This document shows positions 1 to 64,000 of a stretch of 64,000 bases of DNA, piece by piece (the stretch's first letter is position 1; every line of letters starts with the position of its first letter). The notes beneath the pieces were generated by a model, which was not told the DNA's origin, made no database searches, and worked only from the letters and a program-made list of their open reading frames with translations. Source of the stretch: Candidatus Roizmanbacteria bacterium RIFCSPLOWO2_02_FULL_40_13 (GTDB lineage: Bacteria > Patescibacteriota > Microgenomatia > UBA1406 > GWC2-37-13); contig MGBA01000001.1 of assembly GCA_001789965.1 (NCBI GenBank), positions 62,001 through 126,000 of the forward strand, given 5' to 3'. The position numbers and the translations under genes were made by a program.

Positions 1-695
1 CCACTGTCGTCTTCAATCTTTGCAGTCTCAAGAAGGGAAAAGACTTTCTTTATCTTTGAATTTTCCAGCCCTTTTTTTCCAAGTTCCGCAGAAACTTCCT
101 GTTTTGATTTTTTATCCAACTTGTCGATTGTTTGCAAAACCGAAAGCTGTTGTTTTTTATCAGCTATCCCCGCTTTCTTCAAAAGATTAAAAAGAATTGT
201 GCGGGAGTTTAATTTTATCGTAAAGTTTTTAAAACCAAGCGTCGTAAGAAGAGTGTAGGTTACTGCAAGAATTTCCGCGTCGGCAAGTGGCGACTTGACT
301 CCGAAAATATCAATGTCACACTGAGCAAACTCACGGTATCTGCCCTTTTGAGGTTTATCTGCTCTCCAGACCCTTTGCATTTGATATCTTTTGAACGGAA
401 GCTGAATTTTTCCCGGATACATCGCGAGGACTTTTGCCGTTGGAACAGTAAGGTCATAAATAAGACCTACGTTACGGTCACCTTTATCCTTAAATGTGTA
501 AACTAGCCGATCAGCCTCGTCTCCATATTTTTCAAGAAGAGTCGAAGCATATTCGAGCGTGGGCGTTTCCAAAGGATCAAAGCCAAAAGATTCAAAGACC
601 TCTCGACAGGCATTGATAACTGCGTTTCTGATTTTCATCTCTTCAGGAAGAAAATCTCGAAATCCTTTTAGCGTTTGGGGTTTTATTTTAGACAT
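1..695 (-). CDS. hisS: Histidyl-tRNA synthetase, N-terminal 231 residues (partial)
   Basis: Charges tRNA-His with histidine in the cytosol. The translation starts MSKIKPQTLKGFRDFLPEEM, the usual opening of class II HisS. It continues with YDLTVPTAKVLAMYP and then RYQMQRVWRADKPQKGRYRE, the motif 2 region, followed by the FAQCDIDIFG segment. The gene runs off the left edge, so motif 3 and the anticodon-binding domain are not visible. The start is the ATG at 695: an extended -10 (TGATATAAT, 702-710) lies 6 nt upstream, which implies a leaderless transcript. That box overlaps the stop codon of the racemase gene upstream. Identity is certain; only completeness is unknown. Confidence 0.97.
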   Translation of the reverse strand, partial: MSKIKPQTLKGFRDFLPEEMKIRNAVINACREVFESFGFDPLETPTLEYASTLLEKYGDEADRLVYTFKDKGDRNVGLIYDLTVPTAKVLAMYPGKIQLPFKRYQMQRVWRADKPQKGRYREFAQCDIDIFGVKSPLADAEILAVTYTLLTTLGFKNFTIKLNSRTILFNLLKKAGIADKKQQLSVLQTIDKLDKKSKQEVSAELGKKGLENSKIKKVFSLLETAKIEDDS

Positions 696-701
696 GGTCA
701 A

Positions 702-710
702 ATTATATCA
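702..710 (-). promoter_or_regulatory. Extended -10 promoter of hisS
   Basis: TGATATAAT on the minus strand, ending 6 nt before the hisS ATG. It overlaps the TGA stop of the racemase gene. No convincing -35 box was seen; the TG extension would compensate for this. Confidence 0.6.
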
Positions 711-1409
711 ATTTATATTGTTAAAATAATCTTTAAGTAATCGATCTGCCAGTATTTCGAGAGAATTAAATACAGGGACATTGAAACGCTTTGGAAATAC
801 GAGGGGAAGTTCGGTGCAACCAAGAATAATTCCTTCTGCGCCCTTATTCTTTAGAAGCTCGGCCGTTTTTTTTAAAGTTCTTATATCTGACTTTTTTACT
901 TTCCCCGCTAAAACAGCTCTAATAACGCCATCAATCATTTTTCTCTGATTCACATCAGGCGTTATGGGAATAATTCCCGCCCTTATTAACTCCCGCTGGT
1001 ACAAACCGGTATCTAACGTCACAGGCGTTGCGATGACTCCGACTTTTGATAAGTTTTTATCTTTTACCGAGTCTATAACGGTTTCGATAAGTGAAACGAA
1101 CTCGTTCCCTAATTTTGATTTCAAATCTTTTACAAATAGGTGAGCAGTGTTGCAGGCAATAGATATGGAGCCGGGCTCGAATACTTGCACTTTTTGAATA
1201 ATTGACCGCAATAAATCAACAGTTTTTCCAAAATTTGTTCCATTGGAAATTATATCCGGCGCAGCCAATGAGTAGATTAAGATCTCAGGAAAATCTTGGT
1301 CGGCTTTTGCGCCATATTGGGAGATAGACTTCTCAATGAGAAGGCGATAAAGCTCGTTTGAGGCTTGAGGCCCCATACCTCCGATTATGCATATTGGTTT
1401 GTTTTTCAT
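708..1409 (-). CDS. Aspartate/glutamate racemase family protein
   Basis: A 233-residue cofactor-independent amino-acid racemase of the Asp/Glu/hydantoin family. The N-terminus carries IIGGMGPQAS, the phosphate/carboxylate-binding loop. The two catalytic cysteines sit in ACNTAH (about residue 85) and LGCTELP (about residue 198). D-Asp or D-Glu for peptidoglycan is the likely product, but the substrate cannot be read from sequence. It lies between a leader/terminator region (1421-1562) and hisS. An RNA-based control of its expression is therefore possible. Full length for the family; start ATG at 1409. Confidence 0.9.
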   Translation of the reverse strand: MKNKPICIIGGMGPQASNELYRLLIEKSISQYGAKADQDFPEILIYSLAAPDIISNGTNFGKTVDLLRSIIQKVQVFEPGSISIACNTAHLFVKDLKSKLGNEFVSLIETVIDSVKDKNLSKVGVIATPVTLDTGLYQRELIRAGIIPITPDVNQRKMIDGVIRAVLAGKVKKSDIRTLKKTAELLKNKGAEGIILGCTELPLVFPKRFNVPVFNSLEILADRLLKDYFNNIN

Positions 1410-1420
1410 ATTTTCAGGTA

Positions 1421-1455
1421 CAAAAAAACCCGCCTTCCGGGCGGGTGGTTTTTAA
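1421..1455 (-). terminator. Strong intrinsic terminator or attenuator hairpin
   Basis: On the minus strand, CCCGCC-GGAA-GGCGGG is followed by a run of seven T. The arms are GC-only and the loop is a tetraloop. It ends about 12 nt before the racemase ATG, so it either ends the upstream protease transcript or attenuates the racemase. On the plus strand it is also followed by T-rich sequence, so it could act in both directions. Confidence 0.85.
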
Positions 1456-1468
1456 TAACTATTTAAGA

Positions 1469-1549
1469 TTATCTATTCATACAAATACCATCCGCCCTTG
1501 ACGGGGAATAATGATGACTCCAACCTTGAGACGTAATGGTATTGCTCAT
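1469..1549 (-). CDS. Candidate 26-codon leaderless ORF or leader RNA upstream of the racemase
   Basis: A 26-residue ORF (starts MSNTITSQGW, ends DGICMNR, TAA stop) begins 7 nt after an extended -10, TGTTATAAT (1557-1565). The transcript would therefore start at or next to its ATG. The RNA also has structure: AATACCAT near the 5' end pairs with ATGGTATT near the 3' end, just before the terminator at 1421-1455. It could be a microprotein, a small RNA, or a leader controlling the racemase by attenuation. The peptide shows no family resemblance I recognise and no run of one amino acid. Promoter, RNA fold and terminator are visible; translation is inferred. Confidence 0.45.
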   Translation of the reverse strand: MSNTITSQGWSHHYSPSRADGICMNR

Positions 1550-1556
1550 AAAACTA

Positions 1557-1565
1557 ATTATAACA
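1557..1565 (-). promoter_or_regulatory. Extended -10 promoter of the leader ORF/RNA
   Basis: TGTTATAAT, 7 nt upstream of the ATG at 1549. It lies just downstream of the htrA stop codon, so this transcript is separate from the protease operon. Confidence 0.6.
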
Positions 1566-1577
1566 CAGGAAGAATCG

Positions 1578-2708
1578 TTATGGAGCCGATTCCAGTGTGA
1601 CAGTGACGGTTCTCGATTGTCCCGATCTCCAGACGTTAAGCGCAACGCGGTCTCCTACCTTTTTTTGCGCAGTCATTTTTATAAGGCTGTCATTTACATC
1701 ATCCTGTACTTTCTTGCCGTCAAAAGTTGTAATGACATCTTCATCTCGAATGCCGGCCTTGTCTGCAGGAGAACTAGCTATCACTTGAATAATGTAGGCT
1801 CCTTGGACAAGATCATTTAAAACTGCGGTTTGCCCATCTATAAATTTATAGCGGATTCCCAGATACGGTCGTTCAAAACTACTGCCATTTTTCTGAAAAT
1901 TATCAATCAGGTCTTTGACCACATTTACCGGAATAGCGAAACCGATATTTTGTCCCCCCTCGGCAATCGCCACATTTACACCGATCACCTGCCCTTTCGA
2001 ATTAAGAAGAGGCCCGCCTGAGTTTCCCGGATTAACGGCAGCATCGGTCTGAATTACATTATCGAGTTTTTCCACATATCCCTCAAACGGTGAGCCGGCA
2101 GTTATCCCCCGTCCCAATCCAGATACGATTCCAGTGGTTACCGTATTAGTAAACTCTCCGAGTGGAGTTCCCACTGCAATTGCGAGTTGGCCCAGTTTTA
2201 ATGCTTTTGAATCACCAAGGGAAAGCGCTTTCAAATTTTTAGCATTAATTTTGAGGATTGCAAGATCATTGAGTGGATCTCTGTAAATTTTTTCGACATT
2301 GTACGTTTTTTTGTCATTGGTAAGAACTTTATATTTAGCATTAGTGTCGGCGACGACATGTTTTCCGGTAATAATCAGTCCGTCTGAAGAGACAATGAAA
2401 CCGCTTCCGATATTACGTTCCACATTTGTTTGTTGGGGAACTCTGCGAAAAAGAGAAAAAGGGTCGGAAGGGTTAACTTGAAAAGTCGATCCAGAATCGT
2501 TTTTTAGTATTCCGATAGTCACCACTGCAGGAAGCGTTTCTTCTACAACCGTAGTAATCGTAGATTCTTCATATACCACAGTTCTATCTTCCTTTTTTTC
2601 GGTGTTAGGTAAAAATTTATCGGTAGGAAATTTAGGAAGTATATTAAGAGATTGTCCGAAACCATAGATCAAAATAAGAAGAGCAAGGAGCATAAGGAGT
2701 CTTTTCAT
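1578..2708 (-). CDS. htrA: HtrA/DegP-type serine protease with one PDZ domain
   Basis: A 376-residue envelope quality-control protease of family S1C. An N-terminal hydrophobic segment (residues 3-20) anchors or exports it. The trypsin-like domain shows the full triad: His117 in GKHVVAD, Asp148 in NDLAIL and Ser230 in GNSGGPL. A single PDZ domain occupies about residues 280-375. It is encoded 6 bp after the S41 protease gene on the same strand, so two extracytoplasmic proteases share an operon. Length and order are normal for single-PDZ DegP/DegQ-like proteins of Gram-positive-type envelopes. Confidence 0.95.
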   Translation of the reverse strand: MKRLLMLLALLILIYGFGQSLNILPKFPTDKFLPNTEKKEDRTVVYEESTITTVVEETLPAVVTIGILKNDSGSTFQVNPSDPFSLFRRVPQQTNVERNIGSGFIVSSDGLIITGKHVVADTNAKYKVLTNDKKTYNVEKIYRDPLNDLAILKINAKNLKALSLGDSKALKLGQLAIAVGTPLGEFTNTVTTGIVSGLGRGITAGSPFEGYVEKLDNVIQTDAAVNPGNSGGPLLNSKGQVIGVNVAIAEGGQNIGFAIPVNVVKDLIDNFQKNGSSFERPYLGIRYKFIDGQTAVLNDLVQGAYIIQVIASSPADKAGIRDEDVITTFDGKKVQDDVNDSLIKMTAQKKVGDRVALNVWRSGQSRTVTVTLESAP

Positions 2709-2714
2709 ACCTTA

Positions 2715-3974
2715 TTATTTTATCAGTTTCCCGATTGCGGTTTCAAGCTGGAGATCATCTTCCCGTGTTATCGTATTTCCTTCTTTCAGTTTATTTTCGA
2801 CTTTGGTTTCTGGTTCTATTCCTTTTCCATTGATCCACGCGCCGCCTGGAAGAATCCATTTGGCAATAGTCACGTGAAGTCCCGCACCACGGCTGAGGTC
2901 AAGAGCTTCTTGCACCGATCCCTTTCCGAAAGATTTCTCCCCCACTAATTGAGCTCGTTTCTGATCCCGAAGAGCGCCGGCAAGAATTTCAGACGCTGAC
3001 GCAGAGCCTTTGTTAATGATAACTACTACCGGTATGTCGAGAAGCTTTCCTTGTCTGGTTGCGACGTATTCTCTGTTTTCGGATACCGATGATTCTTGTT
3101 TGACTACTAGTTTTCCCTCTGGCAAAAACTCAGAGGCTACATGCACAGAACTTTCTAAAAACCCACCCGGGTTGTCACGGAGGTCCACAACCAGTCCTTT
3201 TATTTTCCCTTCTCCCCAACGTAATTTAACCTGGTCCACAGCACGATCCCATTCGTTATTGGTGTTTTCTCCAAACTGATTAATTTTAAGAACCGCAACC
3301 TGTTCACAGTTAGATTTGCATCCTTTCTTTCCTTCAAACGAAAGATCTATAGAGTCAACAAGAATTTGTTCTCTTGTGATCGTGACATCAAACTCCTTCT
3401 CGCCTCTTAATAGAGTTAGTTTTACCGTAGTTCCTTTTTTTCCTCTTATTTTTGAAACTGTCTGTGGAAGCGTCCAGTTTTTTGTGGATTGTCCGTCTAC
3501 TTTAACGATATAGTCTCCTGCCTGTATGCCGGCTTGAACTGCCGGAGAATTTTTTAAGGGGGCGATCACCACAACTCTTCCGCTTTTAAGACCGAGTTGT
3601 GCCCCGATTCCCTCAAATTTTCCTTCAAGATCTGCTTTTGAGTCTTTATTTTCATCGGGAGTTAAGAAAAAGGTATATGGATCTTCGAGGGAAGAAACAA
3701 GTCCTTTAATCGCTCCATAAAACATTTTCTGCGGATCTACTTTTTTCTTATCTATAAACTTCTGCTCGACTTTATCCCACGTTTCCCAAAAAAGACCAAA
3801 ATCAACTTCTTTACTTTTGATATTTGGAGGTGGTGTAGCATTGCGCAGGGAATACGAAGAGCCACTGCGTGAATTTTCTAGTGCCTTAAACTCTCCAAGC
3901 TTGAATCCGGATCCAAAGAGCAGGACTGCAAGAGATAATACCAATAACCAGTTGGTGACTTTGCCTTTATTCAT
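2715..3974 (-). CDS. ctpA: S41 family C-terminal processing peptidase
   Basis: A 419-residue tail-specific protease that degrades or trims proteins from their C-termini outside the membrane. A signal anchor spans residues 8-25. A PDZ domain follows at about 120-200. The S41 catalytic core has GSASASE (323-329, nucleophile Ser) and FGKGSVQ with Lys351 as general base. Two cysteines (GCKSNC, about 219-223) in the core are unusual and may form a disulphide. The start overlaps the stop of the upstream hypothetical gene by 4 bp (ATGA), and htrA follows, so the three genes form one operon. Confidence 0.95.
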   Translation of the reverse strand: MNKGKVTNWLLVLSLAVLLFGSGFKLGEFKALENSRSGSSYSLRNATPPPNIKSKEVDFGLFWETWDKVEQKFIDKKKVDPQKMFYGAIKGLVSSLEDPYTFFLTPDENKDSKADLEGKFEGIGAQLGLKSGRVVVIAPLKNSPAVQAGIQAGDYIVKVDGQSTKNWTLPQTVSKIRGKKGTTVKLTLLRGEKEFDVTITREQILVDSIDLSFEGKKGCKSNCEQVAVLKINQFGENTNNEWDRAVDQVKLRWGEGKIKGLVVDLRDNPGGFLESSVHVASEFLPEGKLVVKQESSVSENREYVATRQGKLLDIPVVVIINKGSASASEILAGALRDQKRAQLVGEKSFGKGSVQEALDLSRGAGLHVTIAKWILPGGAWINGKGIEPETKVENKLKEGNTITREDDLQLETAIGKLIK

Positions 3975-4696
3975 GAGGATTGATAAAAGTATAATGTACT
4001 TGTTTTTTTATCGACGAGACAATAAGGGAGCTTGATTTTTTTTACTTGGTCCCAAGATTCGTTGGTCTTTACTTTTGCAAATGGAGGGGGTGTCGTATCG
4101 TTGAGTCCGTGAACGCTTACAAAACCTACAGCTCCCATTACTTCCAATTTTGATTGATCGTATGGCTTAAGAGTTTCCGCTAACACTACTCTTCCCTTTA
4201 CTTTTTCTGGAGTAAGCGAAGTCATTTCTGATTCTTCTACGAACAACACTTCTCCGCCAAAGTCCCGCGATACATCTTTCACCTCGACTTTTTTCATATC
4301 TTTCACTTCCAGAGTAACTTCGCCTTTTTTGGCCTCTTCGATTTTGCCTTTAAAATACACATAAAGAGTTTCTTTCGTTTCTTTCTGAGTGCTTAAAATA
4401 AGATTGCCTTTTTCGTGATCTATCTCATTAATAACGCCGTCATATTCACTAAAATACTGCTTGTTATCCAAAAGTGTCTTTTTTTCCGCCAAAAGTTCTC
4501 CCCGCGCAATCTCTTCGCCCACAAACTTTTTCAGATATAAGAAAATTTTTTGTGGAGAGATTTTAAGAAGTTCAGATAGAGGTATAATTTTCTGCTCTTG
4601 ATTTCCTTTTTTTGAAAGAGGCGTCGTGAAATCAACTTCCTGTCCCTGTTTGATAAGAACCTTTCCCTCAACAGGAATAGAGAACGTGATGGTCAT
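3971..4696 (-). CDS. Hypothetical protein with possible barrel-sandwich (biotinyl/lipoyl-like) folds
   Basis: A 241-residue soluble protein with no signal peptide or membrane segment. The opening (IPVEGKVLIKQGQEVDFTTP) and the middle (YFSEYDGVINEIDHEKGNL) look like the beta-hairpin turns of lipoyl/barrel-sandwich domains. No lipoylated or biotinylated lysine motif is clear. The C-terminal part (residues 150-241) looks like a separate domain. It heads the operon with two envelope proteases, which suggests a link to membrane or secretion work, but I do not recognise the family. An extended -10 (4703-4711) lies 6 nt before the ATG. Confidence 0.7.
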   Translation of the reverse strand: MTITFSIPVEGKVLIKQGQEVDFTTPLSKKGNQEQKIIPLSELLKISPQKIFLYLKKFVGEEIARGELLAEKKTLLDNKQYFSEYDGVINEIDHEKGNLILSTQKETKETLYVYFKGKIEEAKKGEVTLEVKDMKKVEVKDVSRDFGGEVLFVEESEMTSLTPEKVKGRVVLAETLKPYDQSKLEVMGAVGFVSVHGLNDTTPPPFAKVKTNESWDQVKKIKLPYCLVDKKTSTLYFYQSS

Positions 4697-4702
4697 TATT
4701 TG

Positions 4703-4711
4703 ATTATATCA
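4703..4711 (-). promoter_or_regulatory. Extended -10 promoter of the hypothetical-ctpA-htrA operon
   Basis: TGATATAAT with a 6-nt gap to the ATG at 4696; predicts a leaderless mRNA. It separates this operon from rpsF-ssb-rpsR. Confidence 0.6.
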
Positions 4712-4714
4712 GAA

Positions 4715-4924
4715 TTACCGAGATCCCTGATAAGAGACATAGGGAAGAAGGCCGAGATAGCGGGCATATTTTATCTGTTTGGTCAATTGCCGTTGATGTT
4801 TTGCGCAGGTACCTGTTTTATCACGACCTAGAAGTTTTTTTCGTGGTGAAATAAATCGTTGTAGATTTTCTATATCTTTAAAACTTGGTAAGACCTGGTA
4901 TTGGCAAAAGAAGCATTTATTCAT
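4715..4924 (-). CDS. rpsR: Ribosomal protein bS18
   Basis: A 69-residue small-subunit protein that pairs with bS6 on the platform. The signature FISPRKKLLGRDKTGTCAKH, followed by a basic QRQLTKQIKYARYLGLLPY segment, matches bS18. A CxxC near the N-terminus (CFFCQ), with a further Cys in TGTCAKH, suggests a zinc-binding form. It is the last gene of the usual rpsF-ssb-rpsR order, 5 bp after ssb. Confidence 0.96.
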   Translation of the reverse strand: MNKCFFCQYQVLPSFKDIENLQRFISPRKKLLGRDKTGTCAKHQRQLTKQIKYARYLGLLPYVSYQGSR

Positions 4925-4929
4925 AAGAA

Positions 4930-5439
4930 TTAAAACGGAATGTCGTCGGGGTCAATAGTTTCAGACTCGTCTTTCTTTTTTTTCTTGCCACTCTTCTTTG
5001 GTTCTTCTTCGGCTTCTTCGATACCGGATTCTACTGTATTAGCTGCGGGAGCGCTTACTTCTTCAGGTGTTTCTTCTCCTGTGGTTGACGAAGTCGCTTT
5101 TTTTGCTGTTCCAAAAACAATAAAGTCATCAAGAATGATCTCTGTCAGACTTCGCTGTTGTCCATCTTTTCCAGTATAAGATCGGTAGGCAATTCTTCCT
5201 TCGACGTACACTTTACTTCCTTTGGTGAGAAGCTTTGCACAAAGTTCGGCAAGTTTATGCCATGCCGTTATGCGATGATACTGAACTTCTTCTTTTGTTT
5301 GGCCCTCTGCTGTAGTCCATGATCTATTAGTAGCAAGACCGATACTGCATACTGGCGCTCCTGACGGAGTGTATTTCAATTCGGGATCGCGAGTTAAATT
5401 TCCGACCAACATTACTTTATTTAAAGATCTACTTGCCAT
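4930..5439 (-). CDS. ssb: Single-stranded DNA-binding protein
   Basis: A 169-residue SSB that coats single-stranded DNA in replication, repair and DNA uptake. The OB fold covers residues 1-110, with MLVGNLTRDPELKYTPSG and aromatic contact residues. A low-complexity Glu/Ala/Lys linker leads to the acidic tip DPDDIPF, which recruits partner proteins such as RecG (encoded at 52697-54736) and polymerase subunits. It lies 5 bp from both neighbours in the rpsF-ssb-rpsR operon. Confidence 0.97.
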   Translation of the reverse strand: MASRSLNKVMLVGNLTRDPELKYTPSGAPVCSIGLATNRSWTTAEGQTKEEVQYHRITAWHKLAELCAKLLTKGSKVYVEGRIAYRSYTGKDGQQRSLTEIILDDFIVFGTAKKATSSTTGEETPEEVSAPAANTVESGIEEAEEEPKKSGKKKKKDESETIDPDDIPF

Positions 5440-5444
5440 ACTTA

Positions 5445-5708
5445 TTACTCTACTTTTAAAAGGAGATACCGTAAGAGCTTTTCGTTTACAGTCATTTTCT
5501 TTTTAAATTCATCAAGTTTCCCTCTTTCGAGCTGGACGCGCCATTCAAAAAATTCAGCTGAGGCCTGTTTTTTAATTGGATACGCAAGGCTCTTTTTTCC
5601 CAGTGTTTTTTCCTCAAGTACTTTTCCTGAAAGAGAGACGACCAATTCTTTAAGTTTTTTTAGTTCTTCCTTTTCGTTGAGAAGAAAAACAAGTTCGTAT
5701 TCATTCAT
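5445..5708 (-). CDS. rpsF: Ribosomal protein bS6
   Basis: An 87-residue ribosomal protein with the ferredoxin-like bS6 fold. It begins MNEYELVFLLNEKEE, has the LGKKSLAYPIKKQ loop, and ends in LLRYLLLKVE. The acidic C-terminal tail of some homologues is missing. It is the first gene of rpsF-ssb-rpsR. The promoter must lie in the 35 bp shared with the divergent glycosyltransferase gene. Confidence 0.96.
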   Translation of the reverse strand: MNEYELVFLLNEKEELKKLKELVVSLSGKVLEEKTLGKKSLAYPIKKQASAEFFEWRVQLERGKLDEFKKKMTVNEKLLRYLLLKVE

Positions 5709-5726
5709 ATAATTGCGACTTCTCTA

Positions 5727-5732
5727 TATAAT
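5727..5732 (+). promoter_or_regulatory. -10 box of the GT-C glycosyltransferase gene
   Basis: TATAAT, 10 nt before the ATG at 5743, in the short divergent region next to rpsF. This decides against the in-frame TTG at 5713, which lies upstream of the box. Confidence 0.5.
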
Positions 5733-5742
5733 AGTATTTGAC

Positions 5743-7518
5743 ATGCAGAAAATCAAGCGTACTTATGCCACTTTTTTTCTAGTTTGTATTGTCCTATTGC
5801 TTTTTTCCACACGTTTTATAAATCTCTCATGGGGTCTTCCGAATCCGTTTCACCCTGACGAACGCAACATTGCCGTTGCTCTCCAACAGCTCAGTTGTCC
5901 TAATCTTTTCGATCTTAAAAATTGCCTAAACCCTCATTTTTTCGCCTACGGGCAGTTTCCACTCTATACAGCATTCTTCCTGATCTCATTGGTGAAGCTC
6001 TTAACAGGTAGGATCGGAGCTCAGATTTCCTATTCTGAAGCAGTGCTGGCGTTAAGAATCATTTCAGCAGTTTCTTCTTTGGGGACAGCCTTGATATTGC
6101 TAAAGATAGGGGAAGTTGTCGTTGAGAAAAAGAATGCGCTTCTCGTCGTCATTTTTACAGGACTTTTTGGTATTTTTTCACCGGTCCTGATCCAGTTTGC
6201 CCATTTTGGAACTACCGAAAGTCTTCTTGCTTTCTACTACAGCGTTCTCATGCTTTTGTCGGTTCTTCTTATTAAAAACAAAATTTCGAAAAAAATATTT
6301 CTCTTCAGCACCGCTACGATTATTGGGTTAAGCATTGCTACTAAAGTTTCCGCAACCCTTTTTGTTTTATTGCCTATTTCTGCAATTTTATTTCACGCGA
6401 GAAATGTAAAGCAATTGCATTTACATATGCTATATATAGGAAAGCTGCTTGTTTTAGCCGGCCTAATAAGCGTTTTATTTTCTCCGCATAATGTAATTTC
6501 TGTTAAAGAATTTTTGAGCTCGATTAAGTACGAAGTCGATGTCGCGCGCGGACTCTTCGTTTTTTATACTAGATCTTTTGAAGAAACTATTCCGGTGCTT
6601 TTCCAATTCAAACACATCTTCCCGTACGCGCTGGGATTGCCGATATTTATTTTTTTTCTTTTGGGATTTTTTCTTCTTCCCTGGAAAAAAGAATTCAATT
6701 TTTTAAGAGCGAGTTTTCTGATATATTTTTTGCCCACCTCGTTTTTATATGCAAAGTGGACGAGATTTATGGCTCCGGCTTTTCCCGTCATGATTCTTAT
6801 TTCCTCACTTTTTCTTATAGAGTTATTTGAAAAATTCCGCAGAGCAAAACTATTCATTTATCTTCTCCTTATTACTACAATAATTCCCGGACTCGCATAT
6901 CTCTCGATTTACACGAATCTTGATACAAGATTGCAGGCTACGAAATGGATTTATCAGAATATTCCGGAAAATTCATATCTTCTTTCGGAAACCGCAAATG
7001 TTGTCGACATTCCCATTCCACAGGTAAATTCTAAAAAATATATAGTAAATTCTTTTGACTTTTACAATCTTGACGAAGACGTTGCGATACAAAATCATTT
7101 ACAAGAAGCGCTTAAAAAAGCAGACTATATTTTCGTCCCCTCAAGGAGAATATATAAAAATCATACCTGCGAGACCCCTGATAATTTTAATAACACTACA
7201 GGAAAGATCTGCAAAGACCTCAAGACAAAATATCCTTTTTTAAACGAATACTACGAAAAATTATTCTCACAAAAATTCGGCTTTAGAAAAGTAGCTGAAT
7301 TTTCATCTTATCCGAAAATAGAACTATTTGATAAAACTATTTTTATATTTCCCGATGAGAGCGCTGAGGAGACGTGGACTGTTTTCGATCATCCAGTAAT
7401 ACGGATATATAAAAAAAACCAAAACCGGTTGATTTTGCAGTCCGGATTTTATAAACTGTTTCATGGCTCTTTTGAACTCTTACGATCTTCCTATTGGTTG
7501 GGACGCTCCGGATTTTAA
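5743..7518 (+). CDS. GT-C type membrane glycosyltransferase (PMT/ArnT-like)
   Basis: A 591-residue polytopic membrane protein with about ten hydrophobic helices between residues 8 and 400, then a soluble C-terminal domain of about 180 residues. The first outer loop carries PNPFHPDERNIAVAL; an Asp-Glu pair here is the catalytic and metal signature of GT-C enzymes that use lipid-linked sugars. Its likely job is glycosylation of surface proteins or lipids such as pilins; acceptor and sugar are unknown. The ATG at 5743 is chosen over an upstream TTG because of the -10 box at 5727. The 3' end overlaps the thioredoxin-like gene by 56 bp. Confidence 0.8.
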   Translation: MQKIKRTYATFFLVCIVLLLFSTRFINLSWGLPNPFHPDERNIAVALQQLSCPNLFDLKNCLNPHFFAYGQFPLYTAFFLISLVKLLTGRIGAQISYSEAVLALRIISAVSSLGTALILLKIGEVVVEKKNALLVVIFTGLFGIFSPVLIQFAHFGTTESLLAFYYSVLMLLSVLLIKNKISKKIFLFSTATIIGLSIATKVSATLFVLLPISAILFHARNVKQLHLHMLYIGKLLVLAGLISVLFSPHNVISVKEFLSSIKYEVDVARGLFVFYTRSFEETIPVLFQFKHIFPYALGLPIFIFFLLGFFLLPWKKEFNFLRASFLIYFLPTSFLYAKWTRFMAPAFPVMILISSLFLIELFEKFRRAKLFIYLLLITTIIPGLAYLSIYTNLDTRLQATKWIYQNIPENSYLLSETANVVDIPIPQVNSKKYIVNSFDFYNLDEDVAIQNHLQEALKKADYIFVPSRRIYKNHTCETPDNFNNTTGKICKDLKTKYPFLNEYYEKLFSQKFGFRKVAEFSSYPKIELFDKTIFIFPDESAEETWTVFDHPVIRIYKKNQNRLILQSGFYKLFHGSFELLRSSYWLGRSGF

Positions 7519-8020
7519 ACTACCAAATACAGAAGGAAATGTAATTTCTCCAAACAATTTTCAAGAAAAAAAAGGACTCCTCGTGGTTTTTACCTGTAAT
7601 CACTGCCCCTACGCTAAGGCGTCTTGGCCTCTTGTAATCGACCTCTTTCATAAGTTTTCTAAAGATGTGGGATTTCTCGCAGTTAATCCAAACGATGCTA
7701 TAACACATCCCGAAGACTCCTATGAAATAATGAAAGAGAAAAAGATCGAATGGAATATTCCTTTTGATTATCTTCATGATGCAAGTCAAGAAATCGCGAA
7801 AGCGTATAAAGCACAATGTACCCCCGATCTGTATCTGTTAAAAAATACTGATGGAGCTTGGAAACTTTTTTATCATGGAAGAATTAATGATAATTGGCAA
7901 GATCCTACAGCGGTTCAAGAAAAAAACCTTGAAGATGTTCTAGCCGATCTTGTCGGTGATAAAGAACCGCCAAAAGATCAAAAGCCTTCAATGGGATGCT
8001 CGATAAAGTGGAAAAAGTGA
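7463..8020 (+). CDS. Thioredoxin-fold redoxin (AhpC/TSA-like)
   Basis: A 185-residue cytosolic protein of the thioredoxin superfamily. It opens with LPIGWDAPDFKLPNTEG, typical of peroxiredoxin-like domains. The active-site region FTCNHCPYAKA carries a CxxC. The C-terminus ends MGCSIKWKK, a conserved tail in this subgroup. No signal peptide, so it probably reduces disulphides or peroxides in the cytosol. The ATG at 7463 lies inside the end of the glycosyltransferase gene, which suggests translational coupling. Confidence 0.9.
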   Translation: MALLNSYDLPIGWDAPDFKLPNTEGNVISPNNFQEKKGLLVVFTCNHCPYAKASWPLVIDLFHKFSKDVGFLAVNPNDAITHPEDSYEIMKEKKIEWNIPFDYLHDASQEIAKAYKAQCTPDLYLLKNTDGAWKLFYHGRINDNWQDPTAVQEKNLEDVLADLVGDKEPPKDQKPSMGCSIKWKK

Positions 8021-8030
8021 TTTTTATCGC

Positions 8031-8036
8031 TACAAT
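8031..8036 (+). promoter_or_regulatory. -10 box of the SIMPL-domain gene
   Basis: TACAAT with a 6-nt gap to the ATG at 8043; consistent with a leaderless transcript. Confidence 0.45.
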
Positions 8037-8042
8037 AATTAT

Positions 8043-8795
8043 ATGCATGAAGACAGAAGCATTAAAAATACCGGTAAGATACTTCTTTTAGTTTTAATCA
8101 CCCTTTTTCTTATAAAGGTTTTAAATCTCTCCTATCCTCTTTCAATCATAACATCAACGCGTTCTTCTGAACTGTCCGTCGTGGGTGAAGGAAAGATCGA
8201 AGCAACGCCCAACCTTGCCTATATAGATACAGGTATAAACGTAAATAATGCCGCAAGCGTCAATGAAGTTCAAAACAATCTCGACAAGGTAAATAACGCA
8301 GTTCTACAAGCCGTCCAAAAACTTGGAATTAAAAAGCAGGACATTTCTACATCCAATTATTCGATTAATCCAAGCTTTGCGTTTGAGGGCGGTGTCGATC
8401 GAATCTCAGGCTATAACGGAAACGTAACAATCACCGTTAAAGTGCGTGATACTCAGCAAGTATCAAAAGTACTCGAGGCTGTTACCAAAGCAGGAGCAAA
8501 TCAGGTACAGGGAGTGCGATTTGAAATAGCAAATCCCGATAAGTTAAGAGAGGAAGCGAGAAACAAAGCAATTCAGAACGCTAAAGAACAAGCCAAGCGT
8601 CTTGCAAAGACTTTGGGTATACGACTGGGGAAAGTGGTCAATATCGTCGAAGTGACAGCAGGTCAAGGTCCACAACCATTTATGGAAAGATACGCGGCAG
8701 ACGGAGTCGGGGGGATGGGTGGAGGCGGTCCACAAGTCGAACCCGGAACCCAAACGGTTTCTTCTACCGTTACGCTTTTCTTCGAGAAGAAGTAG
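8043..8795 (+). CDS. SIMPL (DUF541) domain protein, membrane anchored
   Basis: A 250-residue protein with an N-terminal membrane anchor (residues 12-35) and a SIMPL domain. The start of the domain is ELSVVGEGKIEATPNLAYID, the typical oscillating beta segment, with KLGIKKQDISTSNYSINP later. A Gly-rich stretch (GGMGGGGP) precedes the final strand. SIMPL proteins are envelope proteins of poorly known role, some linked to oxidative stress. It converges on cysS with no gap; the two stop codons are adjacent. Confidence 0.9.
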   Translation: MHEDRSIKNTGKILLLVLITLFLIKVLNLSYPLSIITSTRSSELSVVGEGKIEATPNLAYIDTGINVNNAASVNEVQNNLDKVNNAVLQAVQKLGIKKQDISTSNYSINPSFAFEGGVDRISGYNGNVTITVKVRDTQQVSKVLEAVTKAGANQVQGVRFEIANPDKLREEARNKAIQNAKEQAKRLAKTLGIRLGKVVNIVEVTAGQGPQPFMERYAADGVGGMGGGGPQVEPGTQTVSSTVTLFFEKK

Positions 8796-10199
8796 TTATT
8801 TTTTCTTAACTATAGTTCCTGAAGATGTGTCTTCTACTATAAAGCCTTGATCTTCGAGCTCTTTCCTATATTTATCCGACATCTCAAAGTTTTTTTCTTT
8901 CCGCGCCTCATTAATCTTTTCTTGTAATTCTAGAATGTTTTGAGGTAATTGTTCTTTTTTAACGTTTACTAATTCAAGTCCTAATACTTGATCGAAATCT
9001 AAAACGAGATCTAATTTATCCGGGGATGGAACGTTCGACTTAAGAAGTTCCCACATAATTGCAAGCGCCTGAGGTATCTGAAGGTCGGAAGATGTCGCGT
9101 CAACAAATCGCTTTCTAAAATCGTCAACTTTTGAAAGCTTATCTTCTGAAAGACTCGTACGTTCTTTTTGTTGGCGAAGCGCGGTGATTTGATCTTGAAG
9201 ATTTCGATAAGCAAGCTGCGCTGCTTGTACAGCTTCCCACGTAAAGTTCATTTGTTTTCGATAATGTGTTTGCAAAAAGAGCAGTCGAAGAGCCATTGAC
9301 TCGATTTTTTTCTTTGCAACGTCGTCAATCGTATAGAAATTATTTAAAGACTTGCTCATCTTTTGTCCGTCAACCAGTAAAAATTCATTGTGAAACCATA
9401 TCTTGACAAACGGTTTCCCAGTTGCTGCTTCTGATTGCGCAATTTCATTTTCATGGTGAACGGGTAAATGATCAATTCCTCCCGCATGAATATCAATCGT
9501 TTCTCCAAGATATTTCATACTCATTGCCGAACATTCGATATGCCAGCCGGGAAATCCTTCTCCCCATGGCGATTCCCATGACATCTCATGATCAGCAAAA
9601 CGTCCTTGCTTCTTAAACCATAAGGCAAAGTCTGAAGGACTCTTTTTTTCTGCATCTATATGGACTTCTTTTCTCGCCTGTTGTAGTTTTTCTGTAAGTT
9701 TTTGTCCTGAGAGTTTTCCATACGAAGAAAATTTACTGGTATCAAAATACACTGCTTCCTTTGTCTCATACGTAAATCCTTTTTCTTGAAGTTGCTGAAT
9801 GAGCGCGATCATGTCTTTAATATGATCTGTGGCTTTCACTAATTGTTTCGGAAGAAGCACATTGAGAGCCTTTAAACTTTTTTCAAAGAAATCGGCATAG
9901 AATTTGGCAACTTCCCATACTGTTTTACCACTTCCTTTTGCTTTTTTTTCAAGCTTATCTTCCCCACTGTCATCATCTCCCGTAAGATGACCAACATCGG
10001 TAATGTTCATGACATGCTTGACATTGAAATTTTGATACTCAAAACTCCTTCTTAGAAGGTCAATGTTAGTGTATGTACGCAGGTGTCCGATATGAGTATA
10101 GTCGTAGACTGTCGGTCCACACGCATACAAGGTTACTAAAGGAGGCTTAAGAGGTTTTAGTTCCTCTATCTTTCGCGAAAGAGAATTATATAGCTTCAT
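8796..10199 (-). CDS. cysS: Cysteinyl-tRNA synthetase
   Basis: A 467-residue class I synthetase. [18 protein letters not shown] holds the first zinc cysteine and the HIGH motif; [10 protein letters not shown] supplies another zinc ligand. KMSKSLNN is the KMSKS loop. A helical anticodon-binding region fills residues 310-467. Full length for the family. It lies downstream of tRNA-Pro on the same strand, with a 27-bp gap containing a possible TACAAT box, 9 nt from the start. Confidence 0.98.
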
Positions 10200-10226
10200 A
10201 TTTCATACATTGTACTTATAAATCTG

Positions 10227-10298
10227 TCGGGGTGGGGGGAATTGAACCCCCTGCCACACGGTCCCGAACCGTGCATTCTACCGATGAACTACACCCCG
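10227..10298 (-). tRNA. tRNA-Pro (anticodon CGG)
   Basis: A 72-nt cloverleaf. The acceptor CGGGGTG pairs with CACCCCG, followed by discriminator A73. T8-A9 is present, the anticodon arm is CACGG-TTCGGGA-CCGTG (anticodon CGG, G37), and the T arm is GGGGG-TTCAATT-CCCCC. C1:G72 and A73 are proline identity elements. CCA is not encoded. The gene starts immediately after the stop codon of the Lys/Glu-rich ORF, so it is probably cut from a shared mRNA. Confidence 0.95.
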
Positions 10299-10826
10299 TC
10301 ATCCCTGTCCGCTCTGTGGCTTATATTCGGCGTGTTGCAGCCGCGCCTTCTTCTTGGGGGAAAAGATACTTCTTCGCTGCTTTCCTTTAGGAAGTGATGT
10401 TTCGTCTTGTTTCTTTCGTTCTTCCTCCTTTTTTTTCTTTTTTTGATCTTTTTCTTCTTCCTCTTTATTTTTCCGCTTTTCCTCTTTCTTCTTTTTTAAA
10501 TCGTACGCTTCTCGTTCTCCTTCTTTAACCATTTTGAACAATCGTTGTCTCGCTGCTTCCTCTTGTAGTTTGTCCTGATCATTATAATTATTTTTTAATT
10601 GCTCAAGATCGACAGGTGTGTGGTTTTTATTATTCTCAACTTCGCTTTTAACATTCTCATCTGTTTTATTATCAAGCGCTATATCATTCTCCTGATCGAG
10701 TGCTTGAAGCGGGTCAAACGTTGTTTGCACTGCTTTTCCTACTTGTTTTACCGTTGAAGTACCGGTATCTGAGACTTGCTCGAATGTATCGCCGATGAAA
10801 GTTTTTTTCTTAACCTTTGTTTTCAT
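10299..10826 (-). CDS. Hypothetical Lys/Glu-rich charged protein
   Basis: A 175-residue hydrophilic protein with no membrane segment. Residues 80-145 are almost only Lys, Glu, Asp, Gln and Arg and would form a single charged helix or coiled coil. The N-terminal 60 residues are more mixed. The start overlaps the stop of the DUF59 gene by 4 bp (ATGA) and the stop abuts tRNA-Pro. Composition-biased proteins give misleading similarity, so no function is assigned. Confidence 0.7.
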   Translation of the reverse strand: MKTKVKKKTFIGDTFEQVSDTGTSTVKQVGKAVQTTFDPLQALDQENDIALDNKTDENVKSEVENNKNHTPVDLEQLKNNYNDQDKLQEEAARQRLFKMVKEGEREAYDLKKKKEEKRKNKEEEEKDQKKKKKEEERKKQDETSLPKGKQRRSIFSPKKKARLQHAEYKPQSGQG

Positions 10827-11122
10827 AGTCCAAGCATGGCCTTTGCTTTTTCAGACATTTTTTCAAAACTCCAGGGAGGATCAAATGTGAGCTTGATAGT
10901 AACGTCTGTTGGTCCGAGCGGTTTTAGTTTGCTTAGAATATCCTTTTCAATTACGGGAAAAAGAGGACATCCCAACGTCGTCAACGTCATTTTTATGTTT
11001 ACTTTTTTTTCTTGAATCGTGACGTCATATACCAGTCCAAGATCCACTATGGAGATGTTCATTTCAGGATCATATACTTCCAAAAGCTTTTCTCGGACGT
11101 TTTTTTCGTTTAACTTTGGCAT
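10823..11122 (-). CDS. DUF59/MIP18 family iron-sulfur assembly protein
   Basis: A 99-residue protein of the SufT/PaaD/MIP18 family, which helps mature or repair Fe-S proteins. It shows VREKLLEVYDPEMNISIVDL, GLVYDV and TLTTLGCPLFP, with the conserved family Cys. The C-terminal LTFDPPW motif is also typical. An upstream in-frame extension exists, but the ATG at 11122 is preferred: TATACT lies 6 nt before it and the family begins here. It is divergent from RNase J. Confidence 0.9.
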   Translation of the reverse strand: MPKLNEKNVREKLLEVYDPEMNISIVDLGLVYDVTIQEKKVNIKMTLTTLGCPLFPVIEKDILSKLKPLGPTDVTIKLTFDPPWSFEKMSEKAKAMLGL

Positions 11123-11179
11123 CTCTATAGTATACCTCAATACAGGTCCTCTGGACTTTACATAACACACATCAAGATT

Positions 11180-11185
11180 TACACT
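11180..11185 (+). promoter_or_regulatory. -10 box of RNase J gene
   Basis: TACACT with a 7-nt gap to the ATG at 11193. The divergent DUF59 gene has its own TATACT 6 nt from its ATG, so both genes look leaderless. Confidence 0.45.
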
Positions 11186-11192
11186 ATAGTAT

Positions 11193-12863
11193 ATGGCCTC
11201 TTTTAGACTTCGGTTTGTTCCACTTGGTGGAGTTGTGGGAGTTACAAAAAACATGTATCTCTACGAACTCTATGAAGATCAAAAGCTTCTCGACATACTC
11301 ATCGTTGATTGCGGAATAGGGTTTCCTCAGGATAAAGCGCTTGGGGTAGATTTTGTTATTCCTGATATCTCATATCTTCAGGATAAAAAAGACAAAATCC
11401 GTGCCGTACTCCTTAGTCATGGTCATGAGGATCATATCTCAGCACTGCCCTATCATTACGACGCGCTTGGAAAGCCTGCGATCTATACAAGCAAGTTAAC
11501 CGCTGCCTTTGTTAATAATAAATTCAAGGAAACTGAAAGAAGGGTTCAGGTAAATCAGGTTGATTATGACCACGAATATCAATTTGGACAATTCAAGGTT
11601 CAGTTTATTCACCTTACACATTCAATACCGGATACCATGCATATTTTCATAAAGACGCCGGTAGGAAATATTTATCACGGACCTGACTTTAAATTTGATC
11701 TCACTCCACCATACGGTAAGCCCCCTGATTTCTATAAAATTCTCAATCTTTCCCATGAAGGAGTTCTTTGTCTCATGTCAGATTGTCTCGGAGTAGATCG
11801 ACCCGGAGCAACCCCGTCCGAAAGCATTGTAGGACAGACATTTGAAGACGTTATGCGTACTACAAAAGGAAAATTCATCATGAGTACGTTCTCCTCAAAT
11901 ATCTCCCGTATCCGTCAATGTGTAGAGGCTGCTGTTAAGTTTAACCGCAAGATTGTTTTTATGGGTCGTTCCATGAGAGACAACACCAAACTTGCCCAGC
12001 AAATCGGCTACCTTCCTATCCCTCAACCTCTAATGGTGAAGGAGGAGCAAGTGATGAGGATTCCACCCAATAAAGTATGTCTTATTGTCGCCGGATCTCA
12101 AGGACAATATAACTCAGCCCTTGCGAAACTTGCAACCAATCAAAATAAAAACATCAAAATCAAACAGGGTGATAAAATTATATTTTCCTCGGATCCTGTG
12201 CCGGGAAATGAGAACGAAGTATACAGCGTCATAGAAGAGATAATCAGAACAGGAGCAGAAGTAGTATATCCCGATCTTCAAGACCAACTTCATGCTTCAG
12301 GACATGGTAACCAAGAAGACATAAAACTTCTCATACGGTTTACTAATCCAAAATATTTTATCCCTATAGGAGGGACCATACGGCACCAACAAGGATATCA
12401 GCGGCTTGCGGTAGAACTCGGACATCCGAAGGAGTCGGTTTATCTTTTAGATGAAGGCAACACAGTAATATTTGAAAAAAATACCGCGCGGATTGGTACA
12501 ACTGTTGAAACTAAAAATGTATATGTCGACGCTTATGGTATCGGGGACGTTGGGAATGTTGTTCTTCGCGATAGAAAGACATTGTCAACCGATGGAATTG
12601 TCTTTGCCACTTTGATCTTAGACTCCAAGGTTCAGATGATTATGCCGACAAAATTTGCAACGCGTGGGTTTGTGTTTGAAAAAGGAGAAGAAGTTCTCTT
12701 CAAGGGAGCGGAAAACCTTATTGCTTCTGTTTTGAAACCAAAATCCGGAAAGACTATTAATCCAAACAGCATTAAAAAAGAAGTTGCCGATCGACTTGAA
12801 GCATTCTTTTTTCAGGAAAAAGGACGAAAACCATTAATAATGGTTGAAATCCTACAGATATGA
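11193..12863 (+). CDS. rnj: Ribonuclease J
   Basis: A 556-residue metallo-beta-lactamase/beta-CASP ribonuclease for mRNA decay and rRNA maturation, with endonuclease and 5' exonuclease activity. The metal site HGHEDH is at residues 76-81. Further His/Asp ligands are in HLTHSIPD, YHGPDFKFD and the late HASGHGNQED segment. A C-terminal domain follows from about residue 450. The 3' end overlaps recR by 4 bp. This is the main mRNA-decay nuclease seen here; no RNase E or RNase Y is in the window. Confidence 0.96.
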   Translation: MASFRLRFVPLGGVVGVTKNMYLYELYEDQKLLDILIVDCGIGFPQDKALGVDFVIPDISYLQDKKDKIRAVLLSHGHEDHISALPYHYDALGKPAIYTSKLTAAFVNNKFKETERRVQVNQVDYDHEYQFGQFKVQFIHLTHSIPDTMHIFIKTPVGNIYHGPDFKFDLTPPYGKPPDFYKILNLSHEGVLCLMSDCLGVDRPGATPSESIVGQTFEDVMRTTKGKFIMSTFSSNISRIRQCVEAAVKFNRKIVFMGRSMRDNTKLAQQIGYLPIPQPLMVKEEQVMRIPPNKVCLIVAGSQGQYNSALAKLATNQNKNIKIKQGDKIIFSSDPVPGNENEVYSVIEEIIRTGAEVVYPDLQDQLHASGHGNQEDIKLLIRFTNPKYFIPIGGTIRHQQGYQRLAVELGHPKESVYLLDEGNTVIFEKNTARIGTTVETKNVYVDAYGIGDVGNVVLRDRKTLSTDGIVFATLILDSKVQMIMPTKFATRGFVFEKGEEVLFKGAENLIASVLKPKSGKTINPNSIKKEVADRLEAFFFQEKGRKPLIMVEILQI

Positions 12864-13480
12864 GCTCATTGCCTAATAATCTCAAACAAATAGCGTTTTT
12901 CTTACAGCGTCTTCCGGGAATCGGCGAGAAGACTGCAAATCGGTTGGCTTTTTATTTCCTGAGAATTCCTCAGGACGATCTTGAAGAATTTGCACAAAAC
13001 GTACAAGAACTAAAAGAAAAAACAAAAATGTGCAAAATTTGCTTGAATCTGACAGAAGAGGAAATCTGCGCTGTATGCGACAATGATAACCGTGAAAAAA
13101 CAACAATCACGGTAGTAGAAGACGTATTGGATTTATTATCCTTTGAAACAGGAAATATTTACACAGGGGTATATCACGTACTCCATGGAAAGATCGACCC
13201 TCTTAATCATGTAGGACCCGAAGACATACACGTAAAAGAACTCCTGCGGCGCTTAGAGAACGAAAGCAAGGTAAAAGAGGTTATTCTTGCGACAAACCTC
13301 GATATGGAAGGAGAGGCAACGGCAATGTATATAAAGAACAGGATTCACGACGTGCACGAAAAGACAAAAAAAAGCTTTAAAGTTACAAGGCTTGCATATG
13401 GATTACCCATGGGAGCAAATCTGGAGTATGCCGACTACATGACGTTGAAAAGAGCAATAGAAGGAAGAAACGAATACTAA
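12860..13480 (+). CDS. recR: Recombination mediator RecR
   Basis: A 206-residue protein that loads RecA at gaps together with RecO/RecF. A helix-hairpin-helix (LPGIGEKTANRLAFYFL) is followed by a four-cysteine zinc finger (C58, C61, C70, C73). The Toprim domain begins VVEDVLDLLSFE and includes ATNLDMEGEATA. The ending TLKRAIEGRNEY is typical. It starts inside the RNase J stop (ATGA) and converges on prs with a 5-bp gap. Confidence 0.97.
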   Translation: MSSLPNNLKQIAFFLQRLPGIGEKTANRLAFYFLRIPQDDLEEFAQNVQELKEKTKMCKICLNLTEEEICAVCDNDNREKTTITVVEDVLDLLSFETGNIYTGVYHVLHGKIDPLNHVGPEDIHVKELLRRLENESKVKEVILATNLDMEGEATAMYIKNRIHDVHEKTKKSFKVTRLAYGLPMGANLEYADYMTLKRAIEGRNEY

Positions 13481-13485
13481 ACTTT

Positions 13486-14418
13486 TTATTTAAGTTCTTT
13501 TAATTCTCCCGCGATCAGTGGCGCAATAGACACTACTTTCAATTTATCAAACTTTTTAGATGGATCGAGATTAATAGTGTCAGTAGTAAAGAAAGCTTGA
13601 AGAGCAGACTGTTGAATTTTTTTTGGAGCTTTCTTAGAAAAATCAGGATGAACGATCACAGCCAAAACGCTTTTCGCTCCTTTTTTCAAGCAAAGGCTAG
13701 CTGCATTCAAAAGAGTTCCTCCTGATGTTACTATGTCATCAACAAGTATTACTGTTTTCCCCAAAACCTCTCCGTGTAGGTCAACAGTATGGCTTTTATG
13801 TATATTTTCAAGATCTCTTTTTTTTTCAACTACCACTAGCGAGAAATTATCATTTCCAAAAAAAGCTTCTCCAAAAATTCTCGCCCGTTCTACTCCTCCC
13901 TGATCCGGTGATGCTACCACTATATTCTCTTTGTGCACTTTCCTTTTAGTAAGGTAATCTTTTACGCTGGTTGCAAGAGACGGAAGAGCTGACAGATTAT
14001 GAAAGGGAATAGAAAAAATTCCACCGGTTCCCTCATCGTGAATATCAAAGGCACAAATTTCATCAAAGCCTACTGTTTCAAGAAATCGGATAACTACGTT
14101 GACCGACACCGCTTCTCCCTCCCTATGTTGAATATTTTGACGTGCATAGCCAAAATACGGGATAACGCCTATTATTTTTTTCGCCTCTCCACGTTTCAAA
14201 CCATCACAATAAAAGAAAAGTTCCATTAAACTCGAATTGGTAGGATTCGAAGTGGTCTGAATTATCACACAGGCCTGATCTGTCACATCATCGAGGATGC
14301 GCACTCTCACTTCTGAATTATCAAAGTTTTTCACCTCTGTTTTACTCAAAGGAATTTTAAGAAGATCCGAAACCTTTTTGGTTAATGATGGATTAGAAGT
14401 TCCAGAAAAGAGCTTCAT
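13486..14418 (-). CDS. prs: Ribose-phosphate pyrophosphokinase
   Basis: A 310-residue enzyme making PRPP from ribose-5-phosphate and ATP. It shows VIPYFGYARQ with the flexible ATP loop, SPDQGGVERARIF, and the PRPP loop VILVDDIVTSGGTL. Length and motif order are normal for class I Prs. It is the last gene of the rpsU-ybeY-dnaX-ybaB-prs run. PRPP supply fits a nucleotide-salvaging, host-dependent cell. Confidence 0.96.
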   Translation of the reverse strand: MKLFSGTSNPSLTKKVSDLLKIPLSKTEVKNFDNSEVRVRILDDVTDQACVIIQTTSNPTNSSLMELFFYCDGLKRGEAKKIIGVIPYFGYARQNIQHREGEAVSVNVVIRFLETVGFDEICAFDIHDEGTGGIFSIPFHNLSALPSLATSVKDYLTKRKVHKENIVVASPDQGGVERARIFGEAFFGNDNFSLVVVEKKRDLENIHKSHTVDLHGEVLGKTVILVDDIVTSGGTLLNAASLCLKKGAKSVLAVIVHPDFSKKAPKKIQQSALQAFFTTDTINLDPSKKFDKLKVVSIAPLIAGELKELK

Positions 14419-14431
14419 TCAGTTTTTAAAT

Positions 14432-14683
14432 TTATTCCTGTTCACGAGACATCTCTATCAGTTTTTTCGCTGCGAGTTCTTGTGTCTTTTTAACAGCTTC
14501 GTTTATCGCTTCGGTTATACGTGGCTCAAGAATATCGTCTACCGTGATTTCTTTGATCTGCTGATCTCCTTGGACGACAACTCTCACTCCATTTTTTTCA
14601 ACAACGACCTCTTCTTTTTGCAGTTCTTTCTGCATCCGTTGTAGGCGTTGGATATCACCAAAGTTCTTAAATGGATTAAACAT
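14432..14683 (-). CDS. ybaB: YbaB/EbfC nucleoid-associated protein
   Basis: An 83-residue dimeric DNA-binding protein. It starts MFNPFKNFGDIQRLQRMQKE, followed by the EKNGVRVVVQGDQQIKEITV sheet and a C-terminal helix. A longer in-frame ORF reaches back into dnaX, but the ATG at 14683 gives the family N-terminus and a 16-bp gap after dnaX. The dnaX-ybaB order is the classical one in bacteria. Confidence 0.93.
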   Translation of the reverse strand: MFNPFKNFGDIQRLQRMQKELQKEEVVVEKNGVRVVVQGDQQIKEITVDDILEPRITEAINEAVKKTQELAAKKLIEMSREQE

Positions 14684-14699
14684 ATAGTTTGCGTAACTT

Positions 14700-15749
14700 T
14701 TAATTCTTCCTACTATTATAAAAATCAACTACCGCAATCTCAAGCGGGATAATTTCAACCGGCGTATTCTTGAGATTATTATATGCTTCCTGAAATAATT
14801 TTATTAGCCGTGAAAGCTCAATCAACGAAAAGTTTACATTCAACGGTTCCCTCTCCTCTTTGCGGATGCCGTTTTTTGCAAGTAAAAGTATACGAAGTTC
14901 TTCAAGAATTTGTTCGATCAGATATTTTACGTTGCCTCCTGCAGTTGAAAATTCCTCTATCCACGTGAGTGTTTCCTTCAAGTCTTTTTTGTGAAGTACC
15001 TCCAAAAGATGCTCTTTTCCTAAAATTCCAAGATATGTTTCCCCTTCCTTAAAGGTTAGCTTTTTTTGTATGACCAACTCTTCGAGTAATTTTGCCGCAT
15101 CCCGAAATGACTCCTCGGAATTATTTGCAATGAGTTCCAAAAGCTTTGGTTCAATCTCAAGGTTTTCTGCTTTCGATACCCGCTTAAGCATTTTTACAAC
15201 GTCGTCTTTTTTTGCTTTTTTAAAGTTGATAATCACGCAACGTGATTGAATTGTTTTTGGCACTTTTTCCATGTTCGTTGTCGCGAGGATAAAAATAACG
15301 GTCTCGGGTGGTTCTTCGAGCGTCTTCAGAAGAGCATTAAAGGCGTCGTTTGTAATCATATGAGCCTCGTCTATGATAAACACACGGTAATCGCAGTGCA
15401 TAGGAAGCAGAGAGGATTCTTTTATGAGGGCTCGGACTTCATCGATACCCCTATGTGAAGCTGCATCCATTTCCACGACATCAGAGGAGGAGCTTTTATC
15501 AATGCTGTGGCAGTTTTTACATGTATTGCACGGCTCAACCGATGTTCCTTTCCCGGCAAATGAATTTTCCAGACAATTAATGGATTTTGCAAAAATTCGT
15601 GCGGCAGAAGTTTTTCCGGTTCCTTTTTGTCCGACAAAAAGGAATGCATGAGGAAGCTTTTTGGATTTCAGGATTGACTCTATTGTCTTTTGGACATTGG
15701 AATTATCAATTTCTTCTAATTTGTTTGGACGGTATGTAAGATAAAACAT
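14700..15749 (-). CDS. dnaX: DNA polymerase III subunit gamma (short DnaX)
   Basis: A 349-residue clamp-loader ATPase. Walker A is GQKGTGKTS (40-48), zinc cysteines include C74, C77 and C80, Walker B is VFIIDEAHM, and the SRC motif is TIQSRC. Domains I-III are present, but the tau C-terminal region that binds DnaB and the polymerase is absent, so only a gamma-like product is encoded. It begins right after the ybeY stop. The paired delta-prime-like subunit is at 48008-48667. Confidence 0.95.
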   Translation of the reverse strand: MFYLTYRPNKLEEIDNSNVQKTIESILKSKKLPHAFLFVGQKGTGKTSAARIFAKSINCLENSFAGKGTSVEPCNTCKNCHSIDKSSSSDVVEMDAASHRGIDEVRALIKESSLLPMHCDYRVFIIDEAHMITNDAFNALLKTLEEPPETVIFILATTNMEKVPKTIQSRCVIINFKKAKKDDVVKMLKRVSKAENLEIEPKLLELIANNSEESFRDAAKLLEELVIQKKLTFKEGETYLGILGKEHLLEVLHKKDLKETLTWIEEFSTAGGNVKYLIEQILEELRILLLAKNGIRKEEREPLNVNFSLIELSRLIKLFQEAYNNLKNTPVEIIPLEIAVVDFYNSRKN

Positions 15750-15750
15750 A

Positions 15751-16098
15751 TTACTTCAGCAGGTTATTTATACCATGTTCGATGAGTTGGAGAATGGTTA
15801 CATCAACTTTTTTGTTTTTCTGTGCGGCAAGAAGGACTGCCTGTGGATAGCAGATGAATATTTCGCCTAAAAGTTTTTTTTCTTCAATCTCCTCTTTATA
15901 GGGAAAAGCCAAGACCGGCAGGGCGACATCTTCCTTTTTATAGGTTGCGCTCACCCGCTTCATCTTTTTTTTCCCCACGAAAACTATATTGATGGAATTG
16001 CTGAGATTCACACCTTTGCCAAGAAGGAGATTTGCTACAGAGGTTCTTAGTTGCTTGCGATTCAATGTATATCGTGAGGTAGAAACGATTTGAATCAT
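15751..16098 (-). CDS. ybeY: YbeY-like protein truncated before the metal site
   Basis: A 115-residue protein resembling the rRNA-processing endoribonuclease YbeY: VLAFPY and LLGEIFICYPQAVLLAAQ match the family core. YbeY normally ends with HGxLHLLGYDH plus 25-30 residues, whose three His bind zinc. Here the protein stops at HGINNLLK: only the first His remains. The next gene, dnaX, starts 2 bp later, so no out-of-frame remainder exists. It is thus probably inactive as a nuclease or retains only a ribosome-binding role. Its start overlaps the rpsU stop. Confidence 0.85.
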   Translation of the reverse strand: MIQIVSTSRYTLNRKQLRTSVANLLLGKGVNLSNSINIVFVGKKKMKRVSATYKKEDVALPVLAFPYKEEIEEKKLLGEIFICYPQAVLLAAQKNKKVDVTILQLIEHGINNLLK

Positions 16099-16289
16099 GC
16101 CCTAGAACGAGAATAAATTCTAGCTTTGTTTTTTATTCTTTCTTTTTCCCGCTCTTTCTTAAGCAGAGAAGGTTTTTTATAGAACAACTTTTTTCTTACT
16201 TCGTCAACGACATTTTCCTCCACAAACATGCGGCTGAATTTGCGCAGAAGTACATCTTTACTTTCGCCTTGTTTTTTCGTAATAATCAT
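16095..16289 (-). CDS. rpsU: Ribosomal protein bS21
   Basis: A 64-residue basic protein with VLLRKFSRMFVEENVVDEVR followed by KKPSLLKKEREKERIKNKAR, the bS21 pattern. A real Shine-Dalgarno-like GAGAGGTG sits 6-13 nt before the ATG, unlike the many leaderless starts nearby. It heads the operon with ybeY, dnaX, ybaB and prs. Confidence 0.93.
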   Translation of the reverse strand: MIITKKQGESKDVLLRKFSRMFVEENVVDEVRKKLFYKKPSLLKKEREKERIKNKARIYSRSRA

Positions 16290-16394
16290 ACTTACACCTC
16301 TCTTTCATGGTCCAACTAACTGTTATTACGCTATAAACGAATAGTGAGCGTTGAAGACCCATTCTTCGCGTACGTAAAGTTGGGTATATATATT
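16290..16394 (-). promoter_or_regulatory. rpsU leader region with hairpin
   Basis: A 105-bp gap. On the minus strand an AT-rich TAGAATATATATA could serve as -10. It is followed by ACCCA...TGGGT enclosing CTTTACGTACGCGAAG, which folds as a hairpin. The gap ends with the GAGAGGTG ribosome-binding site. This suggests a structured leader of about 85 nt; promoter assignment is weak. Confidence 0.35.
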
Positions 16395-17234
16395 CTAGGC
16401 TATTGATTGAAGTATTTCAACGACTTTTTTTAGAGGCAGGTTGGATGCGACCGCTGTTGGATTTTTGGAAGAGCCGTTTAAAAGCATGTGTTTTGAAGAA
16501 TGTAAAAACCATGTTGCCGATGGATCTTTTTTTACGATCTCTTCGTGTACAGGAGTCAGATCAATTTCCTTTTCAGGTGCTGATTTAATGCGGACAAATC
16601 CTTTTTTCGGATTTCTTCTGGCAACTATTTTATAACCCTGTTTGAGGGCGTATTTCAACGCTTCTTCATTTTGCGTCTCAAGCGCTAAAGACTTACCCCA
16701 TTTTGTTTTAAAAATATAACCCTTTTTGACTTCGTCTTCCGCATTTATTTTTTTCTTAAAAAGCTCAAGCGTGGCATCTAACAAGGTAAACATTATACGG
16801 ACAACTTCTTCATCTTTTTTTCCGAGTTGTTTTAACCCTTCGGTTAACTGATATAAAGAAAAGTCATAAATATCAGAAGTCGGGTCGGGAAAGTAAACTT
16901 CTCCAAAGTTATCGATAAGCGTTACGAACTCGACAATGCGAGAAAGCGCAGGAAGATCGGTTTTTTTGACGTATGACTTTTCCTGAAGATAATCAAACAC
17001 GCGTTTTGTAGCAGATAGTTTATTATCCGCAAACTGATGATGGTCAAATTTTCCAAGTCCGGTGTCAACATGGATAATATTCAGATCTTCATCAGGATCT
17101 GCGCCGTTTAGAGTTGTTCCTGCGGGGACGAAATTAAAGCCAGCCTCAGTCCAACCGGGCATGTATCTTACTACGAGCCACGAGCTGGTCACCGCATCCA
17201 AGTCGACCGAAACGTGAGGAACTATGGTCTTCAT
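16395..17234 (-). CDS. DHH/MYG1-like predicted phosphoesterase
   Basis: A 279-residue cytosolic protein of uncertain family. The N-terminus HVSVDLDAVTSSWLV and, about 55 residues on, IIHVDTGLGKFDHHQ resemble the Asp/His metal motifs of DHH-superfamily phosphoesterases and MYG1-like proteins. The C-terminal third has HSSKHMLLNGSSKNP, comparable to a substrate-binding glycine-rich segment. Role could be nanoRNA, cyclic dinucleotide or polyphosphate hydrolysis; none can be chosen. The start overlaps the proS stop by 4 bp. Confidence 0.6.
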   Translation of the reverse strand: MKTIVPHVSVDLDAVTSSWLVVRYMPGWTEAGFNFVPAGTTLNGADPDEDLNIIHVDTGLGKFDHHQFADNKLSATKRVFDYLQEKSYVKKTDLPALSRIVEFVTLIDNFGEVYFPDPTSDIYDFSLYQLTEGLKQLGKKDEEVVRIMFTLLDATLELFKKKINAEDEVKKGYIFKTKWGKSLALETQNEEALKYALKQGYKIVARRNPKKGFVRIKSAPEKEIDLTPVHEEIVKKDPSATWFLHSSKHMLLNGSSKNPTAVASNLPLKKVVEILQSIA

Positions 17235-18475
17235 ACATGAACTTTCTTTACAACTTCTTCCAAACTCAACATTTCAGTTTTTTCCTTATCTCTTTCTTTA
17301 TATTCAATCTTATCCCCTGTTTTTTTTGAGACAACAAGTCGAACCGGAATCCCAATCAAATCCGCATCCGCAAACTTCTCACCAGGTGAGACATCGACTC
17401 TGTCATCGTACAGAATCTCAACGTTCTTATTTTGTAGCTTTCTATATGTTTCGTGAGTCTTGCTTAATATATCCTTATTGTCCAAACCTATTCCTACCAG
17501 ATGCATCTGATATGGAGTTGCTTCTTTAGGCCACAAGATGCCATTTTTATCATTATATTTTTCTACAATCACTCCCATAATTCTAGAGATGCCGATTCCA
17601 TAGCAGCCCATTATCGGATGAATTTTTTCTCCATCACGACCTGTTATTGTTATGTCAAAGTCCTTACAGTATTTTTGGCCAAGATCAAATACATTTCCTA
17701 CTTCCGAACCCTTGGCTTGTTTTAACTTGCTTTTCTTGCACGAAGCACATAAGTCACCCAGCTTTAATTTTGCAATATCCACGTTCACGCAGAAATCGCA
17801 CGAATCGCAGTATAAAATGGTGTCTTCTCCTGCATCTGTGAGAACAATAAATTCATAAGAAATTTTTTCAGAAAATCCTCCGCCAGAAGCTTCTGTAACT
17901 TTTGCAGTTAACCCAAGACGCTTGAAAATTTTAAGGTATGTTTTTTTTGCAATTTCGTAAAATCGTTGAAAATCTTCTTGAGTGTCGTGAAAACTATATA
18001 AGTCTTTCATAAAAAACTCTCGTCCTCTTAATATTCCGGATTTTGCACGGAGTTCATCCCTATATTTCCAGTGAATCTGGTAAAGACATAGTGGAAGATC
18101 TTTATATGTAGAAATCCTACCTTTTACTAACGGGGTAACTACTTCTTCCTCACTTTGTCCAAGAGCATATTCTTTATCAGTTCTTGATTTTAGTTTGAAG
18201 AGGACGTCAATGTTACTCCATCCCTTGGTTATTTCCCAATTTGCCTTTGGATGCAATGTCGGCATGAGAATTTCCTGGGCATCGATTAAGTTCATTTCTT
18301 CTCTCACCACCCGTGCAATATTTGTAAGAACTCGCAATCCTAAAGGGAGATAGGTGTAAACCCCTGCCATAAGTTGTTCCACATACCCCGCTTGTGTGAG
18401 AAGTCGATGGTTTACTGTAGTTGCATCTTTAGGTGGTTGACGTAACGTTTTTCCGAAAAGTTTGGAGTATTTCAT
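17231..18475 (-). CDS. proS: Prolyl-tRNA synthetase without editing insertion
   Basis: A 414-residue class II ProS. Motif 2 region LCLYQIHWKYRDELRAKSGI and LRGREFFMKDLYSFH are clear; motif 3 is GCYGIGISRIMGVI. The YbaK-like editing insertion normally found in bacterial ProS (about 180 residues) is missing and replaced by a short linker with CDSCDF and CASCKK cysteine pairs that may bind zinc. The anticodon-binding domain forms the C-terminus. TGTTATAAT lies about 20 nt upstream of the ATG. Loss of cis-editing may allow Ala-tRNA-Pro unless a separate editor exists. Confidence 0.94.
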   Translation of the reverse strand: MKYSKLFGKTLRQPPKDATTVNHRLLTQAGYVEQLMAGVYTYLPLGLRVLTNIARVVREEMNLIDAQEILMPTLHPKANWEITKGWSNIDVLFKLKSRTDKEYALGQSEEEVVTPLVKGRISTYKDLPLCLYQIHWKYRDELRAKSGILRGREFFMKDLYSFHDTQEDFQRFYEIAKKTYLKIFKRLGLTAKVTEASGGGFSEKISYEFIVLTDAGEDTILYCDSCDFCVNVDIAKLKLGDLCASCKKSKLKQAKGSEVGNVFDLGQKYCKDFDITITGRDGEKIHPIMGCYGIGISRIMGVIVEKYNDKNGILWPKEATPYQMHLVGIGLDNKDILSKTHETYRKLQNKNVEILYDDRVDVSPGEKFADADLIGIPVRLVVSKKTGDKIEYKERDKEKTEMLSLEEVVKKVHV

Positions 18476-18518
18476 AATTTAAAAACTATTTACGATTATA
18501 ACATAAGGAAGGAGGGCG

Positions 18519-19106
18519 TTAGGAGTTTTTAGGGAGGATGTCGCGGCCGTGTCTAAAACCAAGTTTGTCGAGCACATTTCCCATGGTTTCCAGAGGGCCC
18601 GAAGAGTAAGTGTCAATAACGAGATCGTAAATTTTCGATTTTGGATCCCAAAAATCATGCTTTCCATAGAGTTTTTGCCATTTAATCAGATTTTCTTCCT
18701 CTCTCTGCTTTAACCATTCCTTTGCATCTTCGATTGATACGCTATCTCTATTAACGACTCTATCAACACGGACTGCATCTTCGCTACAATACAGGAGTAC
18801 TTTTAATACTCCCTCGATGTCTTTTGCCATAAAGCCGGCAAGCCAGGCTTCGTAGATGATTTTCTTTTCGGTGCTTAAAATTTTCTTGGTCATATCATCC
18901 ATTCCTTGTTCGTGAGTATCCGGTCTATTTAAAGCTCCGCGTTGATTTTCATTCGCTTTATGTTCTCTATCGTATTGGCGTTGAATGTCGCCTACATTGA
19001 TATATTTCCATCCAAGAACTTCATGAAGGTTTTTAGCCAATGTAGAAGTCCCCACTGCTACTTTGCCGGATATCGTTATGGCATTGTATTTAAGATCCTG
19101 TTGCAT
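18519..19106 (-). CDS. Cytidylate-kinase-like P-loop kinase
   Basis: A 195-residue nucleotide kinase. The P-loop is ISGKVAVGTSTLAKNL, a variant of GxxGxGKS in which the GKS/GKT lysine is replaced (GTST). YINVGDIQRQ and the lid-like RVDRVVNRD follow, as in the AAA_33/archaeal Cmk-like group. CMP or another small substrate is plausible. It sits between rseP (6-bp gap) and proS. The altered P-loop lysine is worth noting: the conserved Lys may be taken by K15 earlier in the loop. Confidence 0.75.
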   Translation of the reverse strand: MQQDLKYNAITISGKVAVGTSTLAKNLHEVLGWKYINVGDIQRQYDREHKANENQRGALNRPDTHEQGMDDMTKKILSTEKKIIYEAWLAGFMAKDIEGVLKVLLYCSEDAVRVDRVVNRDSVSIEDAKEWLKQREEENLIKWQKLYGKHDFWDPKSKIYDLVIDTYSSGPLETMGNVLDKLGFRHGRDILPKNS

Positions 19107-19111
19107 AGTGA

Positions 19112-20179
19112 TTAATTTAAGAGGCGGGTAACGTCACGGATCGAAATAACAAGAGCCAGTGACAAGAGAACAATAATACCAAACAGATTAACATATCGCT
19201 CAACGGTTTTGTTTACTCTTTTTTTAGTTGTCCATTCATATACTACAAACGCCAATCTTCCCCCGTCAAGTGCAGGAAACGGAAGGATGTTTATCACGGC
19301 AAGATTCAGTGAAAGAAGCGCCAATAGTTCAAGCACTGCATTTTTTCCAAATTTTATCGCCTGTCCGGTGAACTGAGCTATTCCGATCGGTCCTGCGACA
19401 TCTACACTTGGTTGTTTGAAACTAACAAGTTGGAAGATTGTTTTAGAAAGCTCCGTGAGAATCTTAATACTTATATCAAAAGAATGAGCGAGGCCGAAAA
19501 ATGGTGCCTCGTACCATGGATACTTTTTTTCAACAAATGAAGTAATCATCACGCCCAGCGGTCCTTGGCCCTTTGGAGGATCTTTTCTTGGCACGACGGT
19601 AACGAGTTTTCCTTTACCATTACGTATTACGGCCAAGTCGATTGGTTTTCCACCAAACTCTTTACTTATTTTAATCAGTTGTTCGGAAGATGAAATAGTG
19701 AAAGAGTCGTTTGTAGTTTTTACTTTTGTAATCTGATCGCCTACTTGTATCCCTGCAACATACGCAGGCGAACCGCGTTGTACATTATCAATGATTACTT
19801 TATTAGTAGGAGTTGGAACGCCCTGAGTGAATAGAAATGAAATAAGTACCCACGCGAGCAAGAAATTACCAACTATGCCGGCGACAATTATCTCGGCTTT
19901 CTGCCATGGCTTTTTGTAAATAAAAGCACGGTCTCTCAGTGTTTTACCGGGATCTTTTTCTTCATGATATTCTTCGCCATACAACTTCACAAAACCTCCA
20001 AAAGGGATAAGGTTTATACTATAAATCGTTTCACCCTTTTTAATGCCAAAGAGCCTTGGTGGAAAGCCAAATCCGAATTCCTCCACCAATACTCCGTTTC
20101 TTTTAGCTGCCAAAAAATGGCCGAGTTCATGAATAAGAACCAAGACAGCTAAGATTATTATAAAAACCAATATTCCCAT
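19112..20179 (-). CDS. rseP: Site-2 protease RseP
   Basis: A 355-residue intramembrane zinc metalloprotease that cleaves membrane anti-sigma factors and signal peptides. HELGH (His17-His21) lies in the first helix. PDZ domain at about residues 120-210. LPFPALDGGRL provides the third ligand Asp (about residue 303). Four membrane segments are visible. It follows frr by 2 bp, as in many bacteria where rseP sits near rpsB-tsf-frr. Confidence 0.96.
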   Translation of the reverse strand: MGILVFIIILAVLVLIHELGHFLAAKRNGVLVEEFGFGFPPRLFGIKKGETIYSINLIPFGGFVKLYGEEYHEEKDPGKTLRDRAFIYKKPWQKAEIIVAGIVGNFLLAWVLISFLFTQGVPTPTNKVIIDNVQRGSPAYVAGIQVGDQITKVKTTNDSFTISSSEQLIKISKEFGGKPIDLAVIRNGKGKLVTVVPRKDPPKGQGPLGVMITSFVEKKYPWYEAPFFGLAHSFDISIKILTELSKTIFQLVSFKQPSVDVAGPIGIAQFTGQAIKFGKNAVLELLALLSLNLAVINILPFPALDGGRLAFVVYEWTTKKRVNKTVERYVNLFGIIVLLSLALVISIRDVTRLLN

Positions 20180-20181
20180 AG

Positions 20182-20742
20182 TTACACTTGCATGATCTCT
20201 TCTTCTTTCTTTTCTTTTATTTCTTGAATAAATTCCATTATTTTTTGAGTTACGATGTCGATCTCTTTTTCTAATCTGAATTTCATATCTTCAGCGATCT
20301 CTTTTTTTTCAAGAGACGATTTGATTTTTTTTCTTTGGTCATCCCGAAGATTCCGTATATGTACTTTTTTCTCTTCAATTTTTTGTCCGATTGTTTTAAT
20401 GATTTTCTCTCTTTGTTCTTCAGATAACGGAGGAATCTTAACCCGTATTGTAGTTCCCTGAGTTTGTGGATTAAGTCCAAGTGGTGAGCTTAGGATAGCT
20501 TTTTCAATATCTGCTACCGTTGATTGATCAAAAGGAGAAATAGCAAGTGTTGTAGGTCCGTCTGTCGTGATTGTCGCCAATTCTAAAAGTTTAAGTGTGG
20601 TTTGTCCTCCGTAGGTCTTAATTTGCAAAGACTCAATAAATGCAGGAGCTGCCCGTCCTGATCGTAGCGTTTTAAGGTCTTCCTGCAGTTGCTGAACAAT
20701 TTTATCTACATGTTGTTTAAAGGAAAAGATTATGTCATCCAT
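20182..20742 (-). CDS. frr: Ribosome recycling factor
   Basis: A 186-residue factor that splits post-termination ribosomes with EF-G. LKTLRSGRAAPAFIESL and the closing helical region KEIDIVTQKIMEFIQEIKEK match the family. A longer in-frame ORF begins upstream inside tsf, but MDDIIFSFKQHVDKI at 20742 gives the normal N-terminus, 4 bp after the tsf stop. pyrH, usually between tsf and frr, is missing here. Confidence 0.97.
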   Translation of the reverse strand: MDDIIFSFKQHVDKIVQQLQEDLKTLRSGRAAPAFIESLQIKTYGGQTTLKLLELATITTDGPTTLAISPFDQSTVADIEKAILSSPLGLNPQTQGTTIRVKIPPLSEEQREKIIKTIGQKIEEKKVHIRNLRDDQRKKIKSSLEKKEIAEDMKFRLEKEIDIVTQKIMEFIQEIKEKKEEEIMQV

Positions 20743-20746
20743 ACGA

Positions 20747-21211
20747 CTATTTTTGTCCAAGTTCCCATCGCATAAAGCGCGCAATTTTTATATTTTCTCC
20801 GATTTTCAGTACGAGTTCATTCAAAAGATCTTTAACTTTTTTTGAAGGGTCGCGATTATAATCTTGAGATAGTAAGTCATCCATGTCAGAAGGATTTGTA
20901 GAGGCGATTTGCATTGCCAACTCCTGTCCGACTTGCTGGAACTCTTTATTGCCTGATACAAAATCAGTCTCGCATTGTATCTCCACCACGGCCATTACTT
21001 TTTTATTGTGATGTACGTAGGAAAAAAGCGCTCCTTCAGATGTAGATTTTCCCGATTTCTCTTTTACTTTGCCCGCACCCCATTTAGTTAATTTCTTCTT
21101 CGCCTCTTCGATATTATTATCAGACTCTTCAAGAGCTTTTTTACAGAGAGAAAACGAAATACCGGTTTCTTCCCGAAGTTTTTTTAGTTTTGCAAAGTCA
21201 ACCTTTGACAT
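20747..21211 (-). CDS. tsf: Elongation factor Ts, short form
   Basis: A 154-residue nucleotide-exchange factor for EF-Tu. The UBA-like N-terminus (KLREETGISFSLCKKALEES) and the TDFVSGN core motif (CETDFVSGNKEF) are intact. The second core subdomain and coiled-coil of the 280-residue E. coli type are absent, giving a one-subdomain form as in several reduced genomes. It overlaps the end of rpsB by 14 bp. Confidence 0.96.
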   Translation of the reverse strand: MSKVDFAKLKKLREETGISFSLCKKALEESDNNIEEAKKKLTKWGAGKVKEKSGKSTSEGALFSYVHHNKKVMAVVEIQCETDFVSGNKEFQQVGQELAMQIASTNPSDMDDLLSQDYNRDPSKKVKDLLNELVLKIGENIKIARFMRWELGQK

Positions 21212-21887
21212 AGGCTGATATTAGTTTTTGGATGAGAAATTCTACAGCTGTTGGAGAATCGTCATTTGCGACTATAGGAAAGTCGATTCCTTCAGGATCG
21301 GCATTTGTGTCAGCGATTCCCACGACTGGAATATTGCTTCTTCTTGCTTCAATAACGGCATTAAATTCCTTCTTAACGTCAACTACGAAAATTACGTCAG
21401 GTTTTTTTGTCAGTCCAGTAAGACCGCCGTAAAACCGTTCAAGTCGGGCAATATGTTTTGACACCTGTCCCTTTTCATGTTTTGTAAGTTTCTCCCATGA
21501 CTCGTCTCCCTTTTGTTCTTTTAGCTCCTCAAGCTTCTTAACGTTTTTTATAATCGTTTCAAAATTAGTAAGCAACCCAGGGAGCCACTTGTTGGTTACA
21601 AAGGAAAGATTGTGTTCACGTGCAAGTTTTGTGGCGATCTGTACAGCGATTTTTTTTGTCGCGACGATAAGTAATGTTTTTTTATCTTTTCCCGCCTGCT
21701 GTAAAAATTTTTCTGCTTCTTTAAGCTGATTTACGGTAATAGTAAGATCAATAATCGAGACTCCTTTTTCTATCCTATAAACGAATTTACGTGCTTTTGG
21801 GTGAAGACGATTTTTTTTGTGTCCAAGATGAAGTCCTACTTCAAAAAGCTTTTGGACCTCTGAAGCATCAACGAGCGTTTTATTCAT
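21198..21887 (-). CDS. rpsB: Ribosomal protein uS2
   Basis: A 229-residue small-subunit protein. LFEVGLHLGHKKNRLHPKAR and GIADTNADPEGIDFPIVAND are the family signatures. It heads the rpsB-tsf-frr-rseP run. A TGATATACT box (21894-21902) sits 6 nt before the ATG, so the mRNA should be leaderless. The long 5' leader used for S2 autoregulation elsewhere is therefore absent. Confidence 0.97.
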   Translation of the reverse strand: MNKTLVDASEVQKLFEVGLHLGHKKNRLHPKARKFVYRIEKGVSIIDLTITVNQLKEAEKFLQQAGKDKKTLLIVATKKIAVQIATKLAREHNLSFVTNKWLPGLLTNFETIIKNVKKLEELKEQKGDESWEKLTKHEKGQVSKHIARLERFYGGLTGLTKKPDVIFVVDVKKEFNAVIEARRSNIPVVGIADTNADPEGIDFPIVANDDSPTAVEFLIQKLISAYVKG

Positions 21888-21893
21888 TGAAAA

Positions 21894-21902
21894 AGTATAT
21901 CA
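21894..21902 (-). promoter_or_regulatory. Extended -10 promoter of rpsB
   Basis: TGATATACT, 6 nt upstream of the rpsB ATG, in the 38-bp gap after galU. Confidence 0.6.
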
Positions 21903-21925
21903 GGGAGAAGGCTAATTAGCAAGAG

Positions 21926-22807
21926 TTACAGGGGTAGTTTTTTTAGAAATTTTTTAAATTCGCCGTTTATGTTAGGGTGTTGTAAAGCCATTTCTACCAC
22001 TGTTTTGAGATACGCTAGTTTATTTCCGGTGTCATAATATTTCCCGTTTTGTATTTCTACAGCATACACAGGTTTATGCTGAGCTAAAAGATCAATCGCT
22101 TCAGGAAGATAATATTCTCCACCTTTTCCTGGCTTTTGAGAATTAAGAATGGGAAATATGTCCGGAGTAAGTACGTATCCCGAAACTATAGCTAAATTTG
22201 AAGGAGCTTTTCCTGGACCTGGTTTTTCGATCAGCCTTCTGACTTTCCATATACCCTTTTCTACCTCCTCACCCTCGACGAATCCATATCGATTTGCATC
22301 TTCCGGATCATCGGTTTTGATACCGCAAAGAATGGTAGCCTGATATTTATCGTAAGCGTCTATCAACTGTTGGGCTCGTGAAGGTTTTGCAACTACAAAG
22401 TCGTCTCCCCATAAAACCAAAAAAGGTTCATTCTCCACAACATGCTCCGCGCATTTAATCGGCGTTGCGTTACCATAAGGCCCCTTTTGACGGACATAGA
22501 CAAAATTAGCAAGTTCAGATATTTTTTTTACTTCAGTAATTCTATCTTCCTTTTTTCCCTCTTGTAGATTTTTCAGGAGGTCTTCATCGGGCGCATCGAA
22601 GTGATCTTCGATCGCACGTTTATTAGAGCCGGTAACGATAATAATATCTTGAACCCCTGCTTCAACTGCTTCCTCTACTACATATTGAATCACAGGCTTA
22701 TCGACTATAGGAAGCATTTCCTTGGGCATTGCCTTGGTTTGCGGGAGAAAACGCGTGCCAAAACCTGCAGCCGGAATAACCGCTTTGGTAATTTTCATAT
22801 TATTCAA
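21926..22807 (-). CDS. galU: UTP-glucose-1-phosphate uridylyltransferase
   Basis: A 293-residue sugar nucleotidyltransferase making UDP-glucose. PAAGFGTRFLPQTKAMPKEM is the nucleotide-binding signature; VLWGDDFV and EKPGPGKAPSNLAIVSGYVL are also conserved. UDP-glucose would feed surface glycosylation, in keeping with the GT-C and O-antigen-ligase-like genes. It overlaps the upstream Ig-like protein gene by 8 bp and shares its promoter. Confidence 0.95.
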   Translation of the reverse strand: MNNMKITKAVIPAAGFGTRFLPQTKAMPKEMLPIVDKPVIQYVVEEAVEAGVQDIIIVTGSNKRAIEDHFDAPDEDLLKNLQEGKKEDRITEVKKISELANFVYVRQKGPYGNATPIKCAEHVVENEPFLVLWGDDFVVAKPSRAQQLIDAYDKYQATILCGIKTDDPEDANRYGFVEGEEVEKGIWKVRRLIEKPGPGKAPSNLAIVSGYVLTPDIFPILNSQKPGKGGEYYLPEAIDLLAQHKPVYAVEIQNGKYYDTGNKLAYLKTVVEMALQHPNINGEFKKFLKKLPL

Positions 22808-23213
22808 ATTTTACGGTCAGCTTTTGAGAAAGAGGAATTGAATTATCTATAGTTGCTGTAAGTTCTGCTATACCTGCAGTATCGGAAGATAAATTGAAGG
22901 TAGTTTTTCCTCCCTTATCTGAGGTGGCGTTTACTGTTCTTACCGATCCAAGCGTAGAATTTAGAGTTACCGTTTTATTTTCAAGAGGCCCGTTTGCCTC
23001 ACTCCTCACAAAGACGTCGATTTTGACTTCGCTTCCTGCTCCTGCCGTCGTATTTAACGGCCACGCAAATATAAGAGAGTTAGTGCCGGATGGCTGATTT
23101 GCCTTTTCAGCTCTGGTGACGGTACTTAAGGGGTTTTTGAAAACGACCATCGTGGTAAAAAAAAGAAACGCGACAAAAAATAGGCTCATTAGCGCGATAA
23201 GCTTTTTATCCAT
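22800..23213 (-). CDS. Membrane-anchored protein with Big_1-type Ig-like domain
   Basis: A 137-residue surface protein. A membrane anchor covers residues 5-25. The remainder is one Ig-like domain with VTLNSTLGSVRTVNATSDKG and GKTTFNLSSDTAGIAELTAT, the pattern of invasin/Big_1 repeats. It could be an adhesin stub or envelope spacer. It is transcribed from a strong promoter (23238-23267) and coupled to galU. Confidence 0.8.
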   Translation of the reverse strand: MDKKLIALMSLFFVAFLFFTTMVVFKNPLSTVTRAEKANQPSGTNSLIFAWPLNTTAGAGSEVKIDVFVRSEANGPLENKTVTLNSTLGSVRTVNATSDKGGKTTFNLSSDTAGIAELTATIDNSIPLSQKLTVKFE

Positions 23214-23237
23214 AGGTTTTTATAAATAACAATAGTT

Positions 23238-23267
23238 ATTATACGAATTGTAAGATCTTAATGTCAA
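23238..23267 (-). promoter_or_regulatory. Sigma70-type promoter of the Ig-like protein-galU operon
   Basis: TTGACA (23262-23267), 18-bp spacer, TATAAT (23238-23243), both perfect. The start would lie about 18 nt before the ATG at 23213, so this transcript has a short leader without an obvious ribosome-binding site. Confidence 0.8.
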
Positions 23268-23297
23268 ACCTAACTAGAAACGGCGCAAGCCCGAAAT

Positions 23298-25529
23298 TTA
23301 TAGCGAAACCGCACTGTTTTCCTTAACTTTTTCTTCAAGGATGAGTTTGGCAATTTGGGAATCGATCTCTTCGCTTATAACGCGTTGCAGGTTGCGTGCA
23401 CCGAATTCAGGCTTATACGCGTTAGTAATAAGGTTTTTAAGGGTTTGATCCGACACCTCAACCTTTATTTTATGAAGTTTGTAGAGTCTATCCGAATTTT
23501 CCCTTATGATCTTCTTACCGAGATCAAATAAAGCGGTTTGATCAAACGCCTGATATCCGATAACTCCATCAAATCTGTTTAAAAACTCCGGGGAAAAAAG
23601 TTTGTTTTCAATAAGAAAGTCTGTAAGTTGTTCTTGCGAAATTTTATTCTTAAATAATTCAGTAGAAGCGGCGTTGGAGGTTGCGACAATAATGAGGTTT
23701 TTACAATCAACATGTTTCCCATATCCGTCGGCAAAATATCCCTCGTCCAATATAGTAAGAAAAATATTAGCGAGATCTTTATGCGCTTTTTCAATCTCAT
23801 CAAGTAAAAGTACTCCATAAGGAAGTTCCCGAATCTTTTCCGTAAGGAGGCCCGGGATTTGTTTATCGAGCGATCCTATCAGTTGGGGAATGTCTTCCTT
23901 GCTCTGATATGAAGACATATCAAAACGGATTAAATGATTGTCGTCTCCAAAAAAAATCTTGGAAAGAACTTTTGCGGTTTCCGTTTTCCCTACTCCGGTT
24001 GGTCCTAGAAATAAAAAAGAGGCAAGAGGTTTTTTCCGTTTACCTAGTTGCACAAAAGAACTTTGAAGAGTTTTTTCAATACTGTCAATAGCATACGGCT
24101 GATGAAGAATGGAAACCGAAAGGTCTTCCTTAAGACGGAGAAGTTTATTTTTCAATGCACCGTCAAGTTGGGTGGGAATATGAGTTTTTTCCGATATAAC
24201 CGCGTCAACAATTTGAGGGAGCACAATGACTTTTTCTCCACTCTTTTGGTATTTATGTTGGAGTGCATACACACAGGCCTCTTCGAGTAAATTAATTGCT
24301 TTTTCAGGAAACGGTATATGGGTTATGTAATAGTCACTTCTTTCTATGGTATTTGCGACAGTCTCATAAGGAATAATTACATTGTTCTTTTTTTCCAGAT
24401 CGACGACGAGATTGAGAAGAATTTCCATAGCATGAATTTTCGCAATTTCCTCAATGTCAATTTTCGTAAATATTCGACTAATCTTCTCGTTGGGAAAAAT
24501 AAATTTTTGATATAAAAAAGGAGTTGTGATGCCTACGACGTGCAGTTTTGACGTTTTCGCAAATTTTTCAAGCGGAATAGAAAGGTCTACTCTATCTTGG
24601 GTGGACGAAACAAAACGATCGAGATTTTCTATCAGTAAAATAATGTTTGTCGCCTCAGATGCTTCTTTAAACAATTCCTCTAAAAATAATTCACGTTTCT
24701 TTTGATCCGTTTGTTCACTTAAGACCCGTTCCGCATTGAGTTTAAGAATGCGTTTGTATGCAAGAAGATTATTGCTTTTACCCTCGTAAATTCTTTTTGA
24801 GAGGCTGTCAATAATCGCACGTTTTCCCACTCCTTCTTCACCAACAAGTACGACATTGCTTTCAGTATTTTTAATTAACACGCTTTCGATCGCCTCTATT
24901 TCTTTCGCTCTGTCTACGGCGCTATGTATTGTTATTTGATGTGAAGGTTCAGTTAGGTCGTCTGTGTACTGATCAAGTATGGGAGTGTATCCAAACGCCC
25001 AATCTCTTGCCAAAGGAGGAACGCTAAAAAGATTCTCCAATTTCCACCATTTTGTTTGTTTTAAACTTTTTTCATAATAAGAATCAAACCAATTCGTGGT
25101 TCCGATTCTTGAAGGTGGAAGCAAGCTATGGTCTTGGAGAAAGCGAATTTTGAATAACTCTTTTCGTTCTTCTTCCGATTTCACGAATCTACCTGCAACG
25201 AGAAGAAAGGGAAGAAGAAGAACAAATATAAGAACATTAACAGGGACAAATACAAGGTACGCCGTTTCGATTAAAAGAAAAAAAATAAGTATGGAAATCC
25301 TCATAAAAAAACCTAAAAATCGCGAAATCAAATTAAAGGCAAGCCGGTTTGACCATTCCTCAAATGAAAACCCCATACTGGTTTTTCTTCCGGTTAAATT
25401 CTTCCATGGTTTAAATAAAGTGGTAGCCAAAGCTGGAACAGAAAAAAAATACGGCAAAAATAAGAATACATTTACCAGTCCTTCGAAGAAGTTATGTATA
25501 AGTTTTTGAAGATCGCTTTCTTTCTTCAT
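23298..25529 (-). CDS. Membrane-anchored ClpC-like double AAA+ ATPase
   Basis: A 743-residue Clp/Hsp100-type unfoldase with unusual topology. Two hydrophobic regions (about 12-38 and 70-112) replace the usual ClpN domain. AAA module 1 has Walker A GEEGVGKRA (230-238) and Walker B ILLIENLD. Module 2 has GPTGVGKTET (about residue 500), VLLLDEIEKAH and VATSNAA. A D2-small domain ends the protein. No ClpP gene is in the window, so whether it feeds a protease or works alone is open. TATAAT lies 8 nt before the ATG. Confidence 0.9.
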   Translation of the reverse strand: MKKESDLQKLIHNFFEGLVNVFLFLPYFFSVPALATTLFKPWKNLTGRKTSMGFSFEEWSNRLAFNLISRFLGFFMRISILIFFLLIETAYLVFVPVNVLIFVLLLPFLLVAGRFVKSEEERKELFKIRFLQDHSLLPPSRIGTTNWFDSYYEKSLKQTKWWKLENLFSVPPLARDWAFGYTPILDQYTDDLTEPSHQITIHSAVDRAKEIEAIESVLIKNTESNVVLVGEEGVGKRAIIDSLSKRIYEGKSNNLLAYKRILKLNAERVLSEQTDQKKRELFLEELFKEASEATNIILLIENLDRFVSSTQDRVDLSIPLEKFAKTSKLHVVGITTPFLYQKFIFPNEKISRIFTKIDIEEIAKIHAMEILLNLVVDLEKKNNVIIPYETVANTIERSDYYITHIPFPEKAINLLEEACVYALQHKYQKSGEKVIVLPQIVDAVISEKTHIPTQLDGALKNKLLRLKEDLSVSILHQPYAIDSIEKTLQSSFVQLGKRKKPLASFLFLGPTGVGKTETAKVLSKIFFGDDNHLIRFDMSSYQSKEDIPQLIGSLDKQIPGLLTEKIRELPYGVLLLDEIEKAHKDLANIFLTILDEGYFADGYGKHVDCKNLIIVATSNAASTELFKNKISQEQLTDFLIENKLFSPEFLNRFDGVIGYQAFDQTALFDLGKKIIRENSDRLYKLHKIKVEVSDQTLKNLITNAYKPEFGARNLQRVISEEIDSQIAKLILEEKVKENSAVSL

Positions 25530-25593
25530 TTAATTTCATTATACATATACCTGTATGTTTATAAAATCAAACAATTTTTTAAAGAAATACCCC

Positions 25594-25621
25594 TTGACTT
25601 TTGAAAATAAATGAGTATAAA
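25594..25621 (+). promoter_or_regulatory. Promoter of the ATP-grasp/PP-loop/decarboxylase cassette
   Basis: TTGACT, 16-bp spacer, TATAAA. It ends 5 nt before the ATG of a 9-codon ORF and 31 nt before the ATG of the ATP-grasp gene. Confidence 0.6.
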
Positions 25622-25626
25622 AAAAC

Positions 25627-25656
25627 ATGCGATTGTTTTTACTATTTTTTAGATGA
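25627..25656 (+). CDS. Candidate 9-codon leader peptide coupled to the ATP-grasp gene
   Basis: The ORF reads MRLFLLFFR and stops with TGA, which overlaps the ATP-grasp start as ATGA. The -10 box is only 5 nt upstream, so ribosomes would meet this ATG first on a leaderless mRNA. The main gene has no ribosome-binding site (T-rich upstream), so it may depend on re-initiation after this ORF. The Leu/Phe content recalls attenuator peptides but no terminator follows. Chance cannot be excluded for so short an ORF. Confidence 0.35.
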   Translation: MRLFLLFFR

Positions 25657-28136
25657 AAAAGAAAAAGAAAGGAACCCCTTTCGTAAAGAATAAAACACCG
25701 ATTGAAACAAAAAATCAAAACGAACTTTCCGGCAAGACAATTCTTGTAGTAAACACTGGTTATATAAAAAAGAAATTTATATTTCAAAGATTAAGGAAGC
25801 TTGGTTTAACCATCCTCGTTCTCAATAAAGAAAAGAATTGGGCGCAGCCATACGTAGACGAGTGGATTTTAGTTGACACAGCAAATCACAGTGAATCAAT
25901 ACGTGCGTTTGAATCTTTTCTAACCAATAACCCAAAAGTAAAAATCGACGGCGTTGTTACATTCTGGGAAGACGACGTGCTTTTAACTGCAAAAATTGTT
26001 GATAAGTTTAATTTAATCGGCATCCCCTTTCATGTTGCAAAACAAGCGCGCAATAAATATCTTTTCAGAGAGTTTTGCAAAAAAAACGGAATACGTGCCC
26101 CCAAACACAGATTAATTCGCACCCTGCGAGATGTAAAAGAAATAATTGATGAATTTGAATTCCCGCTTGTTGTGAAGCCTGCATATGGGGCAAATAGTGC
26201 GTTCGTGGTAAAGGTTGAGACTCCAGAAGATCTAACTGACACGTATAATTATATCCGGAAAAACATTTCGACAAACACCGAGAGCGCGTTGTCAGACGGA
26301 CTTGATGTTTTTGTTGAGGAATATATCGATGGCGATGAGGTTGATATAGATATCTTAATTCAAAATGGCAAAATAAAGTTTTATTCTCTTTCAGACAATT
26401 ACATAACAACAGGCCCATTTTTTATAGAAACAGGACAATCAATTCCATCGAGTCTCCCTGATCTTAATCAACTAGAGCTCGTAAGTATGGCAGAAGAGAC
26501 CTTAGAGAAATTAGGAATTTTCAACGGCTGTATCCATTACGAGGCAAAGATTACGAAGAATGGTCCTGTTCCTCTCGAGGTGAACTTAAGGATGGGTGGA
26601 GATGAGGTTTGGTCATCGGTAAAAGGAGTTTGGGGTGCGGATCTCGTGGAAGGTGCGGCAAAAATAGCTTTAGGAGTTTATTTAAAGAATGACAAGCCCG
26701 CGCTACCCAAACGGTATATTGCGGGATTGTATTTTTTAACGGATTCTTCGGGAATTCTTTCAAAACAATTTGTAGATCAAGAAATCAAAAGAAAATCATA
26801 TCTTGTTGAGTTTCATTTTTTCAAACAGGTTGGAGAGCCTGTATTGGTGCCTCCTGAAGGATTCGACTACATAGGAGAGATTACTGTTTCTGGAGACAAT
26901 CTGATCGATGCGCAAGATAATCTCAAGGACGCGAAAAAATATTTCGATTTTGAAGTTGTGAAATTCAATTCGGAATCGGCAATGGGTAAAACATCACGAA
27001 AAAGCCGCTTCTCATCTGCCGTCCTTAATAAGGACCTCCTTCTTAGGGCGGCAAAAATAGAACATCTGCGGCGCGCAAACAGTGAAAATTTACGGAATCT
27101 TCATGTAGGGATTGCGTGCAACGTCTACGATAAAGACTCTTCAAGCGATGTAGAAATAGAGCTTACAAAAATAGGATCAGACATAAAAAAAGCTCTAATC
27201 GAGCGTGGATACAATGTCAAAGTCTTTGATTTTAATGACGCAAGTAAAGCCTTCCGAGAACTAAAAGAAAGCGACATAGACCTTGTATTTAATGTGTGTG
27301 AAAGGATTAATAACGCAAGTCTGCTTGAGCCCCATGCCGCAGCGCTTCTTGAGATCTTACAGATTCCTCATACTGGCTCAAATTATTTAACGCTTGGAAC
27401 ATGTATAGATAAGATCAAAGTTAAAAAAATTCTCAGACATCATGATATCCCTACTCCAAAATGGGACTACGCATATAGTCTGGATGATGAGATAGATGAT
27501 ACGTTGGAATATCCTTTAATTGTCAAACCGGCCAATAAAGATCATTCTATTGGTATAACTCAGGCTTCAGTGGCAACGAGCAAACGAGAACTGGAGAAAC
27601 AACTAAAGCATGTTATTGAGAATTTGGGAAGTCCTGCTCTTATCGAAGAGTATATTGAAGGGGACGAATATGACGTCACAATTTTAGGAAGCAGTGAAGA
27701 TGACTTTAAAGTTCTTCCCCTGGCAAGAACAATTTTCAACAACTTACCCGAAGGGTATTGGCACATCTATCCTTATGAGGCAAAGTGGAACGGAGAATCA
27801 AAAGCATACAGTAGGATCGTGACCCAACGGCCACCGAAAAACATCAGTAAAAGACTTGAAGCATTGATCACAGAGATCGCGCTGGACACATACAATATTC
27901 TCGAATGTCAAGATTACGGAAGAGTTGAGATTAAAATTGATAAAAATGGAAATCCTCATGTTTTAGAGCTTAATCCCAATCCTTCCCTGTCAGAAGATGG
28001 TTTTGTAACCCGTGCTGCACGATTGGTCCGGATGAATTATGGAGATCTGATAGAGGAAATAATCCGCCTTTCAGTGAGAAGATATAAAACCAAGTTTTCA
28101 CAATTTAAAAATCTAAATTACAACCTCAATTTTTAG
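25653..28136 (+). CDS. Tandem ATP-grasp ligase (carnosine-synthase-like + D-Ala-D-Ala-ligase-like)
   Basis: An 827-residue cytosolic protein with two complete ATP-grasp enzymes. Half 1 (about 28-430): a pre-ATP-grasp Rossmann domain, then FPLVVKPAYGANSAFVVKVE, VEEYIDGDEVDIDILI and a metal-binding EVNLRMGGDEVW. Half 2 (about 465-800): LHVGIACNVYDKDSSSD, IVKPANKDHSIGI, IEEYIEGDEYDVTILG and ELNPNPSLSEDGFV, as in D-Ala-D-Ala ligases. Each half should join a carboxylate to an amine with ATP, giving two peptide or pseudopeptide bonds. It begins a row with a MurL-like enzyme (4-bp gap) and a PLP decarboxylase. Substrates are unknown. Confidence 0.9.
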   Translation: MKKKKKGTPFVKNKTPIETKNQNELSGKTILVVNTGYIKKKFIFQRLRKLGLTILVLNKEKNWAQPYVDEWILVDTANHSESIRAFESFLTNNPKVKIDGVVTFWEDDVLLTAKIVDKFNLIGIPFHVAKQARNKYLFREFCKKNGIRAPKHRLIRTLRDVKEIIDEFEFPLVVKPAYGANSAFVVKVETPEDLTDTYNYIRKNISTNTESALSDGLDVFVEEYIDGDEVDIDILIQNGKIKFYSLSDNYITTGPFFIETGQSIPSSLPDLNQLELVSMAEETLEKLGIFNGCIHYEAKITKNGPVPLEVNLRMGGDEVWSSVKGVWGADLVEGAAKIALGVYLKNDKPALPKRYIAGLYFLTDSSGILSKQFVDQEIKRKSYLVEFHFFKQVGEPVLVPPEGFDYIGEITVSGDNLIDAQDNLKDAKKYFDFEVVKFNSESAMGKTSRKSRFSSAVLNKDLLLRAAKIEHLRRANSENLRNLHVGIACNVYDKDSSSDVEIELTKIGSDIKKALIERGYNVKVFDFNDASKAFRELKESDIDLVFNVCERINNASLLEPHAAALLEILQIPHTGSNYLTLGTCIDKIKVKKILRHHDIPTPKWDYAYSLDDEIDDTLEYPLIVKPANKDHSIGITQASVATSKRELEKQLKHVIENLGSPALIEEYIEGDEYDVTILGSSEDDFKVLPLARTIFNNLPEGYWHIYPYEAKWNGESKAYSRIVTQRPPKNISKRLEALITEIALDTYNILECQDYGRVEIKIDKNGNPHVLELNPNPSLSEDGFVTRAARLVRMNYGDLIEEIIRLSVRRYKTKFSQFKNLNYNLNF

Positions 28137-28140
28137 AAAG

Positions 28141-29535
28141 ATGTCACAGAGAGGAAAACGCCCGAAGAAACTTCTTGTTGATGCAAAAATTACATCTTCA
28201 GGAATCGATATCTACTTAAACAAAGATCGTTTTCCCATCAGATATCCAAAAAAAATCTGGAATGCATATCCCAAAGAAAAAAAAGAAATACTAAAAGATA
28301 CATTAGCTCATAGCTCAACATTCTACGTGCCCCAGATCTTAGGAATTTCCGAAATTTCGTATAAAACCTCAAGACCACTGGCGGAAAGTTTTTTTTACAA
28401 AAACGGAATTTACGATATTCCCTATTGCGCAAATGTAGATAAAAAATCTTCAACAGAATATCTGAAATTTTTCTTCAAAACTCAATATTTATTTGCAGAT
28501 GATCAAATAAAAACACCAAAGGAGATTTTATTCAAAAAAGAAAAAAAGAAGAAAAAGAAAAGAGCCGTTATCCCCTTCTCATTTGGCAAGGAAAGCATAC
28601 TTTCTTACTCTTTAGCTAAAGAACTAGGCCTCGAACCAATTTTAGTGAGTATTGTTGACCCCTCACATAAATATGAATATTTTCATAAAAAGCCACTCGT
28701 CGACGCTTTCAAGAAAAAAACAGGTGTAGATGTCCATATTATTGAATATAATCCGGGTTGGTTTTGGGAAGGAAGATACTGGAATATTTTTACCGAGTTA
28801 GGGTGGGGTTTACACGTTACCGAGTACGAAATACTTACGTTGCCTTTCATATCTTATTTTGACGCGGACTACGTCATCGTTGGCAACGAGCAATCATGCA
28901 AAGATACCTATATAGATAAAGAAGGAGTCTTTATTTATCGCGCAGGCTACGATCAATATAAAGATTGGACTCAACAGCAAGCGCTACTCTGTTCCCTCTT
29001 ATTGGGACGCAAAATCGAGGTGATGAGTCTTGTGGAGCCTTTATATGAAATAACAGAAACAAAAATTCTTCACGAGAGATACCCTGAAGTTGGAAAATAT
29101 CAGATGTCATGTTTTGCAGTTGACGAGGATTCAAAAAATGCAAGGTGGTGCCAAAATTGTTCTAAGTGTTCTTATTTTTTCCCTTTATTTACGGCCTTCA
29201 ATATCGATACAAAAAAGCTTGGATTTACAGAAAATCTCTTTGATAAAAAACACGCCAAACTTTATGAGGTTTTTTTTACGCGCAAAAAAGGTACTGCTTC
29301 TTACGGTTCACAAGGCGAGCTGGCTATAGCTTTTTATTTATCTATGAAAAATGGTAAAACCGGTTACAGCATCGACAGGTTTAAAAAAGAAATGTTGTTA
29401 AAATTTATGAAAAATAAAAAAGAATGGGATAAAGAATTCATGGGAATTCACCCGACTAAAAATATTCCTCCTGCTTTTAAAAACAAGATTATAAAAATAT
29501 ATGAAGACGAATTAAAGGGGCTTCGTTTACGTTAG
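28141..29535 (+). CDS. PP-loop ATP pyrophosphatase-like enzyme, MurL-like
   Basis: A 464-residue cytosolic protein. IPFSFGKESILSYSLAKELG matches the PP-loop SGGKDS of AMP-forming enzymes, with Gly-Gly-Lys-Asp changed to Phe-Gly-Lys-Glu. Downstream VIVGNEQSCKDT and a Cys cluster WCQNCSKCSYF resemble MurL, the enzyme that activates and epimerises the terminal L-Glu of UDP-MurNAc-L-Ala-L-Glu. Family knowledge suggests carboxylate adenylation; true MurL function is not shown. A QueC-like or other PP-loop role is the alternative. It lies 4 bp after the ATP-grasp gene and abuts the decarboxylase gene, so it is clearly one operon. Confidence 0.75.
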   Translation: MSQRGKRPKKLLVDAKITSSGIDIYLNKDRFPIRYPKKIWNAYPKEKKEILKDTLAHSSTFYVPQILGISEISYKTSRPLAESFFYKNGIYDIPYCANVDKKSSTEYLKFFFKTQYLFADDQIKTPKEILFKKEKKKKKKRAVIPFSFGKESILSYSLAKELGLEPILVSIVDPSHKYEYFHKKPLVDAFKKKTGVDVHIIEYNPGWFWEGRYWNIFTELGWGLHVTEYEILTLPFISYFDADYVIVGNEQSCKDTYIDKEGVFIYRAGYDQYKDWTQQQALLCSLLLGRKIEVMSLVEPLYEITETKILHERYPEVGKYQMSCFAVDEDSKNARWCQNCSKCSYFFPLFTAFNIDTKKLGFTENLFDKKHAKLYEVFFTRKKGTASYGSQGELAIAFYLSMKNGKTGYSIDRFKKEMLLKFMKNKKEWDKEFMGIHPTKNIPPAFKNKIIKIYEDELKGLRLR

Positions 29536-30846
29536 ATGCTTGCAAAGGATTTACAAAAGGTCGAGAGAAACATCGCAGCGATTCTTAATTCAAAAAAGAA
29601 AATCCCTGTTTTTAATCCCAGACCGTTGGTGCGAAATGTTCTTAAAAAAAGAGCAAGAATTCTTAAGACTGTGAAAAAACACAAAACACCATTTTTTTTA
29701 TACGACAAAACAGAACTCATAAAAAGCATTGACGACTTTAGAGAAATATTTAAGAAGCATGTTCCTTCTTCTGAAATCTATTACGCAATGAAAGCAAATC
29801 CCCATGAGTTTATTCTGAAGGATGTTGTGAGAAATGGTTTGGGGATCGATGCTTCGAGCGGGCACGAATTACAAAAAGCTTTAAAAATTGGAGCCGAAAG
29901 GATTCTTTTTACCGGACCAGGAAAAACAATAGATGAGTTGATGATTGCGTTAAAACACAATAGGAAAGTTGTTCTGAATATAGACAGCACGGGAGAAATC
30001 CGGAAGTTGAAAAGTCTTATCAAAAAAATCAAAAAAAAATTACAGGTTGGAATAAGAATTTCTACGTCAGATCATGGCAAATGGACTAAGTTTGGCATTC
30101 CTCTCCACGAGCTGTCTTCCATTTGGAAGGATTTAAAAAAAGACGACTTTTTACAACCAGAAGGAATTCAAGCTCATATGAGTTGGAATGAGACAGCTGA
30201 GCCTTACAAGAACATCATTTCTACAATTGCAAGATATCTTGACGATCACAAGGAACTTAAAAGAGAAATCAAGTTTATTGACTTAGGAGGAGGCTTCCTT
30301 CCACAAAAAATTGAAGGGCTTCATTCCTGGAGTTTAGTAAAGGGGCAAATTGCAAAAATTGCAGCAGAAGAAGTTGGAGAAACATCTACTCTTACCAGAA
30401 AACATTTCTTAAGTAAGGCGATTCCTCTTTCTAAATACGCAAGTGAGATAGGATCTGCAATTAAAAAACACTTAAGCGACCTCGGTTGCACGTATTACTT
30501 TGAGCCAGGAAGAATAATCTGCAATAACGCAATGCATATTGTTCTCCGCGTCGAGGATGTTAAAAACCCACACGCAGTAATTGCAGATGGCGGCACAAAC
30601 ATGATTGGCTGGGAGCGCTTCGAAGAAGAATATTTTCCCGTTGTGAATATTACACAGCCATCTCTACAAGAGAAAGAAGTCGTGATATATGGATCACTTT
30701 GTACGCCCCATGATATTTGGGGATATTTTTATCATGGCAAAAAAATAATCGAAAAAGATATTCTGGTGATTCCAAATCAAGGGGCGTATACTTATACGTA
30801 TGCACAAAACTTTATTAAACCAATTCCACAAGTTTTTGCACTTTAA
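29536..30846 (+). CDS. Fold-type III PLP-dependent amino-acid decarboxylase
   Basis: A 436-residue enzyme of the DAP/ornithine/arginine decarboxylase group. IYYAMKANPHEF holds the PLP lysine, IDLGGGF the phosphate loop, YFEPGRIICNN the EPGR motif, and GSLCTPHDI the catalytic Cys and Asp at the dimer interface. NQGAYTYTYAQNFI is the usual C-terminal block. The N-terminal 50 residues are an extra basic extension. The substrate could be DAP, ornithine, or a peptide-linked amino acid made by its neighbours. It starts on the base after the PP-loop gene stop. Confidence 0.92.
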   Translation: MLAKDLQKVERNIAAILNSKKKIPVFNPRPLVRNVLKKRARILKTVKKHKTPFFLYDKTELIKSIDDFREIFKKHVPSSEIYYAMKANPHEFILKDVVRNGLGIDASSGHELQKALKIGAERILFTGPGKTIDELMIALKHNRKVVLNIDSTGEIRKLKSLIKKIKKKLQVGIRISTSDHGKWTKFGIPLHELSSIWKDLKKDDFLQPEGIQAHMSWNETAEPYKNIISTIARYLDDHKELKREIKFIDLGGGFLPQKIEGLHSWSLVKGQIAKIAAEEVGETSTLTRKHFLSKAIPLSKYASEIGSAIKKHLSDLGCTYYFEPGRIICNNAMHIVLRVEDVKNPHAVIADGGTNMIGWERFEEEYFPVVNITQPSLQEKEVVIYGSLCTPHDIWGYFYHGKKIIEKDILVIPNQGAYTYTYAQNFIKPIPQVFAL

Positions 30847-30849
30847 TAC

Positions 30850-30880
30850 TTGACAAATTCTTGTGATTGTTTACTATAAA
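30850..30880 (+). promoter_or_regulatory. Promoter of the FemABX/BioF2-like gene
   Basis: TTGACA (30850-30855) followed by TACTATAAA (30872-30880); spacer 16 or 19 bp depending on which hexamer is used. It lies directly after the decarboxylase stop codon and gives the next gene its own transcript. Confidence 0.65.
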
Positions 30881-30910
30881 ATAAGCAATTAGTTTGTATA
30901 AAAAAATCAA

Positions 30911-31966
30911 GTGGCTTTACTAGATAAACAACAAAAATATAAAAAATTTCTGCAAACTTCAGAAGTAATCCCCGTACTAGAAATCCTCAGCAAAACGACT
31001 CAGCAACGTTTTCTTTATGGAGAAAATGGATTGTCAAAATTAATCCCCCGTCTCAAGTTCCGAATTCATACAGACGCCAGAGAATGTTTTGCGTTATGGA
31101 ATAAATTTAATACCGATAAATCACTCTTCGCCTTATGGGATTTTCGTACGGCCTTTCATGACGCTTGGGATGAAAAAAGATATTTTTTAACAATCTATAA
31201 CAATTCAGAACCAATCGGCTTGCTTCCACTAGCGTATGACGAGAAGGAAAAAGTATATGAATGGTACGGAACAGAATGGCAGGAAGAAAATAAATTTTAT
31301 CAGCGAGGAAAAAATCTGTTTCCTCTTTTATTTACCGTTATGCCCGCGCAGATAAAATGCAATTCAATAATTCCTTCAAGTATTGACGAAGACTACTCTC
31401 AAGAATTTATTCCTGACGATCCGCAGTTTTATATAGATATAACCAACCTAAAGAATGTGAACGAACTTTTTTCAACATTTAGCAAAAAGCACCGTTATAA
31501 CTTTAGGAGAGATTACATGCATATTTTAGAACAAAAACCGCAGGTCGAGTGGATCACTAGTCCAGCGGGACAAGTTAGAAGCCTTTTTACTATTAAAGAT
31601 CTTTCGATCAAACGATTTGGCGAGGCCGAGGATAAAAATTCATCTATGTTTAGACATGAAAAATATCTGGAGAGCTTCATTAATATTGTAAAAAATCAAG
31701 GCAAATATAAAACAAAAATGCTGGTTGTAAAAATACAAGGAAAAATAGTTGCTATTGATATGATTGCAATGTACGACAAAGGTTATTATTTACTACAGGG
31801 CGCAAGCGATCTTGGAAATTATTCAGGTCTGGGTAATTTTATATGCTATCTGGAGTTTGAGGACGCGATCAAAAATGGCTTTGAGGAAATCAATGCCCTT
31901 CAAGAAGATAATAATTGGAAACACCGATACTTTTCTTCCCGTCCCCTTCTTAAATTAAAGAAATAG
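30911..31966 (+). CDS. GNAT-fold acyltransferase, BioF2/FemABX-like
   Basis: A 351-residue soluble protein. FSKKHRYNFRRDYMHILEQ and the closing GLGNFICYLEFEDAIKNGFE plus NNWKHRYFSSRP are the pattern of Acetyltransf_6 (BioF2-like) proteins, relatives of FemABX enzymes that use aminoacyl-tRNA or acyl donors. The start is GTG at 30911; no ATG fits. It follows the ATP-grasp/PP-loop/decarboxylase genes in the same direction but has its own promoter. Acylation or aminoacylation of their product, or of cell-wall peptide, is an inference. Confidence 0.75.
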   Translation: MALLDKQQKYKKFLQTSEVIPVLEILSKTTQQRFLYGENGLSKLIPRLKFRIHTDARECFALWNKFNTDKSLFALWDFRTAFHDAWDEKRYFLTIYNNSEPIGLLPLAYDEKEKVYEWYGTEWQEENKFYQRGKNLFPLLFTVMPAQIKCNSIIPSSIDEDYSQEFIPDDPQFYIDITNLKNVNELFSTFSKKHRYNFRRDYMHILEQKPQVEWITSPAGQVRSLFTIKDLSIKRFGEAEDKNSSMFRHEKYLESFINIVKNQGKYKTKMLVVKIQGKIVAIDMIAMYDKGYYLLQGASDLGNYSGLGNFICYLEFEDAIKNGFEEINALQEDNNWKHRYFSSRPLLKLKK

Positions 31967-31970
31967 CGGT

Positions 31971-32010
31971 GGGTCAGCTGAGCTGACCGGTCACCAAGCT
32001 GAGCTTGGTG
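31971..32010 (-). repeat. Double-hairpin repeat, copy 1 (3' of tRNA-Val)
   Basis: A 40-bp unit of two dyads: GGTCAGCTGAGCTGACC and CACCAAGCTGAGCTTGGTG. The second dyad begins in the CCA end of tRNA-Val. It is 85% identical to copy 2 at 32099-32138, with paired changes that keep the stem. Confidence 0.85.
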
Positions 32011-32081
32011 GTCGCTAGAGGACTCGAACCTCTGACCTTTCGGATGTAAGCCGAGCGCTCTACCAACTGAGCTAAGCGACC
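32006..32081 (-). tRNA. tRNA-Val (anticodon TAC)
   Basis: Cloverleaf with acceptor GGTCGCT/AGCGACC, D arm GCTC-AGTTGGTA-GAGC, anticodon loop CTTACAT (anticodon TAC) and T arm CAGAG-GTTCGAGT-CCTCT region. Discriminator A73 is followed by encoded CCA, but this CCA is also part of the repeat hairpin downstream. The first pair of the anticodon stem (27-43) is a C-A mismatch. The body is 73 nt (32009-32081). Confidence 0.93.
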
Positions 32082-32098
32082 ATCATGACTTGCAGGGT

Positions 32099-32138
32099 GG
32101 GTCAGCTAAGCTGACCAATCACCGAGCTAAGCTCGGTG
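32099..32138 (-). repeat. Double-hairpin repeat, copy 2 (3' of tRNA-Ile)
   Basis: Two dyads, GGTCAGCTAAGCTGACC and CACCGAGCTAAGCTCGGTG. Relative to copy 1 an A-T pair in the second stem has become G-C, so pairing is preserved while sequence changed. It overlaps the last bases of tRNA-Ile. Confidence 0.85.
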
Positions 32139-32208
32139 GGCGCGGATAGAATCGAACTATCGCTCTCATCTTTATCAGAGATGTGTTTTACCATTAAACT
32201 ACGCGCCC
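32137..32208 (-). tRNA. tRNA-Ile (anticodon GAT)
   Basis: A 72-nt cloverleaf: acceptor GGGCGCG/CGCGCCC, T8-A9, D arm GTTT-AATGGTA-AAAC, anticodon arm CATCT-CTGATAA-AGATG (anticodon GAT), T arm ATAG-TTCGATT-CTAT with flanking pairs. A73 is followed by CCG, so CCA must be added after transcription. The promoter is TGATATAAT at 32289-32297. Confidence 0.93.
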
Positions 32209-32280
32209 TAACCATTATTCCGACGATTCTGTCGGAATCCCGACCCTTTTTTATAGGCGTCGGGAAACTACGCGCCCTAA
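32196..32280 (-). repeat. 16-bp direct repeat: tRNA-Ile 5' end duplicated upstream
   Basis: AAACTACGCGCCCTAA occurs at 32196-32211 (inside and just before tRNA-Ile) and again, identical, at 32265-32280. The 53 bp between hold two dyads, ATTCCGAC...GTCGGAAT and CCCGAC...GTCGGG. The extra copy is a tRNA 5' remnant lying between the promoter and the real tRNA. Confidence 0.85.
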
Positions 32281-32288
32281 TAGGTCTA

Positions 32289-32297
32289 ATTATATCA
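32289..32297 (-). promoter_or_regulatory. Extended -10 promoter of the tRNA-Ile/tRNA-Val unit
   Basis: TGATATAAT on the minus strand, upstream of the duplicated tRNA 5' fragment. The primary transcript would therefore begin near 32281 and include the fragment, both tRNAs and both hairpin repeats. Confidence 0.6.
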
Positions 32298-32328
32298 AAT
32301 TTGGGTTTTGCTTTTTTAGTTTTGGGTT

Positions 32329-32334
32329 TATAAT
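32329..32334 (+). promoter_or_regulatory. -10 box of the MgtE-domain gene
   Basis: TATAAT with a 6-nt gap (AGATCC) to the ATG at 32341; predicts a leaderless mRNA. Confidence 0.6.
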
Positions 32335-32340
32335 AGATCC

Positions 32341-33552
32341 ATGCTTTACTTTTCAGAACTTCAAAACAATAGAGTGCTTACAAAAGACGGAATTTATATC
32401 GGAAAACTGAAAGATGTGATTTTTAGAGCGTCAGATAATCCGGTTGTTACCAAACTCGTGGTTAAAACCGACAAAAATCCCGAAGCTATTATCCCGATAG
32501 AAGATGTAAGAAAAATAAACGGCGGCGTCATATTGGAGAAAAGCTACGTACTATCTAAATTAAAAGAAAACGAACTTTTTTTAACAAAAAATTTACTTGA
32601 TAACCAAATCATAGATATATCAGGTGATAAGATCGTACGGGTAAATGATGTAGCGATTCAGGATAAACCCGGCTATAGTATCGCCGGAGTCGACATCGGG
32701 CTTGTCGGGATTCTCCGATGGCTTGGTCTAATAGACTTTATAAACAAGCTTTTAGGAAAAATTGGGATCAAATTACGATCCCAATTTTTGTCATGGGCAG
32801 ACATCCAGACACTAGAACTCAGTCGGGGTCACGTAAAAATTAAAAAAGAACAGACAAAATTAGAAAAAATTCGTCCTGAAGATCTTGCAGATTATCTTGA
32901 GGAAACCAATGTAGCCAATGTAAAAGGGATACTGAGAGTCTTAGGTGAAAAAAAATCAGTTGAGGTTATAAACAATTTAAGGCTCAATTATCAGACAGCT
33001 CTTTTTAAACAGTTTGAATCCGATCAGGCTGCAAAAATTATTTCACATATGGATCCTGAAGAAGCCGTAGATGTGTTGCTTTCTCTTTCCAAGAAAAAAC
33101 GGGAAAAAATTCTCGATCAGCTTACCGATTCGTCTTACAAGGAGATTATGTATCTTCTCAATCTTCCTGACACACCGGTTGCAAAAATTTTAACAACCGA
33201 ATTTATCTCTGTTCAACCGGACCAAACCGTTAAAGAGGTCATAGATACAATTAGAAAAGAGACGAACGATTTTTACAATCTTTCTTACGTATATGTAGTT
33301 AATAAAGATATGCAGTTAGTGGGAGTTTTTGATCTTCACGAATTACTCATGCAGGGTTCCAACACACAGGTATATAAGTTTATGACGCAGCGATTGGTAA
33401 CCATTCAATTAACAACACCTATGGTTGTTGCATTCCGGAAAATAGTGAAATACAAATTATACGCGCTGCCTGTCGTCGACCGCGAAAAACGTATGTTGGG
33501 TATTGTTATTTATGATGATATTGTTGATTTGCACTTAAGAGGTAATGAATAA
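32341..33552 (+). CDS. Soluble PRC-barrel/MgtE-N/CBS-pair protein
   Basis: A 403-residue cytosolic protein made of magnesium-sensor parts but no channel. Residues 1-165 hold two PRC-barrel-like segments (GIYIGKLKDVIF; GDKIVRVNDVAI). Residues 170-270 match the MgtE N superhelical domain (IRPEDLADYLEE, MDPEEAVDVLLSLSKKKREK). A pair of CBS domains fills 275-403 (TEFISVQPDQTVKEVI; MTQRLVTIQLTTPM). The transmembrane domain of MgtE is absent. The gene overlaps the NRAMP-like gene by 8 bp, so this is probably the regulatory subunit of that transporter. Confidence 0.9.
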   Translation: MLYFSELQNNRVLTKDGIYIGKLKDVIFRASDNPVVTKLVVKTDKNPEAIIPIEDVRKINGGVILEKSYVLSKLKENELFLTKNLLDNQIIDISGDKIVRVNDVAIQDKPGYSIAGVDIGLVGILRWLGLIDFINKLLGKIGIKLRSQFLSWADIQTLELSRGHVKIKKEQTKLEKIRPEDLADYLEETNVANVKGILRVLGEKKSVEVINNLRLNYQTALFKQFESDQAAKIISHMDPEEAVDVLLSLSKKKREKILDQLTDSSYKEIMYLLNLPDTPVAKILTTEFISVQPDQTVKEVIDTIRKETNDFYNLSYVYVVNKDMQLVGVFDLHELLMQGSNTQVYKFMTQRLVTIQLTTPMVVAFRKIVKYKLYALPVVDREKRMLGIVIYDDIVDLHLRGNE

Positions 33553-34798
33553 AATTCAATTATTTTTGCAAAGGTGGAAACACCGCCTGTTTGTCTTTTT
33601 ACTTGTCCTTGGACCGGGGCTTATAACAGCAGTAGCTGATAATGACGCCGGAGGCGTGGCAACTTATACAGTTGCAGCAGCGACCTTTGGAATGGCTTCA
33701 CAACTTCTCATCATTCCAACGACAATACTTCTTGCAATCACTCAGGATGTTGGCGCTAGAATAGCTGTCGTAACAAGGAAGGGACTTGGGGATCTTATCC
33801 GTGAGCAGTTTGGGATTAAAATTTCAGTCCTTGTCTTTTTTATTTATTTTGTCGTCAACCAGGGAGTTGTACTTCAGAACATAAGCGGTCTAAAAGCAGC
33901 CTATCAACTCTTTGATCTTCCCTGGCCGGCCATGCTTATTGGAACGTGTTTTTTGCTGATACTTTTGGTTATCAACTTCAGTTACAAACGTATTCAAAGA
34001 ATCTTTCTGATTCTTATTTTTTTCTACTTTTCTTACGTTCTTGCTGCAAAACTTACAAATCCTGATTGGATTGCAATTGCCAAAGAAACACTAATTCCTC
34101 AACGACTAGGTTTGGACTATTGGTTTACACTCATTGCTGTTCTTGGAACTACAATAACTGCCTGGGGGCAGTTTTTTGTTAATAGCTATGTAAATGATAA
34201 AAAGCTTTCTATAGAACAACTTCGATATGAACGTGCAGAGATATATCTTGGCGCCTTGGTGACTAACTTTTTCTCTCTTATGATAGCGGTTGCGGTCTCA
34301 AACACGCTTTTTAAAAGTAATGTTGTTGTAACTAGCGGAGAGCAGGCTGCGCTTGCACTACGACCTCTTGCAGGTGATCTTGCATCTGCTCTCTTTGCCT
34401 CAGGACTTTTCGGAGCTTCATTACTCGGACTGACGATAGTTCCCCTGGCTACCGCCTATGTCTTTTCTGAACTTTTCGGATATGAAGGCAGTCTTGACAC
34501 TAATTTTAAAAAGGGAAGGTTATTCTACACCTTTTTCAGCATGCAGATAATTATCGCTTTGATTATTGCGCTTATTCCTTCAGTTTCTCTGTTTGCCCTC
34601 ACACTTTTTGTAGATTATTTAAACGGCGCGATTCTTCCACTGATTTTCTTCTTCCTTATTAAGTTTTCAGAAGACAAGGAGCTAATGGGCAAATACATAT
34701 TAAAAGGATTTTCAAGATTTTTCCTGCGTCTTTCAGCGGTAGTTGTAACAATTGCAGTAGTGGTTTCTCTCGTTGGGAAAATCTTTCGTTTAGGTTAA
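33545..34798 (+). CDS. NRAMP-family divalent metal transporter, Mg-type candidate
   Basis: A 417-residue membrane protein with about 11 hydrophobic helices and an NRAMP/SLC11 pattern. Helix 1 has GPGLITAVADNDAGGVATYT in place of the DPGN motif of Mn/Fe transporters. Helix 6 has LTIVPLATAY where canonical members have the MPH metal motif. Loss of the Met ligand fits the NRAMP-related magnesium transporters, and the fused-in-operon MgtE/CBS sensor supports Mg2+. Transport of Mn2+ remains possible. Confidence 0.88.
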   Translation: MNKIQLFLQRWKHRLFVFLLVLGPGLITAVADNDAGGVATYTVAAATFGMASQLLIIPTTILLAITQDVGARIAVVTRKGLGDLIREQFGIKISVLVFFIYFVVNQGVVLQNISGLKAAYQLFDLPWPAMLIGTCFLLILLVINFSYKRIQRIFLILIFFYFSYVLAAKLTNPDWIAIAKETLIPQRLGLDYWFTLIAVLGTTITAWGQFFVNSYVNDKKLSIEQLRYERAEIYLGALVTNFFSLMIAVAVSNTLFKSNVVVTSGEQAALALRPLAGDLASALFASGLFGASLLGLTIVPLATAYVFSELFGYEGSLDTNFKKGRLFYTFFSMQIIIALIIALIPSVSLFALTLFVDYLNGAILPLIFFFLIKFSEDKELMGKYILKGFSRFFLRLSAVVVTIAVVVSLVGKIFRLG

Positions 34799-34805
34799 TA
34801 CCGAG

Positions 34806-34811
34806 TATAAT
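34806..34811 (+). promoter_or_regulatory. -10 box of the small membrane protein gene
   Basis: TATAAT, 6 nt before the ATG at 34818, just after the transporter stop codon. Confidence 0.5.
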
Positions 34812-34817
34812 AGCTTC

Positions 34818-35186
34818 ATGGGTTTGAAAGATATAGACAATAAATGGTTTTTTACAGAGCTTTCTCCTCTTTTTAAAATTCCCGGTTTTTTTGTAAAAGG
34901 TGACCTTATCATACTGTTGCCACTTCTTATAGCAATACTTCTGATCGGTTTCATCTCCTTAAAATTTATGTTTGTAACGCTGGGAGTCTATATTACGATA
35001 CGGCACTTAGGAGAGATGATTTACTGGTTTTCACACCAGTTTAATGCAAGAACGTACAGGCCCGATGATATGGGTTTTAAAAAACTCGATAATCACGCTA
35101 TATATATTCTTTATCAAACCCTTGCGATAGTAGGCACTATTGTAGGTTTGAGCATAGTGGCTTATAGCCTTCTATACTTAAAGTAG
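34818..35186 (+). CDS. Hypothetical small integral membrane protein
   Basis: A 122-residue protein with a hydrophilic N-terminus (residues 1-15) and three probable helices at about 32-65 (possibly one hairpin) and 98-120. Between them lies a conserved-looking loop with TIRHLGEMIYWFSHQFNART. No family recognised. It has its own -10 box and follows the metal transporter. Its last bases overlap the 3' trailer that pairs with the 16S leader. Confidence 0.75.
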   Translation: MGLKDIDNKWFFTELSPLFKIPGFFVKGDLIILLPLLIAILLIGFISLKFMFVTLGVYITIRHLGEMIYWFSHQFNARTYRPDDMGFKKLDNHAIYILYQTLAIVGTIVGLSIVAYSLLYLK

Positions 35187-35212
35187 TTTTTAGTGTGTAA
35201 TTCGGGTTAGGA
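35183..35212 (-). other. 3' arm of the 16S rRNA processing stem
   Basis: This 30-bp stretch is complementary to the leader at 36819-36849 with only a few mismatches. In the precursor the two arms would form a long duplex that brings together both ends of the 16S, the classical RNase III substrate. It overlaps the stop codon of the membrane-protein gene. Confidence 0.85.
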
Positions 35213-35237
35213 AAAAAGACTTTCGTTTTTTTTCCTA
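35207..35237 (-). terminator. Hairpin in the 16S 3' trailer
   Basis: Dyad TTAGGAAAAAA...TTTTTTTTCCTAA with an 8-nt loop. It could end the 16S transcript or stop read-through from the plus-strand gene. It partly competes with the processing stem arm. Confidence 0.5.
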
Positions 35238-35267
35238 AAAAACTGTCATCCAAAATAAAAAAATAAG

Positions 35268-36778
<1,511 letters not shown>

Positions 36779-36818
36779 AGTTCCCTGACGATTTGCTTAA
36801 AAAACAAATAATCCAGGG

Positions 36819-36849
36819 TCCTAACCCGATTAACACACTAAAAAACTAC
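36819..36849 (-). other. 5' arm of the 16S rRNA processing stem
   Basis: Leader segment whose reverse complement recurs at 35183-35212. It lies 41 nt before the mature 5' end. Between it and the 16S is a further short dyad, CCCTG...CAGGG. Confidence 0.85.
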
Positions 36850-36869
36850 TTGTCAAAGTGCGCTTTCGA

Positions 36870-36898
36870 AGTATCAAAATACAAACGAAGTATGTCAA
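36870..36898 (-). promoter_or_regulatory. 16S rRNA promoter P2
   Basis: TTGACA (36893-36898), 17-bp spacer, GATACT (36870-36875). Another TTGACA lies downstream at 36851-36856 with only a weak -10 candidate. Confidence 0.6.
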
Positions 36899-36926
36899 TT
36901 TTAGTTCATAGGGGAGATTTTGTCAA
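36898..36926 (-). promoter_or_regulatory. 16S rRNA promoter P1
   Basis: TTGACA (36921-36926), 17-bp spacer, TAAAAT (36898-36903). Together with P2 it makes a tandem promoter, as is usual for rRNA genes. It overlaps P2 by one base. Confidence 0.75.
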
Positions 36927-36946
36927 ACAAGTTCCTTATAGGAAGA

Positions 36947-38011
36947 TCAAGGGAGTTCTATTTTAAGTCGTTGGAGCGTATCTTTTCTTCTTCCAATCCT
37001 CACCAATCCGCTTAACGTAGCGTGTTCTTTATTTGTGACTACGGTAGACTTCAGTTTCAATTCTTCTGCAAAGAAATTCTCTATCCCCTGAACATTTGCG
37101 AGGCCCCCCGCAAGCACGAATCCGTTGTTATAGATTTCATCAATCACCTCCGGCGGAGAAAGCTCAATGATCTCCTTAATCGCATCGGTGATCTGGTTTA
37201 TCGCTGATAAAAGAGCCTCTTTAATATCGGAACTGCGTATTTTTACAGATTTCGGAAGTCCGGTTTCAAGTGATTTGCCACGGACAATACTTGTTTTTTC
37301 TTCACTATCAAATCTAAAAAGATTTATTTTTAAATCTTCACAGGTCGTTTCCCCGAGTATCATTCCATGTTTCAGGTGAATGTAATTATAAATTAGTTTA
37401 TTCATATGTTCTCCGGCGCTCCTAAGCGTTTTTTGCATCACTACACCTCCACCACTAAGAACTGCAATATCAATGATTCCTCCACCAAGATCTACTACCA
37501 GTACCGGCTTATGAAGAAAAATATTAAAACCACATCCAATTGCCGTTGCAATTGCTTTTTCTACCAGATGTACTCTCGATACGCCCAATTTATAAAATAC
37601 TTCTTCAACTGCTTTTTGTTCGATCTCGGTTGCGATTGAAGGAACAGCGACGACGACTTCAAATCCCGGTTTTAACAAGGGGTAGCTTGCGACATAGGGA
37701 GAGACACCTCTTTCAATAAATTTTCTTACTAAGGCTACTTCCGCATCAAACTCAGAAATGATTCCGTTAACCATAGGGCGGATTATCTGAATAAACTCCG
37801 GAACCTTTCCTACGATTCGTTTCGCTTCATTGCCAAAGAAAATAAACTCTCTTGATCTTTTGTTGTATCCTAAGAATGTTGGTTCCTGAAGGACTACTCC
37901 CTTATCTTTTATTGCGATTCGCGTGTTGGTTGTGCCAAGATCTACGTATAATGAAAGACTGGAGATAAAGGGAAACTGGATTTTTGATAAATTTTGGATA
38001 AAATTAAGCAT
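36947..38011 (-). CDS. mreB: Actin-like cell-shape protein MreB
   Basis: A 354-residue actin-family ATPase that organises wall synthesis beneath the membrane. LYVDLGTTNTRIAIKDKG is phosphate loop 1, VLVVDLGGGIIDIAVLSGG phosphate loop 2, and GFVLAGGLANVQGI the adenosine motif. About 21 extra residues precede phosphate loop 1 and are hydrophobic/amphipathic, possibly a membrane anchor. The ATG lies in GCATGC and shares bases with the start codon of the divergent gene. PBP1A at 54936 would act in the same process. Confidence 0.95.
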   Translation of the reverse strand: MLNFIQNLSKIQFPFISSLSLYVDLGTTNTRIAIKDKGVVLQEPTFLGYNKRSREFIFFGNEAKRIVGKVPEFIQIIRPMVNGIISEFDAEVALVRKFIERGVSPYVASYPLLKPGFEVVVAVPSIATEIEQKAVEEVFYKLGVSRVHLVEKAIATAIGCGFNIFLHKPVLVVDLGGGIIDIAVLSGGGVVMQKTLRSAGEHMNKLIYNYIHLKHGMILGETTCEDLKINLFRFDSEEKTSIVRGKSLETGLPKSVKIRSSDIKEALLSAINQITDAIKEIIELSPPEVIDEIYNNGFVLAGGLANVQGIENFFAEELKLKSTVVTNKEHATLSGLVRIGRRKDTLQRLKIELP

Positions 38012-40187
38012 GCTGAGTAGATTTATACGGTTTGTATATTATAGTCTTTTTTTCAGCGTACCTCTTCTTGTCAGTTCTGCAACGTCCGAACTCTTCGAAT
38101 TTAACAAGATGATGTTTATTTATCTTGCAGCGGTTGTGGTTCTCATACTGTGGGCGCTGAAATCTCTTCGTGAAAAGAAAATTATACTACGAAAGACCTA
38201 TCTCGATCTACCCCTCGCGCTTTTTTTTCTTTCTCAACTTATTTCTACAATTACTTCAATTGACAGGCAGACCTCTTTTTTAGGATATTACGGACGTTTT
38301 AACGGCGGACTCTTATCGCTTGTAGCCTACATAGTACTTTTTTATGGCTTGGTAACTTTTTTTTCCTTTAAAGACGTAAAGAAGTTTTTAAAAATTTCTA
38401 TAATTTCCTCAATCCTTGTTATCTTGTGGGGACTTCCGGGAAAATTAGGATACGATCTCTCCTGTCTGGTATTTACGGGGCAGTTTAATAATTCCTGTTG
38501 GACTGACCAATTCAGACCACATGAGCGAATGTTTTCCACTCTTGGACAACCGAATTGGCTGGGCGCACATCTTGCAATTAATTTCTTTTTCGGACTATTT
38601 TTTTACATTGAATCTTGGTTTGAAGCAAAAAAGGAGTTTACCCGAAAACAGATTTTTTACAATGCATATCTTTTGTTGGTGGTTGCTTCCCTTCTTTTTA
38701 CCCGATCAAGATCCTCTTATCTGGGACTCGGAGTTGGAGTGCTTGTCTTTTTTATCCTGAGCGCTCCTGTTTTTTTAAAATTCTCCGCTGATCTGAAAAA
38801 GAAAACAAAAAAAGCTGTGTTGATAGTAATCGTACCCTCTTTAATTTTTTTACTTTTATTTAAAACAGGAATCCCCAAAATTGACAATCTCTTTAGTTGG
38901 CCTAATTCTTCTCAGCAAAATACAAAACAAAAATCGATAACAACGTCAGAAGACGTTACTGAATCCTTAGATATAAGAAAAATAGTCTGGAAAGGAGCGG
39001 TGGATCTTGGATTAAAGAATCCTCTTTTTGGTACGGGGGTAGAAACATTTGCATACAGTTATTACTTGGTAAGACCCAAAGAGCACAATCTTACTTCAGA
39101 GTGGGATTATCTCTATAACAAAGCTCATAATGAATATCTTAATTATTTTGCAACAACTGGTTTTATTGGACTAGTTGCGTACTTCTTTCTTCTTTTTTCA
39201 TTTTTCAAAAACGCAGGAATGGTGGTTTTTTCCCGCTCAAAATCAATTACTTTCAACAAGTATAAGAGCGAGGATGAGACATATGGACTTCAAAAAGCTC
39301 TCTTTGCCGCATGGTGTACCATTCTTGTTACTAATTTTTTTGGTTTTTCAACAACTACGATAAACGTTTTTTTCTATCTCATACCTGGACTATTTCTTTT
39401 AGTTTCTATTCAAGATAAGACGCAGCCCGCTTTTTTCAGAGAAAAAAAAGTCGATTTAAACCCCAGAGTTTCACATATTGTTCTTGGTTTAATTTCCGTC
39501 TTCAGTTTGGGATGGCTGCTTCTCTATTATATTGCCGACATTCAATATGCCTCTGCAGGCGCTTACGCACAATCCGGAGACTATCAAAAATCGACAGAGT
39601 TGTACAATCATGCTGTCCAACTTCATTACGAACACGTATATGAGGACAAATTATCATACTCTTTTGCCAATATGGCTTTTCTTGCCGCATATCAAAAAGA
39701 ACAAAAAACGGCAAATGAACTTATGAAACTTGCGGATGCTCATAACATTCGTACTTTGAACGCCTCACCTCAAAATCCCCTCTATTGGAAAACAAGGGGA
39801 AAGAACTACTATCTTTTTTACCAGATTACGCTTGATGGTAAACATCTAAAAAAAGGAATTGAAGCGCTAGAACAAGATCAAAGACTTTCCCCTACCGATC
39901 CCAAAGTCCCATACACTATTGCAGTATTTAATTCCTTACTTGAAGATGAAGCCAAAGATCCAATTCAGAAGCAGGATTTTCAAAACAAAGCTTTATTTTA
40001 CGCAATCCAAGCCACGCAACTAAAACCCGATTTTCGTGACGCATATTTTCTTCAAGGTCAACTCTACAAAAAGTATGGTAATGGAAAAGAGGCAGAAGCT
40101 ATTTTCCAGGAAATCTTAAAAAAAGATCCGGATGACCGCGAAGTAAAAGAAGAATACTTAAATCTGGAAAAAGATCTTAAGGAGTAA
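38010..40187 (+). CDS. O-antigen ligase/Wzy-like membrane protein with C-terminal TPRs
   Basis: A 725-residue protein. About 11 membrane helices fill residues 1-500, with the Wzy_C-type long outer loop (GTGVETFAYSYYLVRPKEHN, TNRAHNEYLN-like YNKAHNEYLN). The C-terminal 200 residues are soluble TPR repeats (SGDYQKSTELYNHAVQL; PDFRDAYFLQGQLYKKYG). Such proteins attach or polymerise surface glycans or glycosylate pilins. A longer in-frame ORF extends back into mreB, but the ATG at 38010 starts directly at the first helix. The 3' end overlaps the convergent prepilin gene by 11 bp. Confidence 0.85.
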   Translation: MLSRFIRFVYYSLFFSVPLLVSSATSELFEFNKMMFIYLAAVVVLILWALKSLREKKIILRKTYLDLPLALFFLSQLISTITSIDRQTSFLGYYGRFNGGLLSLVAYIVLFYGLVTFFSFKDVKKFLKISIISSILVILWGLPGKLGYDLSCLVFTGQFNNSCWTDQFRPHERMFSTLGQPNWLGAHLAINFFFGLFFYIESWFEAKKEFTRKQIFYNAYLLLVVASLLFTRSRSSYLGLGVGVLVFFILSAPVFLKFSADLKKKTKKAVLIVIVPSLIFLLLFKTGIPKIDNLFSWPNSSQQNTKQKSITTSEDVTESLDIRKIVWKGAVDLGLKNPLFGTGVETFAYSYYLVRPKEHNLTSEWDYLYNKAHNEYLNYFATTGFIGLVAYFFLLFSFFKNAGMVVFSRSKSITFNKYKSEDETYGLQKALFAAWCTILVTNFFGFSTTTINVFFYLIPGLFLLVSIQDKTQPAFFREKKVDLNPRVSHIVLGLISVFSLGWLLLYYIADIQYASAGAYAQSGDYQKSTELYNHAVQLHYEHVYEDKLSYSFANMAFLAAYQKEQKTANELMKLADAHNIRTLNASPQNPLYWKTRGKNYYLFYQITLDGKHLKKGIEALEQDQRLSPTDPKVPYTIAVFNSLLEDEAKDPIQKQDFQNKALFYAIQATQLKPDFRDAYFLQGQLYKKYGNGKEAEAIFQEILKKDPDDREVKEEYLNLEKDLKE

Positions 40188-40659
40188 CGTTTGGACTCGA
40201 TAATCCAAATCTACAAAGACAAGCTGATGATGCTCCGCAGTTGTTTCCATATCCACTCTGCTTTACTCCCGGCCCAATATCGTTAGTGTTTTCTAATGAA
40301 GAGTACAGTTGATACTGAGTTCCGTCAGTAGATGTATAGTAATAATTACAGGCAGGGTTGGTGTCCTGAGGAATGGGTAGCATGTAAATCTTTTCTCCAC
40401 TTACACACGCTGCTGTTTCACACAGAGAACTTCCAAATACAACTTGAGCGGTAAGCGGATACGCTCTTTTATCTTCATAGTACAGCTCAAGTGCTTTTTG
40501 GATACTTTGAAGTTCTTCTTTTCGTCTCGCATCCCTTCCTTTTTTTAATGAGTTTAGGAAATTTCCTGAAATAAGAGTAGTGAGTACGCCAAGTATGATT
40601 ATTACGATCATTAACTCCAAGAGAGTAAAACCCGCTCTTTTATCTTTAAAAAGGCTCAT
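40177..40659 (-). CDS. Type IV prepilin-like protein
   Basis: A 160-residue prepilin. The leader ends in RAG with cleavage before FTLLELMIVIIILG; Glu5 of the mature protein is present. ARRKEELQSIQKALELYYED is the GspG-like helix continuation. The C-terminal domain has six or more cysteines (including CGASSACLCRF), which probably form disulphides. It lies 45 bp downstream of another prepilin gene. Confidence 0.93.
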   Translation of the reverse strand: MSLFKDKRAGFTLLELMIVIIILGVLTTLISGNFLNSLKKGRDARRKEELQSIQKALELYYEDKRAYPLTAQVVFGSSLCETAACVSGEKIYMLPIPQDTNPACNYYYTSTDGTQYQLYSSLENTNDIGPGVKQSGYGNNCGASSACLCRFGLSSPNVTP

Positions 40660-40704
40660 GTTAATTAAGTATCACTAAAGAAGAGGAAACTGTCAAGAGA
40701 GTGG

Positions 40705-41259
40705 CTATTGAATGCAGTAATAACATTCAGCAGCAGCGTTTGCGGCATCTGGACAAGTTATACCGGTTCCAGCACTTGCCAAAACTCCGTTTTTATCATA
40801 TTTTGTGTTTGGATCTGCTCGAAAGGACTTAGCTGTAGGTTTGAAACAAACTCTAATTGTCTGAGTGTTGTTGTCGCCGGTAATCCAAATATTGGCAAGT
40901 TGTCCCCCGGCCAGGTTTACAAAATCTTTTTTCAGTTCTCCTGTGTCTACAACATTTTGGATAGTATTTGGAGTTCCGGAGGTTGCACTTGTTAATGTAA
41001 CAGGCGTGGTATCACTTACGCTATTAAGAACTGTCGTACACGTTGCGTCTGCACACCAGGGCATCTGACTTTTTATGGCATAGTAACGAATAACTGAGCC
41101 ATGAAATTCATTAGCCGTATTTCTTGTACCTGTATCTGTTCCCTTCTTAAGCTGTTCGAAAGGGTCAAGAGCAGCTAGAAGACCGATAGCTAAGGCTCCA
41201 AGAAGTGCGATAACGATAAGAAGTTCAATTAGTGTAAAACCGAAAGAACCTTTTTTCAT
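40705..41259 (-). CDS. Type IV prepilin-like protein
   Basis: A 184-residue prepilin: MKKGSFGFTLIELLIVIALL with cleavage after Gly and mature Glu5. The globular domain is Thr/Asn-rich and ends with a Cys cluster (CPDAANAAAECYYCIQ). An upstream ATG (41271) overlaps the -10 hexamer, so the ATG at 41259 is chosen. It follows a clear promoter at 41270-41299. Confidence 0.93.
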   Translation of the reverse strand: MKKGSFGFTLIELLIVIALLGALAIGLLAALDPFEQLKKGTDTGTRNTANEFHGSVIRYYAIKSQMPWCADATCTTVLNSVSDTTPVTLTSATSGTPNTIQNVVDTGELKKDFVNLAGGQLANIWITGDNNTQTIRVCFKPTAKSFRADPNTKYDKNGVLASAGTGITCPDAANAAAECYYCIQ

Positions 41260-41269
41260 GTATATACCC

Positions 41270-41299
41270 ATTCTAACTGCTTTTTTCTCACTTTGTCAA
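41270..41299 (-). promoter_or_regulatory. Promoter of the two-prepilin operon
   Basis: TTGACA (41294-41299), 18-bp spacer, TAGAAT (41270-41275), 10 nt before the chosen ATG. Upstream of it lies a nested dyad, CCCCGAT...ATCGGGG around TCCGATTTAATCGGGA. Confidence 0.7.
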
Positions 41300-41362
41300 C
41301 CCCGATTTAATTCCGATTTAATCGGGATTGATCGGGGGTAAAAAAAAGAGTATTTTAAATGT

Positions 41363-41370
41363 GATATAAT
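41363..41370 (+). promoter_or_regulatory. Extended -10 promoter of the rpmF-nusB-rnc operon
   Basis: TGATATAAT (from 41362) ends 7 nt before the rpmF ATG; leaderless start predicted. Confidence 0.6.
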
Positions 41371-41377
41371 TTGCCTT

Positions 41378-41527
41378 ATGGCTCCATTACCGAAACGAAA
41401 ACATTCAAAAAAAAGAAAAGGCATGAGGCTTCTTTCACGAGCCACTGACATGCCCACTTTGGTAGTCTGTGCCAACTGTAAAAAGATGAAACTGTCTCAC
41501 AGGATTTGCAAGCACTGTGGAAAGTAA
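41378..41527 (+). CDS. rpmF: Ribosomal protein bL32
   Basis: A 49-residue zinc-ribbon large-subunit protein: MAPLPKRKHSKKRKGMR, then CANC and CKHC pairs that bind zinc. The gene is too short for most ORF screens but is unmistakable. It is followed after 3 bp by nusB, so it is the first gene of rpmF-nusB-rnc. Confidence 0.97.
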   Translation: MAPLPKRKHSKKRKGMRLLSRATDMPTLVVCANCKKMKLSHRICKHCGK

Positions 41528-41530
41528 CCT

Positions 41531-41902
41531 ATGGACAAGCGTCACACTCATCGTATGCAGACGGTTCAAAAACTATTTCCTTTGGGATTCGAGGGAATAA
41601 ATCCGGCCACCAATGACACCGATCCGACCTTTAATAGTGTCGTCAGAAATCTTAAAAAAATAGATCTCGTGATTCAGAAATACGCTCCCCGCTACCCTCT
41701 TAAAAAAATCGCCAAAGTAGATTTAGCCATATTACGACTCAGTATGTACGAGCTTCTTTTTGAGAAGAAGCAGCCGCCAAAGGTCATCATCGATGAAGCA
41801 GTTATACTTGCCCGTGAATTTGGCAATGAGAAATCGTATTCTTTTATAAATGGCGTTCTGGGAAGCGCTTTAAAGGAGTCTCCACAAAATGAAACCTCTT
41901 AG
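41531..41902 (+). CDS. nusB: Transcription antitermination factor NusB
   Basis: A 123-residue all-helical protein that joins NusE/S10 at boxA of rRNA transcripts. KIAKVDLAILRLSMYELLF and PPKVIIDEAVILAREFGNEKS followed by FINGVLGSAL are the family hallmarks. It overlaps the RNase III gene by 14 bp. Pairing of an antiterminator and RNase III in one operon fits control and processing of the rRNA precursor. Confidence 0.96.
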   Translation: MDKRHTHRMQTVQKLFPLGFEGINPATNDTDPTFNSVVRNLKKIDLVIQKYAPRYPLKKIAKVDLAILRLSMYELLFEKKQPPKVIIDEAVILAREFGNEKSYSFINGVLGSALKESPQNETS

Positions 41903-42581
41903 CCAGCTTGAAAAACAAATAGGCATCGTATTTAAGAATAAAAAACTACTTCAAAACGCTTTTATTCACCGATCGTACTTAAACGAAAATAAGGACTCAG
42001 CTTTTACTTCAAACGAAAAACTGGAATTTCTTGGAGACAGCGTTCTTTCACTCATAACCTCAGTATTTCTTTACGAAAAATATCCCAAGTTCGAAGAAGG
42101 CGACTATACGGAGATTAAATCAGCTATTGTGAAAACCGGAAGTCTTGCGGAAGCCGCAGAACAGTTGCAACTGGGAAACTACCTTTATTTATCGAAAGGA
42201 GAGGAGTTGGGAGACGGAAGACGCAATAGAAATATTTTAGCCGATACATTTGAAGCGCTTATTGCTGCTATTTTTCTCGACCAAGGATTTCAAAAAGCCA
42301 ATCAATTCGTCACAACCTACTTATTCAAGGGAGTACTCGATCAGTTAATAGAGAAAGAGGACTATTTATCTGCAAAAAGCAGATTGCAGGAAATCTTTCA
42401 GGCAAAATATAAAACAATCCCCCAGTATAAAGTACTTGCTTCTGAAGGGCCAGAGCATAAGCGGATCTTTACGGTTGCTGTATTCTTGCATAAGAAAAAA
42501 CTTGGTACAGGAAAAGGTCTTTCAAAAAAAGAAGCCGAGGAGAAAGCTGCTGTTCATGCTTTGCGCGCAATAAATTTTTAA
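41889..42581 (+). CDS. rnc: Ribonuclease III
   Basis: A 230-residue dsRNA endonuclease. The catalytic signature is EKLEFLGDSVLSLI, with the second metal-binding segment ILADTFEALIAAIFLD. A dsRNA-binding domain covers about 160-228 (KSRLQEIFQAKYKTIPQY to KKEAEEKAAVHALR). Its natural target, the 16S processing stem, is visible at 35183-35212/36819-36849. Confidence 0.97.
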   Translation: MKPLSQLEKQIGIVFKNKKLLQNAFIHRSYLNENKDSAFTSNEKLEFLGDSVLSLITSVFLYEKYPKFEEGDYTEIKSAIVKTGSLAEAAEQLQLGNYLYLSKGEELGDGRRNRNILADTFEALIAAIFLDQGFQKANQFVTTYLFKGVLDQLIEKEDYLSAKSRLQEIFQAKYKTIPQYKVLASEGPEHKRIFTVAVFLHKKKLGTGKGLSKKEAEEKAAVHALRAINF

Positions 42582-42596
42582 TGTTATTTTTTGTGC

Positions 42597-42602
42597 TATA
42601 AT
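42597..42602 (+). promoter_or_regulatory. -10 box of rpsP
   Basis: TGCTATAAT context with TATAAT ending 5 nt before the ATG at 42608. Confidence 0.55.
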
Positions 42603-42607
42603 AACAT

Positions 42608-42874
42608 ATGGCTGCAACATTACGACTTATGCGATTAGGAAGACGCGGAAAGGCTTTCTATCGTATTATCGTCGTCGATAAACGAAAAAAAAGAACCGGT
42701 TCATACATAGAGAATATCGGCACATATAATCCCCTAGCTGATCCTGCGGAAATATCATACGATTCCGAGCGGTTTAATCACTGGGTAAGTAAAGGTGCAA
42801 TTGTTTCCGAGGGATTACAAAAAATACTTAAATATAAAAAAAGAAATTCTTCATCTTCCGCTAAGAAAGCTTAA
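42608..42874 (+). CDS. rpsP: Ribosomal protein bS16
   Basis: An 88-residue protein starting MAATLRLMRLGRRGKAFYRI, then VVDKRKKRTGSYIENIGTYN, the bS16 signature. The tail is Ser/Lys-rich. It has its own -10 box although it follows rnc by only 26 bp. Its stop overlaps the end of the convergent pilO-like gene. Confidence 0.97.
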   Translation: MAATLRLMRLGRRGKAFYRIIVVDKRKKRTGSYIENIGTYNPLADPAEISYDSERFNHWVSKGAIVSEGLQKILKYKKRNSSSSAKKA

Positions 42875-43560
42875 AAAGGATTAGATTTTATCGGATAAGA
42901 TTCGCTTGTTGCGACAACTTCACTATCGCGGAGCGAGAAACTAACTTTACTTTTTAATTTCTGGAATTCCTGAAGAGCTGTACGGTAGTTCAAGCTTTTT
43001 TCGTTTGTGGCTGAAACTTTTTTACTATAAAACGTCAAGTTTAATTTGAATGCGTCCGACTCTTTCGTTTCAAGTTCAATTTTTTCTGAAGTTATCAATC
43101 TTCCCCCGCCAAAATTATACTCATTAAGGAATTTGAGGAAGGAATCAGGATTACCTACACCTGAAACAACAACAGATAATTTATCGGTCGAAGATGATCC
43201 TAGATTAATAGTATAAGAATTTACCAAGAAACCTGTTTTTTGGGAAAGGGTATCCAAAGCATAAAGAATCGAAAAATAATCTTCAAAGTCGGGGATCAGA
43301 TTTTGCATGATTTTGACATCATTATCCAGAGACCCTGCATCTTGGCCTGTAGCGGCAGCTAAAAGACTTTGTTTATCCTGTAGTTCTTTAATGTCGTTCT
43401 CTAAGGTTGAAATTTGAGTCTGATTTTCTGAAAGTTTACTGTTTAAGAAGGAAAAAAAGACGATCGTTGATATAAAAAGCGCTACAAGAACTGCAATGTA
43501 TCCTGCATTCTCCCGAAGGAGATGTTTTAAATAGGGATTAATTTTTTTCGTTTTTTTCAT
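42871..43560 (-). CDS. pilO: PilO-like type IV pilus alignment protein
   Basis: A 229-residue inner-membrane protein. One helix (AGYIAVLVALFISTIVFFSF) is followed by a coiled coil (KLSENQTQISTLENDIKELQ) and a ferredoxin-like domain at about 85-190, the PilO layout. Sequence similarity is low; position after pilM and pilN supports the call. A longer reading from 43596 is possible; the ATG at 43560 (MKKTKKINPYLKHLL) is preferred. It overlaps pilN by 23 bp. Confidence 0.75.
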   Translation of the reverse strand: MKKTKKINPYLKHLLRENAGYIAVLVALFISTIVFFSFLNSKLSENQTQISTLENDIKELQDKQSLLAAATGQDAGSLDNDVKIMQNLIPDFEDYFSILYALDTLSQKTGFLVNSYTINLGSSSTDKLSVVVSGVGNPDSFLKFLNEYNFGGGRLITSEKIELETKESDAFKLNLTFYSKKVSATNEKSLNYRTALQEFQKLKSKVSFSLRDSEVVATSESYPIKSNPF

Positions 43561-44122
43561 TGAGCTCCATAAACTTTCCTTCAAACGAGATTTCATAATT
43601 TTTCTGTGAAGTAGTGCTTTGACTTAAAAATTTAACGAGAGACAATTCTTCAAAATTTTGCAAGAATTGATCAGATTCCACAAATTTAAAAGACGCAAGC
43701 ATGTCTTCGAGACGTGCAAAAGAGAGTTTGAATTCCACATCGCGGTTTTTATCGATTACGAATCCTGACAAAGTTCCTGCCTGACTACTGGTTTTCAATG
43801 TATTATTGAGAAGAGTGAAATACGGCAAAAAACGCGCATCATCTTTCAAAAACGTTTGATATGCATTAACCTTTTTTGAAATGTAGATAAGTTTTGCCTC
43901 ATCTTCTTTTTGCACATTAAGTGTCGTAAGGTAAGTTTTTTTCTTCTCAAGAAGTGATTGAACTTGATTGTTTTGCTGGAATAAAAAATATGCAAATATC
44001 GCAATAATTCCAAAAAGGACAAAGGCATATAGAAGTACACCAATCCGCAAAAAAAGAAAGTAGCGCTCCAAGCGCGCATAATCCTGCCTGTCAGACAAAA
44101 GATTTATTTTTGTTTTCTTCAT
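43538..44122 (-). CDS. pilN: PilN-like type IV pilus protein
   Basis: A 194-residue protein with the N-terminal MKKTKINLLSDRQ, comparable to the short cytoplasmic PilN motif that docks into PilM. One membrane helix (27-48) and a coiled coil (QQNNQVQSLLEKKKTYLTTL) precede a small outer domain. The start overlaps the pilM stop by 4 bp. Confidence 0.8.
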   Translation of the reverse strand: MKKTKINLLSDRQDYARLERYFLFLRIGVLLYAFVLFGIIAIFAYFLFQQNNQVQSLLEKKKTYLTTLNVQKEDEAKLIYISKKVNAYQTFLKDDARFLPYFTLLNNTLKTSSQAGTLSGFVIDKNRDVEFKLSFARLEDMLASFKFVESDQFLQNFEELSLVKFLSQSTTSQKNYEISFEGKFMELNEKNEKN

Positions 44123-45153
44123 CTCAAGTTGGCGCCAATTGACGGGACGAAAAATCCCAGGTCGTTTTTTAAAGCGTCCACAGTGCTATTTTTTGCAAAC
44201 ATTGAATAGAGATTAAAATTTGACGTAGGAATAGCAAAATATTTTCCTATAATTTCTTCCAATGCATGGAATCGGGAGGTTTCATTAAAGGTATAAATGT
44301 TGGTTACCTGCGTATTGTATTTTTGTTTCAAAAGAGTAATAGCTTTTTGAATTTCTCCTAAAAAATCTTTAACTACAGGGGTAAGAATCGCTTGCAGGTT
44401 GTAGCTTGCGTTTTTACTCATCCCCAGTGTTTTCAAAAGCTCGATAGCTTTTTTCTGATCGACGTTGAGATTTATCTGTATTTCCTTTAAGAATAAATTG
44501 TATCCGATTGAGAAATTGTAGCTGAAGACAAGAATACCTAGAGATTTATCAAAAAAATAAACCGAGGTTGAAGAAAAATTCAGGTTAATAAAAAGAAATC
44601 CTTGTGGCGTTTCGGTTTTAGCTTGCGGTTTGAATACGTCTCCGATAAGTCTTCCTATCGCACTTATTTCGGTCTCGATTGTTTGTGGCGCCAGACCTGC
44701 GTATTCAGCAAGATTTTCTACCTTACTGACTATTTTTTTTGGTGCAGCCGCAATTAATGTCAGAATTTTTTTATTTTTTTCATCATCTTTTAAGATTTCG
44801 ATATCAAGATTAATTTCCTCAAGTGGCATAGGGATAAATTGGTCAGCTTGATATTTAATAGCACTCAAAAGTTCCTTTTCATTCAGCTTGGGAGTTTCTA
44901 TAAACTGGTTATAACTGTAGCTATCAGGAATGACAATGTTGACATTTTTCTTTGTGATTTTTAGTTGTGCAATCGCCTTGCTTAAAACCGCTGCTTGTTT
45001 TTCCGTTACCCCTTCTGCTTCTGCTCTAAAAAAAACAGGATCTACATCAATCATGCCGAGGCTTTTTGCTTCGAAAAGATTTCCTGCCTTTTTTATATCC
45101 GAAATGCGTATAAAAGATTCTCCAAGATCGATACAAAAAAAATCATTGGCCAT
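44119..45153 (-). CDS. pilM: Actin-like pilus assembly protein PilM
   Basis: A 344-residue cytoplasmic actin-fold protein. It begins FFCIDLGESFIRISDIKKAG (phosphate loop), with LSAIKYQADQFIPMPLEEIN, the PilM-specific segment that contacts PilN, and a second ATP site near GFLFINLNFSSTSVYF. It starts pilM-pilN-pilO; a TATAGT box lies 6 nt before the ATG. Confidence 0.92.
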   Translation of the reverse strand: MANDFFCIDLGESFIRISDIKKAGNLFEAKSLGMIDVDPVFFRAEAEGVTEKQAAVLSKAIAQLKITKKNVNIVIPDSYSYNQFIETPKLNEKELLSAIKYQADQFIPMPLEEINLDIEILKDDEKNKKILTLIAAAPKKIVSKVENLAEYAGLAPQTIETEISAIGRLIGDVFKPQAKTETPQGFLFINLNFSSTSVYFFDKSLGILVFSYNFSIGYNLFLKEIQINLNVDQKKAIELLKTLGMSKNASYNLQAILTPVVKDFLGEIQKAITLLKQKYNTQVTNIYTFNETSRFHALEEIIGKYFAIPTSNFNLYSMFAKNSTVDALKNDLGFFVPSIGANLR

Positions 45154-45197
45154 ATAATCACTATAAAAGATATAAACTCAAATATCAATAAACTCTG

Positions 45198-45734
45198 TTA
45201 GTAGCTACGAAGCTGGATTTTCGTTTGGTAATTAAATGATGCTTTATCTTCCGCGCGGGTTGAAGATGTATCGTAGTCAACAGTGTAAGATATGGATATA
45301 ACCGGCGAAGAAAATGTTGCCTGACGCTCACAGCTGATTGAAATAGACTCTACTCTCACTTTGTCATTCGTAAGATTCAATGTCGCCTCAAGAATAGAAG
45401 AATTAGATGCGACAATATCGCTATTTGTAGAATACCAAAAGTTATTGTTAAATCTATCTCTAAAGTATAACGGTCCACTATTTGATGAGTTGGCGGTGTT
45501 GCATACGAGATTAGACTCATCGGGAGGACCGCTATGGACTGTTGCCGCACTGTTTTTAAGATTTGTCCGGATATTGCTCAATATAAAGTCTCCCTGACGT
45601 TTTACTTCTTGAAGAGCATAAATCTTTGCCTGTTGTCTTAAAATCGCAAACACAATAGTAAATACCACGGGCAAAATAAACGCTATTACTCCGACCACGA
45701 CAAGCATTTCTATCAAGGTAAATGCTTTTTTCAT
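45198..45734 (-). CDS. Type IV prepilin-like protein (GspJ-like)
   Basis: A 178-residue prepilin: MKKAFTLIEMLVVVGVIAFI with Ala instead of Gly before the cleavage site, and mature Glu5. The following QVKRQGDFILSNIR-like helix and Ser-rich beta domain recall minor pseudopilin J. It is the last gene of a six-prepilin run. Confidence 0.9.
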   Translation of the reverse strand: MKKAFTLIEMLVVVGVIAFILPVVFTIVFAILRQQAKIYALQEVKRQGDFILSNIRTNLKNSAATVHSGPPDESNLVCNTANSSNSGPLYFRDRFNNNFWYSTNSDIVASNSSILEATLNLTNDKVRVESISISCERQATFSSPVISISYTVDYDTSSTRAEDKASFNYQTKIQLRSY

Positions 45735-45736
45735 AG

Positions 45737-46177
45737 TTATTCAAAACGGGAAAATACGGTTTTTAAAGGAACGTTAAATGTATTTGCTGCTTCACTCCAT
45801 GAAACCGTTACTGAGACGTTTAGTTGATCGTCGTTTGGAACCGGATCTGATATGACGGCCTCCCGTTTAAAAATAGTATCTAGATATGATGAGGAAAGAC
45901 ATGTCCCCGATGATGGCCAATTAGTAAGCGGCGTATTATTAAAGCACCATGTTCCCTGCCTGTTTTTCAAGAACGCATCCCAATCTTCCTCTTTTCTTCC
46001 CCTTAGCCACTCGGTCAATTCCTCTGCGTAGTGAGTTGCGCGTAGTTTATTTTCGTTTGATTTTGAAACCCGTAGAGACACAGAGCTGATTGCCGCAGCA
46101 ACCACAAAAAAAACCGCTAATACGCTCACAAAAACGAGGACTTCAACCAATGAGAAGCCCCTACTCACTTTTTTCAT
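45737..46177 (-). CDS. Type IV prepilin-like protein (GspI/PilV-like)
   Basis: A 146-residue prepilin. Leader MKKVSRG, then FSLVEVLVFVSVLAVFFVVA with Glu5. RATHYAEELTEWLRGRKEED follows, as in PilV/GspI minor pilins. Two cysteines (CFNN, TCLS) may pair. Gaps of 2 bp and 1 bp to its neighbours mark one transcript. Confidence 0.9.
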   Translation of the reverse strand: MKKVSRGFSLVEVLVFVSVLAVFFVVAAAISSVSLRVSKSNENKLRATHYAEELTEWLRGRKEEDWDAFLKNRQGTWCFNNTPLTNWPSSGTCLSSSYLDTIFKREAVISDPVPNDDQLNVSVTVSWSEAANTFNVPLKTVFSRFE

Positions 46178-46178
46178 A

Positions 46179-46670
46179 TCAGCAACCTGAGGTGTATTTG
46201 GTACCTTCCTTGATAGTTCCGGAAGGAGAAATTTGTATATCGATACATTTATCCAGTATGTTATTTCTTAACGTAACGGTTGTCACCGATGGAAGATCGG
46301 TTCCAGCATTTAGCGGTTTGAATAAAATCTGAAGGGTTGTTTTCGAAATAATATTGGCCGGAAGCGAATATGTTTGTACCTCATCAGGCGTTCCGGCGCA
46401 ACTTCTCTCGAGCTTGTAACTTGCAGCGGAGATTGTTGCATAATATCCTTTAAAGTCGGCACATGCGGGAAGATTAGGGTCCGCGTCTGCGGCAACTGCT
46501 TTGGTACGTGCAAGGTGAAGTACCGAAGAGAGTCTTTTTAACTCATCTTCAAGTTTTTTTTCCTCATTGAAGTTGCCATAGTTTGCTATGGTCAGACCGG
46601 TAAAAAGCAATAGAACAAATACTACGATAATGAGCTCAATAAACGTGAAGCCTTTGTTATTGTTGTCCAT
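46179..46670 (-). CDS. Type IV prepilin-like protein (GspH/FimT-like)
   Basis: A 163-residue prepilin starting MDNNNKGFTFIELIIVVFVL with cleavage after Gly and mature Glu5. LKRLSSVLHLARTKAVAADA is the GspH/FimT motif. The domain has four cysteines, the last at the C-terminus. A longer in-frame ORF starts at 46742 inside the upstream gene; the ATG at 46670 gives a normal short leader and a 14-bp overlap. Confidence 0.9.
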   Translation of the reverse strand: MDNNNKGFTFIELIIVVFVLLLFTGLTIANYGNFNEEKKLEDELKRLSSVLHLARTKAVAADADPNLPACADFKGYYATISAASYKLERSCAGTPDEVQTYSLPANIISKTTLQILFKPLNAGTDLPSVTTVTLRNNILDKCIDIQISPSGTIKEGTKYTSGC

Positions 46671-47118
46671 ACGGGCCAAGACAGTAATTGCACTGATTTC
46701 CTCCCCCACAACTTCCTCCACAGTCAGTTCCTCCACCTTCAAGTCGTGCGCCGAGAACGTAATCGGATGCAGATATACTTATGATGTCATATGTAGAAGT
46801 GGGACATTTTGGATCTTCAGGAATTTTGGACAGATATTTATTGCTGTTTGAATCTTCTAATTTTCCTGTGGTTGCGTTACAATCAAACTGAATCTGATCA
46901 GCAGCTCCGCCACCTTCTGAAGGATAGCCGGTCGAGTTATTACTTCTGTAAAGCTCCATAGCGCCGCGGACTTCTTCTAAATCTGCTTTTCGTCTTGCAT
47001 CCCGTGCATTTTTTGTAAAAGCAGTGTATGAAACCGATCCTACTGCCGCAAGCATTCCAATAATTGTGGTAACAACGAGAATTTCAACAAGTGTAAATCC
47101 TAAAACAAATTTTTTCAT
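46657..47118 (-). CDS. Type IV prepilin-like protein with Cys-rich tail
   Basis: A 153-residue GspG-like prepilin: MKKFVLGFTLVEILVVTTII, then NARDARRKADLEEVRGAMEL. The end of the protein has five cysteines within about 22 residues (CGGSCGGGNQCNYC), an unusually dense cluster that could bind metal or form disulphides. Confidence 0.92.
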   Translation of the reverse strand: MKKFVLGFTLVEILVVTTIIGMLAAVGSVSYTAFTKNARDARRKADLEEVRGAMELYRSNNSTGYPSEGGGAADQIQFDCNATTGKLEDSNSNKYLSKIPEDPKCPTSTYDIISISASDYVLGARLEGGGTDCGGSCGGGNQCNYCLGPYGQQ

Positions 47119-47119
47119 A

Positions 47120-47497
47120 TCATTGCTGATTAGTTACGCAATACGAAGTTGGAGATTCGGATTCCATAGTTCCACATAGAGAATACTCGGAATTAGTGCA
47201 GCCGCTGCAAATATAAGGAGTAGCTCTTGGGTCTGAAGGAACTGTGGGCATGATTGCCATTGAAGGCGAAGTACATACGATAGAGGTATAGCTTGATCCT
47301 CCAGGGACCGGATATACAAATCCACAGATAGAATAGTACTGTTCAAGGCTGTTTTGTATAGCATGAAGATCTCCTTTTCTTTTGGTATCTCGCGCCTTTT
47401 TCTGTGCCGTGGTATATGAAAAAGTTCCAAGACTTACCAAAACAGCAATTATTCCTATAACCACGAGTAATTCGAGTAATGTAAAAGCTTTTCTCAT
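47120..47497 (-). CDS. Type IV prepilin-like protein (short GspG-like)
   Basis: A 125-residue prepilin with leader MRKA and FTLLELLVVIGIIAVLVSLG; Ala precedes the cleavage site. KARDTKRKGDLHAIQNSLEQ is the GspG-type continuation. Six cysteines lie in a short Ser/Thr/Pro-rich head. Confidence 0.92.
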   Translation of the reverse strand: MRKAFTLLELLVVIGIIAVLVSLGTFSYTTAQKKARDTKRKGDLHAIQNSLEQYYSICGFVYPVPGGSSYTSIVCTSPSMAIMPTVPSDPRATPYICSGCTNSEYSLCGTMESESPTSYCVTNQQ

Positions 47498-47516
47498 CTA
47501 TTTATTTGTACCATAT

Positions 47517-47978
47517 TTACGGTTCCGTAACGACAAACTTTTTACCTGAGGTGCAGGTGTAATTGGTTCCACATGTAGCCGCACTTACTCCATCCGTATC
47601 AGCCTTATTTTCAAGACATGCACAAAGGGTGTATTTGAGAGAATCTGTTCCGTCGCGCTGGTAAAAATAAGGAGTGGGATTTGTAGGAGACTGAGGATCA
47701 GCAGGAAACTTGTTCATGTAGGTTGCGGCAGTTGTAGGATTGGTAAATGGCGTAATCGGCGGGGGTGAAGCTAAAGGATACACCGGTGGATTTTGATCTT
47801 GCTTGTACAATTCAAACGCTTTTTGGATCTGTTTTAAGTCTGACTTCCGGTTTGCATCTCTTACGCGTTGTCTTGCGTCCATGAAATTAGGTAGGGCTAT
47901 TGCAGAAAGCCCTCCAATAATCGCGATGACTACCAAGAGTTCGATAAGAGTAAAGCCAAAGCGTTTCTTCATCTTCAA
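47517..47978 (-). CDS. Type IV prepilin-like protein (likely major-pilin type)
   Basis: A 153-residue prepilin: MKMKKRFGFTLIELLVVIAI with Gly at -1 and Glu5, then RVRDANRKSDLKQIQKAFEL. First gene of the six-prepilin run, so potentially the best expressed. It ends with four cysteines. The promoter and a dyad lie at 47982-48011. Confidence 0.92.
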   Translation of the reverse strand: MKMKKRFGFTLIELLVVIAIIGGLSAIALPNFMDARQRVRDANRKSDLKQIQKAFELYKQDQNPPVYPLASPPPITPFTNPTTAATYMNKFPADPQSPTNPTPYFYQRDGTDSLKYTLCACLENKADTDGVSAATCGTNYTCTSGKKFVVTEP

Positions 47979-47981
47979 TTC

Positions 47982-48011
47982 AGATTACACCAAAAGCCTC
48001 ATTGGTGTCAA
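47982..48011 (-). promoter_or_regulatory. Promoter of the six-prepilin operon with internal dyad
   Basis: TTGACA (48006-48011), 18-bp spacer, TAATCT (47982-47987). An inverted repeat, ACACCAA-N8-TTGGTGT (47987-48008), fills the spacer and could be a repressor site. It overlaps the end of the holB-like gene. Confidence 0.55.
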
Positions 48012-48667
48012 GCTAGTTTCCGACTGTAGAGCTTGTGGATAAAAATGAGCGCGTGGTCAATCGCGTATTGAGGAGTTATACTGTGGTGAATTACTGAAGA
48101 ACGGCTGGAAAGAATTTGTCTTAAGGCTACAGTAACAAGCGAATCTTTTTCTAATCGATTTCTAAAAAAAAGAGTAATTTCATCAAGCAGTTTAACAGCG
48201 TCAGAGGCGTTTTTTACTTGAAATTCCGGTAGAGACATAAAGACTGCTGATTTTTGTTCGATTAATTTTTCCATGGAGTTTTTGACTTTAAGATCTATTT
48301 CGGAAGCTGGATCTTTTTTAAGATCAACGGTTAGACAGCGGGACCGGATAGTAGGTAGGACATTATGCAATGTGGTAACAACCAATGCGAATTGAATATT
48401 AGGATCATGTTCTTCCAGTGTTTTGAGTAACGCGTTTTGCGCCTGATAGGAGGCGCTGTCAAACTGATACAGGGCAAAAAGGCGAGTTTGAGTAAAACTA
48501 TACGCAACCTGCTTTTTTATATCCCGAACCTGATCGATTGAGATCTCCTTGTTCTGAGGCTCAATTTCAAAAAAATATGTCGGCTCAATCGAGTGAGTTT
48601 TACAAAACTGCTTCAGAAATGTTTTCGCCTTTCTTTCATCCTGTACGACAAGAAGGATTGGAGTCAT
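48008..48667 (-). CDS. holB: DNA polymerase III delta-prime-like subunit
   Basis: A 219-residue clamp-loader subunit without a P-loop. SYQAQNALLKTLEEHDPNIQ and LPTIRSRCLTVDL (SRC arginine finger) are the conserved parts. The N-terminal domain is short and no zinc module is seen. It would partner the gamma-only DnaX at 14700-15749. Shares a 42-bp divergent region with pilB; TGCTAAAAT is a plausible -10. Confidence 0.88.
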   Translation of the reverse strand: MTPILLVVQDERKAKTFLKQFCKTHSIEPTYFFEIEPQNKEISIDQVRDIKKQVAYSFTQTRLFALYQFDSASYQAQNALLKTLEEHDPNIQFALVVTTLHNVLPTIRSRCLTVDLKKDPASEIDLKVKNSMEKLIEQKSAVFMSLPEFQVKNASDAVKLLDEITLFFRNRLEKDSLVTVALRQILSSRSSVIHHSITPQYAIDHALIFIHKLYSRKLA

Positions 48668-48697
48668 AATCGTATTGCATTTTAGCAGAAATGTTTT

Positions 48698-48703
48698 TAT
48701 AGT
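48698..48703 (+). promoter_or_regulatory. -10 box of pilB-pilT-pilC
   Basis: TATAGT with a 6-nt gap to the pilB ATG at 48710. Confidence 0.5.
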
Positions 48704-48709
48704 GAAAGT

Positions 48710-50422
48710 ATGAACGTGTCTCCGAAAAAGCTTTTAACACAGCTTGTTCATAATGGTATCATCGATCAAAATACCGCAGACACTTATGAACTCACCAGTC
48801 TTCAGAAAAATATTCCGATAGTTGATTATCTTACCTCAAAAACACCAATCGATAAAGCCGCTCTTTTAAAAGCTACGGCTGAAGTAATGCAGGTTTCTTT
48901 TGTAGATCTTACTACTTCTCCAGTCGATCCACAGGCAGTAAGTCTTCTTTCTGAGTCAATCGCACGGCGCTATATGGTACTTCCCTACCGTTTTGATCCA
49001 AAAGCGCAAATATTACATCTTGCTTCGTCCGATCCTTTCAATACTAATCTCACAGAATTTATCGAAAAGAAGATCGGTAAAAAAGTCGTTCTTACTCTCG
49101 CTGATGCACAGGAAATCTCAAAGGGAATAAATCTTTCATACACTCAAGGTCTCTCACCAGAGGTAAGTGAGGCGCTGAAAGAATATCAACCCGATATTGC
49201 GAAGAAGCCGATAGAAGATATAGGGAGCATTATTAAAGAAGCTCCTATTGCAAAAATAGTTTCCACGATTCTGGAATTTGCAATAAAAAGCAGGACTTCA
49301 GATATTCACATCGAACCGGAAGAAGTAAAAACCAGAGTAAGATATCGGGTTGACGGAATTCTCAATGAAAAACTTTCTCTTCCTAAATCGATTCACGAAG
49401 CTCTTGTTTCCCGTATAAAGATCTTATCCGACATGAAGATTGACGAGCGACGCATCCCTCAGGATGGAAGATTCAGTTTGAAACTGGGAAATGAAGAAGT
49501 TGATCTCCGCGTATCGACGCTGCCGACAGTCCATGGCGAAAAAGTCGTCATGAGGCTTCTAAAAAAAACAGGAGGTATTCCCGCCTTATCGGAGCTTGGA
49601 CTTCGGGGTCCCCAATATAAAGATCTGGAAGATGCGATTCTCAAGCCTTACGGAATAATTCTTGTTACTGGTCCGACAGGTTCAGGTAAAACAACAACCC
49701 TGTATTCAATACTTTCACGTCTTAATAAACCGAATATCAATATACTTACTCTTGAAGATCCTGTCGAATATCGATTAAGCGGTATAAATCAAGTTCAGAT
49801 AAATCCACAGGCAGGTCTTAATTTTGCAACAGGGCTTCGATCTTTCTTGCGACAGGATCCGAATATAATTCTGGTAGGAGAAATCCGCGATAAGGAAACT
49901 ACGCAACTTGCAATTCAGGCTGCCCTGACAGGACATCTGGTTTTTTCTACGCTTCATACTAATGATGCGGCAACCGCAATCCCCCGTCTTATCGATTTGG
50001 GTGGAGAGCCGTTTCTTATCGCATCTGTTTTTAATGCGTCACTCGCCCAGCGTATTTCCCGAAGGGTCTGTTCGACCTGTAAAGAATATTACGTACCCGA
50101 TCCTTCAGTTCAACAAAATATTAAAGATGTTTTAGGTGATCTTCTTCCAAAAGCAATTAAAGACGGCGGGCAAATGAAATTAGTAAGAGGTAAAGGATGT
50201 AATGAGTGTGCGAAAACCGGATATCTGGGAAGAATCGCAATTTTTGAGGTAATAAAGATCACATCGTCAATTAATAAAATGATTTTGAATCAAAGCACTG
50301 CTAAAGAGATCGAAGAACAGGCGACAAAAGAAGGAACCATTAATATGAAGCAAGATGGCTATCTAAAAGTACTTGATGGGATAACGACCATAGAAGAAGT
50401 TCTTCGTGTTGCTGAAATTTAA
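48710..50422 (+). CDS. pilB: Type IV pilus extension ATPase PilB
   Basis: A 570-residue GspE/PilB ATPase. An N-terminal MshE-like domain (1-150) is followed by the core. SRTSDIHIEPEE, Walker A GPTGSGKTTTLYS, Walker B ILVGEIRDKETT and a His box STLHTND are all present. Four zinc cysteines (CSTC...CNEC) lie near residue 450-500. Powers pilus assembly from the platform protein PilC, encoded 1 kb downstream. Confidence 0.97.
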   Translation: MNVSPKKLLTQLVHNGIIDQNTADTYELTSLQKNIPIVDYLTSKTPIDKAALLKATAEVMQVSFVDLTTSPVDPQAVSLLSESIARRYMVLPYRFDPKAQILHLASSDPFNTNLTEFIEKKIGKKVVLTLADAQEISKGINLSYTQGLSPEVSEALKEYQPDIAKKPIEDIGSIIKEAPIAKIVSTILEFAIKSRTSDIHIEPEEVKTRVRYRVDGILNEKLSLPKSIHEALVSRIKILSDMKIDERRIPQDGRFSLKLGNEEVDLRVSTLPTVHGEKVVMRLLKKTGGIPALSELGLRGPQYKDLEDAILKPYGIILVTGPTGSGKTTTLYSILSRLNKPNINILTLEDPVEYRLSGINQVQINPQAGLNFATGLRSFLRQDPNIILVGEIRDKETTQLAIQAALTGHLVFSTLHTNDAATAIPRLIDLGGEPFLIASVFNASLAQRISRRVCSTCKEYYVPDPSVQQNIKDVLGDLLPKAIKDGGQMKLVRGKGCNECAKTGYLGRIAIFEVIKITSSINKMILNQSTAKEIEEQATKEGTINMKQDGYLKVLDGITTIEEVLRVAEI

Positions 50423-50437
50423 TTAAAGGAATACCGT

Positions 50438-51490
50438 ATGGAAATCACTAAGTTGTTTGAGTTGACGATTGAGAGAGCCGCTTCGGATCTTCATCTTGTA
50501 GCCGGTACATTCCCGTCTGTTAGGGTGGATGGAGTTTTGTATCAATTAAGCACGCTATCACTTCTCACGCCGGAAATATCAGAAAAAATGCTTTTTTCTA
50601 TTCTTAACGAAGAACAGAAAGAAAATCTTATCGCAAATAAGGAGATCGATCTGGGGTATGAATATTCGGGAAACAGATTCCGCGTGAATATTTATCACAC
50701 GCGGGGTGGATGGAGCGGTTCCTTTCGTTTAATTCCTTCGAAAATACGGACGATAGAACAACTAGCTCTTCCGGAGTCTTTTCACAATCTTACAGAACAC
50801 ACAAACGGATTGGTTTTAGTAACTGGACCCACCGGAGAAGGAAAAAGCACGACTCTTTCTGCGATCATAAACGAGATCAACTTAAAGCATGCAAAACATA
50901 TCATCACAATTGAAGACCCCATAGAGTTTGTATATTCTAACGGAAAGTCGATTATCTCACAGCGTGAGCTTCATCAGGATACTCATTCATGGAATATCGC
51001 CTTGCGATCGGTACTCCGAGAAGATCCGGATGTGGTATTAGTTGGTGAGATCAGAGACTATGAATCGGCGCAACTTGTTTTAACCATTGCCGAAACAGGA
51101 CATTTGGTATTTTCTACGCTTCACACGACGTCCGTACCGGAAACCGTAAATCGTCTTATCGACATGTTTCCATCGCACCAACAAAATCAGATAAAAACAC
51201 AACTTGCCGGCGCACTACGAACAATAGTTGCTCAACGACTTCTCCCTCGATCAGATATGAAAGGAAGAGTTGCCGCTTTGGAGGTTATGCATAATACATC
51301 TGCGGTCGCATCAATTATCCGTGATGGAAAACCCTTTCTTCTTGAAAATCTTCTGCAAACATCGGACAAGGAAGGTTTTATTTATTTTGAACGATATCTA
51401 TCGCAACTCGTTCAACAGGGTCATATTTCTAAAGAAACCGCATACGCTTTTGCTATAAGACCAAAAGAACTTGAGAAGTATATAAAATAG
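50438..51490 (+). CDS. pilT: Type IV pilus retraction ATPase PilT
   Basis: A 350-residue hexameric ATPase for pilus retraction. Walker A GPTGEGKSTTLS has Glu in place of the usual Ser; Walker B is VVLVGEIRDYESA; the AIRNLIRE motif is replaced by ASIIRDGK. A ribosome-binding site AAAGGA lies 8-13 nt before the ATG, as expected inside an operon. Retraction supports twitching, host contact or DNA uptake. Confidence 0.94.
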   Translation: MEITKLFELTIERAASDLHLVAGTFPSVRVDGVLYQLSTLSLLTPEISEKMLFSILNEEQKENLIANKEIDLGYEYSGNRFRVNIYHTRGGWSGSFRLIPSKIRTIEQLALPESFHNLTEHTNGLVLVTGPTGEGKSTTLSAIINEINLKHAKHIITIEDPIEFVYSNGKSIISQRELHQDTHSWNIALRSVLREDPDVVLVGEIRDYESAQLVLTIAETGHLVFSTLHTTSVPETVNRLIDMFPSHQQNQIKTQLAGALRTIVAQRLLPRSDMKGRVAALEVMHNTSAVASIIRDGKPFLLENLLQTSDKEGFIYFERYLSQLVQQGHISKETAYAFAIRPKELEKYIK

Positions 51491-51491
51491 C

Positions 51492-52694
51492 ATGTTCTAT
51501 ACATACAAAGCTATCAAGGACGGCAAGATAATAGTCAAAAAAATCGAGGCAGATAAAGAAGAAGGAGTAGTGAAATATCTAAAAGATAACGGATATTTTC
51601 CTATTGAAATTAAGCAGGAAAAAAAGCCAGGTAATTCGGTTTTTCTATCATTTTTAAACAAAGTCACATTTAATGATGTGGTAAATCTTACTCGTCAACT
51701 TGCGATCATGTTAAATGCCGGATTGACGATCGTTGATTCGTTTGAAATCCTGGAAAAACAGATAGAAAAGGAGTCACTACAGAAAGTTATCGCCGATTTA
51801 GATAAGCGGGTTAAAGCAGGAACTCCGCTGTCATCTGCATTGAGTGCATATCCCCAATATTTTCCAAATCTATACATTTCCCTTGTTAAATCCGGTGAGG
51901 CGTCAGGAAAACTCAGTGAGATTCTTTTAAAGCTTTCAGAGACGCTTGAAAAGCAACGGGAATTCAAAGGAAAATTAAAAGGAGCTTTGATTTATCCTGT
52001 GATTGTTATTATCGCAATGCTTTCAGTCATGTTTATCATGATAACTTTCGTGGTGCCAAAACTTTTGAATTTATATAAAGACTTTGATATTGAGTTACCT
52101 ATTACGACGCAGATACTCATCGGTTTGTCATCTTTTAGTAGTCAATTTTGGCCTTTTATCCTTCTGGGAGTAGCAGGAGTCGTGGTGCTTGTCCGAGGCT
52201 ATCTAAAAACCAAGCAGGGTAAATACGCCTTTGACTCGATGATTTTGAGACTCCCCGTAGTTAACGGTGTAATTAAAATGGCTGCTCTCGTTGACAGTAC
52301 ACGGATTCTTTCGATATTGGTCGGTTCTGGTGTTTCGATACTCGACGCCCTAAAAATCATTATCCAGACAACTAATAATTCGGTATATCAGCGCTCCTTT
52401 GAGAATATCTATAAGGCTATTGAAAAGGGTCAATCTCTGGGAATTGCGTTGGCGCAGGAAAGAATTTTTCCTCCAATACTTGTGCAAATGGCGATCGTCG
52501 GTGAAAACACCGGTCATCTTGACGACACACTGCTTCGTTTATCCAAGTATTTTGAAATGGAGTCGGAACTTGCCATTAAAGCAATGACTACTCTTATCGA
52601 GCCACTGATTCTTGTTGTTTTGGGATTGGGAGTAGGGTTTATCGTAATCTCTGTCATCACGCCAATATACAATCTAACCTCTTCATTTAAATAG
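51492..52694 (+). CDS. pilC: Type IV pilus inner-membrane platform PilC
   Basis: A 400-residue GspF/PilC protein with two repeated cytoplasmic domains (about 65-185, 265-385) and three membrane helices near 160-185, 215-235 and 370-395. LTRQLAIMLNAGLTIVDSFE and MAIVGENTGHLDDTLLRLSK are the family signatures. It starts 1 bp after pilT and ends 2 bp before the convergent recG. Confidence 0.96.
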   Translation: MFYTYKAIKDGKIIVKKIEADKEEGVVKYLKDNGYFPIEIKQEKKPGNSVFLSFLNKVTFNDVVNLTRQLAIMLNAGLTIVDSFEILEKQIEKESLQKVIADLDKRVKAGTPLSSALSAYPQYFPNLYISLVKSGEASGKLSEILLKLSETLEKQREFKGKLKGALIYPVIVIIAMLSVMFIMITFVVPKLLNLYKDFDIELPITTQILIGLSSFSSQFWPFILLGVAGVVVLVRGYLKTKQGKYAFDSMILRLPVVNGVIKMAALVDSTRILSILVGSGVSILDALKIIIQTTNNSVYQRSFENIYKAIEKGQSLGIALAQERIFPPILVQMAIVGENTGHLDDTLLRLSKYFEMESELAIKAMTTLIEPLILVVLGLGVGFIVISVITPIYNLTSSFK

Positions 52695-52696
52695 AT

Positions 52697-54736
52697 CTAA
52701 TCTTGTGCGATTCGATGAACCTGAAATAAATCTACTCTGTCTTTTAATGCCGGAAGCTTTTCAAGAGAATAGGTTTTCATAAAACCAGTTACAGCTTCTT
52801 TTGTTTCATTAATTAATGCGTAATCTGCAAATGAAGCGACACTGAGCGAATCGTATCCGTGTTGCTCGACCCCATATAGATTTCCAGGACCTCGTCTTTT
52901 AAAATCGTATTCTGCAAGTTTTTGCCCATTGATATTTTTTGCAAAAAAAGAAAGACGGTCTAATCTTGCAGGATCATTGCTATCTGTAAAAACCAGACAA
53001 TATGATTGCTTATCACTTCTTCCAACTCTCCCTCTTAATTGATGGAGCTGTGCGAGGCCGTAACGCTCGGCGCCTTCGATGAGCATAATAGTAGCTCCCG
53101 GGATATCTATTCCTACCTCCACAACAGAGGTTGCTACAAGAATATCGTATTGGTGTTCCTTAAACTTATTCATCGCCTCATCCTTTTCTTTGCTTTTCAT
53201 TCTCCCATGAATAAGCCCCAACCGAAGCGCAGGAAAAACGTTTTTTTTGAGATGTTCATACTCTTTTGTCGCCGCTCTTACCGACTGCAGAGTTTCAACG
53301 ATTGACTCTTCAATTAAAGGACATATGACAAACACCTGGGCTCGTTCTTTTTTTACTTTTTCAAGGATCCATTTATACCCATCAAACCTTTTTTGATTGG
53401 GGACAAGATATGTTTTTATCGGAACTCTTCCCTGAGGCATTTCATCAAGATGTGAAAGGTCAAGTTCGCCATATAGCGTAAGCGCAACCGTTCGGGGAAT
53501 CGGAGTTGCCGTCATACTTAAAAGGTGCGGGTTTGATCCCTTTTCTTTAAGAATTGCACGCTGTCTTACTCCAAAGCGGTGTTGTTCATCGATTACTACA
53601 AATCCTACTTTTTTGAAGTTGACTGATTTTGTGAGAAGCGCATGTGTTCCTATCACGATATCCGCATCCTTACGGAATTTCTTACTTGCAGTTTGGAGCC
53701 CGATTTTAACCGGTGTGTTTTTAAAAAGAGAAAGAAGAGTTTTATAATGTTGTCCGGCAAGAATTTCGGTTGGCGCCATAAAGAGAGTTTGAAAACCATT
53801 CAGATATGAGACTAAGCTTCCGATCGCGGCAACCACTGTTTTTCCGGATCCCACATCTCCCTGAAGAAAGCGGTTCATCGGGTGTTTTTTTCCAAGATCG
53901 GTTAAGATTTCTTTTATTACTTTTTTCTGTCCAGCGGTAAGAGTAAAAGAAAGGCTTGATACAAACTCGTCAATTTTTTTTTGGTATTTTTTAACTGAAA
54001 GTAAATTTCCTACCTTTTCTTTTTCCCAATGAAGTCGAACCAGTTTTGCAGAGAGCTGGATTATAAACAGTTCATCAAAAGCGAGTCTTTTTTTCGCCTG
54101 TTCCAGTTCTACGTTAGACTTGGGAAAGTGAATGTTTTTATATGCGAGCGACTCATCTATCAATCGGTGTTTTTTAACAATCGTCTCGGGCAAGATTTCA
54201 AAATCGTTTCCCCTTTTTTCTTTTAGAACCGATGAAACAGAAAAAATCTTGTCCCGTATGGTACGGGAGGAAAGACCTCTTTTAGCTGGATAAATAGGAA
54301 TAATTTTCCCGGTGTGAACCGTATCTTGATCTGCATTTTTGAGAATTTCGTACTCCTTTGGTTCTATTATTAACTTTCCATGCTTCTTTATGATGCCGCT
54401 AATGCTGATATGTGCTTCGGGATTAAATAATCGCAAGAGAAAGGGTTGATTGAACCATGTTACCGTAATGGTTCCGGTGCCATCCGAAACAGTGATATGT
54501 TGAATAGTCAAACGCTTTCTGACATAGTTGTTTTTTACCGTCAGGATGCGTCCTTTGATTGTAACTTTTTCCCCCTCCTGTACTTTACCAATAGGAGAAA
54601 TAGCACTGTAGTCTTCATGTCGACTGGGAAAGTAATTCAAAAGATCCCAGTATGTTTGTATTCCAAGACTTTTTAATCGTTTTATTGTTAAGACACTTGT
54701 TGCAGGGAGCGACTCTATTTTTTGAGGCAAAAACAT
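52697..54736 (-). CDS. recG: ATP-dependent DNA helicase RecG
   Basis: A 679-residue fork-remodelling helicase. The wedge/OB domain (about 30-150) is followed by Walker A FLQGDVGSGKTVVAA, a DEQH box (VVIDEQHRFGV), TATPIPRT, and the late QLRGRVGRS and TRG-type RRGPGNLYGVEQHG motifs. A TATAAT box 5 nt before the ATG suggests its own leaderless mRNA. Confidence 0.97.
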   Translation of the reverse strand: MFLPQKIESLPATSVLTIKRLKSLGIQTYWDLLNYFPSRHEDYSAISPIGKVQEGEKVTIKGRILTVKNNYVRKRLTIQHITVSDGTGTITVTWFNQPFLLRLFNPEAHISISGIIKKHGKLIIEPKEYEILKNADQDTVHTGKIIPIYPAKRGLSSRTIRDKIFSVSSVLKEKRGNDFEILPETIVKKHRLIDESLAYKNIHFPKSNVELEQAKKRLAFDELFIIQLSAKLVRLHWEKEKVGNLLSVKKYQKKIDEFVSSLSFTLTAGQKKVIKEILTDLGKKHPMNRFLQGDVGSGKTVVAAIGSLVSYLNGFQTLFMAPTEILAGQHYKTLLSLFKNTPVKIGLQTASKKFRKDADIVIGTHALLTKSVNFKKVGFVVIDEQHRFGVRQRAILKEKGSNPHLLSMTATPIPRTVALTLYGELDLSHLDEMPQGRVPIKTYLVPNQKRFDGYKWILEKVKKERAQVFVICPLIEESIVETLQSVRAATKEYEHLKKNVFPALRLGLIHGRMKSKEKDEAMNKFKEHQYDILVATSVVEVGIDIPGATIMLIEGAERYGLAQLHQLRGRVGRSDKQSYCLVFTDSNDPARLDRLSFFAKNINGQKLAEYDFKRRGPGNLYGVEQHGYDSLSVASFADYALINETKEAVTGFMKTYSLEKLPALKDRVDLFQVHRIAQD

Positions 54737-54741
54737 ATCCT

Positions 54742-54747
54742 ATTATA
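54742..54747 (-). promoter_or_regulatory. -10 box of recG
   Basis: TATAAT, followed by AGGAT and the recG ATG (5-nt gap). Confidence 0.55.
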
Positions 54748-54765
54748 CCTACACAGGATTTTTGA

Positions 54766-54873
54766 TTAGCTCAGAAAAAAAGGCAGAAAAGAAGAGATTA
54801 CAAGAATAATAGTCGAGATAATAATAAGGACTTTCAACACGTTTTCTTTCTTGAAAATTTTGAGTTTTCCCAT
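54766..54873 (-). CDS. Candidate 35-residue single-helix membrane peptide
   Basis: A short ORF starting MGKLKIFKKENVLKVL and continuing with about 20 hydrophobic residues to a C-terminal FFLS. A basic N-terminus plus one helix predicts an inside-anchored membrane peptide. TATAAT (54880-54885) lies 6 nt before the ATG, the same layout as proven genes here. It fills the gap between recG and the divergent PBP1A gene. Conservation is unknown; a role with the adjacent wall enzyme is only a guess. Confidence 0.5.
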   Translation of the reverse strand: MGKLKIFKKENVLKVLIIISTIILVISSFLPFFLS

Positions 54874-54879
54874 GTAATT

Positions 54880-54885
54880 ATTATA
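54880..54885 (-). promoter_or_regulatory. -10 box of the small membrane peptide
   Basis: TATAAT with a 6-nt gap to the ATG at 54873. Confidence 0.5.
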
Positions 54886-54921
54886 CCGAAAGATTTGGTT
54901 TTTGCTATGCAGGAACAATCT

Positions 54922-54929
54922 GATATAAT
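54922..54929 (+). promoter_or_regulatory. Extended -10 promoter of PBP1A
   Basis: TGATATAAT (54921-54929) with a 6-nt gap to the ATG at 54936. Confidence 0.6.
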
Positions 54930-54935
54930 TTTTCT

Positions 54936-57449
54936 ATGGTCTCTCGCAGGCTAAGAGTTGCTCGTCTTCGTTCACGGGAAAAATTAACCAACAAAACCCT
55001 TTTTATAATAGCAGGGGTTGTTCTTGCGGGGCTGATCATTATTTTTACTACGTTTGCATGGATCGCAAAAGATCTCCCTTCACCCGGTAAACTTTCTCAG
55101 ACAAGTCAATCCTCTACCGTTTTTTACGATAGGGACGGTAAGGTACTATTCGAATTATATAAAGATAGAAACAGAGTTCCGGTAGGGTTGAATGAGACTG
55201 CGGATTCGATGAAGCAGGCCACAATTGCGATAGAAGATAAGAATTTTTACAAGCATCAGGGAATTTCTCAGACAGGAATTGCGCGCGCTTTTTTTAGTAC
55301 GGTTTTTGGTGGATCAGTACAGGGAGGTTCTACTATCACTCAACAGTTAATTAAAAACGTAATTCTTGATCCACGAAGAAGTGTAACCCGTAAATTAAAA
55401 GAAGTTATTCTTGCCGTTGTCGTGGAAAAGCGTTACACAAAAGATCAGATTTTAGAACTATATCTTAATGAGGCACCTTACGGAGGAAGCTTTTGGGGTA
55501 TTGGTTCTGCCGCTCAAGGATACTTTGGAAAATCAGCAAAGGATTTGAATATTGTAGAGTCTGCGTTTCTCGCTGGACTTCCTCAAAGACCAACGTACTA
55601 CTCCCCTTATATCGGAGAAAAGGACGCGTGGAAACAAAGAACGAAAGACGTATTAAGAAGGATGAGGGAAGACCGCTACATAACAAAAAAACAAGAGCTC
55701 GAGGCATTGGCGCAAGTAGATAAAGTGAAATTTTCTCAAACACGAGAAAGTCTTAATGCGCCACATTATGTTTTTTATGTACGTGATCAAATTGAAAAAG
55801 AGTTTGGTCCAAAAGTGCTTGCCGAAGGTTTACGAGTAAAGACTACCCTTTCTTCGGATGTACAAAAAAGCACTGAAAAAATTGTACGAGAAGAAGTAAA
55901 AAAATTAAAAGGAGCAAGGGTGGGTAATGGAGCAGCTGTAGTGCTTGATTCTCAAAGTGGAGAGGTTCTGTCAATGGTTGGAGCCTACGATTACAATGAC
56001 GAAAAATATGGAAATTTCAACGCGGCATTGGGCTTGAGACAACCTGGATCTGCGATAAAGCCTATCACATATGCGGCTGCTTTTGAAAAAGGATATACAC
56101 CGGCGACCGTACTTATGGATCTAAAAACCGTCTTTCCTGCACAAGGCGGACAGGATTATGTCCCTGAAAATTACGATGACAAATTTAGAGGTCCAATGCA
56201 ACTGCGGTTTGCCCTTGGTAATTCGATCAATGTAGTTGCGGTAAAACTACTTGCCATGGTTGGCCTACGGGATTTCTTACAGAAGGCCAATGATATGGGT
56301 CTTACCACCCTCGCACCCACTCAAAAGAACTTAGACCGTTTTGGTCTTGCAATTACTTTAGGAGGTGGCGAGGTGACGCTTTTGGATTTGACTACAGCAT
56401 ATTCTGTATTTGCACGAGGAGGAATACAAAAAGAACCTCAGTCTATTATCGAGATCAAGGATTACAAAGGAAAGACCATTCTTAAACAGAAAAAATCATC
56501 TGAAAGGCGTGTCTTAAGCCGAGAGGTAGCATTTTTAATTTCCCACATCTTATCAGATGACAACGCCCGCGTCATTGCATTTGGACCTAGTTCATTTCTT
56601 AAGGTTCCCGGAAAAACAGTGGCCGTAAAAACAGGTACGACCAATGATAAAAGAGACAACTGGACTCTTGGCTATACGAACGACGTCACGGTCGGAGTTT
56701 GGGTAGGTAACAATGACAATTCTCCAATGGATCCAAGGATTGCTTCCGGTATCACCGGAGCGTCTCCGATTTGGCATGCGATTATGCGAGATCTACTGAA
56801 AACATACAAAGACGGAATTCCTGATAAAACCGGTGATGTGGTCGCGCTTAATATAGACGCATACTTGGGAGGATTGCCGAAAGAGGGAAGTCCGACACGT
56901 TCCGAATACTTTAAAAAAGGAACCGAACCAAAAGATATATCCTCTTTCTACAAAAAACTAAAGATTTCAAAATCCACAGGAAAACTAGCCAATGATGTAG
57001 AAATACGAAAAGGAGACTATGAAGAAAAAGACTTTATCGTTATCACGGAAAATGATCCGGTTTCTACAGACGGAAAAAACAGGTGGCAGGAGGCAATTGA
57101 CGCATGGAGAAACGGACAAGGTGATGAGAAATATAAATATCCCTCAGAAAACTCGGATGCTTCTCAAGAAGATATGGTTGTCAATATAAAGGAGCCGTCT
57201 GACAAATCAAGAGTTGAATCAAACGATGTAAAGATAGTAGCTCGACTCACTTCAAACTCAAATGTCAAAAATGTAAAAATATTCATAGACGGAAAGGAAG
57301 TTAAAAGTCTAGATGGAGATCGTGACGAGATCAATGAAACAATCAATATGACAGACGGTAAGCATGAGATTAAAGTCGAGGCTACTAACGAGAAGGATAA
57401 AAAAGGCGACTCAACTGTAAAGATTGGAGTAAGGGCAGACTGGGAGTAA
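54936..57449 (+). CDS. Class A penicillin-binding protein (PBP1A)
   Basis: An 837-residue bifunctional peptidoglycan synthase. Membrane anchor at 22-45. GT51 transglycosylase at about 65-240: EDKNFYKHQGIS with the catalytic Glu, GGSTITQQLIKN and the LNEAPYGGSFWG block. Transpeptidase at about 330-630: GSAIKPITYA (SxxK Ser), GNSINVVA (SxN) and KTGTTND (KTG). A C-terminal Ig-like domain (about 745-830) was added after an acidic linker. It shows that this organism makes cross-linked peptidoglycan. Confidence 0.96.
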   Translation: MVSRRLRVARLRSREKLTNKTLFIIAGVVLAGLIIIFTTFAWIAKDLPSPGKLSQTSQSSTVFYDRDGKVLFELYKDRNRVPVGLNETADSMKQATIAIEDKNFYKHQGISQTGIARAFFSTVFGGSVQGGSTITQQLIKNVILDPRRSVTRKLKEVILAVVVEKRYTKDQILELYLNEAPYGGSFWGIGSAAQGYFGKSAKDLNIVESAFLAGLPQRPTYYSPYIGEKDAWKQRTKDVLRRMREDRYITKKQELEALAQVDKVKFSQTRESLNAPHYVFYVRDQIEKEFGPKVLAEGLRVKTTLSSDVQKSTEKIVREEVKKLKGARVGNGAAVVLDSQSGEVLSMVGAYDYNDEKYGNFNAALGLRQPGSAIKPITYAAAFEKGYTPATVLMDLKTVFPAQGGQDYVPENYDDKFRGPMQLRFALGNSINVVAVKLLAMVGLRDFLQKANDMGLTTLAPTQKNLDRFGLAITLGGGEVTLLDLTTAYSVFARGGIQKEPQSIIEIKDYKGKTILKQKKSSERRVLSREVAFLISHILSDDNARVIAFGPSSFLKVPGKTVAVKTGTTNDKRDNWTLGYTNDVTVGVWVGNNDNSPMDPRIASGITGASPIWHAIMRDLLKTYKDGIPDKTGDVVALNIDAYLGGLPKEGSPTRSEYFKKGTEPKDISSFYKKLKISKSTGKLANDVEIRKGDYEEKDFIVITENDPVSTDGKNRWQEAIDAWRNGQGDEKYKYPSENSDASQEDMVVNIKEPSDKSRVESNDVKIVARLTSNSNVKNVKIFIDGKEVKSLDGDRDEINETINMTDGKHEIKVEATNEKDKKGDSTVKIGVRADWE

Positions 57450-57452
57450 ATC

Positions 57453-58004
57453 TTAATTCTTTGAAATTTTTTTTATTTTCTTAAAATCACTTTCAAATAA
57501 ACTCTTATACTTTGGAAATCGTAAGACTGCTGCGGGGTGAAGTGTGACAAATATTTTCCATCCATTTTTCTCATAAGTTTTTCCGTGATCTTTTAAGACC
57601 GGAATATCTACTCCTAGGATGGCGTAAACGGCTGTTTTTCCCAGCAGCACTATTATTTTAGGTTGTATTATTTCAAGTTGCTTTACGAAATGAGTGTGAG
57701 AATGAATGATCTCCTGTCTTGACGGGGTTCCCTTGCGCGGTAGATATTTAACAGGGCTCGTAATATATACGTCTTTTTCTTTCAACCCGATAGACCGAAT
57801 GATGGAGCGCAATAATTGTCCAGATCTACCTATAAACGGTCTTCCCGATTCAGCCTCCTTCTTGCCAGGCGCCTCTCCGACAAATATTACTTTAGCATTC
57901 GGACTCCCCTCTCCAAAAACCAGTTTTCCGCTTCCTACTTTTTTACAAGCAGAACAGGATACGATTATATTCTGGAGTTTTTGAAGTTCTTGGAGCTTGC
58001 CCAT
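57453..58004 (-). CDS. Family 4 uracil-DNA glycosylase with incomplete Fe-S ligands
   Basis: A 183-residue enzyme that removes uracil from DNA. FVGEAPGKKEAESGRPFIGR and LHPAAVLR are the two catalytic motifs; LVFGEGSPNA matches family 4. Normally four cysteines bind a [4Fe-4S] cluster. Only C17 and C20 (CSACKK) remain; the position usually VKC reads SPVKYLPRKG, and the fourth is lost in SHTHFVKQLE. The cluster may be absent or replaced. It follows pheT by 2 bp. Confidence 0.9.
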   Translation of the reverse strand: MGKLQELQKLQNIIVSCSACKKVGSGKLVFGEGSPNAKVIFVGEAPGKKEAESGRPFIGRSGQLLRSIIRSIGLKEKDVYITSPVKYLPRKGTPSRQEIIHSHTHFVKQLEIIQPKIIVLLGKTAVYAILGVDIPVLKDHGKTYEKNGWKIFVTLHPAAVLRFPKYKSLFESDFKKIKKISKN

Positions 58005-58006
58005 TC

Positions 58007-59854
58007 TTATCGCACCTTTGCTTTGAATTTAGCTTCCAAGACGGTCACTATTTTTTTCTTTTCTTTGTCTGTTAAATCCTTAGTGAGGTTTTTATCCGGC
58101 GATTCAAATTGAACGTGAAGAAATACGGTCTTTTTATCTCCACTAACTTGAGGTTTTTCTCCAAGTTCAACTTTCGAAACCAGTGATGAGGTTTTTAATA
58201 CTTCCTGAATCAGTTTCCCAACTTCAGTTTTAGTAGGAACGTATAATGAAATATCTTGAAAAATTACTTGGGGAGGGTTACTTAAAGGCTTTTTTATTTT
58301 TACATTTCCAATTTTTTCAAGAGAAATTTCAAAAAAGTATACATTCTCTTCGATGACCTCGATTGAGTAATCTGACGATTCAAATTTGCTTTCAAAGTGA
58401 TCATTTAAAAGATCGACAAGACCTTTGATAAAAAAATATTCTACTCCAGAAGTTACAACTCCAAGCATGACTTTTTCTTGAGGTCCTTTGCTGTCTAGAA
58501 AATAGACTTTTCCAATCTCAAACAGTTTCACAGTATTTTTTCTAAACTTTAATTGGCTCGTAAGCGCGCCAAGCAGGCCGTCTCTCAGAGTAGTACGTAG
58601 CATTGTCTTGTCGGCATTTAAAGAATTTTCCAAAAGAACAGGCTTTAATATAGATTTTTTTTCATTTGTTAAAGGCTCGGTGATCTGTTCATCTAATCCA
58701 GCTTTTGCATAGAGATCCCGTATTTGCTCTTCTCGTATAAAATCCATAGAGTCAATACTTCTCGGAGGTGGATTCACCGGTAATTGTGAGGGAATATCGT
58801 CATATCCATGAATGCGTAAAACCTCTTCGATCAGATCTTCCTGAATCTCGAGATCAGTTCTAAAATATGGAATTTTTATATTAAGGCTCGGTCCCACTTC
58901 CAGTTCAAGCTTTTTTAATATTTCTTCGACTTGTTTTTGTGTAAATTTCACTCCTCCAAGATTATTAAGGCGATCGAGCGTTAACTTAATCGACACCTCG
59001 GCAAATTTTTTCGGATAAGCATCCGTGGTCGCGACAATAACGCCACCACATACCTCAAGAATTAAACCTACAGCTCTTTGCAGAGCCAATTCGGTAAGTT
59101 TTGGATGTAGGAATTTCTCCAATCGAGTAGAAGCTTCTGTTCGAATCTGATGTCTTAGGGAGGTACGTCGTACAACCGCTTGGTTGTAAGTAGCGCACTC
59201 TAGGATTATAGAGTCTGTTTCTCGATTAACAGATGTGTCTTTTCCACCCATTACTCCTCCGAGCCCTACAGGTTTTTGCGAGTCAGTAATTACAAGATCA
59301 TCTTGAGTTAGCGAGATTTTTTTGGCTCCAAGCAGAGTTAGGGTCTCCCCCTTTTTCGCAGGTCTCATTATGAGCACATCATCTTTTATCTTTGCGCGGT
59401 CAAATGCATGGAGGGGTTGTCCTACTTCAACCATAACAAAGTTGGTGATATCCACAAGGTTATTGACGCTTTTGATGCCGTACTTTTTTAATTTGTCCTT
59501 AAGCCATTGGGGCGATTCAGAAACTTTTAAACCTTCTATTGTCACTGTATTAAACCGATAGCAGAGTTTAGGATCTGCTATTTCTATCCTTGTCGGTCCA
59601 ACTTGGCTCTTATAAGGTTTAATTTGAGGATACTTTACTTTTTTATTCAAAACAGCGCCCGCTTCTCGTGCTATTCCAAGAAGAGATAAACAGTCCGGTC
59701 TATTTTGTCTAATTTCAAGGTCGTAAACATGAGTTCCTGCGATTTCTTGAGGTGGACCGTCTTGCATATGACCTGCAAATGTAAGTTTATCCATAAGTTC
59801 AGTTTCATTTGTAAAATCTATATAGTCTTTAAGCCACGTTATTGGAACTTTCAT
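58007..59854 (-). CDS. pheT: Phenylalanyl-tRNA synthetase beta subunit, without EMAP domain
   Basis: A 615-residue beta subunit. After about 40 residues the usual OB-fold tRNA-binding insertion (about 110 residues) is missing; the text passes directly to VYDLEIRQNRPDCLSLLGIA. The B3/B4 editing region (LVDITNFVMVEVGQPLHAFD), B5 domain (EEVLRIHGYDDIP) and the C-terminal FDX-ACB anticodon domain remain. It starts 1 bp after pheS. Confidence 0.95.
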   Translation of the reverse strand: MKVPITWLKDYIDFTNETELMDKLTFAGHMQDGPPQEIAGTHVYDLEIRQNRPDCLSLLGIAREAGAVLNKKVKYPQIKPYKSQVGPTRIEIADPKLCYRFNTVTIEGLKVSESPQWLKDKLKKYGIKSVNNLVDITNFVMVEVGQPLHAFDRAKIKDDVLIMRPAKKGETLTLLGAKKISLTQDDLVITDSQKPVGLGGVMGGKDTSVNRETDSIILECATYNQAVVRRTSLRHQIRTEASTRLEKFLHPKLTELALQRAVGLILEVCGGVIVATTDAYPKKFAEVSIKLTLDRLNNLGGVKFTQKQVEEILKKLELEVGPSLNIKIPYFRTDLEIQEDLIEEVLRIHGYDDIPSQLPVNPPPRSIDSMDFIREEQIRDLYAKAGLDEQITEPLTNEKKSILKPVLLENSLNADKTMLRTTLRDGLLGALTSQLKFRKNTVKLFEIGKVYFLDSKGPQEKVMLGVVTSGVEYFFIKGLVDLLNDHFESKFESSDYSIEVIEENVYFFEISLEKIGNVKIKKPLSNPPQVIFQDISLYVPTKTEVGKLIQEVLKTSSLVSKVELGEKPQVSGDKKTVFLHVQFESPDKNLTKDLTDKEKKKIVTVLEAKFKAKVR

Positions 59855-59855
59855 G

Positions 59856-60845
59856 TTAATCTAAAAATGTTAAACTGCCATCGTATAATCTTCTGATATC
59901 TGAAATTCCATACTGTAGCATTACTAATCGATCAAGTCCCATTCCGAAAGCAAATCCCGACCATTTTGAGGTGTCAATTTTGCACATCTTGAGAAGATTA
60001 GGATGAATCATTCCGCAACCAAGCGCTTCGATATAACCTCGATACTTGCATACCGAGCAACCCCTGCCTTTGCAAAAGGTGCATTCAATATCAAGTCCGG
60101 CACCAGGCTCAACTTCAGGATAGTATTTACATCTAAATCTAGTTTTTGTATCTGGGCCATAGAGAAATTTTACAAACTCAATAAGAGTTCCTTTTAGGTT
60201 TGCCATACTCACATTTTTATCAACGAGAACTCCTTGGTACTGATAAAACATGGAGTTGTTGGTAGGATTGGCGGTTTCGTTTCTATATACCTTTCCTGGT
60301 ACAACAATTCTAATCGGCATCTTTTCGTGTGAAAGCGCTCGTGCTTCCACGGAAGAAGTATGGGTACGAAGAAGCAGCTCTGGCTCTTTTATATAAAGGG
60401 TGTCTGCAAGTTCACGTGCAGGATGGTCAAGCGGAAGATTTAGTTTTTCAAAGTTATACTCATTAGTCTCTATTTCAGGACCGTCATAGACGCTATAACC
60501 TAAATATCGGAAAAACTCATTAATCTTTCTGATGACCTGGGTGGTAGGGTGAAGATCTCCCACTGCTGGTTTTGTACCAGGAAGTGAGGTGTCAAAATTG
60601 ATCACCGTTTTTTTTGAGACCATAGATCTCTTCTTATTTAATTCGGTTTCAATCTTGTTTTTAAATACATTAATCGCTTTTCCTTGTTCTTTTCTTTGTT
60701 CCTGTGAAAGTTTTCCAAGTCCCTTAAGAAGGTTGTTGATTACACCATTTCTACCGAGGTATTTAATACGAAGCTCTTCGAGTTGTTTGAGATCTTTAAC
60801 TGATTCTAGATCCTTTTCAAAGTCTTTCTGAGGAAGATTTGACAT
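59856..60845 (-). CDS. pheS: Phenylalanyl-tRNA synthetase alpha subunit
   Basis: A 329-residue catalytic subunit. HPARELADTLYI, LLRTHTSSVEARAL, GKVYRNETANPTN (motif 2) and FGMGLDRLVML (motif 3) are present, after an N-terminal coiled coil. CTFCKGRGCSVCKYRGYIEA is a cysteine cluster likely to bind zinc. An ATG at 60854 exists, but TATAAT (60853-60858) overlaps it and sits 7 nt before the ATG at 60845, which is preferred. Read-through from rplT is also likely. Confidence 0.95.
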   Translation of the reverse strand: MSNLPQKDFEKDLESVKDLKQLEELRIKYLGRNGVINNLLKGLGKLSQEQRKEQGKAINVFKNKIETELNKKRSMVSKKTVINFDTSLPGTKPAVGDLHPTTQVIRKINEFFRYLGYSVYDGPEIETNEYNFEKLNLPLDHPARELADTLYIKEPELLLRTHTSSVEARALSHEKMPIRIVVPGKVYRNETANPTNNSMFYQYQGVLVDKNVSMANLKGTLIEFVKFLYGPDTKTRFRCKYYPEVEPGAGLDIECTFCKGRGCSVCKYRGYIEALGCGMIHPNLLKMCKIDTSKWSGFAFGMGLDRLVMLQYGISDIRRLYDGSLTFLD

Positions 60846-60864
60846 GAAAGACATTATATGGGGT

Positions 60865-61209
60865 TTACTTTACCTTTTCAACAATTTTCTGAAATACTTC
60901 AGGATGTTCTACTGCAAGTTGGGAAAGAATCTTTCGGTCGACCTCAACCTTTTTCTTTTTTAATTGATTGACAAACTGACTATAGGTAAGCCCATGATTT
61001 CGGACTTCGGCGTTGATTCTTACGATCCATAATTTTCTAAAATCTCTTTTATTCTTTTTTCTTCCGTGAAACGCATATTCTCCGGCATGAAGGACCGCTT
61101 CCTTTGCCTTTTTAAATTGCTTGCCCCTGCTCATCCAATAACCCTTGGCCAGCTTTAAAACCTTTTTATGTCTATTTTTAGTAGTACTTCCTGCTTTTAC
61201 CCGTGTCAT
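60865..61209 (-). CDS. rplT: Ribosomal protein bL20
   Basis: A 114-residue early-assembly protein. It begins MTRVKAGSTTKNRHKKVLKL, then FHGRKKNKRDFRKLWIVRIN, the family signature, and ends in a globular domain. In other bacteria L20 represses its own operon; no obvious pseudoknot was seen. It follows rpmI by 1 bp. Confidence 0.97.
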   Translation of the reverse strand: MTRVKAGSTTKNRHKKVLKLAKGYWMSRGKQFKKAKEAVLHAGEYAFHGRKKNKRDFRKLWIVRINAEVRNHGLTYSQFVNQLKKKKVEVDRKILSQLAVEHPEVFQKIVEKVK

Positions 61210-61210
61210 A

Positions 61211-61408
61211 TTATGCTTTTCCTAACATCTTTTTAATTTTAGTAGCGTGTTTTCCAACCGTTTGTTTTACCTGTTTCAAACGACGGATCCGTCTCTTGCT
61301 CTTACTTGATCTGAGGTGTCTCAGATAATGAGACCGGTGTAACACCTTGCCTTTTTTTGTAAGCTTGAAACGCTTTTTTGCTGATTTTCTGGTTCTTTGT
61401 TTTCCCAT
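61211..61408 (-). CDS. rpmI: Ribosomal protein bL35
   Basis: A 65-residue basic protein starting MGKQRTRKSAKKRFKLTKKG, close to the usual MPKxKTRKSA opening, and ending KHATKIKKMLGKA. The ATG at 61408 is preferred over one at 61417, because the latter lies inside a palindromic repeat (61413-61467) and would add three unusual residues. Confidence 0.96.
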   Translation of the reverse strand: MGKQRTRKSAKKRFKLTKKGKVLHRSHYLRHLRSSKSKRRIRRLKQVKQTVGKHATKIKKMLGKA

Positions 61409-61412
61409 AATT

Positions 61413-61467
61413 GTCATGCTGAACTTGATTCAGCATCTCCTAGATCCTGAAATAAATTCAGGATGAC
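61413..61467. repeat. 55-bp palindromic intergenic element
   Basis: The ends are inverted copies, GTCATGCTGAA and TTCAGGATGAC. Inside are two hairpins: GCTGAACTTGATTCAGC and ATCCTGAA...TTCAGGAT. It fills the infC-rpmI gap and touches the rpmI start. Similar GTCATCCTGAA-type repeats are known from other bacterial genomes. Confidence 0.8.
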
Positions 61468-61475
61468 GCAGAGCG

Positions 61476-62009
61476 TCATTTTTTTCTCGATACAACTGTT
61501 CGTATAACTCTTCCCTCTAACCGTGGTTCTTTCGAAACCGTGACGTCGCCCAAGCTTGCAATAAACTTATTTACCAAGCTTATTCCCATGTCGCGCTTCC
61601 CCATCTCCCGTCCTTTTAGTGTTAGATTAACTCTTAATTGATTTCCGCTTGCTAAAAACTCTTGCCCTTTATGACTCAACCGCTCATAATCTGCAGTTGC
61701 TATAAAAAGAGATAGTTTGATATCTTTCGTGGTGCTTTTCTTAACACCTTTTTTCGCTTCTTTTTGTTTTTTTTCTTCTTGGTAGAGAAATTTTTTAAGA
61801 TCTATTATTTTTGCAACCGGCGGAACTGCCTGAGTTGCGATAAGTATCAGATCTACTTCTTGTTCTTGCGCTTTTTTGAGAGCTTCATCTTTTGACAAAA
61901 TACCGATTTGTTTTCCCTCTGCATCAATCACTCGAAGCTTGTCAGCTGTGATATTGTGATTAGTGGTATAAAATTTCTTTGGAGGAAATCTTTTATTGGT
62001 ACGTCTCAA
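61476..62009 (-). CDS. infC: Translation initiation factor IF-3
   Basis: A 177-residue factor that checks the start codon and keeps subunits apart. N-domain ITADKLRVIDAEGKQIGILS, linker rich in Lys, C-domain with LSLFIATADYERLSHKGQEF and KGREMGKRDMGISLVNKFI. The start codon is TTG at 62009 (no ATG fits); rare IF-3 starts are a known basis for autoregulation. It overlaps thrS by 17 bp. Confidence 0.95.
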   Translation of the reverse strand: MRRTNKRFPPKKFYTTNHNITADKLRVIDAEGKQIGILSKDEALKKAQEQEVDLILIATQAVPPVAKIIDLKKFLYQEEKKQKEAKKGVKKSTTKDIKLSLFIATADYERLSHKGQEFLASGNQLRVNLTLKGREMGKRDMGISLVNKFIASLGDVTVSKEPRLEGRVIRTVVSRKK

Positions 62010-63234
62010 TATTGCTCTTTATTAATTGAACAAACTCTGATAATTTCTGCAGACCCAAGTCTTTTCCTTCACGGGTTCGAATTGATACGCTTAAGGGCTT
62101 TACTGCAGTCTCTTTATCTCCAATTATAACCATATAGGGCACCTTTTGCAAGGTAGACTCCCTGATTTTCGCTCCCAATTGTTTATTATCATCATTCAAC
62201 TCAGACCGAATTCCTTCTTTAAGAAGCTCATCGTGTACCTTTTTTGCCGAAGTATTGTGTTTATCCGAGACAGATAAAACCTCAACTTGAATCGGTGAAA
62301 GCCACAGAGGAAACGCTCCTTGATAATGTTCCGTAATGATTCCAATAAAACGTTCAACCGATCCTAAAATTGCCCGGTGAATTATAACAGGCCGTTGGGG
62401 TTTTCCTTTTTCATCGATATATTCAAGTTTCATTTTATCTGGAATTTGGAAATCGAGTTGAATTGTGGTTAGTTGCCAGTCTCGACCTTGAGAGTCTCTT
62501 ATATGAATATCAATTTTTGGTCCATAAAAGGCTCCATCCTTTTCTTTTATGTCATATTTTATCTTTAGCTTTTCAAGCGCCGTTTTAAGATCCTCTTCTG
62601 CCTTAATCCAGAGTTTTGGATCTCCCATTGCTTTATCTGGTTTAGTAGAGAGGTAGAATTCGGTTTTAAAGCCAAATTGCCTGTAAAAATTAATAACGAG
62701 AAGAGTAAGCTCCTTGATCTCTTCCTGTATTTGATCGGGGCGTATAAAGTGATGAGCGTCATCAATTGTAAACTGTCTAACTCTAAAAAGACCTCCAAGT
62801 ACACCTGATAATTCATTTCTATGGAGGGTTCCAATCTCGGACAGGCGTAAGGGAAGATCTTGATAGCTCCTTATGCCACTTGAATAAATCAAACTTGCTT
62901 CGGGGCAATTCATTGGTTTAAGAGAATATTCCTCATCATCAACGAGAAGGTTAAACATGTTTTCGTGATAATAATCCCAATGGCCTGATCTCTTAAATAG
63001 AGAGTTCTTAACCATAACTGGAGTTAATACCTCTTGATATCCATTACGTGCTAAAAGCGTTTGGATAGTTCCCACCAACGTCTTATAGATAATTAGTCCT
63101 TTGTGATGCCAAAAGACAGCACCGGGTGCTACGTCATGAAAAGAAAATAGATCGAGCTCGCGCCCGATCTCACGGTGATCACGCTGAGCGTGATTTTTAT
63201 CCCGCTTAGCGGGTTGGTCTTTAAGTTTACTCAT
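61993..63234 (-). CDS. thrS: Threonyl-tRNA synthetase, catalytic and anticodon domains only
   Basis: A 413-residue class II synthetase. Motif 2 area LRLSEIGTLHRNELSGVLGG with zinc ligands Cys (MNCPEA), His (DDAHHF) and the late VIIHRAILGSVERFIGII (motif 3). The anticodon domain is at about 310-413. Both N-terminal TGS and editing (N2) domains are missing. The first 25 residues (QPAKRDKNHAQRDHREIG) are encoded by palindromic DNA. A TATAAT box (63242-63247) 7 nt upstream fixes the start. Confidence 0.96.
   Translation of the reverse strand: MSKLKDQPAKRDKNHAQRDHREIGRELDLFSFHDVAPGAVFWHHKGLIIYKTLVGTIQTLLARNGYQEVLTPVMVKNSLFKRSGHWDYYHENMFNLLVDDEEYSLKPMNCPEASLIYSSGIRSYQDLPLRLSEIGTLHRNELSGVLGGLFRVRQFTIDDAHHFIRPDQIQEEIKELTLLVINFYRQFGFKTEFYLSTKPDKAMGDPKLWIKAEEDLKTALEKLKIKYDIKEKDGAFYGPKIDIHIRDSQGRDWQLTTIQLDFQIPDKMKLEYIDEKGKPQRPVIIHRAILGSVERFIGIITEHYQGAFPLWLSPIQVEVLSVSDKHNTSAKKVHDELLKEGIRSELNDDNKQLGAKIRESTLQKVPYMVIIGDKETAVKPLSVSIRTREGKDLGLQKLSEFVQLIKSNIETYQ
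63177..63213. repeat. Palindromic repeats inside the thrS 5' coding region
   Basis: Two adjacent dyads, ATCACGCTGAGCGTGAT and CCCGCTTAGCGGG, share the GCTnAGC core seen in the tRNA-flanking repeats. They are translated as part of the ThrS N-terminus. Confidence 0.75.
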
Positions 63235-63241
63235 TAGGGTA

Positions 63242-63249
63242 ATTATACA
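63242..63249 (-). promoter_or_regulatory. -10 promoter of thrS
   Basis: TGTATAAT, 7 nt before the ATG at 63234; overlaps the stop codon of the upstream gene. Confidence 0.55.
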
Positions 63250-64000
63250 GAAGTTTCTTCAAGCTTTTCGTTTCGAATGCCAGGAGGGCTGACAAATACA
63301 CTAGAATTAGTCCAATCAGAGGCAAGATGATAAACATGCCATAAAGGAGCCAAACTAGTGGAAACTCTTCTTTGTATAAATTCTCTGATTTGCTCTTCTG
63401 TAAGTCCGTCGATATTTAAAAAATCCTCAATGGATCCAACTCCTTGAGTTATTGTAGTGTAGAAGTTTCCATCATAGCCGGCATCGCCTATAGCTCGTCT
63501 CATAAAATCTGCAGGACTTTGAGTTAACTCTCTGTAGTCTGGAGGGAGATCTAGAAGTTCTTCACCTGGCCATTCATTGAAACCGATAACATTTTCGTCA
63601 AAGCCAAAGGTGGAAGATGCAAAAGCAAGCGCCGGTACTCGGTAAGGAGCAGTTCTTATCGTATCAACTCTGCAAAACTCTTCAACGGTTCGTTTAAGGT
63701 CTGAAATCCTTCTTCTAAACTCGGATTCGTCCCACCTTCCATTTTCATCACCGTCGTATGTAACTACATTTTCAGCATCAAAAAGAACCCTAGCTGTAAT
63801 CATTCTTTCAAACATTCTTTGAGAGGCCAGAGCATCAAAAAGAGCATCGTACTTAGTAACAACCTTACTTGCTGATAAGAATTCATGAAAACCCTTAATA
63901 TATGCAGCCGCTAGCATAATAGAAGATCTTTCAGGATTAAATCGACGAAGGCGATCCGGTCCAACCGCAGAAATTACTTGATTTCTAGCCGCTTTTTTAT
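63243..64000 (-). CDS. Hypothetical protein, C-terminal 252 residues (partial)
   Basis: The reading frame is open to the right edge of the window, so the true start is outside. The visible part is soluble, acidic in its second half, with YDGDENGRWDESEFRRRISD, which resembles an EF-hand-like Asp-rich loop, and an EEFCRVDTIR-type segment. It ends near VYHLASDWTNSSVFVSPPG. I do not recognise the family. It lies 8 bp upstream of thrS. Confidence 0.7.
   Translation of the reverse strand, partial: KKAARNQVISAVGPDRLRRFNPERSSIMLAAAYIKGFHEFLSASKVVTKYDALFDALASQRMFERMITARVLFDAENVVTYDGDENGRWDESEFRRRISDLKRTVEEFCRVDTIRTAPYRVPALAFASSTFGFDENVIGFNEWPGEELLDLPPDYRELTQSPADFMRRAIGDAGYDGNFYTTITQGVGSIEDFLNIDGLTEEQIREFIQRRVSTSLAPLWHVYHLASDWTNSSVFVSPPGIRNEKLEETSV

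Follow-up and report, generated by a model that had tools for sequence, protein, structure and literature searches.

The 2009 amidoligase survey by Aravind and colleagues is said to have predicted peptide operons that bring together ATP-grasp, GNAT, and PLP enzymes. Among characterized systems, the L-amino-acid ligases BL00235, BacD, and TabS make dipeptide natural products, and an L-amino-acid ligase has been combined with a dipeptide epimerase in vitro (PMC13338154). The MurD2–MurL system of Xanthomonas follows a ligase-then-epimerase logic, in which MurL inverts peptide-bound Glu and yields AMP (PMC8788868). QueC contains a C(x)8CxxCxxC motif (PMC13329287), and the QueC-like protein Cap9 activates a small carboxylate that is joined to protein (PMC13279940). 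Here we describe a cassette in which relatives of these enzymes are encoded side by side. It follows the same general logic as the predicted ATP-grasp, GNAT, and PLP peptide operons (PMC2922099), with stand-alone ligases next to amino-acid-modifying enzymes. ATP-grasp peptide pathways are of a known kind, but this particular gene set is undescribed; as the sequence-only reading had supposed, no description of it was found in the literature searched.

Organization of the Cassette

The cassette consists of four plus-strand ORFs at positions 25653 to 31966 of the window, by which we mean the whole 64,000-nucleotide stretch of DNA analyzed. The features are as follows.

25653..28136, + strand: tandem ATP-grasp ligase, 827 aa (Pfam ATP-grasp and Dala_Dala_lig_C matches)
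25734..27032, + strand: N half of the ligase, L-amino-acid-ligase-like module, residues ~28 to 460 (nearest structure 3vot)
27102..28097, + strand: C half of the ligase, D-Ala-D-Ala-ligase-like module, residues ~484 to 815 (Ddl structures match)
28141..29535, + strand: MurL-paralogous PP-loop enzyme, 464 aa (NCBIfam MurL, 2.8e-7; predicted fold)
28579..28596, + strand: PP-loop motif SFGKES (G149, K150, and S152 shared with MurL)
29110..29169, + strand: C-x12-CxxCxxC, probable zinc site formed by C324, C337, C340, and C343 (homologue alignment)
29536..30846, + strand: fold-III PLP decarboxylase, 436 aa (Pfam Orn_Arg_deC_N, 5.1e-30)
30911..31966, + strand: FemX-like tandem-GNAT transferase, 351 aa (Pfam Acetyltransf_6; predicted fold)
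31916..31921, + strand: W336-K337 of the GNAT protein, close to its C terminus (invariant in 24 homologues)
23298..25529, − strand: membrane-anchored Clp-like AAA ATPase, outside the cassette (slot flank common to most family members)
32341..33552, + strand: PRC/MgtE_N/CBS protein, the other slot flank, followed by Nramp; outside the cassette (Pfam, family neighborhoods)

The intergenic gaps across the cassette are 4, 0, and 64 nt, and the first two agree with the spacing of 0 to 4 bp given earlier for the first three genes. The start at 25594 proposed at that time had to be moved downstream to the first ATG, at 25653; position 25594 itself coincides with a promoter-like sequence recognized by eye, TTGACT-16-TATAAA. 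Across the region, promoter-like sites are no more frequent than in shuffled sequences.

The Ligase Joins Two Different ATP-Grasp Modules

The tandem ligase has counterparts that are 57 to 62% identical over near full length in eight more members of the window's family, and a ninth has the gene broken across two contigs. The nearest solved relative of its N half is the L-amino acid ligase BL00235 (3vot, E 3e-28), with BacD at 1.6e-16, and residues K135, K175, E297, E309, and R313 are invariant in 66 aligned sequences. The N half is therefore an L-amino-acid ligase by its nearest solved homologues and its intact ATP-grasp catalytic set, with a Pfam LAL_C2 match under the cut-off (25.5 vs 29.4). 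Unlike BL00235, BacD, and TabS, it is fused to a Ddl-like second ligase and has other partner genes.

The C half matches Ddl structures down to E 1.3e-24 and shares the Ddl fold and catalytic residues, including Mg-site residues E772 (61 of 66 aligned sequences) and N774 (60 of 66). However, it scores below the D-Ala-D-Ala ligase cut-off (TIGR01205; 145.7 vs 245.65 bits) and differs from Ddl at acceptor-site positions 783/784. These positions are mostly D-C in stand-alone ligases and mostly changed in ligases beside cassette genes (p 6e-5). Because they vary with the presence of adjacent cassette genes, the specificity of the ligase seems to follow the cassette.

The PP-Loop Enzyme Is a MurL Paralog with a Predicted QueC-Like Fold

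The sequence-only reading had called the second gene product MurL-like. The similarity holds (2.8e-7), but the protein belongs to a clade of its own, separated from MurL in our tree with support of 100/100. It reaches 29.4 bits against a MurL cut-off of 700, a strict threshold given that the patescibacterial MurL of the dcw cluster itself scores only 251.9 bits. Since the window genome has a true murD–murL pair elsewhere, in its dcw cluster, the cassette protein is not MurL. In contrast to the Xanthomonas system, it does not adjoin murD, and its partners are ATP-grasps rather than Mur ligases. Nevertheless, comparison with four MurLs showed that the catalytic residues are kept: GKxS, N249-E250, S323-C324, and the WCxxCxKC residues W336-C337, C340, and C343. 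The cysteine site is present in 37 of 37 homologues as well as the four MurLs, and its first spacing in the window protein is 12 residues, versus 8 in QueC.

The protein had no Pfam match at E 0.01, the QueC family PF06508 included, and a scan of the genome's contigs with it as the single query gave no match. Profiles of the PP-loop and GNAT proteins found no relatives among PDB sequences, and we therefore compared folds instead. The PP-loop model (pLDDT 93) matches QueC, QatC, and Cap9 (Foldseek; QueC 2.7e-5, TM by target 0.66 to 0.71), which gives it a predicted QueC-type PP-loop fold with a C(x)nCxxCxxC site. Judged from this model, a QueC-like fold and the CxxCxxC site are common to the PP-loop protein and MurL.

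The Decarboxylase and the FemX-Like Transferase

The third protein matches Pfam Orn_Arg_deC_N (5.1e-30) and Orn_DAP_Arg_deC, and its structural relatives include DAP decarboxylase 2p3e (1.1e-21) and BtrK (2.8e-18). The PLP lysine K86, H214, GGG251-253, EPGR323-326, and the active-site residues C389 and D393 are invariant in 13 sequences, such that fold III and the active-site Lys, His, Cys, and Asp are shared with LysA, BtrK, and FslC (DAP, ornithine, and carrier/conjugate decarboxylases). Unlike LysA, the cassette enzyme is paired with an ATP-grasp rather than with lysine genes, and its score is half the LysA cut-off (TIGR01048; 151.4 vs 297.9 bits).

The fourth protein contains Pfam Acetyltransf_6, as do 22 of 24 homologues, while FemAB_like is matched in only 3 of the 24. 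Its structure model (pLDDT 91) is a tandem-GNAT fold nearest FemX (7z6a, 1.2e-11), followed by the streptothricin-type aminoacyl-tRNA-dependent peptide synthases Sbb17 and Sba18 and by L-PGS/MprF; the predicted fold matches FemX, Sbb17, and Sba18 best at only 8 to 10% sequence identity. The invariant W336-K337 may be equivalent to F304-K305 of FemX. The earlier label of BioF2/FemABX-like acyltransferase thus holds for FemX, the nearest fold, which points to the aminoacyl-tRNA-dependent type and not to a plain acyltransferase.

Partner Genes Recur around the Tandem Ligase

To define linkage, we used 70 tandem-ATP-grasp loci, the window and 69 further loci in named genomes, mostly from Patescibacteria with four from Gammaproteobacteria and one from Woesearchaeota. 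A PP-loop gene lies within six genes of the ligase in 19 of the 70 loci, 17 of them in tight co-directional runs, and the decarboxylase is found beside the ligase in 11 to 12, with 11 all in such runs. The FemX-like gene accompanies it in 13 loci, a third ATP-grasp in 10, an enolase-superfamily dipeptide epimerase in 8, and a DegT-like aminotransferase in 5, all far above the approximately one locus expected for each partner family. The dipeptide epimerase, which is absent from the window genome, is confined to loci that also have a PP-loop gene (8/8, p 8e-6), and 9 of the 10 third ATP-grasps accompany the decarboxylase (p 3e-8); both p values ignore kinship. On the ligase tree, PP-loop linkage appears at dispersed positions (17 changes, of which at least 10 are forced), indicating that it was not inherited as one block. 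In a second sample of 381 phylum genomes, evenly drawn, the ligase was present in 16 and the PP-loop gene in 9, and in all four genomes with both, the two were at most a few genes apart. In genomes lacking the tandem fusion, both in the window's family and in another family, the PP-loop gene adjoins a pair of separate Ddl-like ATP-grasps.

The neighborhood is therefore kept well beyond the window's family, in co-directional runs in many lineages and beyond chance; the outcome that would have refuted the sequence-only reading, no conserved neighborhood in relatives, did not occur. Its four families are confirmed, but they do not form a fixed quartet: the exact set was seen in just two family members, the window genome and G041, although loci with two or three of the genes are frequent. 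Many genomes carry the ligase without its partners, which makes the remaining three genes accessories to a modular cluster with a tandem ATP-grasp core. In this repeated pairing of stand-alone ligases with enzymes that modify amino acids, the loci conform to ATP-grasp peptide clusters. Among the loci compared, no exporter was consistently linked to the cassette. LysRS-sized and EpmA-like neighbors at five loci were on the opposite strand and were excluded from the counts, and a P-type Ca ATPase close to four of the loci was barely above chance. BLAST ruled out a neighboring family, n10, as the ligase N half, and it is not PP-loop-like either; by its motifs it looks like a PGM1-type ATP-grasp.

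A Proposed Route to a Short Pseudopeptide

We give a probability of roughly 0.55 to the reading that the cassette is the local form of a modular, NRPS-independent cluster making a short pseudopeptide. The enzyme identities (Pfam matches, MurL similarity, and kept catalytic residues) are supported, as is the earlier idea that amino acids are activated, epimerized, decarboxylated, and linked. In the scheme that follows, the substrates, reaction order, product, and role of the product are given as we infer them. The ligase N half would convert an amino acid to an acyl-phosphate and couple it to another, and to the resulting common dipeptide core the Ddl-like C half would add a third, lineage-variable unit. 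The QueC-fold PP-loop enzyme would adenylate the free peptide carboxylate, whereupon the residue would invert to D; capture of the adenylated carboxylate by an amine is a less likely alternative. The fold-III decarboxylase would remove the terminal carboxylate, plausibly at the D-centre, as DAP decarboxylase does, and the FemX-like protein would move an aminoacyl group from aminoacyl-tRNA onto a free amine. The best reading of the product is a short, D-residue-containing, probably decarboxylated pseudopeptide, which may be either diffusible or wall-linked.

Relatives of the MurL-, Ddl-, and FemX-like proteins are wall enzymes elsewhere, and the cassette might build or decorate the peptidoglycan stem or cross-bridge through D-amino-acid addition, MurL-like inversion, and a FemX-like tRNA-dependent bridge residue. 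In two Parcubacteria it lies inside the dcw cluster, between murD-ftsW-murG and murE at locus L119 and in the order murG–ATP-grasp–PP-loop–tandem ligase at L120, and wall-linked use is therefore favored there; the few FemAB_like matches fit as well. At most other loci, however, mur genes were not recognized beside the cassette, and the window genome already has the dcw murD–murL pair along with another Ddl candidate, C11, whose 236.5 bits fall narrowly short of the cut-off. Considering also that bridge synthesis is not known to involve a fold-III decarboxylase and that the system is patchy (16/381 genomes), we regard wall chemistry as rather unlikely. We also rejected the ligase as a Ddl replacement in this genome. 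A reading in which the C half serves as the cell's D-Ala-D-Ala ligase, with the rest incidental, would fit G037, G066, and G071, where the tandem protein is the sole Ddl-like match, but seems very improbable: a further Ddl match reaches or approaches the cut-off in G041 and G017 as in the window genome, several near-complete relatives lack both the tandem protein and any other Ddl match, and the acceptor-site residues are unlike those of Ddl.

The matches of the PP-loop model to QatC and Cap9 besides QueC, together with SET-domain proteins and methyltransferases at some homologous loci, could indicate that this enzyme joins a small activated carboxylate to a protein or ribosomal peptide, to which the ATP-grasp and FemX-like steps add residues. 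We consider this improbable, as neither a small precursor ORF nor a carrier protein was seen to be conserved among the clusters (ORFs above 70 to 80 aa), the N half is nearest to ligases of free amino acids into dipeptides, and a dipeptide epimerase is a common partner. The slot flanked by the Clp-like ATPase and the MgtE_N/Nramp genes is a real hotspot in the window's family, with changing content, and could simply have collected unrelated cargo. Yet its cargo is strikingly of one kind of chemistry, and unrelated loci of many other candidate phyla show these partners adjoining the tandem ligase; the linkage counts and the 381-genome sample already largely refute this explanation, which we find scarcely credible.

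Significance

Patescibacteria are regarded as living on what they take up from hosts, with very little synthesis of their own. Variants of this cluster nevertheless recur in many related candidate phyla thought to make almost nothing, and a cluster that keeps recurring across lineages while using ATP to join, invert, and decarboxylate amino acids suggests a compound worth the cost. Its chemistry is accessible through purified proteins, without culturing the organism, and the modeled link between MurL and QueC folds would supply an epimerase of reportedly unclear mechanism with a concrete structural model. More tentatively, an undescribed class of decarboxylated pseudopeptides containing D residues may be common to Patescibacteria, assembled by a fused LAL–Ddl ligase together with an adenylating QueC-fold epimerase and a transferase that depends on tRNA, and employed in contacts with host or neighboring cells.

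A Four-Gene Row Around a Tandem ATP-Grasp Ligase

The host genome of the window (0.93 Mb, 94% complete), whose family-level relatives include Candidatus Roizmanbacteria, carries the four-gene row described in the sequence-only reading, with all genes on the + strand and gaps of 4, 0 and 64 nt in order:

25653-28136, +, double ATP-grasp protein
28141-29535, +, PP-loop protein
29536-30846, +, fold-III PLP decarboxylase
30911-31966, +, GNAT protein

The nearest solved structures to the N half of the ligase are the L-amino acid ligase BL00235 (3e-28) and BacD, and those nearest to its C half are D-Ala-D-Ala ligases (1.3e-24). Across an alignment of 66 full-length relatives, N halves show little or no variation at the ATP-grasp lysine and the Mg-site residues, and most C halves retain them. 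Because these residues are retained in the window ligase, both of its modules should be active. By the same sequence criterion, the C half may be dead at four other ligase loci (L151, L152, L167 and L170), since the Mg-site glutamate is missing there. Pairwise identities (5-95% range) are 33-72% for C halves versus 47-64% for N halves; the greater variability of the C halves fits our inference that the N half makes a common core and the C half a variable addition. Positions 783/784 align with S281/L282 of Escherichia coli DdlB, its acceptor-carboxylate residues. Cysteine occupies position 784 in 25 of 32 stand-alone ligases versus 9 of 33 with an adjoining cassette gene (p = 6e-5, uncorrected for phylogeny). 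A tight clade of tandem ligases from contigs labelled Gammaproteobacteria (L157, L159, L163 and L171) is nested among patescibacterial sequences, reflecting either transfer or mis-binning.

The PP-Loop Protein Is a Distant Relative of MurL

A Pfam search with the PP-loop protein gave no match. Its earlier description as MurL-like stands insofar as there is distant similarity and MurL-conserved residues are present. However, 37 such PP-loop proteins were set apart from four MurLs with full support in a tree, and beside murD, in the cell-wall and division (dcw) cluster of this genome, lies a clear murL (NCBIfam 8e-75). The best match to the AlphaFold model (pLDDT 93) was QueC, followed by QatC and Cap9. 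Every one of these PP-loop proteins contains C-x(n)-CxxCxxC, the zinc pattern of QueC, although with a longer spacer than in QueC (PMC13329287). MurL and its paralogue both seem to belong to the PP-loop proteins of QueC fold and to share a four-cysteine site (window 28141-29535; L032:8506-9882, another locus). A 2021 review described MurL as without known conserved domains (PMC8788868), and no paper naming both MurL and QueC was found in the literature searched.

QueC activates a carboxylate with ATP for attack by ammonia, and in Cap9 a protein amine takes the place of ammonia (PMC13279940); MurL consumes ATP, yields AMP and inverts peptide-bound glutamate, with a hypothesised adenylate intermediate (PMC8788868). 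Given these chemistries, carboxylate adenylation is, by analogy, their common denominator. We favor epimerisation as the reaction that the PP-loop enzyme would catalyze. Ligation is a less favored alternative, to which a second, enolase-type dipeptide epimerase lends support, as it was found only in clusters that also have the PP-loop gene (8/8).

Decarboxylase and Transferase

The PLP protein scores half of the LysA cut-off, and its catalytic Lys, His, Cys and Asp are retained in 13 homologues. In other lineages the decarboxylase nearly always adjoins a third ATP-grasp; the two pair up at 9 of the 10 loci where this ATP-grasp occurs. The GNAT protein has a predicted double-GNAT fold, with best matches to FemX, the streptothricin-type aminoacyl-tRNA-dependent synthases Sbb17/Sba18 and lysyl-phosphatidylglycerol synthases; at one ligase locus (L130), a protein resembling the last of these sits between the ligase and PP-loop genes.

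The Genes Are Linked Within and Beyond the Family

In family genomes the genes occupy a single slot, bounded on one side by a Clp-like AAA ATPase and on the other by MgtE_N/Nramp genes. In the window, this conserved slot of varied ligase-type genes spans 25530-32340, between a Clp-like double AAA protein whose N terminus is membrane-anchored (23298-25529) and a PRC-MgtE_N-CBS protein lacking the MgtE channel domain (32341-33552), which adjoins an Nramp transporter. Depending on the genome, the slot holds the tandem ligase, paired separate Ddl-like ATP-grasps, an n10-family gene or just a FemX-like gene; the PP-loop gene can accompany any of them. Among 72 family genomes, 17 of the 18 with the PP-loop gene also have this kind of ATP-grasp or a FemX-like gene (p = 0.007). 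FemX-like genes and ATP-grasps tend to be mutually exclusive in these genomes (p = 0.016), the exceptions being the window genome and one other (G041), where the two occur together in the complete row of four genes. The ∼480-aa n10 proteins (L074:8804-10261, L065:6707-8176 and others), which pair with Ddl-like ATP-grasps, have no Pfam match, and their motifs (ESNTRNTGGTD) look like those of PGM1-type ATP-grasps.

To get away from the slot effect, we searched for the tandem ligase in named genomes; it turned up at 69 loci, in numerous lineages of Patescibacteria as well as four Gammaproteobacteria and one Woesearchaeota. Outside the slot, the same partner genes recur far above chance, and the association is scattered across the ligase tree. 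Of 381 genomes sampled evenly across the phylum, 16 have the ligase, 9 the PP-loop gene and 4 both; in each of these four the two genes are adjacent or only a few genes apart (P = 2e-4; P = 0.002 without the window genome). The conserved neighbourhood in relatives that had been proposed as a check is thus borne out, at unrelated loci and in this sample. A PP-loop genome of another family combines the gene with two Ddl-like ATP-grasps, as do three family members.

Several loci have further features. Small SET-domain proteins recur beside ligases (L119:6208-6621, L129:10467-11213, L133:15352-15897 and L065:10221-10616). At L048:7737-11237, PP-loop, Ddl-like ATP-grasp and KamA-type aminomutase genes form one row, possibly yielding a beta-amino-acid building block. 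Two Lake Pavin Parcubacteria have the cassette inside the dcw cluster (L119:1-18397, L120:1-11278).

A Probable Modular Peptide Pathway

Cell-wall chemistry is the strongest rival explanation for the cassette, because in the Parcubacteria L119 and L120 it lies within or beside murD-ftsW-murG...murE. At most other loci, however, no mur genes were recognised beside it, and the window genome already encodes a MurL for the wall pathway, plus a Ddl candidate. ATP-grasp peptide clusters are an already recognised kind of system. No description of this gene set was found in the literature searched, coverage of which was incomplete. The existence of stand-alone ligases shows that the PP-loop, decarboxylase and GNAT genes are accessories to a ligase core that works without them. 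The analysis shows which genes these are, that their motifs are intact, how their products are predicted to fold and that they are linked. We read them as most likely a modular pathway for a short peptide, with an order of reactions that we infer.
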